A stretch of DNA of 50,744 bases from Oerskovia merdavium (lineage in GTDB: Bacteria > Actinomycetota > Actinomycetes > Actinomycetales > Cellulomonadaceae): NCBI RefSeq assembly GCF_014836755.1, contig NZ_JACSQF010000023.1:13137-63880 (forward strand), given 5' to 3'. The position numbers and the translations under genes were made by a program. Below the pieces are notes generated by a model. That model did not search any database. It saw only the letters and a program-made list of their open reading frames with translations, and was not told where the DNA came from. Shown here piece by piece: positions 1-50,744 of this stretch (positions are counted from its first letter, which is position 1; every line of letters starts with the position of its first letter).

Positions 1-18
1 GCCCCTCGGACGAGGGGC
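1..18 (-). terminator. Hairpin downstream of rpsB
   Basis: A 7-bp perfect stem (gcccctc/gaggggc) with a 4-base loop lies 13 bases beyond the rpsB stop. It has no T tract, which is usual for high-GC actinobacterial terminators. In most bacteria tsf follows rpsB, so this may be an attenuator between the two genes; the window ends before that can be seen. Confidence 0.45.
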
Positions 19-31
19 GCGCACCACGTCG

Positions 32-1000
32 TCACTTGGACTCGTCGGCCTCTTCGGCGATGACCTCGGCCTCGGCGACGACCTCGGCCTCAGCGGCGGC
101 CTCGACGGCGACCTCAGCGACCTCGGCAGCAGCCTCGGCGACGACCTCGGCCTCGGCGGCAGCCTCGACGGCGACCTCGGCGACGACCTCAGCAGCGGCT
201 GCGGTCTCGACAGCGGCCTCGGCCTCGGAACCGGCGAGGAGCTCGCGCTCCCACTCGGCGAGGGGCTCTGCCTCGGTGGCCGTGCCGGCCTCGGCGCCCG
301 TGCGGCCCGAGTGGCGCTGGAGCAGGCCCTCGGCGGCGGCGTCGGCGATCACGCGGGTGAGCAGCGTGACGGCGCGGATCGCGTCGTCGTTGCCCGGGAT
401 CTTGTAGTCGACGACGTCGGGGTCGCAGTTGGTGTCCAGGATCGCGACGATCGGGATGCGCAGCTTGCGCGCCTCGTCGACGGCCAGGTGCTCCTTGTTG
501 GTGTCGACGATCCACACGGCGGAGGGGACCTTCGCCATGTCGCGGATGCCACCCAGGGTGCGGGTCAGCTTGTCCTTCTCGCGACGCAGGACGAGGAGCT
601 CCTTCTTGGTGAGACCCGAGGCTGCGACGTCGTCGAAGTCGATCTCCTCGAGCTCCTTCATGCGCTGCAGACGCTTGTGCACCGTGGTGAAGTTGGTGAG
701 CATCCCACCGAGCCAGCGGTGGTTCACGTAGGGCATGCCCACGCGAGCGGCCTGCTCGGCGACGGGCTCCTGCGCCTGCTTCTTGGTGCCGACGAAGAGG
801 ATCGTGCCACCGTGGGCGACGGTCTCCTTGACGAACTCGTACGCGCGGTCGATGTAGGACAGCGACTGCTGCAGGTCGACGATGTAGATGCCGTTGCGCT
901 CCGTGAAGATGAATCGCTTCATCTTCGGGTTCCAGCGGCGGGTCTGGTGTCCGAAGTGGACTCCGCTGTCGAGGAGCTGGCGCATGGTCACGACGGCCAT
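32..1000 (-). CDS. rpsB: 30S ribosomal protein S2, with long Ala/Glu/Val C-terminal tail
   Basis: Structural protein of the small ribosomal subunit, bound near the head-body junction where it helps recruit S1-like factors. Residues 1 to about 230 match the S2 family closely: the N-terminal [20 protein letters not shown] block, the GTKKQAQ segment, [12 protein letters not shown] and the [16 protein letters not shown] block. The protein is 322 residues, against about 240-270 in the family. The excess is a tail of almost only Ala, Glu and Val from about residue 255, containing a 21-residue repeat. Such acidic/alanine tails occur on several actinobacterial ribosomal proteins and are probably flexible and dispensable for assembly. 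ATG start chosen because it begins the conserved domain. The gene is transcribed alone within the window; tsf would be expected beyond the edge. Confidence 0.97.
71..183 (-). repeat. Tandem 63-bp repeat in the rpsB tail
   Basis: Two copies starting at 71 and 134 share about 50 bases with only a few differences. The period is 63 bases, so the reading frame is kept and each copy encodes a near-identical 21-residue block rich in Glu-Val-Ala. Unequal exchange or slippage could change tail length without a frameshift. Confidence 0.75.
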
Positions 1001-1450
1001 GGCACGTCCTTTCAGGCGTGACGCGGGATCCTCCCGCTGCTCACGCTCGTTCGTCCGACCGGGCGCGCGGCGTCCGGTCGGTGCTTTCGGTTGTCGGTGC
1101 GGGCCGGGATTGGCCGTGCACCCCTGGCGTCACACCGCCGGGCGACGCCGGACCCTGGCGAACGAGGATCCGGACCGTTGTCGTGGCAGCCCCTGCCACT
1201 GGCCCTGACGGGCCGGGAGGCGGGGAAGTGACGCGCGAAGTCGACGGCGCGCAGCGGGGGCCCGGGCGTCTCCGACGGACTCCGCCGGAGGTGCTGGTGG
1301 GCCGTCCGAATGAACGTGCCGATCGCGGCGTTAAGTCTACCTGATGCGCGGCCCCGGCCGGACCTGTCCACAGGTCCCGCCCGATCGGCCCGGTCCACAG
1401 GCCCGGGCGCCGACGCCCCACACGCACCGGCGGTGCGCGATGCTCGGCCC
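1001..1450. other. Divergent intergenic region between rpsB and the M23 protein
   Basis: About 450 bases hold the start regions of two divergent genes and no convincing coding frame. On the minus strand, TAGACT near 1337-1342 fits an actinobacterial -10 (TAnnnT) for rpsB, but no good -35 is seen. A 14-base interrupted palindrome (ACCTGT-CC-ACAGGT, 1362-1375) lies between the two genes and could be an operator. The rpsB leader would then be over 300 bases; a ribosomal-protein leader structure is possible but I could not fold one with confidence. Confidence 0.4.
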
Positions 1451-2020
1451 GTGCCCGCCATCCTTCCACGCCCCGCCCGCCTCTCCGCCGTCGTCGCCGG
1501 AGCCCTCGTGCTCGTCCTGGTCGCGCCGCCCGCTCCCCTCGCGCGAGGAGCGACGGCGCCCGCTCCTGCGAGCGACGCGTGGGTCGCGCCCGTCGTCGGT
1601 GAGCCCGTCGTGCTGCGTCCGTTCCTCCCACCCGACCAGGACTGGCTCGCCGGTCATCGCGGCGTCGACCTCGGCGCGGCACCCGGCGACGCGGTCGTCG
1701 CGCCTGAGGCCGGGGTCGTGACGTTCGCCGGGACGGTCGTGGACCGAGGCGTCGTCGTCGTGCTGCACGACGACGGGCTGCGCACCTCGCTCGAGCCCGT
1801 CACGGGGAGCGTGGGCCCCGGGACGAGGGTGGGGCGCGGTGAGGTCGTCGGGACGCTCGAGGGCGGTCACGGCGGGGGTGGTGGGAACGAGGCGGCCGCC
1901 GCCGGGCACTGCCTGCCGTCCTCGTGCCTCCACTGGGGTGTCCGGCGGGGTGAGGTCTACCTGGACCCGCTCACCCTGCTGGCGCCCCGAGAACCGATCG
2001 TGCTGCTCCCGCTGCGCTGA
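1451..2020 (+). CDS. Secreted M23 (LytM-like) peptidase-family protein, apparently degenerate
   Basis: Exported protein of about 189 residues. A basic start, a hydrophobic stretch (residues about 12-27) and an Ala-rich cleavage region form a signal peptide; this is why the GTG at 1451 is preferred over the in-frame ATG at 1310, which would put 47 non-hydrophobic residues in front. The rest is a LytM/duplicated-hybrid-motif fold: HRGVDLG supplies the first zinc ligands (His69, Asp73) and LHWG the third (His161). However, the usual catalytic histidine before it (HxH) is Cys159, and the YxHL histidine is replaced in a SLEPV segment. Zinc binding may persist while peptidase activity is doubtful. 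It may be a regulator of cell-wall hydrolases rather than an enzyme. It is convergent with xerC and divergent from rpsB. Confidence 0.85.
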   Translation: MPAILPRPARLSAVVAGALVLVLVAPPAPLARGATAPAPASDAWVAPVVGEPVVLRPFLPPDQDWLAGHRGVDLGAAPGDAVVAPEAGVVTFAGTVVDRGVVVVLHDDGLRTSLEPVTGSVGPGTRVGRGEVVGTLEGGHGGGGGNEAAAAGHCLPSSCLHWGVRRGEVYLDPLTLLAPREPIVLLPLR

Positions 2021-2021
2021 G

Positions 2022-2047
2022 CCTCGCCGCAGCGTCCCCCGGCGAGG
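2022..2047. terminator. Bidirectional terminator between the M23 gene and xerC
   Basis: Perfect 8-bp stem (cctcgccg/cggcgagg) with a 10-base loop, exactly filling the gap between two convergent stop codons. It can serve both strands. Confidence 0.7.
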
Positions 2048-3037
2048 TCACGCCCGCGGGAACGCCTGCTCGAACGATGCCCGCAGGCGGTCTGCGCTGA
2101 CGTGCGTGTAGCGCTGCGTCGTGGAGAGCGTCGCGTGCCCGAGCACCTCCTGGACGCTGCGCAGGTCGGAGCCGCCCTGGAGCAGGTGCGTCGCGGCGCT
2201 GTGCCGCAGGTCGTGCGGCGTCACGTCGTCGACGCCCGCGAGCGCCGCGAGCCGGTGCACGGTCTCTCGTGCCTGCCGCTGGCCCCACCGGTGTCCTCGG
2301 TCCCCCAGGAGGAGTGCCGGACCGGAGTCCGCGACGGCGAGCGCGGGGCGACCGGCGTCGAGCCAGCGACGGATCGCCCGACCGGCGGGCACCCCGAACG
2401 GGACGACCCGCTCCTTGTCGCCCTTGCCGACCACGCGCAGCGTGCGCTCCCCCAGGTCCACGTCGTCGACGTCGGTCCCGACGAGCTCGGCGACGCGCAC
2501 GCCCGAGGCGTAGAGCAGCTCGAGAGCAGCCCACTCGCGCAGCCGGGCAGGGTCACCGTCGGCGGCCGACGCGCGGGCCGTCTCCATGAGGTGCGCGGCG
2601 GAGTCGACCGCGAGGACCGTCGGCAGGTGACGCGGCACACGGGGGCTCGCGAGGCGCAGGGCGGGGTTCTGCGCGGTGCGCCCGGTGCTGGTCGTCCAGG
2701 CGAAGAACGCTCGCGCGGCCGCGCCGCGCCGGGCCATGGTGGTGCGCGCCAGGTCCCGCGCGCCGAGGTCGGCGAGCCAGTCGCGCAGCACGGCGATGTC
2801 GACGTCGTCGAGATCCCGGACACCCGTCCCGACGGCACGCTCCAGGAGCGAGCGCACGTCGCCCGTGTAGGCGCGCACGGTGTGTGCGGAGAGGCCGCGC
2901 TGCACGGCCAGGTGCTCCTCGAACGCGGCGACCGCAGCGGTCAGCCCGGCCGGCAGGTCCGGCACGGCCTGCGCCGTCCCGGGTCCGCTCGGGCCGGCCG
3001 CCTCGGCGCCGTGCGGACGCTTCTCGGAAGTGCTCAT
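2048..3037 (-). CDS. xerC: Tyrosine site-specific recombinase XerC
   Basis: Chromosome dimer resolution recombinase acting with XerD at dif. The protein is 329 residues. An N-terminal SAM-like core-binding domain (about residues 30-125, including the LSAHTVRAYTGDVRSL segment) precedes the catalytic domain. All catalytic residues are visible: Arg in ASGVRVAELVG, Lys in GKGDKERVVPF, HxxR in HDLRHSAATHLLQ, His in LGHATLSTTQ and the nucleophile Tyr in RYTHVS. The start MSTSEKRP was chosen because upstream in-frame codons read as low-complexity shadow of dprA. The N-terminal 25 residues are Gly/Pro-rich and probably disordered. It lies 55 bases after dprA, as in many actinobacteria. A specialised integrase is unlikely in this housekeeping context. 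Confidence 0.93.
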   Translation of the reverse strand: MSTSEKRPHGAEAAGPSGPGTAQAVPDLPAGLTAAVAAFEEHLAVQRGLSAHTVRAYTGDVRSLLERAVGTGVRDLDDVDIAVLRDWLADLGARDLARTTMARRGAAARAFFAWTTSTGRTAQNPALRLASPRVPRHLPTVLAVDSAAHLMETARASAADGDPARLREWAALELLYASGVRVAELVGTDVDDVDLGERTLRVVGKGDKERVVPFGVPAGRAIRRWLDAGRPALAVADSGPALLLGDRGHRWGQRQARETVHRLAALAGVDDVTPHDLRHSAATHLLQGGSDLRSVQEVLGHATLSTTQRYTHVSADRLRASFEQAFPRA

Positions 3038-3092
3038 GGGCCCAGTCTCGCGGAGCACCCGCACCAGGACGGGTCTGCCACGCCCGGCGGCA

Positions 3093-4283
3093 CTATCCGC
3101 CGAGCCTGCGCCACCTCCCGCCCGACTGCTCGGCGAGACCGACGAGCTCGAGGTGGCCGAGCCCCCCGAGCGTCTCCTGACTGCCCAGCCCGGCCGTCCG
3201 GGCGACCGACTCGACCGGGGCGTGGGCACGCAGCGGGAGCGCGTCCCAGAGCCGACGGCCCACCTCGTCGAGGCCGTCCTGGGGCTCGCTGCGCCCCTCG
3301 CCGACCGGGGCCGCGTCGGTCCCCGCCCTGCCACCCAGCTCGGCGGCCTCGGCGGCGTCGGTGACGCAGACGGCCTTCGCGTCCCGGAGCAGCCGGTGGC
3401 ACCCTCCCGAGGCCATCGACGTGACCGGTCCGGGAACTGCACCGACGGGGCGTAGGAGCGCAGCTGCGTGCGTGGCGGTGCTCAGGGCCCCTGAGCGCCA
3501 GGCCGCCTCGACCACGACGGTCGCTCCGGAGAACGCGGCGATGAGCCGGTTGCGGTGCAGGAAGCGCACCCGGCTCGGGACCGAGCCCGGCGGCACCTCG
3601 CTGATCACGCTCCCCTGCTCCAGGACGGCGCGCAGCAGGTCGGTGTTGCCCGCCGGGTAGAGGCGGTCCGCTCCGCCGGCGAGGAACGCGACGGTCTGCC
3701 CTGCGGCGGCAAGAGCGCCCCGGTGCGCGGCGGCGTCGATCCCGTAGGCGCCTCCCGAGACGACCGTGAAGCGACGGTCGACCAGGCCCACGGCGAGGTC
3801 TGCTGCGACGTGCCGCCCGTAGTCCGTGCACGCGCGCGCCCCCACGAGCGCGAGCGAACGCGCCGAGAGCGCCGCGAGGTCGTCGCGACCACGGACCCAG
3901 AGCGCGAGCGGGCCCTCTGCACCCAGGTCGTCGAGCGCGGCCGGCCACCGCGGGTCCTCCGGGACCACGAGGCGGCCGCCGATCCGGCCGAAGGCGCCCA
4001 GCTCGCGCGCAGGGTCCAGGCCGGGCAGCCGTCCTCGCCACCGCTCGACCGCGCGCACGAGCCGGTCTCCTGCGGGCCGCTCGTCGCGTCCCTCGAGCGC
4101 TCCCAGCGCCAGCCGGCGGGGGTCGTCGACGACCTCGTAGAGCCAGCCGAGCGAACCGACGGCCCCGAGGTGCGTGACGAGTGCGCCCGCGACCTGGTCC
4201 CCCGGCTCGGCGATCCGGCTCCACGCCGCACGCGCGAGCAGCGGGTCGGTGAGGTCGAACGAGGCACGGCTGCGCTCACCCAT
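3093..4283 (-). CDS. dprA: DNA-processing protein DprA
   Basis: Single-stranded-DNA-binding protein that loads RecA during natural transformation. In actinobacteria it is conserved but its role is less clear. The protein is 396 residues, typical of the family. An N-terminal helical region is followed by the Rossmann-like DprA core from about residue 125: LALVGARACTDYGRHVA, then VVSGGAYGIDAAAHRGAL and AFLAGGADRLYPAGN, then SEVPPG and FLHRNRLIAAFSGATVVVEA. A winged-helix-like C-terminus ends the protein. The ATG overlaps the comM stop by 8 bases, indicating translational coupling within yraN-comM-dprA. Start chosen on that overlap. Confidence 0.95.
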   Translation of the reverse strand: MGERSRASFDLTDPLLARAAWSRIAEPGDQVAGALVTHLGAVGSLGWLYEVVDDPRRLALGALEGRDERPAGDRLVRAVERWRGRLPGLDPARELGAFGRIGGRLVVPEDPRWPAALDDLGAEGPLALWVRGRDDLAALSARSLALVGARACTDYGRHVAADLAVGLVDRRFTVVSGGAYGIDAAAHRGALAAAGQTVAFLAGGADRLYPAGNTDLLRAVLEQGSVISEVPPGSVPSRVRFLHRNRLIAAFSGATVVVEAAWRSGALSTATHAAALLRPVGAVPGPVTSMASGGCHRLLRDAKAVCVTDAAEAAELGGRAGTDAAPVGEGRSEPQDGLDEVGRRLWDALPLRAHAPVESVARTAGLGSQETLGGLGHLELVGLAEQSGGRWRRLGG

Positions 4284-5814
4284 GGTGCCCCCTGGTCCGC
4301 AGCGCGAGGCCCTGCCCCACGTCCGACCGGGTGGGCGCAGCGCGCCCAGCGAGGTCCGCGACGGTCCAGGCGAGGCGCAGCACGCGGTCCGCCCCGCGCA
4401 GCGAGAGCGTCCCCCGGTCGAGCGCGGTGTCGACGTCCGCCAGCAGACCCCGTCCCGCGCCCAACCTTTCGCGCAGCCACGTCCCTGGTACCTCGGCGTT
4501 CGTCGACCACGGGGTCCCCGCGAGCCGCGCCCTGGCCGCGGCCCGTGCTCCCGCGACACGCACCGCGACCGTCGCGCTCGTCTCCACGTCCCCCTCGCCC
4601 GCACGGTCCACGCGAGAGACGGGCCGCACCTCGACCTGGACGTCCACGCGGTCGAGCAGCGGCCCCGAGAGGCGTGCGAAGTACCGGCGGCGGACGACCG
4701 GGGTGCACTGGCACTCGAGCCCCTTGCCGATCGCGAGCCCGCACGGGCACGGGTTCGCGGCGAGCACGAGCTGGAAGCGTGCCGGGTAGCGCGCCGAGCC
4801 CGCGGCCCGGTGGATCACGAGCTCGCCGTGCTCGAGCGGCTGCCGCAGCGTCTGGAGCACCCTGGAACCGAACTCGGGGGCCTCGTCGAGGAACAGGACC
4901 CCGCGGTGCGCCCTCGAGGCGGCACCGGGCCGGGGCAGCCCTGACCCTCCACCGACGATCGAGGCGGGGGTCGCCGTGTGGTGGGGGTCCTCGTAGGGCG
5001 GGCGCCGGACGAGGCCCTGGCCGGGGTCGAACACCCCCGCGACTGAGTGGACCGCGGTCACCTCGACGGCCTCGGCGTCGTCGAGGTCCGGCAGGATGCT
5101 CGTGATCCGCGACGCGAGCATGGTCTTGCCCGCACCCGGTGGTCCGACGAGCAGCAGGTGGTGGCCTCCTGCTGCGGCGACCTCGACGGCTCGTCGGGCC
5201 TGCTCCTGCCCCAGGACGTCCCGCAGGTCTCCCTCGGCGCGGAGCGGCCGGTCGACCCGCGGTGCGCGCGAGGCGGCCGAGGGCAGGACCATTCCGGGGA
5301 GCTCGGCGCCGTAGAGGGCCGCGACCTCGGCGAGGCTCGCGACGCCGACGACGCGCGCCCCGGGCACGAGACGCGCTTCCTGCGCGTCCTCCAGCGGCAC
5401 GACGACGTCGCACAGCCCCGCCGCCACCGCGGCGGCCACGGCGGGGAGCACCCCGCGCACGGGCTGCAGCCGACCGTCGAGCCCGAGCTCGCCGATGTGC
5501 ACGACCTTCTCCGGGTCGGACACGGAGATCTGGCGGGCACCGGCCAGCATCGCGACGGCGATGGCCAGGTCGAAGCCCGAGCCGGACTTCGGTAGCGACG
5601 CGGGTGACAGGTTGACCGTGACCTTGCGCTGGGGCCACGCGATGCCGGACGAGGCGATCGCGGCCCGGACCCGGTCGCGAGACTCGGACAGGGCAGCGTC
5701 CGGCAGGCCCACGAGCGTGAACCCGGGGACCGAGGCCGCCAGGTGCGCCTGGACCTCCACGACGTGGCCCGAGAGCCCGACCAGCGACACCGCGAACGTG
5801 GTGCCGAGCGTCAT
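4276..5814 (-). CDS. comM: ComM/YifB family AAA+ ATPase (Mg-chelatase-like)
   Basis: AAA+ hexameric helicase; ComM is known in Vibrio to promote branch migration during natural transformation, and homologues are widespread outside competent species. The protein is 512 residues. The N-terminal ChlI-like domain (LPDAALSESRDRVRAAI, NLSPASLPKSGSGFDLAIA) is followed by the Walker A motif LLVGPPGAGKTMLA (about residue 220), Walker B LFLDEAPEF, and a cysteine cluster ANPCPCG...CQC that resembles the zinc-binding insert of the family. The C-terminal domain ends in a lid region. It shares one base with the yraN stop (TGATG) and 8 bases with dprA, so the three genes are almost certainly one transcription unit. 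Confidence 0.93.
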   Translation of the reverse strand: MTLGTTFAVSLVGLSGHVVEVQAHLAASVPGFTLVGLPDAALSESRDRVRAAIASSGIAWPQRKVTVNLSPASLPKSGSGFDLAIAVAMLAGARQISVSDPEKVVHIGELGLDGRLQPVRGVLPAVAAAVAAGLCDVVVPLEDAQEARLVPGARVVGVASLAEVAALYGAELPGMVLPSAASRAPRVDRPLRAEGDLRDVLGQEQARRAVEVAAAGGHHLLLVGPPGAGKTMLASRITSILPDLDDAEAVEVTAVHSVAGVFDPGQGLVRRPPYEDPHHTATPASIVGGGSGLPRPGAASRAHRGVLFLDEAPEFGSRVLQTLRQPLEHGELVIHRAAGSARYPARFQLVLAANPCPCGLAIGKGLECQCTPVVRRRYFARLSGPLLDRVDVQVEVRPVSRVDRAGEGDVETSATVAVRVAGARAAARARLAGTPWSTNAEVPGTWLRERLGAGRGLLADVDTALDRGTLSLRGADRVLRLAWTVADLAGRAAPTRSDVGQGLALRTRGHHG

Positions 5815-6170
5815 CAGCTGACCCCCACGAGATGCTCGACCTGCGCGGCCCCCGCCTGCGGGAGGACGACGGCCACGACGTCGATCCGGACCGAGGCCGG
5901 TCGCACCGGGTGGGTGGCCATCCACTCACCGGTGAGGCGACGCAGCCGCGCGATCTTGTCCTGGGTCACGGCCTCGGCGGGGTGCCCGTAGGCCGTGCCT
6001 CGTCGGGTCTTGACCTCGACGACGACGAGCACGTCGCCGTCCCTGGCCACCACGTCGAGCTCGCCCCGGGTGCCGCGCCAGTTGCGGTCGAGCACGACCC
6101 ACCCGGCCTCGACCAGGTACCGCGCGGCGATCTTCTCCCCGTACCGACCGACAGCGTCCTTCGCTCCCAT
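5814..6170 (-). CDS. yraN: YraN/UPF0102 endonuclease-fold protein
   Basis: Small (118 residues) restriction-endonuclease-fold protein of UPF0102, conserved next to comM/dprA and rnhB. The molecular role is not settled. The fold's signature acid/Lys residues are visible: GRYGEKIAARYL at the start, then RGELDVVARDGDVLVVVEVKTRRGT, which holds the D...ExK-type nuclease motif. The start MGAKDAVGRYGE has a strong GGAGGTGG ribosome binding site 5 bases upstream; an ATG ten codons earlier lacks one. First gene of the yraN-comM-dprA unit. Confidence 0.92.
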   Translation of the reverse strand: MGAKDAVGRYGEKIAARYLVEAGWVVLDRNWRGTRGELDVVARDGDVLVVVEVKTRRGTAYGHPAEAVTQDKIARLRRLTGEWMATHPVRPASVRIDVVAVVLPQAGAAQVEHLVGVS

Positions 6171-6290
6171 GTCCCACCTCCGGGCCACACCCTGACGCAC
6201 TCAGGGGTGGTGCGGGGCTCGGGAACGCGGGGCCTGTGGACGACGCCCGCAGGCGGGCACCTGTGCACGGCTCGACGCCGCCGCCGACCG

Positions 6291-6590
6291 CTAGAGCTGA
6301 AGCTCGGCCTTCGCCAGCTCCTCGACGTTCACGTCCTTGAACGTCACGACGCGCACCGACTTCACGAAGCGGGCCGACCGGTAGACGTCCCAGACCCACG
6401 CGTCGGCCAGCCGCAGCTCGAAGTACACCTCTCCGGCGGCCGAGCGGACCTGGAGGTCCACCTGGTTCGCGAGGTAGAAACGTCGTTCGGTCTCGACCAC
6501 GTAGGAGAACAGGCCCACCACATCGCGATACTCGCGGTAGAGGGCCAGCTCCATCTCGGTCTCATAGTTCTCGAGGTCTTCGGCGCTCAC
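6291..6590 (-). CDS. DUF2469 family protein
   Basis: Conserved actinobacterial protein of unknown function, about 99 residues, always found near rnhB and yraN. It begins SAEDLENYETEMELALYREYRDVVG, the hallmark of the family, and ends with FKDVNVEELAKAEL. It is rich in aromatic residues (FSYVVETERRFYLANQ, DAWVWDVYR) and has no transmembrane or signal segment. The GTG at 6590 gives the family-typical N-terminus MSAEDLEN; an ATG at 6608 would add six residues (MVHDGP). Neither has a clear ribosome binding site, so the start is uncertain. Confidence 0.9.
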   Translation of the reverse strand: MSAEDLENYETEMELALYREYRDVVGLFSYVVETERRFYLANQVDLQVRSAAGEVYFELRLADAWVWDVYRSARFVKSVRVVTFKDVNVEELAKAELQL

Positions 6591-6675
6591 TGGACCATCA
6601 TGGACCATCGGCGGACCGAACCCGGGACGCGCAGCCGCGCACGCCCGCCCCGGGCGCGTCGCCCGTCGTCGCTCC

Positions 6676-7443
6676 TCAGGCCCCGTCCTGCTCGGGGAGC
6701 CGCCAGCTGCGCCGGTGCTGCGGCGTCGGGCCGTGGGCCTTGAGGGCCTCGACGTGCACGGCCGCGCCGTACCCCTTGTTGCCGTCCCAGCCGTAGGCCG
6801 GGTACTGCCGGGCGAGCCCCGTCATGAGGCCGTCGCGCTCGCACTTGGCGAGCACGCTCGCCGCCGCGACCGACGCGCACTGGAGGTCGGCCTTGACCAG
6901 CGTCCGCACGGCCGGGTCCGGCAGCGCGCCCAGGTCGTCCTCGGGGTCGAGGTCGAAGGCCTCGAAGAGGTCGACCGTGGGGCGGGTCAGCCAGTCGTGC
7001 TTGCCGTCGAGCAGCACGGCGTCGACGGGCCCGAGCGAACGGCGGACCTGGGCGAGCGCACGGCGACCGGCGAGCCGGAGCGCGACCACGATCCCGTGGG
7101 CGTCGATCTCCGCGGGGCCGGCATGACCGACCGCCCAGGCGAGCCCCCACTCGCGGACGGCGGGCAGCATCGCCTCGCGTGCCGCGGGCGTCAGCATCTT
7201 GGAGTCCGTCAGCCCCTCCGGGAACGCACCCGTGGTCAGGTCGACCACGACGACACCCACGCTGACCGGGCCGGCGAGCGCTCCGCGCCCGACCTCGTCC
7301 ATGCCGGCGACGAACCGCGCCCCCGAGTCGAGCATCGAGCGCTCGTGGCGCATGGTCGGCGGCACCGGTCCGGTCGCCCGCTTGGCGGGCGCCTTGCGGG
7401 GCTTCTTCGCGGCTGCGGGACGCGCACCGAGATCGGTCGTCAC
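6676..7443 (-). CDS. rnhB: Ribonuclease HII
   Basis: Cleaves RNA of RNA-DNA hybrids and single ribonucleotides misincorporated into DNA. The protein is 255 residues. The catalytic carboxylates are present: Asp-Glu in [15 protein letters not shown], Asp in the [13 protein letters not shown] strand and Asp in [10 protein letters not shown]. The family motif DSKML is also seen. An N-terminal basic linker ([16 protein letters not shown], about residues 9-25) is an addition common in actinobacteria. The GTG start overlaps the lepB stop by four bases (GTGA), giving translational coupling. Confidence 0.95.
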
Positions 7444-8141
7444 GGCTCCGGCACCTCCGCGAACACGTCGCCCGGGTTGCGCATGAACGTGAAGTCGCTC
7501 AGGGGCCAGACCTTGACGAACGCGGTCCCCACGACGTTGCTGATCGGCACGAACCCGCCGCCCGGCTTGCCCGTGTTGTAGCGCGAGTCGGCGGAGTGCT
7601 GGCGGTTGTCGCCCATGACGAACAGCATGCCCTCCGGGACCACGGTGTCGAAAGGGTCCTGGCTCGGGACGGAGCCAGGTTTGTTGTACGTCTCGTCGAT
7701 GGGCTGCCCGTTGACGCTCACGCGCCCCTGGGCGTCGCAGCACACGACCGTGTCGCCCGGGAGACCGATCACACGCTTGATGAGGTGCTCGCCCGTGTCC
7801 TGCGGGAGCAGCCCCACGAACGTCATGGCCGACGTCACGGCGTTCCCGACCGGCCCGCGGTCCGGCGCGACGTACGGCGGGAGCCAGTTCCCCGGGTCCT
7901 TGAAGACGACGACGTCACCGCGGTGGACGTCGAACGCGTCGGGCACGAGGCGGGAGACCATCACGCGGTCCCCCTCGACGAGCGTGTCCTCCATCGAGGC
8001 GCTCGGGATGAAGAAGGCCTGCACCAGGAACGACTTGATGAGCCACGAGAGCACCAGGGCGCTGAGGAGGATGATCGCGGTCTCGCGCACGAGCGACGGC
8101 CGGCGGGGTGCGCGGCGCGCACCGGCTTGCTGCTCTGCCAT
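7440..8141 (-). CDS. lepB: Signal peptidase I
   Basis: Membrane serine protease that removes signal peptides from exported preproteins. The protein is 233 residues with one N-terminal transmembrane helix ([20 protein letters not shown]). The catalytic Ser lies in [12 protein letters not shown] and the general-base Lys in [12 protein letters not shown]; the GDNR box ([13 protein letters not shown]) is intact. Start MAEQQAGA is preferred over a GTG at 8228 because AAGGAG lies 5 bases upstream, and because the earlier GTG coincides with a promoter-like TGGCACAGT (8235-8243). A -1 CC pair in VVCCDAQG is a minor oddity. Coupled to rnhB downstream. Confidence 0.94.
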
Positions 8142-8286
8142 CTCGCTCCTTGCGTGAGCACCGGTCCCCGAGAGGTCACCGGAGGCGGGTTCGGGTCGGG
8201 CTGCTGCGTGGGCGGAGCTCTCTGTCACGCGCTCACTGTGCCATTTCGACGCCGCTGAGGGGAAAACGGCGTGCGCCGGGACGCCG

Positions 8287-8318
8287 ACGGGCGGCCACCT
8301 CGTGAGGTGACCGCCCGT
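8287..8318 (-). terminator. rplS terminator
   Basis: A 14-bp stem with one mismatch and a 4-base loop, 36 bases past the rplS stop. Separates rplS from the lepB-rnhB unit. Confidence 0.75.
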
Positions 8319-8354
8319 GGTGTGCAATGCGGCTGACGAGCTGTCAGGACCGGA

Positions 8355-8714
8355 TCACTTGGCGGGAAGCGCGTCGCGCTTCTCCTTGATCTTCGCCTTC
8401 TTGCCGCGCAGCTTGCGCAGGTAGTACAGCTTGGCGCGACGGACGTCACCGCGCGTGACGACCTCGATCGACTCGAGCGTCGGGGAGTGCACCGGGAAGG
8501 TACGCTCCACGCCGACACCGAAGCTGATCTTGCGGACCGTGAAGGTCTCGCGGACGCCGCCACCCTGGCGGCCGATGACGACGCCCTGGAACGCCTGGAC
8601 GCGGGAGCGGTTGCCCTCGACGACCTTGACGTTGACCTTGACGGTGTCCCCGGCCCGGAACTCCGGGATGTCGCTACGCAGCGATGCTGCGTCGACGCTG
8701 TCCAGCGTGTGCAT
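8355..8714 (-). CDS. rplS: 50S ribosomal protein L19
   Basis: Large-subunit protein at the 30S-50S interface. The 119-residue protein shows the whole family pattern: [55 protein letters not shown] and the basic end [22 protein letters not shown]. Start [15 protein letters not shown] is supported by GGGGAG upstream. It stands 162 bases downstream of trmD, as in the common rpsP-rimM-trmD-rplS order, and likely has its own promoter as well as read-through from trmD. Confidence 0.97.
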
Positions 8715-8876
8715 TGTTCTCTCCCCGCTCTGCCACAGGTCAGACGCGTTCTCGTGGCCCACCGCGAGGTGGGTCCGGTTCAGTACAAGGGTGGTGCTCG
8801 CATGAGTTCGGTCGCGCACGCGGACGTGCGGTGAGCCTCCCCTGTGGCAGAGGCCCGACCGGCGGACACCGAGGGT

Positions 8877-9716
8877 CTATTCTGCCACACCGCCGGGAAC
8901 GCTCTCCGAGGCAGCTCCGGGACCTGGGTCCTCGACCCTCACCGGGCGGCGCAGGGCGCCGTCCGCGATCGTCCACCCGAGCCCCGCGAGGAACGCACGA
9001 TCATGCTTGTCGAGCGTGCTCACCTCGAGCGCCTCGATCAGGTCGGGCCTGCGGGCCGCGGTCTTCTCGAGCGCTCGGTCCCTGCGCCACCGGCGGATCT
9101 TCGCGTGGTGCCCGGAGAGCAGGACGTCGGGCACCTCGAGGCCCGACCACACGGGTGGCTTGGTGTACACGGGGTACTCGAGCAGGCCCGCCGCTCCGTG
9201 CGACTCCTCGACGAGCGACTCGGGGTTGCCGATCACTCCCGGCAGCAGGCGGGCGACGGCCTCGACCATGACGAGCGAGGCGACCTCGCCGCCGTTGAGC
9301 ACGTAGTCCCCGATCGAGACCTCGCTCACACGGTGCCCCGCGGCGCGGTAGTGCTCGGCCACGCGCGCGTCGATCCCCTCGTAGCGCCCGCACGCGAAGA
9401 CGAGCTGGTCCTCGGTCGCCAGGGCTTCTGCGGTCCGCTGGGTGAACGTCGTGCCCGACGGCGTCGGGACCACCAGGTGCGCAGGTCCGGTCGAGGTCAG
9501 CTCGTCGATGGCCTGCCCCCACACGTCGGGGCGCATGACCATGCCCGCGCCCCCGCCGAAGGGCGTGTCGTCGACCGTGCGGTGACGGTCGGTCGTCCAG
9601 TCGCGCAGGTCGTGCACGCGCAGGTCGAGCAGCCCTGCGACGCGCGCCTTGCCGACGAGCGACAGGTCGAGCGCGGCCAGGTACTCGGGGAAGATCGAGA
9701 CGATGTCGATGCGCAC
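8877..9716 (-). CDS. trmD: tRNA (guanine-N1)-methyltransferase TrmD
   Basis: SAM-dependent enzyme that methylates G37 next to the anticodon in tRNAs reading CNN codons, preventing +1 frameshifts. The protein is 279 residues, with the trefoil-knot SPOUT fold: [26 protein letters not shown], the knot [21 protein letters not shown] and [10 protein letters not shown] in the C-terminal domain. The GTG start immediately begins the canonical [11 protein letters not shown]. The gene is one base after rimM, so translation is coupled. A C-terminal Gly/Pro-rich tail of about 20 residues exceeds the family core. Confidence 0.96.
8879..8887 (-). promoter_or_regulatory. Promoter-like -10 block before rplS
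   Basis: TGGCAGAAT on the minus strand, overlapping the 3' end of trmD. It closely resembles the TGGCACAAT block before rpsP and TGGCACAGT before lepB. It would place the start about 155 bases before the rplS start codon. No matching -35 box is evident. Confidence 0.3.
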
Positions 9717-9717
9717 G

Positions 9718-10314
9718 TCAGTCGTTCGTCCCGTCCGCACCGGCCGGGTCGTCGGAGTCGTCGGGGTCTTCGCCCGAGCCCGGCGTGGGCTCGGCGACCT
9801 CGAGCCGGTCCGCGTCGCGGGCGAGGAGACCGCCCGGCGGGTCCAGCACCACGCGACCGCCGGGGACGTCGACCACGGGCACGATCGCGTGCACGAACGG
9901 CACGAGCGTGCGTGCACCGTCGGTCTCCTCGAGCACGAGCATGTCGTGCGCGGGCAGGTGCTCGAGCCCCTTGACCACACCGACGACCGTCCCGTCCTCG
10001 AGCTCGGCGCGCAGGCCCGCGAGCTCGTGCGGGTACCAGGCGTCCTCCTCGTCCGAGACGTCGGCCTCGACCACGAGCGTGACGCCGCGCATGCGCTCGG
10101 CAGCGGACCGGTCCGTCACGCCGGCGAAGGTCACGAGCCACTTGCCCTGGTGCAGCCGTGCGCGCTCGATCGTCAGCGGGCCCGCCTCCGCAGGCTCGGT
10201 GTCGATCGAGGACCCGACGACGAGACGTGCCTCGGGGTTGTCGGTGCGCAGGTCCAGCGCGACCTCGCCGCGCAGTCCGTGGGCGCGGCCGATACGGGCC
10301 ACCGTGAGCTGCAT
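9718..10314 (-). CDS. rimM: 16S rRNA processing protein RimM
   Basis: Ribosome maturation factor binding S19 and the 30S head. The protein is 198 residues. The N-terminal RimM domain begins [27 protein letters not shown], and the C-terminal PRC barrel contains the [22 protein letters not shown] block and [27 protein letters not shown]. An acidic tail of about 25 residues ([19 protein letters not shown]) follows. AGGAG lies 8 bases before the ATG. It starts the rimM-trmD unit; a strong terminator (10431-10473) separates it from rpsP-KH. Confidence 0.95.
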
Positions 10315-10430
10315 CGTGTGCTCCTACTCGTCGTTACGTGCTCGTCGTTCCGGGGCGCGGACCGCTCGACCGGACGGGACCACCGTGGCACCGGTACGGC
10401 ATCGCCGCACCCGTGCCCGGTGTCGGACAG

Positions 10431-10473
10431 ACGACGAGGCCCGGTCCGCCGTGAGGGGACCGGGCCTCGTCGT
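10431..10473 (-). terminator. Strong terminator after the rpsP-KH unit
   Basis: A perfect 17-bp stem (10431-10447 with 10457-10473) and a 9-base loop, 63 bases after the KH-protein stop. No T tract follows. It is among the strongest hairpins in the window. Confidence 0.8.
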
Positions 10474-10536
10474 ACCGTGCAGTCGGCGGACCGACCGTCA
10501 CGTCGTGCTGTGAATCGGCTCTGCGCTCAGCAGGCG

Positions 10537-10776
10537 TCAGCGGCGATCGACGTCAACGACGTCGACCCGCACCGGACCGTCGACCGACAGGGCTCCGATC
10601 ACCGTGCGCAGCGCGCGGGCAGTACGCCCGCCTCGCCCGATGACGCGTCCGAGGTCCTCGGGGTGAACCCGGACCTCGAGCAGCTCGCCCCGGCGCAGCG
10701 GCTTCGCGTTGACCCGGACGGCGTCCGGGTTGTCCACGATCCCGCGCACCAGGTGCTCGAGCGCCTCGCCGAGCAT
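10537..10776 (-). CDS. khpA: KH-domain RNA-binding protein (KhpA/YlqC family)
   Basis: Small RNA-binding protein of 79 residues. In Gram-positive bacteria KhpA pairs with KhpB and affects cell size and RNA biology. The single KH domain has the GxxG loop (GRVIGRGGRTARALRTVI) preceded by NAKPLRRGELLEVRVHPEDLG. It shares one base with the rpsP stop and so is translationally coupled, matching the conserved rpsP-khpA arrangement of actinobacteria. Confidence 0.93.
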   Translation of the reverse strand: MLGEALEHLVRGIVDNPDAVRVNAKPLRRGELLEVRVHPEDLGRVIGRGGRTARALRTVIGALSVDGPVRVDVVDVDRR

Positions 10777-11204
10777 CAGGCCTGCTCTTCGGCTGCCTCA
10801 GCCGCGTCAGCGGACTCGACCGGAGCAGCGGACTTCTTCTCGGCAGCCTTGGCCTTGGCCTTCTCGGCGTCCTGAGCGGCAGCCTCGATGGCAGCGGCCG
10901 GGTCGACCTTCTCGCCCTTGACGCGCAGGGTGCCCTCGGCACCCGGCAGGCCCTTGAACTTCTGCCAGTCACCCGTGATCTTGAGGAGCACGAGCACCTG
11001 CGGCGACGGCTGCGCGCCGACGCTCAGCCAGTACTGCGCACGCTCGGAGGAGATGTCGATGAGCGACGGCTCCTCGGTCGGGTGGTACTTGCCGATCTCC
11101 TCGATGACGCGACCGTCGCGCTTGGTGCGCGAGTCGGCGACGACGACACGGTAGTACGGCGCACGGATCTTGCCGAGACGCTTCAAACGAATTCTGGTGG
11201 CCAC
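10776..11204 (-). CDS. rpsP: 30S ribosomal protein S16, Ala/Lys-tailed
   Basis: Small-subunit assembly protein. The 142-residue protein contains the family core in the first 85 residues: [44 protein letters not shown] and [13 protein letters not shown]. The remaining part is an Ala/Lys/Glu-rich tail ([13 protein letters not shown]), as in other actinobacterial S16. The GTG start puts the core at residue 3, with AGGAGAG upstream at a rather long spacing of about 11 bases. A promoter candidate lies at 11330-11359. Confidence 0.96.
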
Positions 11205-11329
11205 TGTGGTGGTCTCTCCTGGTTCTGGGTGAGGTGACCCGTGCGTCCTCCCGGTGGGGACCAGGCGAGCACGAGGTCGGGACACGGCGTAGCGCGGAGA
11301 GAGGGGCCGGGCACGCCGAGTACCCGGCT

Positions 11330-11359
11330 ATTGTGCCAGACCAGACAGCGTGCGACCAA
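11330..11359 (-). promoter_or_regulatory. Candidate rpsP promoter
   Basis: On the minus strand: -35 TTGGTC (11354-11359), an 18-base spacer and -10 CACAAT (11330-11335) inside TGGCACAATAG. The leader would be about 120 bases. The same TGGCA-AAT block precedes rplS. Confidence 0.45.
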
Positions 11360-11460
11360 CCCGTCCTTCGAGGACCCGCGTCACACGAGACAGCTCCCTC
11401 GGACCGTGGGCACCACCCTCACCCACCGTGCACCACGCACCGGGGCGAGGGCCGCACGCC

Positions 11461-12579
11461 TCAGACCGGAGACACCAGTTCGCCGCGGAGCACCACGGCC
11501 TTCGGGTGCCGCAGCACCTCGATGTTCTCGCGCGGGTCCTCCGGGTAGACCACGAGGTCCGCGCTCGATCCCTCGACGAGCCCGCCGTAGCCCAGGAACT
11601 CGCGCCCCTGCCAGCTCGCGGCCGCGACGACGTCCGCCGTCGGGACGCCCGCGGCCACCATCTCCGCGCACTCGTCGGCGATCCGGCCGTGCCCGAGGGT
11701 GCCGCCCGCGTCGGTGCCGACCAACAGCTGGATGCCGGCCTCGTGGAGCTGGCGCACCTGCTCGTACCGACGCTCGTGCATGTCACGCATGCGCGAGGCG
11801 AAGAGCGGGTACTTGCCCTCTGCCTGGCGGGCGATGTTCTCGAACTCGGCGATCTGCAGGAGTGTGGGCGTCACGGCGATGCCCCGCTCGGACAGCGTGT
11901 ACATGTCGTCGGGGTGGATCCCGGTGCCGTGCTCGATGCAGTCCACACCAGCGGCCAGCAGCGAGGGGATGACCTCGCTCGAGAACGCGTGGACCGTGAC
12001 GCGTGCGGCCTCGGCGTGCGCGACCGCGACGGCCTCGGTCAGCACGTCCTGCGGCCACAGGGGGCGCAGGTCGCCGTCGGCACCGAGGTCGCGGTCGATC
12101 CAGTCCCCGACGAGCTTGACCCAGCCGTCCCCGGCACGCCCCTCCTGGCGCACGACCTCGGGGAGCTGCGTGACGTCGTCGAGCTCGAGGCCGAAGTTGC
12201 GCAGGTAGCGCTTGGGGCGCGCGATGTGGCGCCCCGCCCGCACGATGCGCGGCAGGTCGCGACGCGACCGGACCCACCGGGTGTCGAGCGGTGACCCCGC
12301 GTCACGCAGCAGGAGCACGCCGCTGTCGCGGTCCGCGACGGCCTGCGCCTGTGCGGTCGAGTTGTCGACCGCACCGTCAGGACCGAGACCGATGTGGCAG
12401 TGCACGTCCACGAGCCCGGGCAGCACCCAGCCCTCGATCGCGACCATGTTGGTGCCCTGCGCGGACGGGCGGGTCAGCGTGACGTGGCCGTCCTTGACCC
12501 AGAGGTCGGAGACCTCGCGGTCGTCTCCCAGGAGGATGCGACCTCTGATGTGCAGCGAGGGGCCTTCCAGCGCGGACAT
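11461..12579 (-). CDS. Amidohydrolase family protein (metal-dependent hydrolase)
   Basis: 372-residue TIM-barrel metal-dependent hydrolase of the imidazolonepropionase/prolidase-like amidohydrolase group. Metal ligands are visible: VDVHCHIG (HxH, about residue 60), Lys in DGWVKLVGDW which may be carboxylated, His in RVTVHAFS, His in CIEHGTGIH, and Asp in LLVGTDAGGTLGHG. Short N- and C-terminal beta segments (residues 1-50; ADLVVYPEDP onward) complete the composite domain. Substrate is not predictable; this actinobacterial group is often seen between ffh and rpsP. Start MSALEGP has GGAG five bases upstream. Probably transcribed separately from ffh (134-base gap containing TAGGTTAT, a fair -10). 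Confidence 0.88.
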   Translation of the reverse strand: MSALEGPSLHIRGRILLGDDREVSDLWVKDGHVTLTRPSAQGTNMVAIEGWVLPGLVDVHCHIGLGPDGAVDNSTAQAQAVADRDSGVLLLRDAGSPLDTRWVRSRRDLPRIVRAGRHIARPKRYLRNFGLELDDVTQLPEVVRQEGRAGDGWVKLVGDWIDRDLGADGDLRPLWPQDVLTEAVAVAHAEAARVTVHAFSSEVIPSLLAAGVDCIEHGTGIHPDDMYTLSERGIAVTPTLLQIAEFENIARQAEGKYPLFASRMRDMHERRYEQVRQLHEAGIQLLVGTDAGGTLGHGRIADECAEMVAAGVPTADVVAAASWQGREFLGYGGLVEGSSADLVVYPEDPRENIEVLRHPKAVVLRGELVSPV

Positions 12580-12713
12580 CGGTCTCCAAGTTCTCGGACG
12601 GTCGGGGTGCGTCCGGTCGCGCGGCCGGACGGACCGGACCACGGTGTCGGACGAGGACGTCGGACGAAGGTCGGGTGAGAGCCACCCTGACCTGCAGGAC
12701 ATAACCTAGCGCG

Positions 12714-14336
12714 CTAGCGCCCCAGGAACTTCTCCAGGTCGGGCGGGAGCTGCAGGTCGGTCGCGTCGGTCGACTTCTGGGGGGCCTTCGCGCCTCCCAG
12801 GGCTCCGAACGCCGATCCGGGCGCCGCCGGGGGCGTGGCCGGGCCACCGAGAGCGCGCGCCTGGCGCGCGGCCTCCTCCGCCGCCCGCTTGGCCGGGTTG
12901 CCGGACTTCGCCTTGCGCCCCTTGGCCGGGGGCGCGACGCGCCCGCGAGCCTTCTTGCCACCCATGCCCGGCAGGTTGCCCATGCCCGGCATACCGGGCA
13001 TGCCTCCGCCACGGCTCATCTGGCGCATCATCTTCTGCGCGCCCGCGAACCGGTCGAGGAGCTGGTTCACGTCGCTCGTGGTGACACCCGAACCACGGGC
13101 GATGCGTGCTCGGCGCGACCCGTTGATGATCTTGGGGTTCTCGCGCTCCCCCGGTGTCATCGAGCGGATGATCGCCTCGATGCGGTCGACCTCGCGCTCG
13201 TCGAAGTTGTCGAGGGCCTCACGCATCTGCCCCATGCCCGGCAGCATGCCGAGCATCTTCTTCATGGAGCCCATGTTGCGCATCTGCTGCATCTGGACGA
13301 GGAAGTCCGCGAGCGTGAAGTCCTGGCCCGAGGCCACCTTCTCGGCCATCTTGGCGGCCTGCTCGGAGTCGAACGCCTTCTCGGCCTGCTCGATGAGGGT
13401 GAGCACGTCACCCATGTCGAGGATGCGCGAAGCCATGCGGTCCGGGTGGAAGGCCTCGAAGTCGGTGAGCTTCTCACCGGTCGAGGCGAAGAGGATCGGG
13501 CGACCCGTGACGCGGGCGACGGACAGCGCGGCACCGCCGCGCGCGTCGCCGTCGAGCTTCGACAGGACGACGCCCGTGAAGTCGACGCCCTCCTCGAAGG
13601 CCTTGGCGGTCGCGACCGCGTCCTGGCCGATCATGGCGTCGATGACGAACAGGATCTCGTCGGGGTCGACCGCGTCGCGGATGTCCGCGGCCTGGCGCAT
13701 GAGCTCGGCGTCGACGCCGAGCCGGCCCGCGGTGTCGACGATCACCACGTCGTGCTGGCGCTGGCGCGCGGTCTCGACGCCGTCGCGAGCGACCTGGACA
13801 GGGTCGCCGACGCTCGTGCCCGACTCGCCCTCCGAGCCCTGGTTGCCCGGCAGCGGCGCGAAGACCGGCACGCCGGCACGCTCGCCCACGACCGACAGCT
13901 GGTTGACCGCGTTGGGACGCTGCAGGTCGGCTGCGACGAGGAGCGGCGTGTGCCCCTGCTCGCGCAGGTGCAGCGCGAGCTTGCCCGCGAGGGTCGTCTT
14001 GCCGGCGCCCTGGAGGCCCGCGAGCATGATGACGGTCGGCGGGTTCTTCGCCAGGCGCAGGCCGCGGCTCTCCCCGCCGAGGATCGCCACGAGCTCCTCG
14101 TTGACGATCTTGACGACCTGCTGGGCAGGGTTGAGCGCGCCGGAGACCTCGGCCGACAGGGCCCTGGACCGGATGGCACCGGTGAAGTCCTTGACGACGG
14201 GTACAGCGACGTCAGCGTCGAGGAGCGCGCGCCGGATCTCACGGATCGTGGCGTCGATGTCCGCCTCGGAGAGACGGCCCTTGCTCCGCAGGTTCTTGAA
14301 GGTCGACGTCAATCGATCTGACAGCGTGGCGAACAC
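12714..14336 (-). CDS. ffh: Signal recognition particle protein Ffh
   Basis: SRP54 GTPase that binds 4.5S RNA and signal sequences of nascent membrane proteins, then docks with FtsY. The protein is 540 residues. N domain (residues 1-85), G domain with GLQGAGKTTLAGKLA (G1), DTAGRLGVD (G3), LSKLDGDARGG (G4), then the Met-rich M domain (MRNMGSMKKMLGMLPGMGQ, GSRRARIARGSG RNA-binding helix, MMRQMSRGGGMPGMPGMGN). A Ser/Gly/Glu insert (NQGSEGESGTS) sits in the G domain. The C-terminal 90 residues are a Gly/Ala/Lys-rich extension typical of actinobacteria. It lies 10 bases after glnD, so it can be co-transcribed with the amtB-glnK-glnD unit. Confidence 0.97.
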   Translation of the reverse strand: MFATLSDRLTSTFKNLRSKGRLSEADIDATIREIRRALLDADVAVPVVKDFTGAIRSRALSAEVSGALNPAQQVVKIVNEELVAILGGESRGLRLAKNPPTVIMLAGLQGAGKTTLAGKLALHLREQGHTPLLVAADLQRPNAVNQLSVVGERAGVPVFAPLPGNQGSEGESGTSVGDPVQVARDGVETARQRQHDVVIVDTAGRLGVDAELMRQAADIRDAVDPDEILFVIDAMIGQDAVATAKAFEEGVDFTGVVLSKLDGDARGGAALSVARVTGRPILFASTGEKLTDFEAFHPDRMASRILDMGDVLTLIEQAEKAFDSEQAAKMAEKVASGQDFTLADFLVQMQQMRNMGSMKKMLGMLPGMGQMREALDNFDEREVDRIEAIIRSMTPGERENPKIINGSRRARIARGSGVTTSDVNQLLDRFAGAQKMMRQMSRGGGMPGMPGMGNLPGMGGKKARGRVAPPAKGRKAKSGNPAKRAAEEAARQARALGGPATPPAAPGSAFGALGGAKAPQKSTDATDLQLPPDLEKFLGR

Positions 14337-14346
14337 CGCGTCATCC

Positions 14347-16179
14347 TTACCGCTCGTGAATCAGGGAAGTGCCCAGCCTACCGGTCGGGCGCGCCGACTC
14401 GGGCAGCACGGCCCGGGTCGCGGCCGTGAGGTCGTCCACGAGGCGTGCGCGCCACGAGGTCCAGGCCGTGGGGCCGAGCGAGGACGAGTCGGCCTCGGTC
14501 AGCGCGCGCAGCACCTCGAGCAGGTCCCGTCGGTGCCCGACGGCGTCGGCGAGCTCGGCGACGGTCGCCGGGTCGTCCGGGTCCGCCGAGACGGCGAGAC
14601 GCGAGAGCGTGAGGTGGTGCCGCACGAGGCGCGCGACGTCGTCGGGCACCCCGTCCTCGAAACCCATCCGGTGCAGGATGCCCGGGACGAGCCGCGCCCC
14701 CTCCTCCGAGTGGTCGAGCGGGCCGCGCCGCTTGCCGATGTCGTGGAACAGCGCCGAGAGCAGCAGGAGGTCCGGACGTGCGACCTCCTTGCGGTCGCGC
14801 GCGGCCCGCGCGACCGTCTCGACGAGGTGGCGGTCGACCGTGTGCCGGTGGATCGCGGCACGCTGCGGGCGGTTGCGCACCCCTTCCCACTCGGGGATCC
14901 ACGTCGTGACGACTCCCGCGAGGTCGAGCGCCTCCCAGACCGCGACCTGCGCCTGCCCGCTCGCGAGCAGCGCGAGGAAGGCGGACCGCGCCGCGGCGGG
15001 CCACGGCTCGGGCAGCGGCGGGCAGTGCCCGAGGCTGCTGACCGAGACCGGAGAGAGCGTCAGGCCCGTCCGCGCGGCCGTCGCGGCGGCGCGCAACGAC
15101 AGCAGCGGGTCCGTCTCGGGGTGCGCGTCGATGGCCAGGACCAGCTCGCCGTCGTGCTCGACGAGCCCGTCCCCGACCGACCGCAGCCGGGGCGCGGCCC
15201 GTCGGCCCCGCACGAGGACCGGTCGGCGCGTTGTGCTCGGCCGCTGGAGCGCCTGGCGGGCACGACGGACCGTCGTGTCCAGCGCGTAGGAGATCTCGCG
15301 CCCCGAGGCCGCGAGGCTCGCCAGGAGCTCGTCGGGGTCGTCGTACCCCGCGAGGGCGGCGACCTCGTCGAGGTCCGCGAGCAGGAGCCTGTTGGTGTGC
15401 CGCCCCGTGACCACCTGGATCGCGTCGCGCACGTCGAGCAGGTGCGCGTGGGCCCGGTCGACCGTGCCGTGCGGCCGGTCCGTCAGCCAGGTCGCGGCGA
15501 GCGCCGAGAGCACGACGGCGTCGCGGATCCCGCCGCGCGACTCCTTGAGGTCGGGCTCGATCAGGTACGCGATCTCCCCCGACCGCTCGGCCCGCTCCTT
15601 CGTCGAGGACAGGAGCTCGGGCAGCCGGCGGCGCGAGGCCGACCGCCAGTCCGTGAGGACGGCCGACGCGGCCCGGTGGACCACGAGCGCGTCACCCGCG
15701 ACGGGCCGGACGTCGAGCCACCCGACCGCGGCCGGGACGTCCTTGGACGCGACCTGCCGGCACTGGGACAGCGACCGCACCGCGTGGTCCAGGTCCACGC
15801 CCTCGTCCCACAGCGGGTACCAGAGCCGCTCCGCGATCGCGCCGACCTGCTCGGGCGAGTGGCTGCGACCGTCGTGCACGAGCACCAGGTCCAGGTCGCT
15901 CGCCGGCCCCATGTCCGCTCGCCCGAGGCTCCCCACGGCTGCGAGCGCCACACCCTCGGTGCTCGTGCCGGCCGTCGCCTCCTGCCAGAGGGCCGTGAGC
16001 CGGTCCGTGACGAGAGCGCAGACCGCCGAACGACGGGCCACCCCCGAGCTGCCCGGACCGCTCAGCTCCCGGGCGACCGCGAGCATCTCGGCCCGGAGGC
16101 CCCGCACCCGAGGTGGGTACGAGGCCTCCGCCGGTTCGTCGGGCCCCTGGGGAGCCCCTTCGTGCGCTGCGCCGGTCAT
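14347..16179 (-). CDS. glnD: PII nucleotidyltransferase/uridylyl-removing protein GlnD, lacking ACT domains
   Basis: Bifunctional enzyme that modifies and demodifies the PII protein according to nitrogen status; in actinobacteria the modification is adenylylation. The 610-residue protein has the nucleotidyltransferase motif [19 protein letters not shown] (residues 82-100), the linker segment [16 protein letters not shown], and the HD domain ([22 protein letters not shown] with His479-Asp480, [11 protein letters not shown]). Most GlnD proteins end with two ACT domains that sense glutamine; here the coding region stops about 40 residues after the HD domain, and the next gene begins 10 bases later. 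ATG chosen after a GGGGG-containing leader; upstream frame is glnK shadow. Downstream in the amtB-glnK-glnD operon. Confidence 0.92.
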
Positions 16180-16246
16180 CTCGACCGTGCCCCCTGCTGC
16201 ACCGCTGACGACACCATGCCGTTCTCTCCTGTCCGGTCCGGATCGC

Positions 16247-17889
<1,643 letters not shown>

Positions 17890-18003
17890 GCGCTGTCGCC
17901 TCTCACCTCGCCAGCCGGGCGGCCGGACAGGTCAAGAGTCGTCCAGCGGCGTTTCCCCGCGACGCGCGTGCGGTGACGGAGGTGTAACGCGCGGCCCCCG
18001 TGT

Positions 18004-18019
18004 GTAAACGTTGCGTTTC
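18004..18019 (-). promoter_or_regulatory. Possible GlnR box before amtB
   Basis: Read on the minus strand the site is GAAAC, six bases, TTTAC: the two AC-ending half-sites are 11 bases apart, as in the actinobacterial GlnR pattern (gTnAC-n6-GaAAC), with one mismatch and reversed half-site order. Context before amtB-glnK-glnD is right. No second pair is seen. Confidence 0.35.
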
Positions 18020-18035
18020 CCAGCCCGCCCGAGCC

Positions 18036-18065
18036 CGGTCCGGGGGCTTCCTCGCCCCCGGACCG
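18036..18065 (-). terminator. ftsY terminator
   Basis: Perfect 12-bp GC stem (18036-18047 with 18054-18065) and a 6-base loop, 7 bases beyond the ftsY stop. It insulates amtB from ftsY. Confidence 0.8.
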
Positions 18066-18072
18066 GTCGCGT

Positions 18073-19254
18073 TCAGTCGCCCAGGAGGCCGTCGACGAAC
18101 TCCTGGGGGTCGAACGGCGCCAGGTCGTCGGGGCCCTCGCCCAGACCGACGAGCTTGACCGGCACGCCCAGCTCGCGCTGGACCGCGACCACGATCCCGC
18201 CCTTGGCCGTGCCGTCGAGCTTGGTCAGCACGATGCCCGTGACGCCGGCGATCTCCCCGAAGACGCGCGCCTGGTTGAGCCCGTTCTGGCCCGTGGTCGC
18301 GTCGAGCACCAGGAGGACCTCCGACAACGGCGCCTCCTTGGTGATGACGCGGCGGATCTTGCCCAGCTCGTCCATGAGGCCGGCCTTGTTCTGCAGCCGG
18401 CCCGCGGTGTCGACGAGCACGACGTCGACGCCCTCCTCCCGGCCCTGACGGACCGCGTCGAACGCGACCGCGGCCGGGTCCGCTCCGTCCCGGTCCGAAC
18501 GCACGGTGCGCACGCCCACGCGAGCACCCCACGTCTCGAGCTGGTCCGCGGCGGCCGCGCGGAACGTGTCGGCCGCGCCGAGCACGACCGTGCGGTCCTC
18601 GGCGACCAGGACGCGCGCGAGCTTGCCCACGGTCGTGGTCTTGCCCGTCCCGTTGACGCCCACCACGAGCACGACGGCGGGCAGCCGGGTCCCGTCCTCG
18701 GCCGTCTGCGGGGCCGTGGCGAGCGAGCGGTCCATGGTCGGGTCGACGAGGGCGACGAGCTCCTCGCGCAGCAGCGCGCGCACGCTCGCGGGGTCGCGCA
18801 CACCCAGGACACGCACGCGGGTGCGCAGCGAGTCGATGAGCTCGCCCGCGGGCCCGGCGCCGACGTCGGCCAGCAGCAGGGTCTCCTCGAGCTCGTCCCA
18901 GTCGTCCTCGGTCAGGTGGTCGCGCGAGAGCACAGCGAGGAGCTTGCTGCCGAGCGGCGAGCCCGAGCGGGCGAGGCGGCCGCGCAGGCGCGCGAGGCGG
19001 CCGCCCACGGCCTCGGGGACCTCGACCGCAGGCGGAGCCTCGAGGTCGGACGGGGCCTCGGCCGTCGCCACACCGCCGCCCTCGGCAGTCTCGGCGGGTT
19101 GCTCCCCGGGCGCGTCGCGCTCGAGCGTGGTCGTGCCCGTCGAAGCGGGTGGGAGCGGGTCGCGCGACCCGGACCGGCGACGGACACCGAGGAATCCGAG
19201 TCCGAGCACGACGAGGACGGCGAGGGAGATCCAGAGCCAGAGGAGATCGTTCAC
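18073..19254 (-). CDS. ftsY: Signal recognition particle receptor FtsY
   Basis: SRP receptor GTPase, 393 residues. Unlike enterobacterial FtsY it starts with a true transmembrane segment (LWLWISLAVLVVLGLGFLGV), followed by an acidic/Pro-rich linker (to about residue 80). The NG domain then carries GVNGTGKTTTVGKLA (G1), DTAGRLQNKAGLMDEL (G3), LTKLDGTAKGG (G4) and the closing GLGEGPDDLAPFDPQEFVDGLL. GTG start, weak ribosome binding site; chosen because it directly begins the membrane segment. It lies downstream of smc, as in most actinobacteria, with a small membrane-protein gene between them. Confidence 0.96.
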   Translation of the reverse strand: MNDLLWLWISLAVLVVLGLGFLGVRRRSGSRDPLPPASTGTTTLERDAPGEQPAETAEGGGVATAEAPSDLEAPPAVEVPEAVGGRLARLRGRLARSGSPLGSKLLAVLSRDHLTEDDWDELEETLLLADVGAGPAGELIDSLRTRVRVLGVRDPASVRALLREELVALVDPTMDRSLATAPQTAEDGTRLPAVVLVVGVNGTGKTTTVGKLARVLVAEDRTVVLGAADTFRAAAADQLETWGARVGVRTVRSDRDGADPAAVAFDAVRQGREEGVDVVLVDTAGRLQNKAGLMDELGKIRRVITKEAPLSEVLLVLDATTGQNGLNQARVFGEIAGVTGIVLTKLDGTAKGGIVVAVQRELGVPVKLVGLGEGPDDLAPFDPQEFVDGLLGD

Positions 19255-19325
19255 CGTCGAAGTCTCTCAAATCCGCGCGCGGCGTGCGGGCAGCCTGGAC
19301 ATCTGCCTCGCGGGCGCGGGGCGAT

Positions 19326-19754
19326 TCAGTCCTGCGGGAGGACCGGGGGCCGACCGGGCGGCGTCGCCGTGGGGACCGACGGGACGGCACCCGTCGCGGG
19401 GCGGCGCACGCCCGCGCTGTGCAGCGTGTGGGTCGCCCGCTCCCGGGCCCGGTGCAGCACGTCGGTGATCTCGTCCGCGTCGATGTACGCGGGGTCGTCG
19501 ACCTCGGTCGCCGCGAAGAACTCGTCCATGCCCGTGTCCACGGGCTCGACCGCTGCCCGGTCGGCACGCTCCCCGCGGCGGGACCGACGCCACGAGGTGA
19601 GCCCCGACACGAAGTCGCGCCAGAATCCCTTGAGGCCGACGGGCGGACCCGTCCGGTCGTTGCGGTCGTCGATGCGCGTGACGACGCTCGCGAACAGGAA
19701 GACGACGACGGCCGCCACGAGCGCGATCCCCAAGAACACGAACATCCAGAACAT
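19326..19754 (-). CDS. Small single-pass membrane protein, unknown function
   Basis: About 142 residues. One N-terminal transmembrane helix (MFWMFVFLGIALVAAVVVFLFASVV) is followed by a charged cytoplasmic region with a Trp/Phe-containing segment (LKGFWRDFVSGLTSWRRSRRGER) and an acidic part (DEFFAATEVDDPAYIDADEITDVLHRARERA). No family recognised. The ATG at 19754 is preferred: GATAAT (19761-19766) with a preceding TG lies 6 bases upstream and would start transcription at the ATG itself (leaderless). An in-frame GTG at 19820 would add 22 residues. It sits between smc and ftsY. Confidence 0.7.
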   Translation of the reverse strand: MFWMFVFLGIALVAAVVVFLFASVVTRIDDRNDRTGPPVGLKGFWRDFVSGLTSWRRSRRGERADRAAVEPVDTGMDEFFAATEVDDPAYIDADEITDVLHRARERATHTLHSAGVRRPATGAVPSVPTATPPGRPPVLPQD

Positions 19755-19760
19755 CGTTCG

Positions 19761-19766
19761 ATTATC
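19761..19766 (-). promoter_or_regulatory. Extended -10 for a leaderless transcript
   Basis: TGATAAT on the minus strand, unusually AT-rich for this genome, exactly 6 bases before the ATG at 19754. A -35 match is poor, as often with extended -10 promoters. Confidence 0.45.
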
Positions 19767-19883
19767 ACGGGAGAACGGCCCGACGACCTTCGCTGCGACG
19801 GCGAGTCCGATGTTCGGCACAGCATCTTCACCGGACCGTGGCCGGGAGGTGACCCAGGGCCACGGGCGTCGCGCCGTCCACCT

Positions 19884-19908
19884 GCCCGGGCCGCAGTCCC
19901 GCCCGGGC
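19884..19908 (-). terminator. Candidate smc terminator
   Basis: Two gcccgggc arms (19884-19891 and 19901-19908) with a 9-base loop, 35 bases past the smc stop. Each arm is itself palindromic. Confidence 0.55.
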
Positions 19909-19943
19909 TTCCCTCGTCGCCGGGAACGACCGGCTGCTCGAGG

Positions 19944-22900
19944 CTACGCGGGGACCTCGTCACGCAGCCGCTGGCTGATGACGGTCGTCACGCCGTCGCC
20001 GCGCATGGTGACCCCGTACAGCGCGTCGGCGATCTCCATGGTGCGCTTCTGGTGCGTGATGACGATGAGCTGCGAGTCCTCCTGGAGCTCGCGGAAGATC
20101 TCGAGCAGGCGCCCCAGGTTCACGTCGTCGAGCGCGGCCTCGACCTCGTCCATGACGTAGAACGGGCTGGGACGAGCCTTGAAGATCGCGACCAGGAGCG
20201 CCACGGCCGTGAGCGAGCGCTCCCCGCCGGACAGTAGGGAGAGCCGCTTGACCTTCTTGCCCGCAGGACGGGCCTCGACCTCGATGCCCGTGGTGAGCAT
20301 GTCGTCCGGGTTCGTCAGGACGAGCCGCCCCTCGCCGCCCGGGAACATCCGACCGAACACGTGGACGAACTGCTCGGCCGTGTCGTGGTAGGCCTCGGTG
20401 AAGACCTGCTCGACCCGCTCGTCGATCTCCCGGACGATCTCGAGGAGGTCGGTGCGCGACTTCTTGAGGTCGGCGAGCTGGGTCGTGAGGAACGTGTGCC
20501 GCTCCTCGAGCGCCGCGAACTCCTCGAGCGCGAGCGGGTTGACCCGGCCGAGCTGGCCCAGCGCCCGCTCGGCCGACCGCAGCCGCTTCTCCTGCGCCGC
20601 GCGCACGTACGGTTCGGTCACGGGCTCGCCGTCCTCGTCCTCGCGGACCGTGCCGTCCTCGGCGAGGACCGGCACCGGGCGGTCGGGGCCGAACTCGTCG
20701 AGCAGGACCTCGGGGTCCAGGCCGAGCTCGTCGACGCTGCGCCCGTGGAGCTGCTCGATCCGCAGCTGCTGCTGGGTCCGTGCCACCTCGTCGCGGTGCG
20801 CCACGTCGGTGAGCTCGCGGAGCTGGCCCGCGAGCGCGTCGGCCTCGGCCCGCCGCGCCGTGACCGCCTGGTCGAGCTCTCCGCGGGCCGCCTCCGCCGC
20901 GTCGCGCTCCTCACGGGCCCGTTCGAGCGACCGGTCGAGCGCGGCGAGCGCGACCTGGGCACCGTCGCGGACCGCCTCGGCGCGCTCTGCCTGGCGCACG
21001 CGCGCCGCCTCCCGGGCTGCCGCCCGCTCACGGGCCGCACGCTCGGTCGCCGCCGCACGCGCCAAGGACTGGGCGCGCCCCGTCAGGGCCCGTGCACGCT
21101 CCTCGCTCGTGCGCAGCGCGAGCCGCGCCTCGGTCTCCGCGGCCCGTGCCGCGGTCGCGAGACCGTTCGCCCCGTCCCGTGCGGCCGTCGCGGCCGCGAC
21201 CGACTCCTCGGTCTGCTCGGGGGCCGCCTCGGCCTCGTCGTGGCGTGCGACGAGACCCGCGAGCTCGGTCTGCTCGGCCACCAGCATGGCCTGCGCCTTC
21301 TCGAGCGACGCGCGCACCCGGGCGGACTCGGCCGCGGCCGCGCGCGCCGTCGCCCCCAGGTGCCCCAGCTGCTCCGCGACGGCGGCCAGGGCGGCGTCGG
21401 ACTCGTTGAGCCGGTCCAGGGTCGCGTCGTAGCGCTGCTGCACTTCCTCGGCCTCCTCGAGCGCTCCCACGAGCGCGAAGCGGGTCCGCTCGCCGCGCGC
21501 GACGGCGTCGTCCCGCGCCGTCTGGGCCTCGTCGAGCGCGGACTGCAGGTGCAGGACGCTGGGAGCGGTCGCCGAGCCTCCCCACGCGCCGTGCGCGGCG
21601 AGCAGGTCGCCGCCCCTGGTCACCGCGGTGACCTGCGGCGACGACGAGACGAGCGCACGGGCCTGCGCCAGGTCCTCGACGACGACCACGCCGTCGAGCA
21701 GGAGCTCCACGGCCGACGCGACCGACCGCGCAGGTGTGACGACGTCCGCTGCCCACGCGGCGCCGTCGGGCAGGACGGCGGGCCGGGCCGCACGCGCGGC
21801 GCTCGCCCTGTCCTCGACCGGCGCTCCCCCGCCCACCACGAGGCTCGCTCTCCCCGCGTCCTCCTGGCGCAGGTGGCGCAGCGCGTCGACCGCCGCCTCG
21901 AGGCTCTCGACAGCGACCGCGTCCGCGGCGGGCCCCAGGGCTGCCGCGATCGCGTCCTCGTACCCTGCGTCGATGCTCAGCAGCGCAGCGAGCGACCCGA
22001 TGGCCCCCACCTGGTCGGCCGCGAGCAGCGCGCCCGCGCCGTCCTTGCGGACCAGGCTCATCTCGAGCGCCTCGACGCGTGCGCTCCAGGTCGCGCGCTC
22101 ACGGTCGGCGGTCTGCTCCTCCTCGCGCAGCCGCGCCACCACGGCGCTCGTGCGCTCGACCGCGTCGGCGGCCTCCTCGTGCTCGGCGTCCAGGCCCTCC
22201 TCGCCCTCCTCGACGCCCACGACCTGCGTCTCGAGCGTCGCGAACTCGACGTTCGCCTGGTTGCCGCGCCGCTCGGTCTCGGCGAGAGACTCGCGCAGGC
22301 GACCGATCTCGGCCTCGGTCGCCTCGACGCGCGACCGCCGTGCGGCGACCTGGCCGGCCAGGCGCGCGAGGCCCTCGCGGCGGTCGGCCGCTCCGCGCAG
22401 CAGCGTCGCGAGCGCCCGCTCGGCGGCCTGCGCCTGCTCCTCGACCGTCGTCCGTTCGGCCACGGCCGCCTCGAGCGCGGCGCGTGCGACCGCGACCTCC
22501 GACTCGAGCTCGAGCTCGGCCGCACGTGCCCGGGCGGCCTGCGCGTCCAGGTCGTTCGGGTCCTGCCCACGCTGCACGGTCTCCGGGCGTCCCAGCAGGC
22601 GCAGCCGCTCGGCCGCGAGGGTCCGCGTCCCGCCCAGCCGCTCCTTGAGCGATGACAGGCGGTACCAGACCTCGCTCGCGCGGGCCAGGGCCGGCGCGGC
22701 CTCGGCCGCCTGCGTCTCCAGGGCACCCAGCGCGTCCCGAGCGGTGGCGAGCGACCGCTCGACCTCGCCCTGGCGGGCCCGCAGCGCCGACTCGTCCGCG
22801 ATCTCCTGCTCGAGCGTCGCGGTGAGCTGGGCCAGGTCGTCCGCGAGCAGCCGCGCCCGCGCGTCGCGCAGGTCGCGCTGGACCACCTGCGCCTTGCGCG

Positions 22901-23534
22901 CGATCTGCGCCTGGCGCCCCAGCGGGCCGAGCTGACGCCGGATCTCGGCCGTCAGGTCCCCGAGCCGCGTCAGGTTCGCCTGCATCGCGTCGAGCTTGCG
23001 CAGCGCCTTCTCCTTGCGCTTGCGGTGCTTGAGGACGCCCGCGGCCTCCTCGATGAACCCGCGACGCTCCTCCGGGGTCGCGCGCAGCACCGCGTCGAGC
23101 TGCCCCTGCCCCACGATCACGTGCATCTCGCGACCGATGCCCGAGTCCGACAGCAGCTCCTGGATGTCCAGGAGCCGGCACGACGACCCGTTGATCGCGT
23201 ACTCCGAGCCGCCGTTGCGGAACAGCGTCCGCGAGATGGTCACCTCGGAGTACTCGATCGGCAGCGCGCCGTCGGTGTTGTCGATCGTCAGGGACACCTC
23301 GGCACGGCCCAGCGGCGGGCGGCCGGCGGTCCCCGCGAAGATGACGTCCTCCATCTTGCCGCCGCGCAGCGACTTGGCGCCCTGCTCGCCCATGACCCAG
23401 GACAGGGCGTCGACGACGTTCGACTTGCCCGAGCCGTTCGGGCCCACGACGCACGTGACCCCGGGCTCGAAGCGCAGGGTCGTCGCCGAGGCGAACGACT
23501 TGAACCCGCGAAGGGTCAGGGTCTTGAGGTGCAC
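19944..23534 (-). CDS. smc: Chromosome segregation protein SMC
   Basis: Condensin ATPase of 1196 residues that compacts and separates sister chromosomes with ScpA/ScpB. The N-terminal head has the Walker A motif GPNGSGKSNVVDALSWVMGE (about residues 32-51). Two long Ala/Glu/Arg coiled coils flank the hinge (about residues 500-680, including the Gly-rich LLAADQVGAIGSLAALL region). The C-terminal head holds the signature LSGGERSLTAVALLVAIF and Walker B FYVMDEVEAALDD. GTG start gives MHLKTLTLRGFKSFA, the universal SMC N-terminus. Single gene between ndk's terminator and the small membrane-protein gene. Confidence 0.97.
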   Translation of the reverse strand: MHLKTLTLRGFKSFASATTLRFEPGVTCVVGPNGSGKSNVVDALSWVMGEQGAKSLRGGKMEDVIFAGTAGRPPLGRAEVSLTIDNTDGALPIEYSEVTISRTLFRNGGSEYAINGSSCRLLDIQELLSDSGIGREMHVIVGQGQLDAVLRATPEERRGFIEEAAGVLKHRKRKEKALRKLDAMQANLTRLGDLTAEIRRQLGPLGRQAQIARKAQVVQRDLRDARARLLADDLAQLTATLEQEIADESALRARQGEVERSLATARDALGALETQAAEAAPALARASEVWYRLSSLKERLGGTRTLAAERLRLLGRPETVQRGQDPNDLDAQAARARAAELELESEVAVARAALEAAVAERTTVEEQAQAAERALATLLRGAADRREGLARLAGQVAARRSRVEATEAEIGRLRESLAETERRGNQANVEFATLETQVVGVEEGEEGLDAEHEEAADAVERTSAVVARLREEEQTADRERATWSARVEALEMSLVRKDGAGALLAADQVGAIGSLAALLSIDAGYEDAIAAALGPAADAVAVESLEAAVDALRHLRQEDAGRASLVVGGGAPVEDRASAARAARPAVLPDGAAWAADVVTPARSVASAVELLLDGVVVVEDLAQARALVSSSPQVTAVTRGGDLLAAHGAWGGSATAPSVLHLQSALDEAQTARDDAVARGERTRFALVGALEEAEEVQQRYDATLDRLNESDAALAAVAEQLGHLGATARAAAAESARVRASLEKAQAMLVAEQTELAGLVARHDEAEAAPEQTEESVAAATAARDGANGLATAARAAETEARLALRTSEERARALTGRAQSLARAAATERAARERAAAREAARVRQAERAEAVRDGAQVALAALDRSLERAREERDAAEAARGELDQAVTARRAEADALAGQLRELTDVAHRDEVARTQQQLRIEQLHGRSVDELGLDPEVLLDEFGPDRPVPVLAEDGTVREDEDGEPVTEPYVRAAQEKRLRSAERALGQLGRVNPLALEEFAALEERHTFLTTQLADLKKSRTDLLEIVREIDERVEQVFTEAYHDTAEQFVHVFGRMFPGGEGRLVLTNPDDMLTTGIEVEARPAGKKVKRLSLLSGGERSLTAVALLVAIFKARPSPFYVMDEVEAALDDVNLGRLLEIFRELQEDSQLIVITHQKRTMEIADALYGVTMRGDGVTTVISQRLRDEVPA

Positions 23535-23622
23535 GGGTCAGAGCCTAGTGCGGTGTGGCGGGTGAAGCGGGGAGGTGGCGGCGCTGGGAGCAGGGCCCCT
23601 GCCCGTCCTCCTCGCCGACGAA

Positions 23623-23656
23623 GACAGGCGCCCCCTCCTTCGAGGGGGCGCCTGTC
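23623..23656 (-). terminator. ndk terminator
   Basis: Perfect 15-bp stem (23623-23637 with 23642-23656) and a CTTC/GAAG tetraloop, 16 bases past the ndk stop. Confidence 0.85.
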
Positions 23657-23672
23657 GGCAGGTGCGAGGGCC

Positions 23673-24137
23673 TCAGAGACCCGGGAACCAGAGCGAGATC
23701 TCGCGGGCGGCCGACTCCGGGGAGTCCGAGCCGTGGACCAGGTTCTGCTGCACCTTCAGGCCCCAGTCGCGGCCCAGGTCGCCACGGATGGTGCCAGGGG
23801 CGGCGGCGGTCGGGTCGGTCGTGCCGGCGAGCGAGCGGAAGCCCGGGATGACGCCCTGGCCCTCGGCGACGATCGCGAGCGTCGGGCCCGAGAGCATGAA
23901 GTCGACCAGCGGCTGGTAGAACGGCTTGCCCTCGTGCTCGGCGTAGTGCGCCGCGAGGAGCTCGGGGGTGGCGTCCAGGAGCTGGACGGCGGCCAGGGTG
24001 TAGCCCTTGGCCTCGATACGGCGGAGGATCTCGCCCGACAGCCCACGGCGGACGCCGTCGGGCTTGACCAGGACGAGGGTGCGCTCGATGGTCTCGGAGA
24101 GCGCGTCGGCCACTGCGGGGGCTGCAACATCAGTCAT
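23673..24137 (-). CDS. ndk: Nucleoside diphosphate kinase
   Basis: Transfers the gamma phosphate from ATP to other NDPs through a phosphohistidine. The 154-residue protein has ERTLVLVKPDGVRRGLSGEILRRIEAKGY, GPTLAIVAEGQG, and the active-site His in NLVHGSDSPESAAREISLWF. It is slightly longer than the usual 135-150 because of an Ala-rich start and a short insert (TTDPTAAAPG). Start MTDVAAPAVADAL chosen over an upstream ATG that overlaps the DUF4233 stop. Ends a DUF4233-ndk pair. Confidence 0.95.
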   Translation of the reverse strand: MTDVAAPAVADALSETIERTLVLVKPDGVRRGLSGEILRRIEAKGYTLAAVQLLDATPELLAAHYAEHEGKPFYQPLVDFMLSGPTLAIVAEGQGVIPGFRSLAGTTDPTAAAPGTIRGDLGRDWGLKVQQNLVHGSDSPESAAREISLWFPGL

Positions 24138-24160
24138 GCGCACGACCCTACCGGCCCTGC

Positions 24161-24649
24161 TCACATGTTCGGCGCGGTCTCCGGGTGCTCCGCGTCGTAC
24201 GCGGCGCGCTCACGGTCGATGCGCCCGCCGAGACGCAGCGACACGATCCACAGCACCACGAAGATGCCGCCCACGAGGAACATCAGCGGGACGGCGAAGC
24301 CGCACGCGATGACCGGGATCTGCACGGCCGAGCCCGCGACGTAGCCGCCCGGCCCGCCCACCATGCGGCTGAGCAGGAGCAGGACCACGATCAGCGTGCC
24401 GCCCACGATCCAGATCGCCGGGCCCGAGGGCACCTGCATCTTGTCCGGCCACGCGTAGGGCACGTTCCGCAGCCCGTACGCGACGAGGGTCGCGAAGAGG
24501 ATCAGGAACGCCTCCAGCATCAGCGTCGTCGACGTGAACTGGATCTTCGCGGACTTCTTGGCCTTGATGCGGGGCGCGTCCGCCGCGTCCTTCGCCGTGG
24601 GGGCGGAGGACGCGACGGGCCCGTCGACCGGTTCGTTGGTGGAGCTCAC
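24161..24649 (-). CDS. DUF4233 family membrane protein
   Basis: 162-residue membrane protein of unknown function, found in actinobacteria between folC and ndk. A charged cytosolic start (about 40 residues) is followed by about four hydrophobic segments: LEAFLILFATLVAYGL, AIWIVGGTLIVVLLLL, VQIPVIACGFAVPLMFLV and GGIFVVLWIVSLRLGG. GTG start. It begins only 5 bases after the stop of the DHA2 transporter, although its usual upstream partner is folC; this spacing is where cargo appears to have entered. Confidence 0.85.
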   Translation of the reverse strand: MSSTNEPVDGPVASSAPTAKDAADAPRIKAKKSAKIQFTSTTLMLEAFLILFATLVAYGLRNVPYAWPDKMQVPSGPAIWIVGGTLIVVLLLLSRMVGGPGGYVAGSAVQIPVIACGFAVPLMFLVGGIFVVLWIVSLRLGGRIDRERAAYDAEHPETAPNM

Positions 24650-24654
24650 GCGAC

Positions 24655-26412
<1,758 letters not shown>

Positions 26413-26473
26413 TCAGACCGGTGGTGGCGCCCGTCGACGCGAGACGGCGGGCGTGAGTGTGGTGGTGGTGGGG

Positions 26474-27124
26474 TCAGCCGGGGCTGCCGGGTTCTCCCGG
26501 CGAGGTCCCCGGGCACACGAGCGTCCGGAGCTGCGCGACCACCGAGCCCAGGCGGTCGACCGGCTCGCCCGTACGGCCGAGCCGTTCCCACTCGAGCGTC
26601 GTGGTGCGCAGGAGCGCCATCACGACCATCGCGAGCAGCTCGGGCTCGGGAACGAACGGGTGCTGGGCCCGGCGACGCTCGAACACGTCGATCAGACCGG
26701 TCCGCAGGTTCTCGATCCACCACATGTGGCGGGCGAGGAGGCGGTGCTCGCGCTCGACCAGCCGGATCGCCCGGTGCACCCGTTCGAGGGACATGACCTG
26801 GTGCGCGAGCAGGTCGGCGACGAGCACCTGCAGGTCGTCGAGGAGGTCACCCGTGGGGCCGCCCGCGACGAAGACGTGGACCGCGCCTGCCGAGGGCGAG
26901 AACTCCTCGACCCCGAGCACGGCGTCGTCCTTGGACGCGAAGTAGTTGAAGAACGTCCGTGCCGAGACGCCGATCGACGCGCAGATGTCGTCGACCGTGA
27001 CCGCGTCCAGCCCGCGTTCGAGCACGAGGGTCTGGGCAGCGTCGATGAGCGCCTCGCGGCGTTCGCGCTTCTTGCGCTCGCGCAGCCCCGTGGGGGCGGC
27101 GGAGGGCTCGACAAGGTTCTGCAC
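26474..27124 (-). CDS. TetR family transcriptional regulator
   Basis: About 216 residues. The N-terminal helix-turn-helix is clear: RERREALIDAAQTLVLERGLDAVTVDDICASIGVSARTFFNYFASKDDAV. The C-terminal ligand domain is helical and unassigned. Likely represses itself and the DHA2 exporter downstream. Start is uncertain: a TTG at 27133 lies within the predicted -10 box, whereas the GTG at 27124 falls at the expected transcription start and would be read without a leader; I prefer the GTG. Closing residues are Gly/Pro-rich (CPGTSPGEPGSPG). Confidence 0.88.
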   Translation of the reverse strand: MQNLVEPSAAPTGLRERKKRERREALIDAAQTLVLERGLDAVTVDDICASIGVSARTFFNYFASKDDAVLGVEEFSPSAGAVHVFVAGGPTGDLLDDLQVLVADLLAHQVMSLERVHRAIRLVEREHRLLARHMWWIENLRTGLIDVFERRRAQHPFVPEPELLAMVVMALLRTTTLEWERLGRTGEPVDRLGSVVAQLRTLVCPGTSPGEPGSPG

Positions 27125-27132
27125 AGCAGGCA

Positions 27133-27162
27133 AATTTACACGTCGTGCAACTTTGCAGGCAA
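27133..27162 (-). promoter_or_regulatory. tetR promoter with overlapping operator palindrome
   Basis: -35 TTGCCT (27157-27162), an 18-base spacer and -10 TAAATT (27133-27138). The palindrome TGCAA-AG-TTGCA (27146-27157) lies between the boxes, the classic place for a TetR operator. The region is much richer in A/T than its surroundings. Confidence 0.5.
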
Positions 27163-27173
27163 TGCAGTATTCA

Positions 27174-27189
27174 CGTGACGCTCGTCACG
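27174..27189 (-). terminator. Short hairpin after dhaM
   Basis: CGTGACG/CGTCACG arms close to the dhaM stop (27197); effectively a 5-bp stem with 6-base loop. Weak as a terminator, and it abuts the tetR promoter. Confidence 0.35.
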
Positions 27190-27196
27190 GGACGGC

Positions 27197-27955
27197 TCAG
27201 ACCTCTCCGAAGCCGCCCTCGACCGCGGCCACGGCTGCGTCCCTGGCCTCGCTGGCCTGCGGCCCCTCGGCCGCGATCACGAGCTCGCGCCCCCCGGTGG
27301 CGCCCAGCTTCATCATCTCGAGCACGCTCGCGGCGTTCACCCCGTTGATCGTGACCTTGGCGTCGTAGCCCGCGACGAGCCGCGCGAGGATCGCCGCCGG
27401 ACGCGCGTGGAGCCCCAGGGGGTTGCGGAGCGTGACGGAGCGCGGCGCACCGGGCGAGTCGTCCTCGAGTCCCGCGGCGGCGGCCAGCTGGTCGGCCGGC
27501 CCCGGCGGGGGCACGAACCCGCCGTCGGGCGACCCGCTCTGCGCGAACGTGCCGCCCGCGGCCTCGGCCGACGCGAGCACCTCCGCGAGGGTCCCGCCCC
27601 CGTGGGCCGTGACCGCAGCGGCGACGGCCCCCTCGACGAACGGCGCGTCCGCGAGGACGACGCGGCCCTCGAGCGAGTCGTCGAGCTCGATGACCGACTC
27701 GATCGTCATGACCGCCGAGCCCAGGTCCGCGAGGACCACCACGCCCTCTGTCCCGACGAGCCCCTCGGCGACCGCCGCGGACACGACGTCGTAGCTCGTG
27801 CCGAGGCTGCCGTCGTCCGTCCCGCCCGCAGGCAGGAGCAGCACCCCCGGGGCCATCTGGGCGGCGAGCTCGGCGGCGCCCTGCGCCAGCCGGGCCGAGT
27901 GGGACACGAGGACCAGGGCGATCCGCGCACGGTCGCCGACGTGTGGGGTTGTCAT
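27197..27955 (-). CDS. dhaM: PTS-dependent dihydroxyacetone kinase phosphotransferase subunit DhaM (EIIA-HPr fusion)
   Basis: Multiphosphoryl donor that recharges DhaL-ADP with phosphate from PEP. The 252-residue protein has an N-terminal EIIA-mannose-type domain with the phosphorylated His in LVSHSARLAQGAAEL (about residue 19), and a C-terminal HPr domain with GLHARPAAILARLV (active His) and VNAASVLEMMKLGA. A Pro/Gly linker joins them. Enterobacterial DhaM adds a truncated enzyme I domain, which is absent here, so the cell's general EI must phosphorylate it. Seven bases after dhaL. Confidence 0.92.
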   Translation of the reverse strand: MTTPHVGDRARIALVLVSHSARLAQGAAELAAQMAPGVLLLPAGGTDDGSLGTSYDVVSAAVAEGLVGTEGVVVLADLGSAVMTIESVIELDDSLEGRVVLADAPFVEGAVAAAVTAHGGGTLAEVLASAEAAGGTFAQSGSPDGGFVPPPGPADQLAAAAGLEDDSPGAPRSVTLRNPLGLHARPAAILARLVAGYDAKVTINGVNAASVLEMMKLGATGGRELVIAAEGPQASEARDAAVAAVEGGFGEV

Positions 27956-27962
27956 CGGGACA

Positions 27963-28607
27963 TCATTCCCCGGGAGCGTCGACCGCCGCGACCGCAGCCC
28001 GCAGGATCACCACGGTCGAGGTCGCCCCCGGGTCCTGGTGCCCGACGCTGCGCTCGCCCAGGTAGCTCGCGCGCCCCTTGGTCGCGAGCATGGGGACGGT
28101 CGCGAGCGCCCCGGCCTCCGCCGCGGCGAGCGCGGCCTCGAGGACCCCTGCCGGGTCGCTGCCGGCGTCCGCGGCCTCGACGGCCGCGTCGACCGCGGGC
28201 TGCCACGCGTCGACCATGGTCTTCTCGCCCGGGACCGCCTTGCCGCGAGCCGTGATGCCCTCGAGGGCACCCTCGAGCAGCGCGACGACGGCGGACGAGT
28301 CCAGCTCCGTGAGGCCCGTGACCTTCGCGGCGCGCAGGAACGCCGTGCCGTACAGCGGGCCCGACGCTCCCCCGACCGAGGACATGAGGGTCGTCGCGAC
28401 GAGCTTGAGCACGTCGCCGATCTGCGCAGGCTGCTCCTCGAGGCCGTCGAGCTTGGCGACGACCGCCTGGAACCCGCGGTTCAGGTTCTCGCCGTGGTCC
28501 CCGTCACCGATCTGACGGTCCAGCTCGGTGAGCTCGTCCCGCGACGACACGATCATCGTCGCCGCGCCTCGCATCCAGCGCACAGCCCACGCAACGTCCA
28601 GCGTCAT
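27963..28607 (-). CDS. dhaL: Dihydroxyacetone kinase ADP-binding subunit DhaL
   Basis: Carries the tightly bound ADP that is phosphorylated by DhaM and passes phosphate to dihydroxyacetone on DhaK. The 214-residue all-helical barrel shows the Mg-nucleotide motif IGDGDHGENLNRGF (about residues 34-47), the GGASGPLYGTAF loop, and GEKTMVDAWQPAV. GCGAGGA lies directly before the ATG, at short spacing. An upstream ATG ten codons earlier lacks support. Downstream dhaM is 7 bases away. Confidence 0.93.
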   Translation of the reverse strand: MTLDVAWAVRWMRGAATMIVSSRDELTELDRQIGDGDHGENLNRGFQAVVAKLDGLEEQPAQIGDVLKLVATTLMSSVGGASGPLYGTAFLRAAKVTGLTELDSSAVVALLEGALEGITARGKAVPGEKTMVDAWQPAVDAAVEAADAGSDPAGVLEAALAAAEAGALATVPMLATKGRASYLGERSVGHQDPGATSTVVILRAAVAAVDAPGE

Positions 28608-28695
28608 TCCTCGCCCTTTCGTTCCTGTCCCGGGCACGGCTCGCGGGGAGCAGGGTCCGGGGCGCCGCTCCCCGGCTCTCGGGGGGCGGCTGGAG

Positions 28696-29691
28696 TCACC
28701 ACCGCAGAGCGGCGGTGTGCACGGGCGCGTCCCACAGCGCGGTCAGCTCGTCGTCCAGCCGGAGCACGGTGACCGAGGCCCCTTGCATCTCCAGCGAAGT
28801 GACGTAGTTGCCCACGAGAGAGCGTGTGACTGCCACGCCGCGCGCCTCGAGCAGCCTCCGTGCCTGACGATAGACGACGTAGAGCTCGGACTGGGGCGTA
28901 CCGCCCATTCCGTTAACGAACAGCAACACTCGCTCTCCGCCCGCGAGCCGCAGGTCCTCCGCGACGGCGTCGACGAGCATGCCCGTGATCTCGTCCGCGG
29001 TCGCCATGGGGATGCGGTGCCGGCCCGGCTCGCCGTGGATCCCGATCCCGATCTCGATCTCCGACTCGTCGAGGTCGAAGCTCGGCTTGCCGACGTGCGG
29101 CACGGTGCAGGCCGAGAGCGCGACGCCCATCGAGCGGACGTTCGCGACGACCCGCCCGGCGATCTCGGTGACCTTGCCCAGGTCGTCCCCGCGCTCGGCG
29201 GCGGCTCCCGCGATCTTCTCGACCGCGACGGTCCCTGCCACGCCGCGGCGGCCCGCGGTGTAGAGCGAGTCCTCGACCGCCACGTCGTCGTTGACGAGGA
29301 TGCTCGCGGCCTGCGTGCCCTCGGCCTCGACGAGCTCGAGCGCCGTCTCGAAGTTGAGCACGTCGCCCGTGTAGTTCTTGACGATCGCGAGCACGCCCGC
29401 ACCCGAGTCGGCCCCGAGGATCGCGGGCACGATCTGGTCCGGCGTGGGCGAGGTGAACACGGCCCCGGGGACCGCGGCGTCGAGCATCCCCGCGCCGACG
29501 AAGCCCGCGTGCAGCGGCTCGTGCCCTGCACCGCCTCCGCTGACGAGCCCCACCTTGCCCGGCACGGCACCACCGGCGCGGGACACGTACAGGGGTGCCC
29601 GGTGCACCTCCACGAGGTCGGCGTGAGCCAGCTCGAACCCGTCGAGCGACTCCGTCACCGCGTCCTGCGGGTCGTTGAGCAGCTTCTTCAT
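28696..29691 (-). CDS. dhaK: Dihydroxyacetone kinase substrate-binding subunit DhaK
   Basis: Binds dihydroxyacetone as a hemiaminal to a histidine and hands it to DhaL-ATP, giving DHAP for glycolysis. The 331-residue protein shows KVGLVSGGGAGHEPLHAGFVGAGMLDAAVPG, KNYTGDVLNFETA, and the covalent-binding His in IGIGIHGEPG. GGAGG lies 8 bases before the ATG. First gene of dhaK-dhaL-dhaM; an 88-base gap with a 6-bp hairpin (28657-28675) separates it from dhaL. No dedicated regulator (DhaR-like) is adjacent. Confidence 0.95.
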   Translation of the reverse strand: MKKLLNDPQDAVTESLDGFELAHADLVEVHRAPLYVSRAGGAVPGKVGLVSGGGAGHEPLHAGFVGAGMLDAAVPGAVFTSPTPDQIVPAILGADSGAGVLAIVKNYTGDVLNFETALELVEAEGTQAASILVNDDVAVEDSLYTAGRRGVAGTVAVEKIAGAAAERGDDLGKVTEIAGRVVANVRSMGVALSACTVPHVGKPSFDLDESEIEIGIGIHGEPGRHRIPMATADEITGMLVDAVAEDLRLAGGERVLLFVNGMGGTPQSELYVVYRQARRLLEARGVAVTRSLVGNYVTSLEMQGASVTVLRLDDELTALWDAPVHTAALRW

Positions 29692-29853
29692 GGCGCATCC
29701 CTCCGTCGGACTGCTGCGGCGCGTCCGGCCGCGTGCACTGCTCGCGCGCCGGTGGATCGTGCCCCCGGCGCCCGTCCCCCCATCAAACACCCCCGCCGGT
29801 GCGGTGGCACGCAGAGAGTCGCTCCGGCGCGACATTCCGTGCCCGACGACGCG

Positions 29854-29880
29854 GGGTGCCCCTCGGAGCGAGGGGCACCC
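29854..29880 (-). terminator. folC terminator
   Basis: 12-bp stem (gggtgcccctcg with cgaggggcaccc) and a 3-base loop, about 57 bases beyond the folC stop and upstream of the dha operon. It shows that ileS-folC transcription ends here and does not continue into DUF4233. Confidence 0.75.
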
Positions 29881-29936
29881 TGCGTGGTGGTCGGGCGAGC
29901 GCAGCCTCCGGGCCGCGGCGTGCGAGCGGCTCGCCG

Positions 29937-31385
29937 TCAGCCGCGCCCGAGCAGGATCCGCACGTCGGCCGCGGTGATGACCGAGCCCGTGACGAGCACT
30001 CCCGTGCCCACGCCGACGCCCACCGAGTCGTCGCGCTCGGCGAGGTCGACCGCGATGGCGAGCGCCTCGTCGAGGCGCTCGGCCGTGTGGACGCGGTCCT
30101 CGCCGAAGACCTCGATCGCGACCTCCGCGAGGTCGGTCACGTCGGCCGAGCGCTCGGCCGAGTTGCGCGTGATGACGACCTCGGCGAGCACGGGCTCGAG
30201 CACCGAGAGGATCTGCTCGGAGTCCTTGTCGCCCATGATCGCGACGACCCCGATCAGGTGCTCGAACTCGAACGCCTCGTCGATCGCGGCGACGAGGGCC
30301 TCGGCACCGGCCGGGTTGTGCGCGGCGTCGACGATCACGGTCGGGCTCGACCGCAGGACCTCGAGCCGGCCCGGCGAGCTCGCGTCCGCGAAGGCAGCCT
30401 CGACGACGCCGCCGTCGAGCGCGCGCCCTCCCGAGAGCAGCGCCTCGGTGGCCGCCAGCGCCAGCAGGGCGTTGTGGGCCTGGTGCTCGCCGATCAGCGG
30501 CAGGAAGATCTCGGTGTAGAGACCCGCAGGGGTGCGCAGGTCGACGACCTGCCCACCGACGGCCGGGGTCCGCCCGGCCACCGCGATGTCCTGCCCCTCG
30601 CGCAGGACCCGGGCGTGCTTGGCCGCCGCAGCCTCGATGACGATGGCCTCGGCGGCGTCGCTCTGCTCGGCGAGGACGACGACCGCGCCCTCCTTGACGA
30701 TCCCCGACTTCTCGGTCGCGATCTCCTCGATCGTGTGACCGAGCCAGCGCGTGTGGTCGATCGAGATGGGGGTCACGATCGCGACGTCGCCGTCCACGAC
30801 GTTGGTCGAGTCCCAGCCGCCGCCCATGCCGACCTCGACGATCGCGACGTCGACGGGGGCGTCGGCGAACGCCGCGAACGCCATGACCGTGAGCACCTCG
30901 AAGAAGCTCAGACGGGGACCGCCCGCCTCCTGCGACTCGCGGTCGGCGACGCCGATGTAGGGCGCGACGTCCTCCCAGATCTCGACGAAGCGCGCGGGGC
31001 TCACGGGCTCGCCGTCGATCGCGATGCGCTCGGTCACCGAGGTCAGGTGCGGGCTCGTGAAGCGCCCCGTGCGCAGGCCGTGCTCGCGCACGAGCCGCTC
31101 GACCAGGCGCGAGGTCGACGTCTTGCCGTTGGTCCCCGTGATGTGGATCGTGCGGTAGGCCTTCTGCGGGTCGCCGAGGAGCTCGAGGACCCGCTCGACG
31201 CGCGCGAGCGTCGGGTCGATGTCGTGCTCGGGGGCCCGGTCCATGATGTGCGCGTACACCGTGGTCAGGTCCTCGAGCGCGGCGGCCTCCTCGGCCGTGC
31301 GCTGGTGCGCAGCGCCTCCGGGACGCCGCGCGTCCTTGTCGCCCGGGCGCTCGCCGGCGCCACGGCCGACGCGGATGCCGCTCAT
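29937..31385 (-). CDS. folC: Folylpolyglutamate synthase/dihydrofolate synthase
   Basis: ATP-dependent ligase of the Mur family that makes dihydrofolate and adds glutamates to folates. The 482-residue protein begins with about 45 Ala/Glu/Arg-rich residues, then [45 protein letters not shown] (P-loop GTNGKTS), [50 protein letters not shown] and [13 protein letters not shown]. The ATG overlaps the ileS stop by four bases, so it is coupled to ileS. Confidence 0.95.
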
Positions 31386-34300
31386 GCCCGTGCTCCGTCG
31401 GTCTGGTCGGACGAGACGGTTGCCGACGCCTTGGCGACGAGCACGCTGCGCTCGTCGGTGGGCGACAGGTCGACCGTGACGCTCACGGCGAGGGTCTCGC
31501 CCGCGATGAGCTCGCGGTGGTCCTCGACCGCTCCCTGCCAGGGGCCGGGCACCGAGAGCGACAGGTCGATCCGGTCCGAGACCTCGAGGCCGGCCGCCTT
31601 GCGGGCGTCCTGGACCTCGCGCACGATGTCGCGTGCGTAGCCCTCGGCCAGGAGCGCGTCGTTCAGCTCGAGGTCCAGGACCACGAACCCGCCCGTGGGC
31701 AGCACGGCCGCCGCGATCGACGGAGCGGCCGGGTCGACCTCGTCGTGGCCCTGCTCGGCGAGCACCACGGTCGTCAGCTCGTACTCGGAGCCGAGCAGCG
31801 GCACGTCGCCGTCGGGCGTCTCGACGACGACGAACCCGTCGTCACCCACGCGCCACGAGCCCGCCTTGGCGGCCTTGATGACCGCCTGGACCCCGCGCCC
31901 CAGGCGCGGGCCCGCAGCGCGGGCGTTGACCGTGAGCTTCTGCGAGACGCCGAACTCGTCGGCCGCACCGGACTCGAGGTCGAGGAAGCGCACGGCCTTG
32001 ACGTTGAGCTCACGGGCGAGCAGGTCGCCGTAGGGCTCGAGCGCGGCCGGGTCCTCGGTCACGACGGTCAGGGTGCTGAGCGGCTGGCGCACGCGCAGCG
32101 AGTGCGCCTTGCGCAGACCGAGCGAGAGCGAGGCCACCGAACGGACCAGGTCCATCGAGGCGACGAGCGCGTCGTCGGCGACCAGGACGCCGGCCAGCGA
32201 GTCGCCCGGCGCGTCGGCGACGACGCTCGGCCAGTCGGTCAGGTGCACGCTGCGCCCGCCCGTGAGACCGCGCCAGACCTCCTCGGAGAGCATGGGCGCG
32301 AGCGGTGCCATGACGCGCGTGAGGACCTCGAGGGCCGTCCAGAGCGTGTCGAACGCATCCTCGTCCTCGTCCCAGAAGCGGTCACGCTGCGTGCGGACGT
32401 ACCAGTTGGTCAGCAGGTCGAGGTGCTCGCGCACGGTCTCGCACGCGCCCGCGATGTCGTACGCGTCGAGCTGGGTCGTGACGGTCGCGACCAGGTCGTG
32501 CGTGCGAGCCAGCAGGTAGCGGTCGAGAGCCGGGAGGTCCGCGACGCGCTCGGGGGCCACGCGCTGAGCGGTGTACCCCGCGCCGCCGTCGGCGTTGTTC
32601 GAGTAGAGCGTGAAGAAGTAGTACGTGCTCCACAGCGGCAGCAGCACCTGACGCACCGAGTCGCGGATGCCCTCCTCGGTCACGATGAGGTTCCCGCCGC
32701 GCAGGATGGGCGAGCTCATGAGGAACCAGCGCATCGCGTCGGAGCCGTCGCGGTCCAGGACCTCGGACACGTCCGGGTAGTTGCGCAGCGACTTGCTCAT
32801 CTTGCGCCCGTCCGAGCCGAGCACGATCCCGTGCGAGACCGCCGAGCGGAACGCCGGGCGGTCGAACAGGGCCGTGGCCAGGACGTGCAGCGTGTAGAAC
32901 CAGCCGCGGGTCTGGCCGATGTACTCGACGATGAAGTCGCCCGGGTAGTGGTGCTCGAACCAGTCGGCGTTCTCGAACGGGTAGTGGACCTGCGCGAACG
33001 GCATGGAGCCCGAGTCGAACCAGACGTCCAGGACGTCGGGGATGCGGCGCATGACGGACTTCCCGGTCGGGTCGTCCGGGTTGGGGCGCGTCAGGTCGTC
33101 GATGAAGGGACGGTGCAGGTCCGTCACGGGCACGCCGAAGTCGGCCTCGAGCTCGGCGATCGAGCCGTAGACGTCGATGCGCGGGTAGTTCGCGTCGTCC
33201 GAGACCCACACGGGGATGGGCGTGCCCCAGTAACGGTTGCGCGAGATGGACCAGTCGCGGGCGCCCGCGAGCCACTTGCCGAACTGGCCGTCGCGGATGT
33301 GCTCGGGCGTCCAGGTGATGTCCTGGTTGAGCTCGACCATGCGGTCGCGGAACTCGGTCACGCGCACGAACCAGCTCGAGACCGCCTTGTAGATCAGGGG
33401 GTTCCGGCAGCGCCAGCAGTGCGGGTAGGAGTGCTGGTAGGTCTCGTGGCGCAGCACGACGGCGCGCGAGGAGGCCGCGACGCGCGCGAGCGGGCCCGTG
33501 CCCTCCTTGAGGTCCTTGATGACCTTGGGGTTGGCGTCGAAGACCTGCTCGCCCGCGTAGTCCGGGACGGCGTTGGTGAAGCGCCCACGGGCGTCGACGG
33601 GCACGACGGGCACGATCCCGGCCGCGTCGCACACGGCCATGTCGTCCTCACCGAAGGCGGGGGCCAGGTGGACGACGCCCGTGCCGTCCTCGGTCGTCAC
33701 GAAGTCGGCCACGAGCACCTGGTGCGCGTTCGGCCAGCCCTCGGCCGAGCGGTCGGTGAAGTAGTCGAAGGCCGGGGTGTAGCGCAGCCCCGCGAGGTCG
33801 GCGCCCTTGACGGTCGCCAGGACCTCGGCGTCGTCCCCGAGCTCCTTGACGTACGCGCCCAGGCGCGCGGCGGCGAGCACGACCTTGTCCCCGGCCACGG
33901 CCGAGGAGGCGCCGGGGCGCACCACGACGTAGTCGACGTCCGGCCCGACGGCGACGGCCAGGTTCGAGGGCAGCGTCCACGGCGTCGTGGTCCACACGAG
34001 CACGAGCGCCCCCGCTGCGGGCGAGGCGACGCCGTCCGCGACGTCGTCGGAGAGTCGGAACCCGACCGTGAGCGCCGGGTCCTGACGCGACTGGTACACG
34101 TCGTCGTCCATGCGCAGCTCGTGGTTCGACAGCGGCGTCTCGTCGCGCCAGCAGTACGGCAGCACACGGTAGCCCTCGTACGCGAGGCCCTTGTCGTACA
34201 GACGCTTGAACGCCCAGATCACCGACTCCATGAAGGTGATGTCGAGCGTCTTGTAGTCGTTCGCGAAGTCGACCCAGCGCGCCTGGCGCGTCACGTACTC

Positions 34301-34753
34301 CTTCCACTCGTCCGTGTACTTGAGCACGGACTCGCGGCAGGCCTCGTTGAACGCGGCGATGCCCATGGCCTCGATCTGCGACTTGTCGGTGATGCCCAGC
34401 ACGCGCTCGGCCTCGAGCTCGGCCGGCAGGCCGTGCGTGTCCCAGCCGAAGCGGCGCTCGACGCGCTTGCCCCGCATGGTCATGTAGCGCGGCACGACGT
34501 CCTTGGCGTAGCCCGTCAGGAGGTGCCCGTAGTGCGGCAGACCGTTCGCGAAGGGAGGGCCGTCGTAGAAGACGAACTCGTTGTCGCCGTCCTGACCCGC
34601 CTCGCGGTGCTCGATCGACGCGCGGAACGTGTCGTCCTTGGACCAGTACGACAGCACGCCGCGCTCGAGAGAGGGCAGGTGGGGGCTGGCGGGGATCTGG
34701 TGGCCCTGACCGTCAGGGGCGGTGTCGTCGGTGCGGTGCAGAGGGTAGGCCAT
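31382..34753 (-). CDS. ileS: Isoleucyl-tRNA synthetase, eukaryote-like (type 2)
   Basis: Class I aminoacyl-tRNA synthetase, 1123 residues. The HIGH-type motif is in [20 protein letters not shown] (about residue 65) and is followed by the WDTHGLP segment; KMSKS appears in [23 protein letters not shown]. The long CP1 editing domain and the C-terminal anticodon-binding region are present. The PHYGH wording and length match the IleRS2 group of eukaryotes and many actinobacteria, which is known to be naturally insensitive to mupirocin; resistance here is inference. GGAG lies 10 bases before the ATG. Expression is controlled by a T-box leader. Confidence 0.97.
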
Positions 34754-34762
34754 GGCTCAGTG

Positions 34763-35010
34763 GCTCCATCGTGAGTGGCAGGCGGTGGTCCGGGACGTGC
34801 TCGTGCGAGGACGACCACCCCTCCCTGGTTCCCGAGGGAGAAGGCGAGCCGCGGTACCACCCCGCTTGCCGTCGTCGGGCACCCGCAGGAGCCCGAGCGG
34901 CGACCGCTCGACACGGCTGTGACGGGCCTACCCGTCCGGTTCTACTGAGGTCCCGCGGACGGGACCCGTTCTTCCGGAGGCTCACCGGTGATGGCCGGGT
35001 CGATGCCTGT
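34763..35010 (-). ncRNA. T-box riboswitch (ileS leader, isoleucine-responsive)
   Basis: Directly before ileS. The minus-strand RNA has, in order: a very short stem I whose loop includes an AUC (Ile) specifier (34990-34992) in GGCCAUCACCGGUGAGCC, the downstream GGAAGAAC, the stem II loop-E element AGUAGAACCGGACGG, and the T-box core GGGGUGGUACCGCGG (34849-34865) with the UGGU bulge that pairs with uncharged tRNA 3' ends. Actinobacterial ileS T-boxes with ultra-short stem I are known to act on translation. A CUCC-rich segment (ccttctccctc) after the T-box could mask the GGAG of the ribosome binding site. Confidence 0.9.
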
Positions 35011-35113
35011 GGACCCCATGGTAACGCGCCGTCCGCCGGGCGTGCCGAGCCGACCGTTCCTCGCGGCACCCCACGGCACCTCACGGCCCAGGTGCGCACG
35101 CGTGAGGCGTCGC

Positions 35114-35368
35114 TCAGCGCCCCGCGACCGACCGACCGCGCGACGACGCCCGACGGCGGGCCCGGTACGTGTCGATGTCACGCGCGACGAGCCACTCGAT
35201 GGTGAGCGCGGCTCCCTGGGCGGGCTGCGCCGTCGGGCCGTGGGACGCCGAGGGGGCGATGCCCGACGACGCTGCGGCGAACCACGGGTCGTGGGCGACC
35301 AGACGGCCGAGGGGATCGCTGCGCCCGTCGGTGTCGGACGGGTGGGCGATCAGTGCGATGGCGTTCAT
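35114..35368 (-). CDS. Hypothetical 84-residue protein
   Basis: Short frame with an AGGA sequence 6 bases before the ATG. The protein starts MNAIALIAHPSDTDGRSDP, has a central HDPWFAAASSG segment and an Arg-rich end. No transmembrane helix or family was recognised. It lies upstream of the ileS leader on the same strand and would end just before the T-box promoter. It may be a real small gene or a chance frame in GC-rich DNA. Confidence 0.5.
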   Translation of the reverse strand: MNAIALIAHPSDTDGRSDPLGRLVAHDPWFAAASSGIAPSASHGPTAQPAQGAALTIEWLVARDIDTYRARRRASSRGRSVAGR

Positions 35369-35715
35369 GGGGAGTCCTGGTGTCGAGGCGGGTGCTCACG
35401 AGGGCAGACCGACCAGGACGTGAGAACTGATCGGTGACCATCACGCCCTCACTCAGAGGGAGGGGCGTGGCACTGCTCGCTGACACCAGGTCGCGCGCTG
35501 CTGGAGCGTCAGCGAGCCCTCAACAACAGCTCGACGCGTGGACCGGCCGCAGGCGCACGACGAGCACGCGGGTGCTCAGGGGGTGCGCGGCGGGGGTCAC
35601 GGGCGTCATCATGCCAGCCTGCGCCCCCTCCGACAAGCGTGTCCCACGCCGGGGGCCGCCCCGGCGGCCGACCCGGCGGCCGGCCCGGACGAGGGGCACC
35701 GCGGGGCGACGGCCG
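35369..35715. other. Intergenic region between the SDR gene and the small hypothetical gene
   Basis: 347 bases without a convincing gene. It contains an imperfect hairpin (cacgccctc/gaggggcgtg, 35442-35469, one bulge) and a GC-rich stretch with two cggcggccg copies near 35660-35680 just after the SDR stop; either could end SDR transcription. Nothing else recognised. Confidence 0.4.
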
Positions 35716-36546
35716 TCACCGGCGCGTCACGAGCGGCCCGCGCGCCAGGAGCGTGGTCGAGGACTGCGCGACGGGACGCAGCACCAGGGTGTCGATCGCG
35801 ACGTGCTGGGGCCGGGTCACGGCGAACGTCACGACGTCGGCCACGTCGTCCGCGGTGAGCGGGTTCTCGACGCCGTCGTAGACCGCGTCGGCCCTGGCCT
35901 GGTCGCCGTCGAACCGGGTCAGCGAGAAGCCCTCGGTGCGGACCATGCCGGGTGCGATCTCCAGGACCCGGATGGGCTCGCCGTTGAGCTCGAGGCGCAG
36001 CGTGTCGGCGACCGCGGCCTCGGCGTGCTTGGTCGCGACGTAGCCCGAACCTCCGCTGTACGCGTCGTGCCCCGCGGTCGACGTGAGGACCAGGACCGTG
36101 CCGAACCCCGCCCGACGGATCGCGGGCAGGAACGCCTTGGTCACGCGCACGGTGCCCAGCACGTTGGTCTCGAACATGGCCCGCCAGCGGTCCAGGTCGC
36201 TCGCGTCGATCGGGTCCGTGCCGCTCGCGAAGCCCGCGATGTTGAGCACCGCGTGGACCGGACCGCGCGCCTCGGCCTCGCGCACGAGGCGCGCGACGTC
36301 GTCGTCGTCCGTCACGTCCCCGACGACGGGGTGCGCACCGGTCGCGGCCGCGAGCGCGTCGAGCAGGTCGGCGCGTCGCGCGAAGGCCACGACGTCCCAC
36401 CCCTGCGCGCGCAGGCGGCGCACGGTCGCCGCGCCGATGCCCGACGAGGCGCCCGTGACCACGGCGCGCTGCGGCGCGGGGTCCTGCGGCGTCGCGGACG
36501 GGGTCGTCGGGGCGGAGGGCTGGGGCGTGGTCTGCGAGGTCGTCAC
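35716..36546 (-). CDS. Short-chain dehydrogenase/reductase (SDR) family oxidoreductase
   Basis: 276-residue classical SDR. A Thr/Pro/Ser-rich leader of about 25 residues precedes AVVTGASSGIGAATVRRL (NAD(P)-binding TGxxxGxG), LNIAGF (the NNAG position, here NIAG), and the catalytic Ser/Tyr/Lys in TSTAGHDAYSGGSGYVATKHA. Substrate cannot be predicted. GTG start with AAGGAAC upstream; that ribosome binding site lies in one arm of an inverted repeat (36553-36598). Downstream of the molybdopterin oxidoreductase on the same strand (73-base gap). Confidence 0.88.
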   Translation of the reverse strand: MTTSQTTPQPSAPTTPSATPQDPAPQRAVVTGASSGIGAATVRRLRAQGWDVVAFARRADLLDALAAATGAHPVVGDVTDDDDVARLVREAEARGPVHAVLNIAGFASGTDPIDASDLDRWRAMFETNVLGTVRVTKAFLPAIRRAGFGTVLVLTSTAGHDAYSGGSGYVATKHAEAAVADTLRLELNGEPIRVLEIAPGMVRTEGFSLTRFDGDQARADAVYDGVENPLTADDVADVVTFAVTRPQHVAIDTLVLRPVAQSSTTLLARGPLVTRR

Positions 36547-36552
36547 GTTCCT

Positions 36553-36598
36553 TACCTTGCCACGCCGGGGCGGGCGGACCGCGCCGCTGCGCAAGGTA
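36553..36598 (-). promoter_or_regulatory. Inverted repeat covering the SDR ribosome binding site
   Basis: Perfect 8-base arms taccttgc/gcaaggta, 30 bases apart, with the Shine-Dalgarno-like AAGGTAAGGA in the arm nearest the start codon. If folded, the RNA would hide the site. Confidence 0.4.
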
Positions 36599-36619
36599 CC
36601 CGCATGCTGGACGCCCGGT

Positions 36620-38320
36620 TCAGGCCACGCCGACCTCGAGCGTGTCCCAGCCGCTCGACCCGTCGGGCGCGGGCGGGGCCTCGGTCGAGGTCTGGACGGT
36701 CCCGTCCACGTCCGTCGCGCGGACCGCGAGGCGGTGGCTGCCCTTCTCCGGTGCGGACCATCGCCAGGACCACTGCCGCCACGTGTCGGCCGAGACCGTC
36801 TCGGCGAGCTCGGCCGCCTCCCACTCCCCGTCGTCGACCCGCACCTCGACGCCGGCGATCCCGGTGTGCTGGGACCACGCGACACCCGCCACGACCACGT
36901 CGCCGGCCGCGTCCGGCGACACCGTCGCGCCCGAGCGGGGCACGTCGATGCGCGAGGACATCTTGATCGGCCCGCGCTCGGACCAGCCGCGCGTCGACCA
37001 GTAGGCGACGTCGTCGGCGAAGCGCGTGACCTTGAGCTCGACGACCCACTTGGTCGCCGACACGTACCCGTACAGCCCCGGCACGACCATGCGCACCGGG
37101 AACCCGTGCGCGAGCGGCAGCGGCTCGCCGTTCATGCCGACCGCGAGCAACGACTCGCGACCCGGGTCCGTGAGCACGTCGAGCGGCGTGCTCGCGGTCC
37201 AGCCGTCGGCGCTGCGCGAGAGCACCATGTCGGCGTCCGCGTGCGGGCGGGCGCGGGCGAGCAGGTCGCGCACCGGGTACCCGAGCCACACCGCGTTGCC
37301 CACCAGGTCCCCGCCGACCTCGTTGGACACGCACGTCAGGGTCGTGGCGCTCTCGACGAGGGGCAGCGCGAGCAGCTCGGCGAACGAGATCTCGACCTCC
37401 TCCTCGACGAGCCCGACGATGCGCAGCCGCCAGTCGTCCGGGTCCACCTCGGGGACGCGCAGGGCCGTGTCGATGCGGTAGAAGTCGTCGTTGGGCGTCA
37501 CGTAGGGCGTGATGCCGGGCACGTCGAGACTCGCCCCCGCCGGGACCACGACCGCGGGACCGGTCGGGGCCGGGAGGCGGATCGCGTCCCGCGCGGCGGT
37601 CAGGGCCCGTGACCCCGCGGACAGCACGCGCGCCGCGCCGCCGACCACGAGCGCGGTCACGGTCGTCAGGCCCGCGAAGACGAGGAAGGACCGGCGGTCG
37701 AGCGCCTCGCGCTGCCGGGCCGCGGTGAGCGGGGTCTCGGGACGCTCGGGCGAGCCCGCACCACCACCCTGCCCGGCCGGCCCCGGGACCCGGGCCGTGA
37801 CCGCGAGCGCCGAGGCCCGCCACGCGCGCAGCCGTGCGGCACCCGTCCGCAGGAGCATGATCCCGACGCCGACGCCCACCACGGTCGGCAGCGCCCACAG
37901 GGGGGTCGCGTCGGGTCGCGTCACGGCGGCGGCGATGCCCACGGCCCCGACCACCACGAGCAGCACCGTGCCCCAGGGGGGTCGCCGCGTCTCGAGGACC
38001 CCCGCGGCGACGGCAGCGACCGCCAGCACCACCACGATCCCGAGGATCAGCACGGTCTTGTCCGCGGTGCCGAACGTCTCGACCGCGAAGTCCTTGAGCC
38101 ACGGGGGGACCCTGTCCACGACGCCGGCCCCCACGACGAGCACTGGGCTCGACCCCGAGCCCACGACCAGCGCGACGAGCTCGGCCGCCGCGAAGGCTCC
38201 GAGGGCCGAGGCGACGCCCAGCAGCGGGGCCCACCACCCGGACGTGCCCGCGCTGCGTCCCGGCGCGCGCTGCGCGCGACCGTACGCGCCGGGAGGGCCT
38301 GGCTCCGTCGTCGGGCTCAT
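36620..38320 (-). CDS. Membrane-anchored molybdopterin-dependent (sulfite oxidase-like) oxidoreductase
   Basis: 566 residues. Four hydrophobic segments fill residues about 29-160, then a Gly/Pro linker, a fifth segment preceded by Asp-Arg-Arg-Ser-Phe-Leu (residues 208-213), and an extracytoplasmic catalytic domain. The catalytic part shows the oxidoreductase molybdopterin fold: TPNDDFYRIDTALRVPEVDPDDWRLRIVG, the cofactor-ligand Cys330 in LTCVSNEVGGDLVGNAVWLG, and GFPVRMVVPGLYGYVSATKWV. A Mo-co dimerisation-like domain ends the protein. The internal RR-SFL motif suggests Tat export with membrane retention. Electron acceptor and substrate unknown. Divergent from the ABC transporter operon. Confidence 0.88.
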   Translation of the reverse strand: MSPTTEPGPPGAYGRAQRAPGRSAGTSGWWAPLLGVASALGAFAAAELVALVVGSGSSPVLVVGAGVVDRVPPWLKDFAVETFGTADKTVLILGIVVVLAVAAVAAGVLETRRPPWGTVLLVVVGAVGIAAAVTRPDATPLWALPTVVGVGVGIMLLRTGAARLRAWRASALAVTARVPGPAGQGGGAGSPERPETPLTAARQREALDRRSFLVFAGLTTVTALVVGGAARVLSAGSRALTAARDAIRLPAPTGPAVVVPAGASLDVPGITPYVTPNDDFYRIDTALRVPEVDPDDWRLRIVGLVEEEVEISFAELLALPLVESATTLTCVSNEVGGDLVGNAVWLGYPVRDLLARARPHADADMVLSRSADGWTASTPLDVLTDPGRESLLAVGMNGEPLPLAHGFPVRMVVPGLYGYVSATKWVVELKVTRFADDVAYWSTRGWSERGPIKMSSRIDVPRSGATVSPDAAGDVVVAGVAWSQHTGIAGVEVRVDDGEWEAAELAETVSADTWRQWSWRWSAPEKGSHRLAVRATDVDGTVQTSTEAPPAPDGSSGWDTLEVGVA

Positions 38321-38391
38321 GCGCCCACTGTAAGTCCGCGACGCGAGGCCGGTGCGCCGTGTGCTGGTCCGGCCCGACCATGCCCCCGGCG

Positions 38392-38420
38392 TTCAGCACG
38401 AGCGTCCGACCTACTAGGCT
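38392..38420 (+). promoter_or_regulatory. Candidate promoter of the F420-0-type ABC transporter operon
   Basis: -35 TTCAGC (38392-38397), 17-base spacer, -10 TAGGCT (38415-38420). Transcription would start near 38426, just before the paired hairpins, giving a leader of about 150 bases. Confidence 0.45.
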
Positions 38421-38432
38421 GAGGGGTGGATC

Positions 38433-38476
38433 GCGAGCCGTGCTTGGCTCGCCGCAGCGGCCCGTGCTTGGGCCGC
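38433..38476 (+). promoter_or_regulatory. Twin hairpins with identical GTGCTT loops in the transporter leader
   Basis: Hairpin 1 (38433-38452): gcgagcc-gtgctt-ggctcgc. Hairpin 2 (38457-38476): gcggccc-gtgctt-gggccgc. Both have perfect 7-bp stems and the same 6-base loop, 4 bases apart. The two stems differ at positions 4 and 5 and both differences are compensated on the other side. This favours a selected RNA or DNA structure rather than a simple duplication. Function unknown; no known riboswitch class matches. Confidence 0.6.
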
Positions 38477-38576
38477 GGATCCTCGTCGCGGATTGTGGCG
38501 CCCTTCCCTCTCGCATCTCGCCGCGCCGCCGTGCCCTGCACCGGCCGAGCCGGCGACCTCCCCGACATGGAGTCCC

Positions 38577-39647
38577 GTGCTGTCCTCGTCCGCTCGCCCC
38601 CGCGTCCGCTCGACCTCCCGGCGTGCAGTCTCCGCCGGCCCGACGGCGGCGCTCGCCCTGGTCGCGACCCTCACCCTGGCCGCGTGCTCGGACGCGGGGA
38701 GCCTCGCGACGGGCGGGGCGACCACGGCGCCCGCCGGGTCGCCGACCACCTCGACGACCTACCCCCTGACGCTCGACAACTGCGGGTTCGAGGTCACGTT
38801 CACCGGCGCCCCGCGCCAGGTCGTGACCATCAAGTCGAGCACGACCGAGATGATGCTCGCGCTCGGCCTGGGCGACCGGATCGTGGGGACCGCGTTCCCC
38901 GACGGCCCCGTGCCCGAGCAGTGGGCCGACGCGGCCGCCGCCGTGCCGGCGGTCGTGACCCCGATGGCCGACAAGGTCCCGGGAGCCGAGGCCGTGCTCA
39001 CGCTCGAGCCCGACCTCGTGTACGCCGGGTGGGAGTCCAACCTGACGGCCGAGGGAGCAGGAGACCGTACGACCTTCCAGCAGCTCGGCGTCCAGACCTA
39101 CGTCTCGCCCTCCGCGTGCAAGGACGAGGCGTACAAGCCGGACCCGTTGACGTTCGACGACGTGTTCGCCGAGATCGACGAGGCCGGTCAGATCTTCGAC
39201 GTCGCCGGGACCGCGACCGAGCTGGTGGCCGCCCAGCGCGCCGAGCTCGACGCCCTCGAGCCCGACGACCGCGGGCTCACTGCGCTCTGGTACTCCTCGG
39301 GCTCCGACATCCCGTACGTGGGTGCGGGGATCGGTGCGCCGCAGATGATCATGGACGCCGTCGGGGTCGAGAACATCGCGGCCTCGGTCCAGGACACCTG
39401 GACGCCGTTCTCGTTCGAGGAGATCATCGCGGCCGACCCCGACGTGATCGTGCTCGTCGACTCGGCGTGGAACACGGCGCAGTCCAAGATCGACGCGCTG
39501 AAGGCCAACCCGGCCACGGCCAACCTCACGGCCGTGCAGGGCGACCGCTTCCTGACCGTGCCGTTCCCCGCGACCGAGGCGGGCGTGCGCAACGTCGACG
39601 CCGTCAAGGACCTCAGCGCACAGCTCGCGGCGCTGACGATCCCCTGA
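38577..39647 (+). CDS. ABC transporter substrate-binding lipoprotein, proposed F420-0 type
   Basis: 356-residue exported lipoprotein: basic start, hydrophobic core and lipobox (ALVATLTLAACS, Cys about residue 38), then a Thr/Gly linker. The mature part is a BtuF/FhuD-like type III binding protein (ITSSTTEMMLALGLGDRIVG-like wording IKSSTTEMMLALGLGDRIVG, LEPDLVYAGWESNLTAEG, GIGAPQMIMDAVGVENIA). This wording matches, to my memory, the small actinobacterial family TIGR03868, proposed to bind coenzyme F420-0 because carriers have CofE and F420-using enzymes but lack F420-0 synthesis. The GTG has GGAG 4 bases upstream. A vitamin B12 or siderophore ligand cannot be excluded. Confidence 0.85.
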   Translation: MLSSSARPRVRSTSRRAVSAGPTAALALVATLTLAACSDAGSLATGGATTAPAGSPTTSTTYPLTLDNCGFEVTFTGAPRQVVTIKSSTTEMMLALGLGDRIVGTAFPDGPVPEQWADAAAAVPAVVTPMADKVPGAEAVLTLEPDLVYAGWESNLTAEGAGDRTTFQQLGVQTYVSPSACKDEAYKPDPLTFDDVFAEIDEAGQIFDVAGTATELVAAQRAELDALEPDDRGLTALWYSSGSDIPYVGAGIGAPQMIMDAVGVENIAASVQDTWTPFSFEEIIAADPDVIVLVDSAWNTAQSKIDALKANPATANLTAVQGDRFLTVPFPATEAGVRNVDAVKDLSAQLAALTIP

Positions 39648-39673
39648 GGAGTCCCGAACCGGTGAGGAGCCCC

Positions 39674-40765
39674 GTGGCCGAGAGACGCACCGCCCCGTCG
39701 GGAGCGCACGCCCCCGTGCGCCGCTCTGCGCGCCGCTCCCCCGGTACCCGGCGTGCCACCCCGTGGTGGCTCGTCGGGGCCTCGCTCGCGCTCGTCGTGA
39801 GCGTCGTGGTCGCCGTGACGATCGGCCCCGCGGACCTCTCCTGGGGCGACGTGTGGCGCTCGATCGCGACGCACCTCGGGCTCGGCGGGCCGCTCGGCCT
39901 CGAGCCGCTGCCCCTGCTGCAGGACGGCATGGTGTGGCAGCTCCGGCTCCCGCGCGTCCTGACGGCCGCGGCCGTGGGGGCCGGGCTCGCGATCTGCGGC
40001 GCGGTCATGCAGTCCCTCACGCGCAACCCGCTCGCCGACCCGTACCTGCTCGGGCTCTCGTCGGGAGCCTCGCTGGGTGCCGTCCTCGTCCTGGTCCTCG
40101 GCGTGAGCGTCCTGCTGCCCGTCGCGGCGTTCGGCGGGGCCGTCCTCGCCCTGGTCGCGGCGCTCGCTCTCGCGGGTTCGCTCGGAGCCATCACCCCCAC
40201 GCGGACCGTGCTCGCGGGCCTCGCGGTGAGCCAGCTCGCGGCCGCGGCGACGTCGTTCATCATCTTCTGGTCCGCGACCGGGGACTCCTACCGCGAGATC
40301 CTGTCGTGGCTCATGGGGTCGGTCGCGGGGGCCACCTGGACGTCCGTGGCGATCGCGGGCGGCGCCGTGCTCGTCCTGGGGACGCTGCTCGCGTCGACCG
40401 GGTCGGTGCTCGACGCCTTCACGTTCGGCGACACCGCGGCCGCGGGCCTCGGCATCGCCGTGAACCGGACCCGGTGGCTCCTGCTCGTGGGGGTCGCGCT
40501 GCTCACCGGAGCCCTGGTCTCGGTCTCGGGCGCGATCGGGTTCGTGGGGCTGATCCTCCCGCACGCCGTCCGGCTCCTGACCGGTGCGCGGCACCGCGTG
40601 CTGCTGCCCCTCGCGGCCCTGCTCGGCGGGTCGTTCCTCGTGTGGGCCGACACGCTCGCCCGCACGATCTTCGCCCCGCGCGAGCTGCCCGTGGGCATCC
40701 TGACGGCCGCGATCGGCGCGCCCGTCTTCGCGATCATCCTGTGGCGAGGGAGGCGGGCGCTGTGA
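39674..40765 (+). CDS. ABC transporter permease (FecCD family), proposed F420-0 importer
   Basis: 363-residue integral membrane subunit with about ten helices in the FecCD/BtuC pattern. Typical segments are LRLPRVLTAAAVGAGLAICGAVMQSLTRNPLADPYLLGLSSGASLGAV and ALVSVSGAIGFVGLILPHAVRLLTGARHR. A basic N-terminal extension of about 35 residues precedes helix 1. GTG start chosen for the AGGAG 5 bases upstream. 26 bases after the binding-protein gene and overlapping the ATPase gene by four bases. The family would be TIGR03869 in the proposed F420-0 cassette. Confidence 0.9.
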   Translation: MAERRTAPSGAHAPVRRSARRSPGTRRATPWWLVGASLALVVSVVVAVTIGPADLSWGDVWRSIATHLGLGGPLGLEPLPLLQDGMVWQLRLPRVLTAAAVGAGLAICGAVMQSLTRNPLADPYLLGLSSGASLGAVLVLVLGVSVLLPVAAFGGAVLALVAALALAGSLGAITPTRTVLAGLAVSQLAAAATSFIIFWSATGDSYREILSWLMGSVAGATWTSVAIAGGAVLVLGTLLASTGSVLDAFTFGDTAAAGLGIAVNRTRWLLLVGVALLTGALVSVSGAIGFVGLILPHAVRLLTGARHRVLLPLAALLGGSFLVWADTLARTIFAPRELPVGILTAAIGAPVFAIILWRGRRAL

Positions 40766-41646
40766 CGGAGCCGAGAACTGTTGGACGGGTCGGTCGTGAG
40801 GTGCCGCAAGGCCACGAAGGGTCGCCGTCCTCGCGGGACGGCACGCCGGCCGCCGGTGGGCGTGCGCGGGCGGCCCACGGGCTCGACGCCTCGCGCGTCT
40901 CGTGGTCGGCCGGGTCGCAGCTCATCCTCGACGGGGTGGACTGCACGGCTCCCCCGGGAGCGGTGAGCGGGCTGCTGGGCCCCAACGGGTCCGGGAAGTC
41001 GACGCTGCTGCGCGCGATCGCGGCCACCCAGGTCCCGGACGCGGGCGAGGTCCGGTTCGACGGCGAGGACCTGCTGCGCATGCCGCGACGGCGTCGGGCG
41101 CGCAGGCTGGCCCTCGTCGAGCAGGACGCGTCGACCGACCTGCCCGTCTCGGTGCTCGACGCCGTGCTGCTCGGCAGGATCCCGCACCGCTCGCTCCTGG
41201 CGGGCGACACCGACGCCGACCGCGCGATGGCCCACGAGGCGCTCGTGCGGGCCGGGGTCGAGGAGCTGGCCGAACGGTCGCTCGCCACGTTGTCGGGAGG
41301 CGAGCGCCAGCGCGTGCACATGGCCCGCGCCCTCGCCCAGGACCCCGCGCTGCTGCTCCTCGACGAACCCACGAACCACCTCGACATCGCGGCCCAGCTC
41401 GCCGCCATGACCGTGCTGCGCAAGCTCGCCGCGGACGGCGTGACGGTCCTCGCGGCCCTGCACGACCTCAACCTCGCGGCGGCCTCGTGCGACCACGTCG
41501 TGGTCCTGTCGGGCGGGCGGGTCGTCGCGGCGGGTGACGTGCGGGACGTGCTGGTCCCGGACGTGATCGAGCCCGTGTACGGGGTGCGGTGCGACGTGCT
41601 GGCCCACCCCCGGACCGGTCGGCCCGTGCTGGTCTTCGGGGACTGA
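40762..41646 (+). CDS. ABC transporter ATP-binding protein, proposed F420-0 importer
   Basis: 294 residues. A charged, Gly/Ala-rich lead of about 45 residues precedes a standard importer ATPase: GLLGPNGSGKSTLLRAI (Walker A), Q-loop in LALVEQDASTDLPVSV, LSGGERQRVHMARALAQDPALLLLDEPTNHLD (signature and Walker B) and LAALHDLNLAAASCD (switch His). GTG start overlaps the permease stop (GTGA). Last gene of the three-gene operon; matches the FecE/BtuD group and would be TIGR03873 in the F420-0 cassette. Confidence 0.92.
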   Translation: MTEPRTVGRVGREVPQGHEGSPSSRDGTPAAGGRARAAHGLDASRVSWSAGSQLILDGVDCTAPPGAVSGLLGPNGSGKSTLLRAIAATQVPDAGEVRFDGEDLLRMPRRRRARRLALVEQDASTDLPVSVLDAVLLGRIPHRSLLAGDTDADRAMAHEALVRAGVEELAERSLATLSGGERQRVHMARALAQDPALLLLDEPTNHLDIAAQLAAMTVLRKLAADGVTVLAALHDLNLAAASCDHVVVLSGGRVVAAGDVRDVLVPDVIEPVYGVRCDVLAHPRTGRPVLVFGD

Positions 41647-41659
41647 CGGCCTGTGGCGT

Positions 41660-41679
41660 CGCCGGGTGCATGCCCGGCG
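41660..41679 (+). terminator. Transporter operon terminator
   Basis: 7-bp stem (cgccggg/cccggcg) with TGCATG loop, 13 bases after the ATPase stop. It partly overlaps repeat element A. Confidence 0.5.
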
Positions 41680-41757
41680 CCGAGCATGCGGTTGGCGTTC
41701 GCATCCGGGCCGTTTCGGACGCCAACCGTATGCTCGTCCGACGGCAACCACATGCTC
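41674..41757 (-). repeat. Three-unit dispersed repeat, copy A
   Basis: Read on the minus strand: unit 1 GAGCATGTGGTTGCCGTC (41740-41757), 4 bases, unit 2 (41719-41735, GAGCATACGGTTGGCGT), 20 bases, then inverted unit 3 (41682-41698), followed by GGCGCCGGG. Units 2 and 3 are complementary with one mismatch over 17 bases. Lies between two convergent genes. Confidence 0.7.
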
Positions 41758-41818
41758 GGCCCGGGCGCCTGCACGACCCCAGATCCCACCCGCGCCGGGG
41801 TACGAGGAGCGACGAGCC

Positions 41819-42241
41819 CTAGAACCCGCGCAGCCGTTCGGGCGTGAAGCGCAGCACCTCGGAGTACGCGGCGTGGAACTCCTCGGGACTCATCCCGAGG
41901 CCGGCGATCGGCGACCGGTACTTGGTGTCGTAGCGCGTGCGCTCCTCGGCGCTCAGGCCTGCCGGGTCCAGGACGAGCCGGCCCGTGAGCACCTGCACGT
42001 CCCATCCTGCAGGCGTCGAGTTGAGGTGCAGCGCGGCGCGCGGGTTGGCGGCGGCGTTGCGCAGCTTGGCCTTGCGCGGCTCGCTGAGGATCACGACGTC
42101 GTCCCCGCTGCGGATCTGCCACACCGGCGTCGGCTGCGGGGTCCCGGCGGGGTCGACCGTCGTGAGCCAGACGACGAGGTCCGCGTCGAGCCGTTCGGCG
42201 GCGCGCGCACCCAGCGTGGTCGTCGTGTCGATCGCGGTCAC
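41819..42241 (-). CDS. F420-dependent (Rv3369-type) pyridoxamine-5'-phosphate-oxidase-like protein
   Basis: 140-residue split-barrel flavin/deazaflavin reductase of the PNPOx-like fold. It contains LTTVDPAGTPQPTPVWQIRSGDDVVILSEPRKAKLRNAAANPRAALHLNST, which fits TIGR03667 (F420-dependent, Rv3369 family). F420 rather than FMN is an inference from family and from the neighbouring F420 genes. GTG start with GAGG about 5 bases upstream. It is 7 bases after the CoA-binding gene, so the two form a unit. No signal peptide. Confidence 0.83.
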   Translation of the reverse strand: MTAIDTTTTLGARAAERLDADLVVWLTTVDPAGTPQPTPVWQIRSGDDVVILSEPRKAKLRNAAANPRAALHLNSTPAGWDVQVLTGRLVLDPAGLSAEERTRYDTKYRSPIAGLGMSPEEFHAAYSEVLRFTPERLRGF

Positions 42242-42248
42242 GTCGGCC

Positions 42249-42686
42249 TCAGCCCTGCGCCGGGACGGCGGGCCCCAGGCGCGGCCACTCGATCGCGGGG
42301 CAGCGGTCCATGACCATGTCCAGCCCGGCGTCGCGGACCCGCGCGAACGCGTCCTCGTCGACCACGTCGAGCTGGAACCAGACGGCCCCGGCCCCGATCT
42401 CGACGGCCTGGTCCGCGACGGCCCCCGCGAGGTCGGAGCGAACGAACACGTCCACGACGTCGACCGGGAACGGGATCTCGGCGAGCGACGCGTAGCCCTG
42501 CTCGCCGTGCACGGTCTCGGCTGCCGGGTGGACCGGCACGATGCGCTTGCCCTGCCGCTGGAGCAGCCGGGCCACCCCGTACGCGGCGCGAGCCGAGTTG
42601 TTCGACAGCCCGACCACGGCCCACGTCTCGGTGTCCGCGAGGACCTTGCGGATGACGGCGTCCTCGCCCCAGCTCTTGTCGCTCAT
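42249..42686 (-). CDS. CoA-binding domain protein (YccU-like)
   Basis: 145-residue Rossmann-fold protein of the CoA_binding_2 family: TWAVVGLSNNSARAAYGVARLLQRQGKRIVPVHP, then IPFPVDVVDVFVRSDLAGAVADQAVEIGAGAVWFQLDVVDEDAF and MVMDRCPAIEW. Family members bind CoA or nucleotides; the biological role is unknown. Whole length matches the family. Weak ribosome binding site before the ATG. Linked to the downstream F420-type reductase gene. Confidence 0.88.
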   Translation of the reverse strand: MSDKSWGEDAVIRKVLADTETWAVVGLSNNSARAAYGVARLLQRQGKRIVPVHPAAETVHGEQGYASLAEIPFPVDVVDVFVRSDLAGAVADQAVEIGAGAVWFQLDVVDEDAFARVRDAGLDMVMDRCPAIEWPRLGPAVPAQG

Positions 42687-42744
42687 ATCGGGGCAACCCC
42701 GGCGCGGGGGCGACTATTCCGGGCTGCGCCCTCCTCCGGTGCGC

Positions 42745-42801
42745 TGAGTGCGGAGTTCTTGCGCGACTCGCCGGGCGTGTCTCACAAGATCTCCGCACTC
42801 A
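42745..42801. repeat. 17-bp inverted repeat downstream of the DUF1772 gene
   Basis: Arms tgagtgcggagttcttg (42745-42761) and caagatctccgcactca (42785-42801) match with one mismatch around a 23-base loop. It may be a terminator for the DUF1772 gene. It has the arm and loop size of the dispersed repeats but a different sequence. Confidence 0.6.
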
Positions 42802-42829
42802 CCGTTCATCCGCTGCCCGACGGCGCCGC

Positions 42830-43411
42830 TCACCCCGCGAGTCGCGCCACGAGTCCCAGGACCAGGAGCAGGGCGGCCACCCCGCACGCCAGGGTCCGCA
42901 CGTGGTTCCAGGCGACCCAACGCCCGAGGAAGACCGCCCAGACCTGGTCTCGCTCCGCCGTCGGGCCGGTGGGACGAACCCTCGTCCCACCCGACCCTCG
43001 ACCTGAGGGTGAGGCTTCGGCCGACCGTCGAACCGAGGTCGAGACCGCCGCTTCCGCAGCCTCGAGGCGGTCGTTGAGCGGGACGTTGACGGCCGCCGTC
43101 ACCCCGATGCCGCCCACGAGATAGACGACGGCCGCGGCCAGGACGAGCACCGCGCCCGCCTCGCCCAGCCGCGTCGCGGCCACGACGCCGAGGACCGTCA
43201 CGAGCCCGGTCGTCACGAACAGGAGAGACCCGAACGGGGCCCTGGTCGCGTGGCGGTTGATCGAGGCCATCGCGGTCGCTCCGACGTCGGGCGCGACCGA
43301 GCGCAGGCCCGCCATGACGAAGGTCGAGAACGCGAAGAGAACTCCCCCGACGAGCGCGCAGCCGACCGATGCCACCACGACCGCCCACCCGAGAGCCCCG
43401 AGCGCGCCCAT
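42830..43411 (-). CDS. DUF1772 family membrane protein
   Basis: 193 residues, about four transmembrane helices: GWAVVVASVGCALVGGVLFAFSTFVMAGL, FGSLLFVTTGLVTVLGVVAAT, AVLVLAAAVVYLVGGIGVTAAVNVPLNDRL and VRTLACGVAALLLVLGLVARL. The NVPLND motif and FLGRWVAWNHVRTL are typical of DUF1772, some members of which are anthrone oxygenase-like. An insert of about 35 residues rich in Ser/Arg/Gly lies between the two. ATG shares bases with the stop of the upstream gene (TGATG), so it is coupled to it. Confidence 0.85.
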   Translation of the reverse strand: MGALGALGWAVVVASVGCALVGGVLFAFSTFVMAGLRSVAPDVGATAMASINRHATRAPFGSLLFVTTGLVTVLGVVAATRLGEAGAVLVLAAAVVYLVGGIGVTAAVNVPLNDRLEAAEAAVSTSVRRSAEASPSGRGSGGTRVRPTGPTAERDQVWAVFLGRWVAWNHVRTLACGVAALLLVLGLVARLAG

Positions 43412-44319
43412 CAGTGCACCCCGTCCAGGACGGCAGGCGGAGCCTGTGGGGAGCCGACCGGCGCCCAGGCCGCGGCCTCACGACGCGCGAACTCGGCGAA
43501 GTCGCGCGGCTCGCGAGCGAGCGCCTCGTGCACGCCGTGCGTCAGGTGCTCGTTGCGTCCGTCGAGGACCTCCTCGAACAGGTAGCGGGTGAGCTCGACG
43601 GCGTCGGCTGGGACGCCCGCGGCGGTCAGGCCGGCCGCGAACTCGTCGCCCGTGACGGTCACGAGCCGGACGTCCCGGCCGCTCGCCGCCCCGACCTCCG
43701 CGAGCGCCTCGCCGAAGGTCAGCAGCCGGGGCCCCGTGAGCTCGTAGACCCGGCCCGCGTGCCCGTCCTCGGTGAGCGCCGCGAACGCGACGTCGGCCAC
43801 GTCCTCGAGGTCGACGAACGGCTCGACCACGGCGTCGACGGGGAGCGGGACCACTCCGTCGAGCACGGGGTCCAGCAGGAAGCTCTCGCTGAAGTTCTGC
43901 GCGAACCACGCGCAACGCACGACCGTGCGAGCGGGGAACGCCTCGGCGACGAGCTCCTCGGCACGCTGCGCCTCGGGCTCGCCGCGACCCGAGAGCAGCA
44001 CGAGGCGCTGCACGCCCACGCGCGCCGCGACCCGGGCGAAGTCGGCGACGACCTCGGGAACTCCCGGGGCCGCGAGGTCCGGTGCGACCGCGACGTAGGC
44101 GGCGTCGGCCCCCTCGAGCGCCGGCGCCCAGGTCGCGGGATCGTCCCAGTCGAGCCTGGTCTCGGTGCTCCGCGAGACAGGGCGGACGGCGATGCCCCGC
44201 GCTGCGAGGCGGGCCGCGACACGGCGCCCGGTCTTGCCCGTCGCGCCGACGACGGCGACGAGGGACGGGAGACCGGCGTCGCCGGTCGGGGTGGTGGGGT
44301 GCGGCTGGTTCGTGGTCAT
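43411..44319 (-). CDS. NmrA/NAD(P)H-binding atypical SDR protein
   Basis: 302-residue Rossmann protein. LVAVVGATGKTGRRVAARLAARGIAVRPVSRS is the GxxGxxG NAD(P)-binding site; the rest resembles NmrA-like quinone or NAD(P)H-sensing reductases (VQRLVLLSGRGEPEA, CAWFAQNFSESFLLDPVLDG, GRVYELTGPRLLTFGEALAEVG). No catalytic YxxxK is seen, as usual for this class. AGGAG upstream of the ATG. Divergent from the AraC gene with 135 bases between, and translationally coupled to the DUF1772 gene; the AraC protein probably regulates both. Confidence 0.88.
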   Translation of the reverse strand: MTTNQPHPTTPTGDAGLPSLVAVVGATGKTGRRVAARLAARGIAVRPVSRSTETRLDWDDPATWAPALEGADAAYVAVAPDLAAPGVPEVVADFARVAARVGVQRLVLLSGRGEPEAQRAEELVAEAFPARTVVRCAWFAQNFSESFLLDPVLDGVVPLPVDAVVEPFVDLEDVADVAFAALTEDGHAGRVYELTGPRLLTFGEALAEVGAASGRDVRLVTVTGDEFAAGLTAAGVPADAVELTRYLFEEVLDGRNEHLTHGVHEALAREPRDFAEFARREAAAWAPVGSPQAPPAVLDGVH

Positions 44320-44390
44320 GGCGGTCTCCTGTGATCGGTCGTCCGTGCTGTGGTTCGAGTCAACCGGTCTCCGGCGAGACGTTCCATGGT

Positions 44391-44417
44391 CGAACGGCTC
44401 GGGAGCATGTCCGTTCG
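44391..44417. promoter_or_regulatory. Candidate AraC operator
   Basis: Perfect 7-bp inverted half-sites CGAACGG (44391-44397) and CCGTTCG (44411-44417), 13 bases apart, in the divergent region between the reductase and araC-type genes. Confidence 0.4.
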
Positions 44418-44454
44418 TCTTCCGTCGAGGACGCGGGGGGCGTACCGTCGTGGC

Positions 44455-45420
44455 ATGGACGCTGTCGCCGGACTCCTCGACGGCCCCCGCGCGCGGGGCG
44501 CCTTCCTGCTGCGCTCGCTCCTCGCGCCGCCGTGGTCGATGCGCATCGAGGACGAGGCGCCCCTGACGCTCGTGCCCGTCGTGCGCGGGTCGGTCTGGAT
44601 CGGGATGGACGCCGGCCTGCAGCCCCACGAACCACCGCTCGAGGCACACCTCGACGAGGGCGACGTCGCGCTCGTGCGCGGGCCCCGCCACTACACCGTG
44701 GCCGACTCCCCCGGGACGGCGCCGCAGATGGTGAGCGACGCCGTCGGTGCCTGCCGGGCGGTCGGCGACGCCCCCTCTCCCCTCGTCGACCTCGGTGTCC
44801 GGACCTGGGGCAACGACCCCGACGGGCCGACCGTGCTGCTGACCGGGACCTACCCGCTCGACGGCGAGGTGGGCGGCCGGCTGCTGAGCGTGCTGCCCCC
44901 GCTCGTGGTGCTGCGCCGCGGGGACCTCGACGCCGACCTCGTCTCGTTGCTCGCGCGCGAGGTCTCGCAGGACCGGCCCGGCCAGGAGGCCGTGCTCGAC
45001 CGGTTGCTCGACGTCCTGCTCATCGGCGCGCTGCGCGCATGGCTCGACCTCGGCGAGGCCCCGGGGTGGTACCGCGCGGACGCCGACCCGGTGGTCGGGC
45101 ACGCGTTGCGACTCATGCACCACGACCCGGCCAGGGCCTGGACGGTCGAGTCGCTCGCGCGGACCGTCGGGCTGTCACGGGCCGCGTTCTCGCGGCGCTT
45201 CACCGAGCTCGTGGGCGAGCCGCCCATGGGCTACCTCACCGGGTGGCGCCTGACGCTCGCGGCCGACCTGCTGCTGGAGCCGGGGGCGACCGTCGGCTCG
45301 GTGGCGCGGCAGGTCGGGTACGGGACGCCGTTCGCGCTGAGCGCCGCGTTCACACGCGTGCGGGGCATGAGCCCGACGGCGCACAGGGAGCGGGTGGGGG
45401 CGGGGTCAGGGGCGGCCTGA
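44455..45420 (+). CDS. AraC family transcriptional regulator (cupin_6 type)
   Basis: 321 residues. The N-terminal half is an AraC-type cupin sensor (SMRIEDEAPLTLVPVVRGSVWIGM, LDEGDVALVRGPRHYTVAD). Two helix-turn-helix motifs form the C-terminal DNA-binding domain: WTVESLARTVGLSRAAFSRRFTELVGEPPMGYLTGWRLTLAADLLL and VGSVARQVGYGTPFALSAAFTRVRGMSP. Start MDAVAGLLDGPRARG matches the usual family start; upstream is a GGGGGG run. Divergent from the reductase/DUF1772 pair, its likely target. Confidence 0.92.
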   Translation: MDAVAGLLDGPRARGAFLLRSLLAPPWSMRIEDEAPLTLVPVVRGSVWIGMDAGLQPHEPPLEAHLDEGDVALVRGPRHYTVADSPGTAPQMVSDAVGACRAVGDAPSPLVDLGVRTWGNDPDGPTVLLTGTYPLDGEVGGRLLSVLPPLVVLRRGDLDADLVSLLAREVSQDRPGQEAVLDRLLDVLLIGALRAWLDLGEAPGWYRADADPVVGHALRLMHHDPARAWTVESLARTVGLSRAAFSRRFTELVGEPPMGYLTGWRLTLAADLLLEPGATVGSVARQVGYGTPFALSAAFTRVRGMSPTAHRERVGAGSGAA

Positions 45421-45452
45421 CGGTCCGCCTCGCCGTGGCGCCGGAGGGCTCC

Positions 45453-45514
45453 TCGGGTGCCGAGCACGAGGTTGCGGTCGATATGGCGAGCTTGACGATC
45501 GCAAGCTCGTGCTC
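45453..45514 (-). repeat. Dispersed repeat, copy C (two clear units)
   Basis: Unit at 45462-45479 (+ strand GAGCACGAGGTTGCGGTC) and inverted partner at 45498-45514, 18 bases apart, matching 15 of 17. In the minus orientation the second unit is followed by GGCACCCGAGG, as in the other copies. A degenerate third unit may lie at 45515-45532. Between the AraC and DUF385 genes. Confidence 0.65.
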
Positions 45515-45572
45515 GACGAGCGGCTCGCCGTCGGGCACCGTGCGGTGGCCGCACCTCGCCCGCGCGCGCACC

Positions 45573-45995
45573 ATGGCTGACATGCCCATCCCGCACCTGG
45601 TCACCCGGACCAACAAGCGGTACGTCAACCCGCTCGTGCTCCGCGTGTCGTCGCGCGTGCCGCCGTTCGCGACGGTCCACCATCGCGGGCGGCGCAGCGG
45701 ACGGCCGTTCACGACCCCCGTCCTGGCGTTCCGCGAACCCCCGTCGGCCACGTCCCCGCGCGAGGTCCGCGTGATCATCGCGCTGACCTATGGATCAGAC
45801 GTCGACTGGCTCAAGAACGTCGAGGCGGCCGGGCTGTTCGGGCTGACACGAGGTGGGCGCGGCTACGTCGTCGACGACCTGCGACGGCTGCACGGTGACG
45901 CCGGTCTCCGGCTCGTGCCGGGCGCGATCAGGGTCGCCCTGCGGGGGCTGCGCGTGGACGAGCTCCTCGACGGACGGGTGGGGCCGCCCCGCTGA
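45573..45995 (+). CDS. Deazaflavin (F420)-dependent nitroreductase family protein (DUF385/Ddn-like)
   Basis: 140 residues of the split-barrel Ddn/DUF385 family, members of which use reduced F420 to reduce quinones or nitro compounds. The family pattern VHHRGRRSGRPFTTPVLAF, IIALTYGSDVDWLKNVEAAG and LTRGGRGYVVDD is intact. Two ATGs (45573, 45582) are possible; neither has a ribosome binding site. Cofactor use is inferred from the family. Followed 52 bases later by the HhH-GPD gene. Confidence 0.85.
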   Translation: MADMPIPHLVTRTNKRYVNPLVLRVSSRVPPFATVHHRGRRSGRPFTTPVLAFREPPSATSPREVRVIIALTYGSDVDWLKNVEAAGLFGLTRGGRGYVVDDLRRLHGDAGLRLVPGAIRVALRGLRVDELLDGRVGPPR

Positions 45996-46047
45996 GCGGC
46001 AGCCCGGCGCGACGGCGTCCGCGCGACCCGGCTGCCATGATGGGGAC

Positions 46048-46653
46048 ATGGCACACGACCTGTGGTTCACCGGCGACCCGGAAGCCGACGCGCTGCTGTC
46101 CATCGACCCGTTCGCACTGCTCATCGGCATGCTCCTCGACCAGCAGGTCACCATGGAGTCGGCGTTCGCGGGGCCTCTCAAGATCTCCCAGCGCATGGGC
46201 GGGTTCGACGTGCACCGCATCGCCTCCGCCGAGCCCGAGGCGTTCGCCGCGATGGCCGCCACTCCCCCGGCGATCCACCGCTACCCGGGCTCCATGGCGG
46301 GCCGCGTGCAGGCCGTGGCCCAGGTCGTCGACGAGCAGTACGACGGCGACGTCACGCGCCTGTGGACCGACCCCGGACCCGACGGCGGCGCCCCGGACGG
46401 GGCGCTCGTCCTCAAGCGGCTCAAGGCGCTGCCCGGCTTCGGGGAGCAGAAGGCGAAGATCTTCCTCGCGCTCCTCGGCAAGCAGTACGGCGTCCAGCCC
46501 GAGGGGTGGCACGAGGCTGCGGGGGCCTACGGCGAGGAAGGTTCGCGACGCTCGATCGCCGACGTCGTCGACCAGCACTCGCTCGACCAGGTGCGCGAGA
46601 CCAAGAAGGCGGCCAAGGCCGCGGCGAAGGCCGAACGGGCCGCCAAGGGCTGA
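46048..46653 (+). CDS. HhH-GPD-type base excision repair protein
   Basis: 201 residues. The HhH motif LKALPGFGEQKAKIFLALLGKQYG (about residues 117-140) and the surrounding helices place it in the endonuclease III/AlkA superfamily, matching the actinobacterial group TIGR03252. The conserved start DLWFTGDPEADALLSIDPFALLIGMLLDQQVTMESAFAGP is family-typical. The catalytic Asp found in classical glycosylases is not evident, so activity is uncertain. A Lys/Ala-rich tail ends the protein. ATG preceded by GGGG. Confidence 0.87.
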   Translation: MAHDLWFTGDPEADALLSIDPFALLIGMLLDQQVTMESAFAGPLKISQRMGGFDVHRIASAEPEAFAAMAATPPAIHRYPGSMAGRVQAVAQVVDEQYDGDVTRLWTDPGPDGGAPDGALVLKRLKALPGFGEQKAKIFLALLGKQYGVQPEGWHEAAGAYGEEGSRRSIADVVDQHSLDQVRETKKAAKAAAKAERAAKG

Positions 46654-46981
46654 CGCTCCGGCACGCCACCGGGACGCTCCCGGCCCGGTGCATGTTCGCT
46701 CGCATGCCAGTCTTCTCCGTCCAGGGTCGAGCAACCGGCTCTCCGCCCAGTTCGAGCAAGGACGCGGCACCACGTCCGGGGTGGTGGGATCGGTGCGAGC
46801 ACGCGCGGCGCACCGCCGTGCAGGGCCTCGAGCTGCGACCGGCTGACGTCGTCGTCACGTCACGGCGGACGTCGAGGCCGCCTGAACGGGTCGACGACCA
46901 CGCCGCCCACAGCGAGCCGGTCCCGCCGCGCGTAGCGTGAGGAGAGGGCGCGGCCCCGTGCCCGTTCCCGAGGAGGACCTC
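46654..46981. other. Intergenic region after the HhH-GPD gene
   Basis: 328 bases without a convincing gene. A hairpin (caccggg/cccggtg, 46667-46690, 10-base loop) is a likely terminator. The rest shows no recognisable coding remnant. The ribosome binding site GAGGAGG for the next gene closes it. Confidence 0.45.
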
Positions 46982-47347
46982 ATGGCTCACGGCGACATCA
47001 CGCACATCGACATCCCCGTCGGCGACACCGACCGCGCCCGCGCGTTCTACAGCGGGCTGTTCGGCTGGGACATCGCCGAGGCGCCCGGTTTCGAGGGATA
47101 CCCCATGTGGCGGGCCCCCAACCAGATCAGCGGTGGTGGCCTCGCCCCCCGCGAGGAAGGGTTCACGAGCCCGCGCAGCTACGTCGAGGTCGACTCGATC
47201 GAGGATTCGCTCGCCCAGGTCGAGGCCCTCGGCGGCAAGGTGCTCATGGGCAGGTCGCAGATCAGCCCGACGAGCTGGTGGGCGGTCTTCGAGGACCTCG
47301 ACGGGAACCGGCTGGGGCTCTACGAGGGCGTCACCACGATGGACTGA
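46982..47347 (+). CDS. VOC family (glyoxalase/bleomycin-resistance fold) protein
   Basis: 121-residue vicinal-oxygen-chelate protein with the paired beta-alpha-beta-beta-beta fold: DITHIDIPVGDTDRARAFYSGLFGWDI, SYVEVDSIEDSLAQVEALGGKV and SWWAVFEDLDGNRLGLYEG. Metal-ligand residues (His in the first motif, Glu in the last) are present. Reaction unknown. GAGGAGG 5 bases before the ATG is the best ribosome binding site in the accessory region. Convergent with the next gene, 10 bases apart. Confidence 0.9.
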   Translation: MAHGDITHIDIPVGDTDRARAFYSGLFGWDIAEAPGFEGYPMWRAPNQISGGGLAPREEGFTSPRSYVEVDSIEDSLAQVEALGGKVLMGRSQISPTSWWAVFEDLDGNRLGLYEGVTTMD

Positions 47348-47360
47348 GCCTGGCGGCTCA
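47345..47360. terminator. Hairpin formed by two convergent stop codons
   Basis: TGAGCC-TGGC-GGCTCA: a perfect 6-bp stem that contains the TGA of the VOC gene and, on the other strand, the TGA of the next gene. Short, but symmetrical for both transcripts. Confidence 0.45.
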
Positions 47361-47747
47361 CGCCGACCCGAACACGATCGTCCCGTCGGGGTCGCTCGCA
47401 CGTCGCGGCCGCAGCCGTGCCGGCGCCGGCCACGGCAGCTCGTGCCGGACGACCGGCGCGTCGATCGCCCCGAAGTCGTCGGTCTGGACCACGACGCGCT
47501 CGGGCGTGACCTCGACGAGCCGGACGCGGACCGGGTCCGGACCCTCGCCGTCGAGCATCCAGACGTCGGCGAGCCAGGACAGGCCGGTGCCGTCGAGAGC
47601 CTCCTCGGCGTCGAGCCAGTCGACCGGGCCGGTGAGGTCGTGCCCCAGCAACGAGACGGCGACCCAGGCATCGCCGTCGGGCCGGATCCACCCGATGTGG
47701 TCACGGTCCTCGGGGCGGCGGTGCGGGATCCAGGAGGCAGGCAGCAT
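47358..47747 (-). CDS. Hypothetical protein (129 residues)
   Basis: Not recognised. About 129 residues with a coherent soluble composition: IGWIRPDGDAWVAVSLLGHDLTGPVDWLDAEEALDGTGLSWLADVWMLDGEGPDPVRVRLVEVTPERVVVQTDDFGA. Codon use and Trp/Asp-rich strands look real. The ATG at 47747 (MLPASWIPHRR) is chosen because further upstream the frame enters the repeat region; its ribosome binding site is weak. Convergent with the VOC gene. Confidence 0.72.
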   Translation of the reverse strand: MLPASWIPHRRPEDRDHIGWIRPDGDAWVAVSLLGHDLTGPVDWLDAEEALDGTGLSWLADVWMLDGEGPDPVRVRLVEVTPERVVVQTDDFGAIDAPVVRHELPWPAPARLRPRRASDPDGTIVFGSA

Positions 47748-47854
47748 CCAGGAACGATAGCGAGCGGCCGGCCGATCCGCCCAGGAGATTCGGCCCGGCG
47801 CCGGCTCCGGATGACGGAAGCCGTCGCCCTGGAGCGTCCAGCCCTGGCGGCCAC

Positions 47855-47939
47855 GACCATGCGGTTGGCGTCCCACGAGCATGCGGTCGGCGTCCCTCAG
47901 GGCCCGAGATGCGACGACAACCGCATGCTCGGCACCCGG
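47855..47939 (+). repeat. Three-unit dispersed repeat, copy B
   Basis: Unit 1 GACCATGCGGTTGGCGTC (47855-47872), 4 bases, unit 2 GAGCATGCGGTCGGCGTC (47877-47894), 18 bases, inverted unit 3 (47913-47930), then GGCACCCGG. Unit 3 read backwards is GAGCATGCGGTTGTCGTC. Confidence 0.75.
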
Positions 47940-48000
47940 GTCTCGGGCCCCGAGGCACCAGAGTGAGCGAGTCGTCAGAGGCGGCGAGGCACCAGAGCCA

Positions 48001-48036
48001 CCGGGGTCACCGGGGTCACCGGGGTCACCGGGGTCA
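48001..48036. repeat. Tandem 9-bp repeat (ccggggtca x4)
   Basis: Four exact head-to-tail copies. The last TCA is the stop codon of the gene at 48034-48552, so the array starts exactly at that stop. Confidence 0.9.
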
Positions 48037-48552
48037 CCCATCACCACCGGCGCTGCGGCTGCGGGTCGTCGCCGCGACGTGCCGGATCCGGCGGGTCCGA
48101 CCGCCCCCGGCGAGGGCGTCCAGGACGTCGGCACGGGTCGCGGAGCTCGCCGCGCGCAGCTGGAGCCAGTCGGACCAGCCGTCGACGCCCAGACCTTCGT
48201 CCGCACGTCGGAGCCCATCGCCCACCGCAGCGACGGCACCCGACACCGACTCGAGGATCTCCAGCTCCGCGGCCCGCCGGGCCACGAAGTCGGCCACCGT
48301 CCATTCGCTCGTGAGGGCCACCCAGCGTTCCCTGTCTACCGACGGGACACGCTCGAGAGCGGCGACGACCACCCCGCTCGCCATGACCTGGTCGTCGTCC
48401 TCGGCGACGGCAGCGGCCACCAGGTCGTGCAGGCCCCGCCCGAGCGCCTGGTCGTAGAGCGCCCACCGGACGTGCTCGTCGGCCAGGTCGCCGGAGAACG
48501 CGAGTTCCCGTGCGAGCCGGCTCAGGTCCGCTGCTGGTTCCTGCCTCGTCAT
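48034..48552 (-). CDS. Hypothetical protein (172 residues)
   Basis: Not recognised. A helical, soluble protein: LSRLARELAFSGDLADEHVRWALYDQALGRGLHDLVAAAVAEDDDQVMASGVVVAALERVPSVDRERWVALTSEWTVADFVARRAAELEILESV. The last 30 residues are Arg/Gly/Thr-rich. It resembles helical-repeat proteins in composition only. The ATG at 48552 has GAGGGTGGGCGG upstream. Stops in a tandem repeat, so its C-terminus could change with array length. No partner evident. Confidence 0.7.
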   Translation of the reverse strand: MTRQEPAADLSRLARELAFSGDLADEHVRWALYDQALGRGLHDLVAAAVAEDDDQVMASGVVVAALERVPSVDRERWVALTSEWTVADFVARRAAELEILESVSGAVAAVGDGLRRADEGLGVDGWSDWLQLRAASSATRADVLDALAGGGRTRRIRHVAATTRSRSAGGDG

Positions 48553-48574
48553 CCGCCCACCCTCGGCTTTCATC

Positions 48575-48658
48575 GAGCACGACCTTCCGTCCAGTCGACC
48601 ATGACCTTGCGGTCACCAAGCCCCTCAGAAGGACCGCAACCTCGTTCTCGGCACCCGG
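48575..48658 (+). repeat. Three-unit dispersed repeat, copy D
   Basis: Unit 1 GAGCACGACCTTCCGTC (48575-48591), 5 bases, unit 2 GACCATGACCTTGCGGTC (48597-48614), 17 bases, inverted unit 3 (48632-48649; read backwards GAGAACGAGGTTGCGGTC), then GGCACCCGG. Between the hypothetical gene and cofE. Confidence 0.7.
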
Positions 48659-48694
48659 ACGAACCCGGACGCACCCAGACCACCGACGGCAGGG

Positions 48695-49678
48695 TCAACC
48701 CTGCTGCGGATTCCCCGTCCCCTCACGGAACCCCTCGGCGAACCCATCGCGATACCCGTCCGCGTACCCGGCCTCGCGCGCGACGTGCTCAGCCTCCCCG
48801 GGGTCGACCGCCGCAGCCCCAGCCGAGCCTGCAGCACCGCGCCCATCGGTCACCCCCCGCGCGTACGCCTCCGCGGAGCCCTCACGGAACATGTCGGTCC
48901 CCGAGTCCCGCACGAGCACGCGCGCCCCCGGCCCGTCGTCGTCGGTCACGAACCGCCCGAGCCCGCGCACGACGGCCACGGGGCGCCCCGCGGCCTTGCC
49001 CCGGACGAGCTCGGAGGCCGCGGCGATCTGGTCCGCGACGGCCGTCACGGTCACCGACAGCTCACGCCCGTGCGAGTCGACGCCGCCGCGCAGGTCGTCG
49101 AGCGCGACCACCCCGGCGACACCGATCGCCAGGTCGGTGAGCCCCTCGCGCCAGGCCCGCCCGGCGGTGTCGGACACGACGACCCCGACCCGCACCCCGA
49201 ACCGTTCCGCGAGCGCCGCCCGCAGCGCGCGCGCCGAGGCGTCGGGGTCGACGGGCAGCAGCAGCACGGTGCCCTCGGGGGTGTTGGACGCGTCGACGCC
49301 TGCGGCGGCCATGACGAGGCCGAGCCGGTTCTCGACGATCCGCAGCACTCCCCCGGGCGACGGCCGGGTGGCCACGACGCGCACGGTCTCGTCGGTGATC
49401 GCCTGCTCACGGTCGGTGGCCGCTACCACGCGCCCCTCGGCCTTGGACACGACCTTGCTCGTCACGACCACGACGTCGCCCTCGCGCAGCCCGCCCTCGC
49501 GGTCGAGCGCGTCGCCCACGATGCGCGCCAGGTCGTCACCGGGCGAGATCTCCCCGATGCCCGACGGCGCCACGACCGTGAAGCGCGTGTCGTCGCCCGC
49601 GGCACGCCTCGCCTCGGGCGACGCCTGCCGCTCGGCGCGAGCTCCGCCGTCGGGCAGCGGGACGGACGTGCCCGTCAC
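48695..49678 (-). CDS. cofE: Coenzyme F420-0:L-glutamate ligase CofE
   Basis: GTP-dependent ligase adding gamma-linked glutamates to F420-0, giving F420. The 327-residue protein has the CofE fold throughout: [136 protein letters not shown]. It lacks the FMN-dependent nitroreductase domain that forms the C-terminus of mycobacterial FbiB; instead a short acidic/aromatic tail ([16 protein letters not shown]) follows. The GTG overlaps the stop of the LLM oxidoreductase (GTGA), so the two are coupled. Confidence 0.93.
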
Positions 49679-50673
49679 CGGACGAGCTTCGGCAGGACGT
49701 CGCGCGAGAACGTGTCGATCCACTCGCGCTGGTTGCGGCCCACGTTGTGGAGGTAGATGCGGTCGAAGCCCAGGTCGACGAACTTCTGGATGTAGGCGCG
49801 GTGCACGTCCGGGTCGGACGAGATGACCAGGCGCCCCTCGAAGTCCTCGGGCCGGACGAGCTTGGCCATCTGCTCGAAGTCGAACGGCGAGCGGATGTCG
49901 GCCTTGGGGAACTTCATGCCGCCGTTGGGCCACTCGGTCATGGCGTTCGTCAGCGCCTCCTCGTCGGTCTCGGCCCACGACATGTGGAGCTGGAGGACCT
50001 TGGGCATGGTCTGGGGATCACGGCCGGACTCGCGGACGCCGTCGTCGAACTTGCCGAACAGCATCGAGATCTTCTCGAGCGGTGCTCCCACGGTGATGAG
50101 GCCGTCGGCGTGCTTGCCCGCGCGCTTGGCCGTGACGGGCCCCGCGGTCGCGACGAGGATCTCGGGGGCGACCTCGGGCATGGTCCACAGCCGCGTGGAC
50201 TCGTGCTTGTAGAACTGCCCCGAGTGCTTGGTGTCCTTGCCCGCGAGCGACGCGGCGAAGAGCTTCTTGATGATGTCGATCGCCTCGAACATGCGGTTGA
50301 TGCGCTCGGGGGCCTCGGGCCAGTACTGCGCCGTGACGTGCTCGTTGAGCGCCTCGCCCGAGCCCAGGCCCAGCCAGTGGCGCCCCGGGTACATCGCGGC
50401 GAGCGTCGCCGAGGCCTGCGCGACCATCGCGGGGTGCCAACGGAACGTGGGCGCCGTGACGCCCGGGCCCAGGTCGCCGCGCGTGCGCTCGCCGAGGGCC
50501 GACAGGACGTTCCACACGAACGCCGAGTGCCCCTGCGCGGGGACCCAGGGCTGGAAGTGGTCCGCGGCCATGACGCCGGAGAAGCCCTTGCTCTCGGCGT
50601 ACTCGGAGAGGGCGATCACCTCGGTCGGGTGGAACTGCTCGAGCATGGCGGCGTAGCCGATCGTCAAGTCCAT
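49675..50673 (-). CDS. F420-dependent glucose-6-phosphate dehydrogenase-family LLM oxidoreductase
   Basis: 332-residue TIM-barrel luciferase-like oxidoreductase using F420. It shows DHFQPW (His39, Trp43, the F420/substrate residues of FGD), [47 protein letters not shown] with the catalytic Glu, and [28 protein letters not shown]. It fits the wider G6PDH-like family (TIGR03557) better than FGD1 itself (TIGR03554), so the substrate is not certain; glucose-6-phosphate oxidation, supplying reduced F420, is plausible. AAGG lies 8 bases before the ATG. First gene of a unit with cofE. Confidence 0.9.
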
Positions 50674-50712
50674 GGACCGACCTTAGTACGGGCGCCTCGC
50701 GCCCGAGCGCCG

Positions 50713-50723
50713 GTATCTGATAC
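50713..50723. promoter_or_regulatory. AT-rich palindrome before the LLM-cofE unit
   Basis: GTATC-T-GATAC, a perfect 5-bp-arm palindrome about 40 bases before the start codon, in otherwise very GC-rich DNA. A possible operator or part of a promoter; TACTAA at 50684-50690 could be a -10. Confidence 0.35.
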
Positions 50724-50744
50724 TTGCCGGAGGACGGGCCCCCC

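Follow-up and report, generated by a model that had tools for sequence, protein, structure and literature searches.

The window, i.e. the whole analysed stretch of 50,744 nt from an Oerskovia genome, carries towards its end, among genes for an ABC ATPase, a PNPOx protein, an AraC-type protein and an F420-0:gamma-glutamyl ligase, four copies (A to D) of an intergenic repeat, and a PWM scan of the window recovered them where an earlier note on this DNA had placed them (Table 1). At a threshold of 9, 10 of their 11 units score 19–29.5 and only unit 1 of copy D falls below the threshold, while the rest of the window reaches at most 14.7 and the reversed window at most 14.3; a simple unit pattern with 1 mismatch allowed matched 13 times in the window versus 0.46 expected. 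The layout described for A, B and D was confirmed as a unit, 4 nt, a second unit in the same direction (22-nt period), a loop of 18, 18 and 17 nt, respectively, and an inverted unit, followed by the closing motif GGCACC in B and D and GGCGCC in A. That copy C shows only two units is explained by a missing stretch of 22 nt: the window strain is shorter here by this length than the orthologue of genome G004, which retains the third unit. The 41 kb of conserved DNA in the window is free of copies in the PWM scan, as had been claimed, and 15 stretches of five relatives matched to this part yielded only lone, partnerless unit-like matches, one at a stricter cut and a second at a looser cut. The proximity to accessory genes, also pointed out in the earlier note, proved not to be general, with copies lying 3′ of phosphoglucose isomerase and malate synthase genes as well and, in a Cellulosimicrobium-type genome, 3′ of the adenylosuccinate lyase gene. 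A known RNA family was rejected, since Rfam at the gathering score gave 0 matches in the window and, across 10 other loci, nothing but a TPP riboswitch lying apart from the element.

Table 1. Positions of the repeat copies and their units in the window
Feature	Position	Strand	Remarks
Copy A, three-unit, subtype I (CATG)	41676..41757	-	Neighbours: ABC ATPase gene (+), ending at 41646; PNPOx gene (-), convergent, ending at 41819
A unit 1, extra unit, 22 nt	41736..41757	-	
A unit 2, 18-nt arm	41718..41735	-	PWM
A unit 3, opposing 18-nt arm	41682..41699	+	PWM; flank GGCGCC at 41676-41681
Copy C, two-unit, subtype II (CACG)	45456..45514	-	Neighbours: AraC-type gene (+), ending at 45420; a gene on the + strand with no Pfam match
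C unit 3	45462..45479	+	PWM; flank GGTGCC at 45456-45461
C unit 2	45497..45514	-	PWM
Copy B, three-unit, subtype I	47855..47936	+	Minus-strand neighbours at 47358-47747 and at 48034-48573
B unit 1, 22 nt	47855..47876	+	
B unit 2	47877..47894	+	PWM
B unit 3	47913..47930	-	PWM; then GGCACC
Copy D, three-unit, subtype II	48575..48655	+	Flanked by two minus-strand genes; past the F420-0:gamma-glutamyl ligase stop codon (48695), ahead of the start of gene 48034-48573
D unit 1, 22 nt, GAGCACGACCTT plus tail	48575..48596	+	By position and first 12 nt; sub-threshold in PWM
D unit 2	48597..48614	+	PWM
D unit 3	48632..48649	-	PWM; then GGCACC

A whole-genome covariance model search, which the earlier note had asked for, located at least 76 sites in the window's genome, one of which, at a contig edge, matches only in part. 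The exact 13-mer GAGCATGNGGTTG of subtype I occurs 40 times in this genome versus once for the reversed pattern, GAGCACGAGGTTGCGGTC of subtype II within 2 mismatches marks 97 units versus 4 for the control, and the unit matches fetched from the genome are mostly paired at a fixed spacing. By sequence pattern, all 7 Oerskovia genomes examined are rich in the unit; this suggested a restriction to the genus, which was abandoned when the covariance model revealed carriers from further genera and families, including a Cellulosimicrobium-like genome with at least 72 sites. Each of the three genomes counted holds at least 72–76 sites, with ∼70 similar copies. The dispersed intergenic family with a two-plus-one layout is real, and reaches Cellulosimicrobium-type genomes and one further genus; each lineage has its own sequence dialect but keeps the geometry. 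Gene positions were taken from a codon-usage gene finder built for this analysis, and the named loci were chosen for holding the pattern, a bias from which the window block alone is free. Among open-licence PMC papers, none was found that treats repeats of this kind in Oerskovia or in Cellulosimicrobium.

Based on 135 elements, the element comprises two 18-nt arms and a 17–18-nt loop, giving a two-arm hairpin of 53–54 nt, with the flank consensus G, G/A, C, N, C/G, C outside the arm. An extra unit sits exactly 22 nt outside one arm in 70 elements (69 of the 132 Oerskovia ones), while the other 65 have no recognisable unit 1. Its half-unit was found at offset 22 nt in these 70 and at offsets 18–21 and 23–26 in none, and it is one-sided in all 70, versus ∼9 both-sided expected. 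Of 71 Cellulosimicrobium-type sites, 50 follow the 22-nt spacing too, and the side matches in G120 number 51 at 22 nt versus at most 2 at every other offset from 12 to 45.

The units within a copy had been thought to be kept complementary, which stands for units 2 and 3, where 17 of 27 pairs changed on both sides (245 both-side-changed cells versus 116 in shuffles), but only weakly for unit 1 in subtype II. The likeness of units within a copy is real but uneven: of the 25 informative cells of subtype II, unit 2 tracks unit 3 in 17 and unit 1 does so in only 6; in the smaller subtype I, unit 1 tracks unit 3 in 6 of 13 cells, no less often than unit 2 (4 of 13), and the count over both subtypes is 58/85. 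Palindromes are able to correct their own arms during replication, so arm covariation alone is no proof of selection. The loop is partly self-paired as well: in 56 of 135 elements, five or all of the 6 outer loop pairs are present, versus 28 with shuffled partners. As single strands, copies A and C fold much better than shuffled sequences (z −3.9 each), which is not the case for B and D (z −0.5 and −1.2) or for three typical single 18-nt units (z +0.28, +0.80 and +0.98).

The earlier note had considered an RNA switch or a small-RNA family, in which unit 3 would pair with either unit 1 or unit 2 and form two competing hairpins. In copy A and locus L001, the best fold does pair unit 1 with unit 3, units 1 and 2 have a common half-unit motif in 70/135 elements, and the subtype I and pooled tracking counts are in keeping with it. 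Relative to transcription, unit 1 also lies more often beyond the hairpin than ahead of it (31 versus 15, orthologues being counted more than once; 14 versus 10 in the window's genome; 15 versus 7 in G120, p = 0.13), but the order is mixed, and an ordered switch requires a single order. Together with the weak unit 1 tracking in subtype II, this led us to discard the ordered switch, and that same 6/25 tracking leaves a switch of equal hairpins unsupported in subtype II. With unit 1 unrecognisable in 65/135 elements, no recurrent neighbour gene family and no Rfam match, little speaks for a switch or a small RNA, which we regard as highly improbable.

On the sense strand of tandem sites, G-U and A-C combinations numbered 30 versus 23; the asymmetry is not clear, so there is no sign of selection on RNA rather than DNA, and strand-specific RNA selection via G-U pairs was dropped. 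This would suit a DNA-level binding site, where a protein would read half-sites (GASMAYG...) at 22 bp direct and 35/36 bp inverted in a role in chromosome organisation, gyrase, uptake or recombination, and the dialects would follow the protein; the rigid 22-nt spacing in Oerskovia and in G120, the strict one-sidedness and the lineage dialects on a kept geometry all agree with it. However, fixed spacing is equally expected of descent by copying, strong arm pairing and a partly paired loop are superfluous for a plain DNA site, and the position past stop codons better matches transcription. No candidate protein emerged, and we give such a site slim odds.

The elements lie at a median of 40 nt past the stop codon (174 distances), and at 26 nt in G120 (88 distances). 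Among 66 elements of genome G000 with usable flanks, 37 are tandem, 22 convergent, 6 divergent and 1 inside a gene, and convergent gaps are enriched when set against all gene pairs in the stretches sampled (Fisher p = 1.4e-7), although this p does not come from independent data because the background stretches represent one block in six genomes. In G120, our own simple gene finder placed 7 of 71 sites in divergent gaps and 6 inside genes. A gap survey of 20 stretches (four picked as copy-rich, the other 16 being one block in six genomes) revealed that among convergent gaps of 60–320 nt, 9 have an element and 11 of the 13 without one hold another hairpin window below −35 kcal/mol, as do only 2 of 23 element-free divergent gaps; in tandem gaps, such hairpins occur in 72/150 without an element versus 10/15 with one, which counts against the elements filling a terminator slot. 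The canonical intrinsic terminator was rejected: the GC-rich hairpin does lie soon past the stop codon, but the U-tract after it is absent (T at 0–9% at each of positions 1–8 in 174 tails).

Of 121 orthologous-site comparisons, counted from both sides, 105 were filled; the remaining 16 comprise 13 with a degraded or partial copy, 1 missed by clustering and 2 that represent one empty site, the single clear case, whose junctions are not clean and which has no clean target duplication. Sites are thus largely kept between species while the subtype changes, and three G120 sites share both flanking genes with an Oerskovia site, so present movement looks rare. Orthologous units are closer than non-orthologous ones in mean difference for G000–G004 (1.79 versus 3.04), G000–G006 (3.05 versus 3.86), G000–O. 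rustica (2.67 versus 4.10) and G006–O. rustica (0.60 versus 1.79), G004–G006 being the exception (2.80 versus 2.62). With four of five genome pairs behaving so, descent is visible and the dialect only partial, and strict concerted evolution was rejected. The number of units varies too: at the copy C site the third unit is also present in G006 and G002, and G001 has four units.

A REPIN-like or MITE-like selfish element, with no host function, moved by some enzyme and tolerated mainly 3′ of genes, is possible though unlikely. It would account for the ∼70 similar copies in each of the three genomes counted, the lineage-specific subtypes, a copy within a gene end in G000 (locus L025) that is missing in two relatives, additional copies that G000 and G004 have beside older ones and that were not seen in G006 or O. 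rustica, and the clustering in G001 (29 gaps <10 kb versus 10.9 expected), though the latter may follow convergent-gene density. The sites common to several species and the three G120 sites with both Oerskovia flanking genes argue against it, as may the lack of a clean target duplication at the one empty site. In addition, no Y1/RAYT transposase (PF01797) was detected in the 7 Oerskovia genomes or in 17 other carriers, with positive matches in 5 of 14 genomes of the search controls, and Y1/RAYT was rejected as the mover. Neither did any Pfam family recur in more than 3 of the 96 flanking proteins surveyed (of 116), by which a resident helper gene beside the copies was discarded. The earlier proposal of a REP-like element spread by a transposase holds for place and hairpin, but three typical single units do not fold, no Y1/RAYT gene was found in the 24 genomes and no neighbour family recurs among the 96 proteins beyond 3.

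We favour, with a probability of roughly 0.55, a dispersed REP-like family of transcript-end hairpins that lack a U-tract and fill the terminator slot; the putative function of the elements in Oerskovia and its soil-dwelling relatives is that they would probably end or cap messenger RNAs. The hairpin (18-nt arms, 17–18-nt loop and GGTGCC/GGCACC-like clamps), mostly just past stop codons, would occupy the terminator slot, and between convergent genes one hairpin could serve both strands. It might stop RNA polymerase without a U-tract, or be the stable 3′ end that remains once Rho-type termination and trimming are complete. The copies may have been dispersed earlier by some copying process and now be mostly fixed in place. 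The third unit would most simply repeat 22 nt from one arm and come and go through repeat slippage, possibly offering a second chance at the hairpin or a protein half-site. Place, gap survey, site conservation, covariation, loop pairing, and unit gain and loss speak for this reading; the lack of a U-tract and of a clear G-U bias, the failure of B and D to fold beyond shuffles, the divergent sites (6/66 in G000 and 7/71 in G120) and those inside genes (6/71) speak against it.

As far as the available parts of the cited papers describe them, REP/BIME repeats and the RAYT-associated REPINs are high-copy extragenic inverted pairs forming hairpins, in species-specific families, which lie mainly 3′ of genes, in convergent or co-directional gaps (PMC3116915, PMC2817692, PMC3733652). 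The Oerskovia family shares with these accounts the many extragenic copies, the hairpin-forming inverted pair, this kind of place and the specificity of the families, but departs from them in an 18-nt unit that is not itself an imperfect palindrome (three typical units folded), an element consensus without the GTAG/GTGG (GTRG) head, the absence of a Y1_Tnp gene from the 24 carrier genomes tested, sites largely kept across species, and the one-sided extra unit at a fixed 22 nt. CGTC-tagged REPs, in the portion of PMC3733652 consulted, are 20–40 bp long with loops of 4–5 bp, an unpaired tag and no dedicated transposase, and are given for five phyla, Actinobacteria not included. Our repeats are likewise palindromic without a dedicated transposase, and their subtype I units end in CGTC; compared with that description, however, this CGTC lies inside the paired arm (pairs 23-48 to 26-45) and the two-arm hairpin is longer (53–54 nt). 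DNA uptake sequences of Neisseria and Pasteurellaceae, according to the sections available, are ∼9–11 nt with generally at least 1,000 copies and are used in pairs as terminators between convergent genes (PMC1852404), with dialects between species (PMC3630211). The dispersed conserved inverted pairs, the convergent-gap enrichment and the lineage dialects resemble what these sections report, whereas the count of at least 72–76 sites per genome (three genomes), the mostly paired 18-nt unit, the fixed 17–18-nt loop and the lack of a U-rich tail do not. For Streptomyces clavuligerus, the part of PMC8269248 at hand compares U-less 'HS-U-lack' transcript ends with I-shaped ones; it agrees with our elements in strong GC-rich 3′ hairpins without a U-tract in a high-GC actinobacterium, but HS-U-lack is a structural class of mapped RNA ends and the Oerskovia family a repeated DNA sequence of fixed geometry.

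That one 18-nt sequence is common to dozens of sites is left unexplained by terminator function. One further possibility is that Micrococcales have a 3′-end system whose trans-acting factor recognises the fixed geometry, i.e. 18-nt arms, a 17–18-nt loop and an optional half-site 22 nt outside one arm only, at dozens of gene ends, with geometry and pairing staying while the site dialect drifts with the factor by lineage; we consider this quite unlikely. As transcript-end hairpins, the elements would give actinobacteria an equivalent of REP/REPIN repeats and of paired uptake-sequence terminators that lacks a Y1 transposase and has two traits that the consulted parts of those papers do not describe, namely the one-sided unit, retained between genera at exactly 22 nt, and sites that outlast sequence change. 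The family provides a concrete set of sites for testing U-less termination in high-GC bacteria, and the same sites would be useful for tracing the origin of hairpin sequences common to unrelated gene ends.

The Oerskovia element is a hairpin whose sequence recurs and whose geometry is fixed; it is situated mostly behind stop codons and largely retained at its sites. Its core is formed by units 2 and 3 (18-nt arms), with unit 1 as an optional extra unit 22 nt outside one arm, and two sequence versions occur, subtype I (CATG) and the major subtype II (CACG). All four copies (A–D) described in the earlier note were present in the window, where 10 of their 11 units scored 19 to 29.5 in a PWM scan and the rest of the window at most 14.7; unit 1 of D fell below threshold and was recognised by its position and first 12 nt. 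The unit pattern with one mismatch allowed matched the window 13 times versus 0.46 expected. The spacing first described for A, B and D also held, with a unit 1 of 22 nt abutting unit 2, a loop of 17 or 18 nt, and GGCACC or GGCGCC directly after unit 3. Copy C indeed has two units only, because the third is missing there: the relative G004 is 22 nt longer at this site than the window's own genome (G000) and retains the third unit, as do G006 and G002. Folded as RNA, A and C were far more stable than shuffled sequences (z −3.93 and −3.91), and B and D were not (z −0.47 and −1.18). Between B and the next gene lies a short tandem array (table).

The dispersed family proposed in that note from these four copies has many further members. 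A covariance model (R1), built from 100 copies including three from Cellulosimicrobium-type records, gave at least 150 strand matches in G000 (4.49 Mb, 46 contigs), namely at least 76 sites with one partial at a contig edge, 73 sites in the single-contig relative G001 and 72 in G120, a genome of genus g8 that appears to be of Cellulosimicrobium type, since one flanking protein shares 99% identity with a protein of Cellulosimicrobium funkei. The palindrome pattern matched records of Oerskovia enterophila, douganii, rustica and turbata. Within the family, R1 matched 97 of 200 genomes at E 0.001, many of them through one or two weak hits only, and seventeen g8 genomes had 22 to at least 25 matches each; the breakdown by genus leaves out 83 further genomes that gave no match. 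At 1e-6, 26 of 297 genomes of the order matched, several of them outside the family, and the distant matches inspected were two-armed palindromes of different sequence. Similar palindromes recur in another family, f13 (table), which suggests that repeated hairpins form a wider class within the order; one of these loci also holds a riboswitch. Two contigs labelled Sphaerisporangium cinnabarinum ATCC 31213 (L094 and L126) bear the element, and this record is probably misnamed. Judged by PF01797, a REP-associated Y1 transposase (RAYT) is excluded as the copier: this domain, reported for RAYTs (PMC2817692), was encoded by 0 of 24 carrier genomes.

Features located in the window and in loci taken from genomes
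Sequence	Coordinates	Feature
Window	41819-42241	PNPOx-family gene beside copy A
Window	42742-42804	Palindrome of ~63 nt (CGCTGAGTGCGGAGTTCTTG.../...CAAGATCTCCGCACTCACCG)
Window	47996-48036	Tandem array, 9-nt unit like ACCGGGGTC
L025	1438-1513	Subtype I element within the end of a predicted G000 coding gene
L230, L233, L235 (f13)	about 1501-1570	Palindromes with an arm like CCGGGGGTGNGGTTGACGTCGG
L230	2757-2861	TPP riboswitch, gathering score reached

The geometry was rigid. Head-to-head unit starts in the first set of G000 copies lay 35 (n = 28), 36 (n = 21) or 57 or 58 nt (n = 19) apart, the last class counting the extra unit, with other spacings in five, and same-strand units were 22 nt apart in 22 of 26 cases. 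In a set of 135 elements (132 from Oerskovia, 66 of these from G000, and 3 from Cellulosimicrobium-type records), a 12-nt half unit lay exactly 22 nt outside an arm in 70 (69 Oerskovia, 1 other), at offsets 18–21 and 23–26 in none, and on both sides in none versus about 9 expected with independent sides. For G120 it was found at 22 in 50 of the 71 sites analysed (the remaining site of 72 lies at the edge of its locus), with one site both-sided and at most two side matches at each of the other offsets between 12 and 45. From a mixed set of 30 loci of other genera, three were dropped as their arm did not begin with GA, and 12 of the 27 left had the half unit, all of them from g8 or another genus, g12, with g8 loci lacking it also occurring; being present in g8, g12 and Oerskovia, the extra unit is thus probably older than the split of these genera. 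At the C site the third unit has been gained or lost in 22-nt steps, with four units in G001. Unit 1 repeats most of the unit in subtype I; its first 12 nt resemble unit 2 in subtype II, and the tail (CCGYGCGGTC) differs.

Across the 27 pairs of the 100-copy alignment, 85.6% of cells were paired, 17 pairs had both-side changes, and 245 cells were changed on both sides versus 116 in shuffles and 27–89 in slid structures. At least five of six outer loop pairs formed in 56 of the 135 elements versus 28 with shuffled partners, and none of three typical single units tested folds. That the units are kept complementary, as first proposed, was borne out for units 2 and 3, which tracked each other in 69 of 85 informative cells (17/25 in subtype II, 4/13 in subtype I), but only weakly for unit 1 in subtype II, which tracked unit 3 in 6 of 25 cells, with 57 of 2000 shuffles equally high; the overall value for unit 1 (58/85) was largely due to the two-subtype split. 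Therefore, the pairing under constraint in subtype II is the unit 2–unit 3 hairpin, while in subtype I unit 1 is on a par with unit 2, judged from a small number of cells (6/13). Palindromes can self-correct during replication, which could yield covariation without selection. On the sense strand, G-U showed no clear excess over A-C (tandem 30 versus 23; convergent 14 versus 8).

Relative to genes, 66 G000 copies comprised 37 co-directional, 22 convergent, 6 divergent and 1 inside a gene, a convergent enrichment (p = 1.4e-7) against the gene pairs of sampled stretches (23/309 convergent), which represent a single block in six genomes and are therefore not independent. The 71 G120 sites comprised 30 convergent, 28 tandem, 7 divergent and 6 inside a gene. 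The distance from stop codon to element had a median of 40 nt (quartiles 20–67); for G000 taken alone it was 48 nt, and for G120 it was 26 nt. No T-run was found behind the element. Across 20 sampled stretches, of which four were picked because of their copies, the element occupied 10 of the 24 gaps of at least 60 nt between convergent genes, 16 of the 179 between tandem genes and 1 of the 35 between divergent genes. Another hairpin below −35 kcal/mol per 60 nt was held by 11 of 13 convergent gaps without the element; strong hairpins occurred in 2 of 23 element-free divergent gaps, and in 72 of 150 tandem gaps without and 10 of 15 with the element. The element thus looks like one of several means of filling the same slot. 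Ahead of copy A the window has just one other convergent gap, of 27 nt, making the element-free 41 kb less surprising.

Five relatives have elements at both the A and the C site in the DNA block orthologous to the window, often of a different subtype, and G002 has a degraded one at C. At the A site, G000, G004 and G003 have subtype I, and G001, G005 and G006 a GAGAACGGGGTTGAGGTC-type palindrome with two arms; the C site has subtype II in G000, G004, G006 and G002 and subtype I in G001, G003 and G005. Since these groupings conflict, some sites swapped one element for another, whether by recombination, by conversion or by replacement. At its site the PNPOx-family gene is missing from G001, G005 and G006, which retain an element of another subtype between the neighbouring genes. 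A second, unrelated dispersed palindrome (~63 nt, table) has many matches (88–94%) to Oerskovia genomes, on either strand. As the orthologous site lacks it in G002, G003, G005 and G006, this palindrome may represent a miniature mobile element. With all loci taken, 105 of 121 orthologous comparisons were filled (65 query elements, both directions counted); 13 of the 16 unfilled ones are a degraded or partial copy, one (L110) reflects neighbouring copies merged in clustering, and the last two represent the same empty site (L025, without element in two relatives). In four of five genome pairs, units at orthologous sites were closer to each other than units at non-orthologous sites, but the orthologous difference between G000 and G006 (3.05) was as large as that within one genome (3.04); the units thus show descent plus a partial dialect. 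G120 shares both flanking genes with an Oerskovia site at three sites (malate synthase and adenylosuccinate lyase among them) and one gene at nine more (such as phosphoglucose isomerase), a tenth one-flank site matching a g8 record only. Along the G001 chromosome the copies cluster, with 29 gaps below 10 kb versus a null mean of 10.9 and maximum of 21 in 5000 random placements.

The Oerskovia element works like REP/REPIN sequences and like paired uptake-sequence terminators, but it lacks the head, palindromic unit and transposase that define the former, and its copy number is not that of uptake sequences; it therefore belongs with dispersed 3′-end hairpin repeats, outside the REP family. Literature searches among open-licence PMC papers returned no description of it. 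The hairpin would form behind the stop codon during transcription, and could either end the RNA without a U-tract or shield the end left by Rho and exonucleases; U-less structured transcript ends have been reported in Streptomyces clavuligerus (PMC8269248). Paired uptake sequences are reported as enriched between convergent genes in Neisseria (PMC1852404), and at convergent sites the Oerskovia hairpin may act for both strands.
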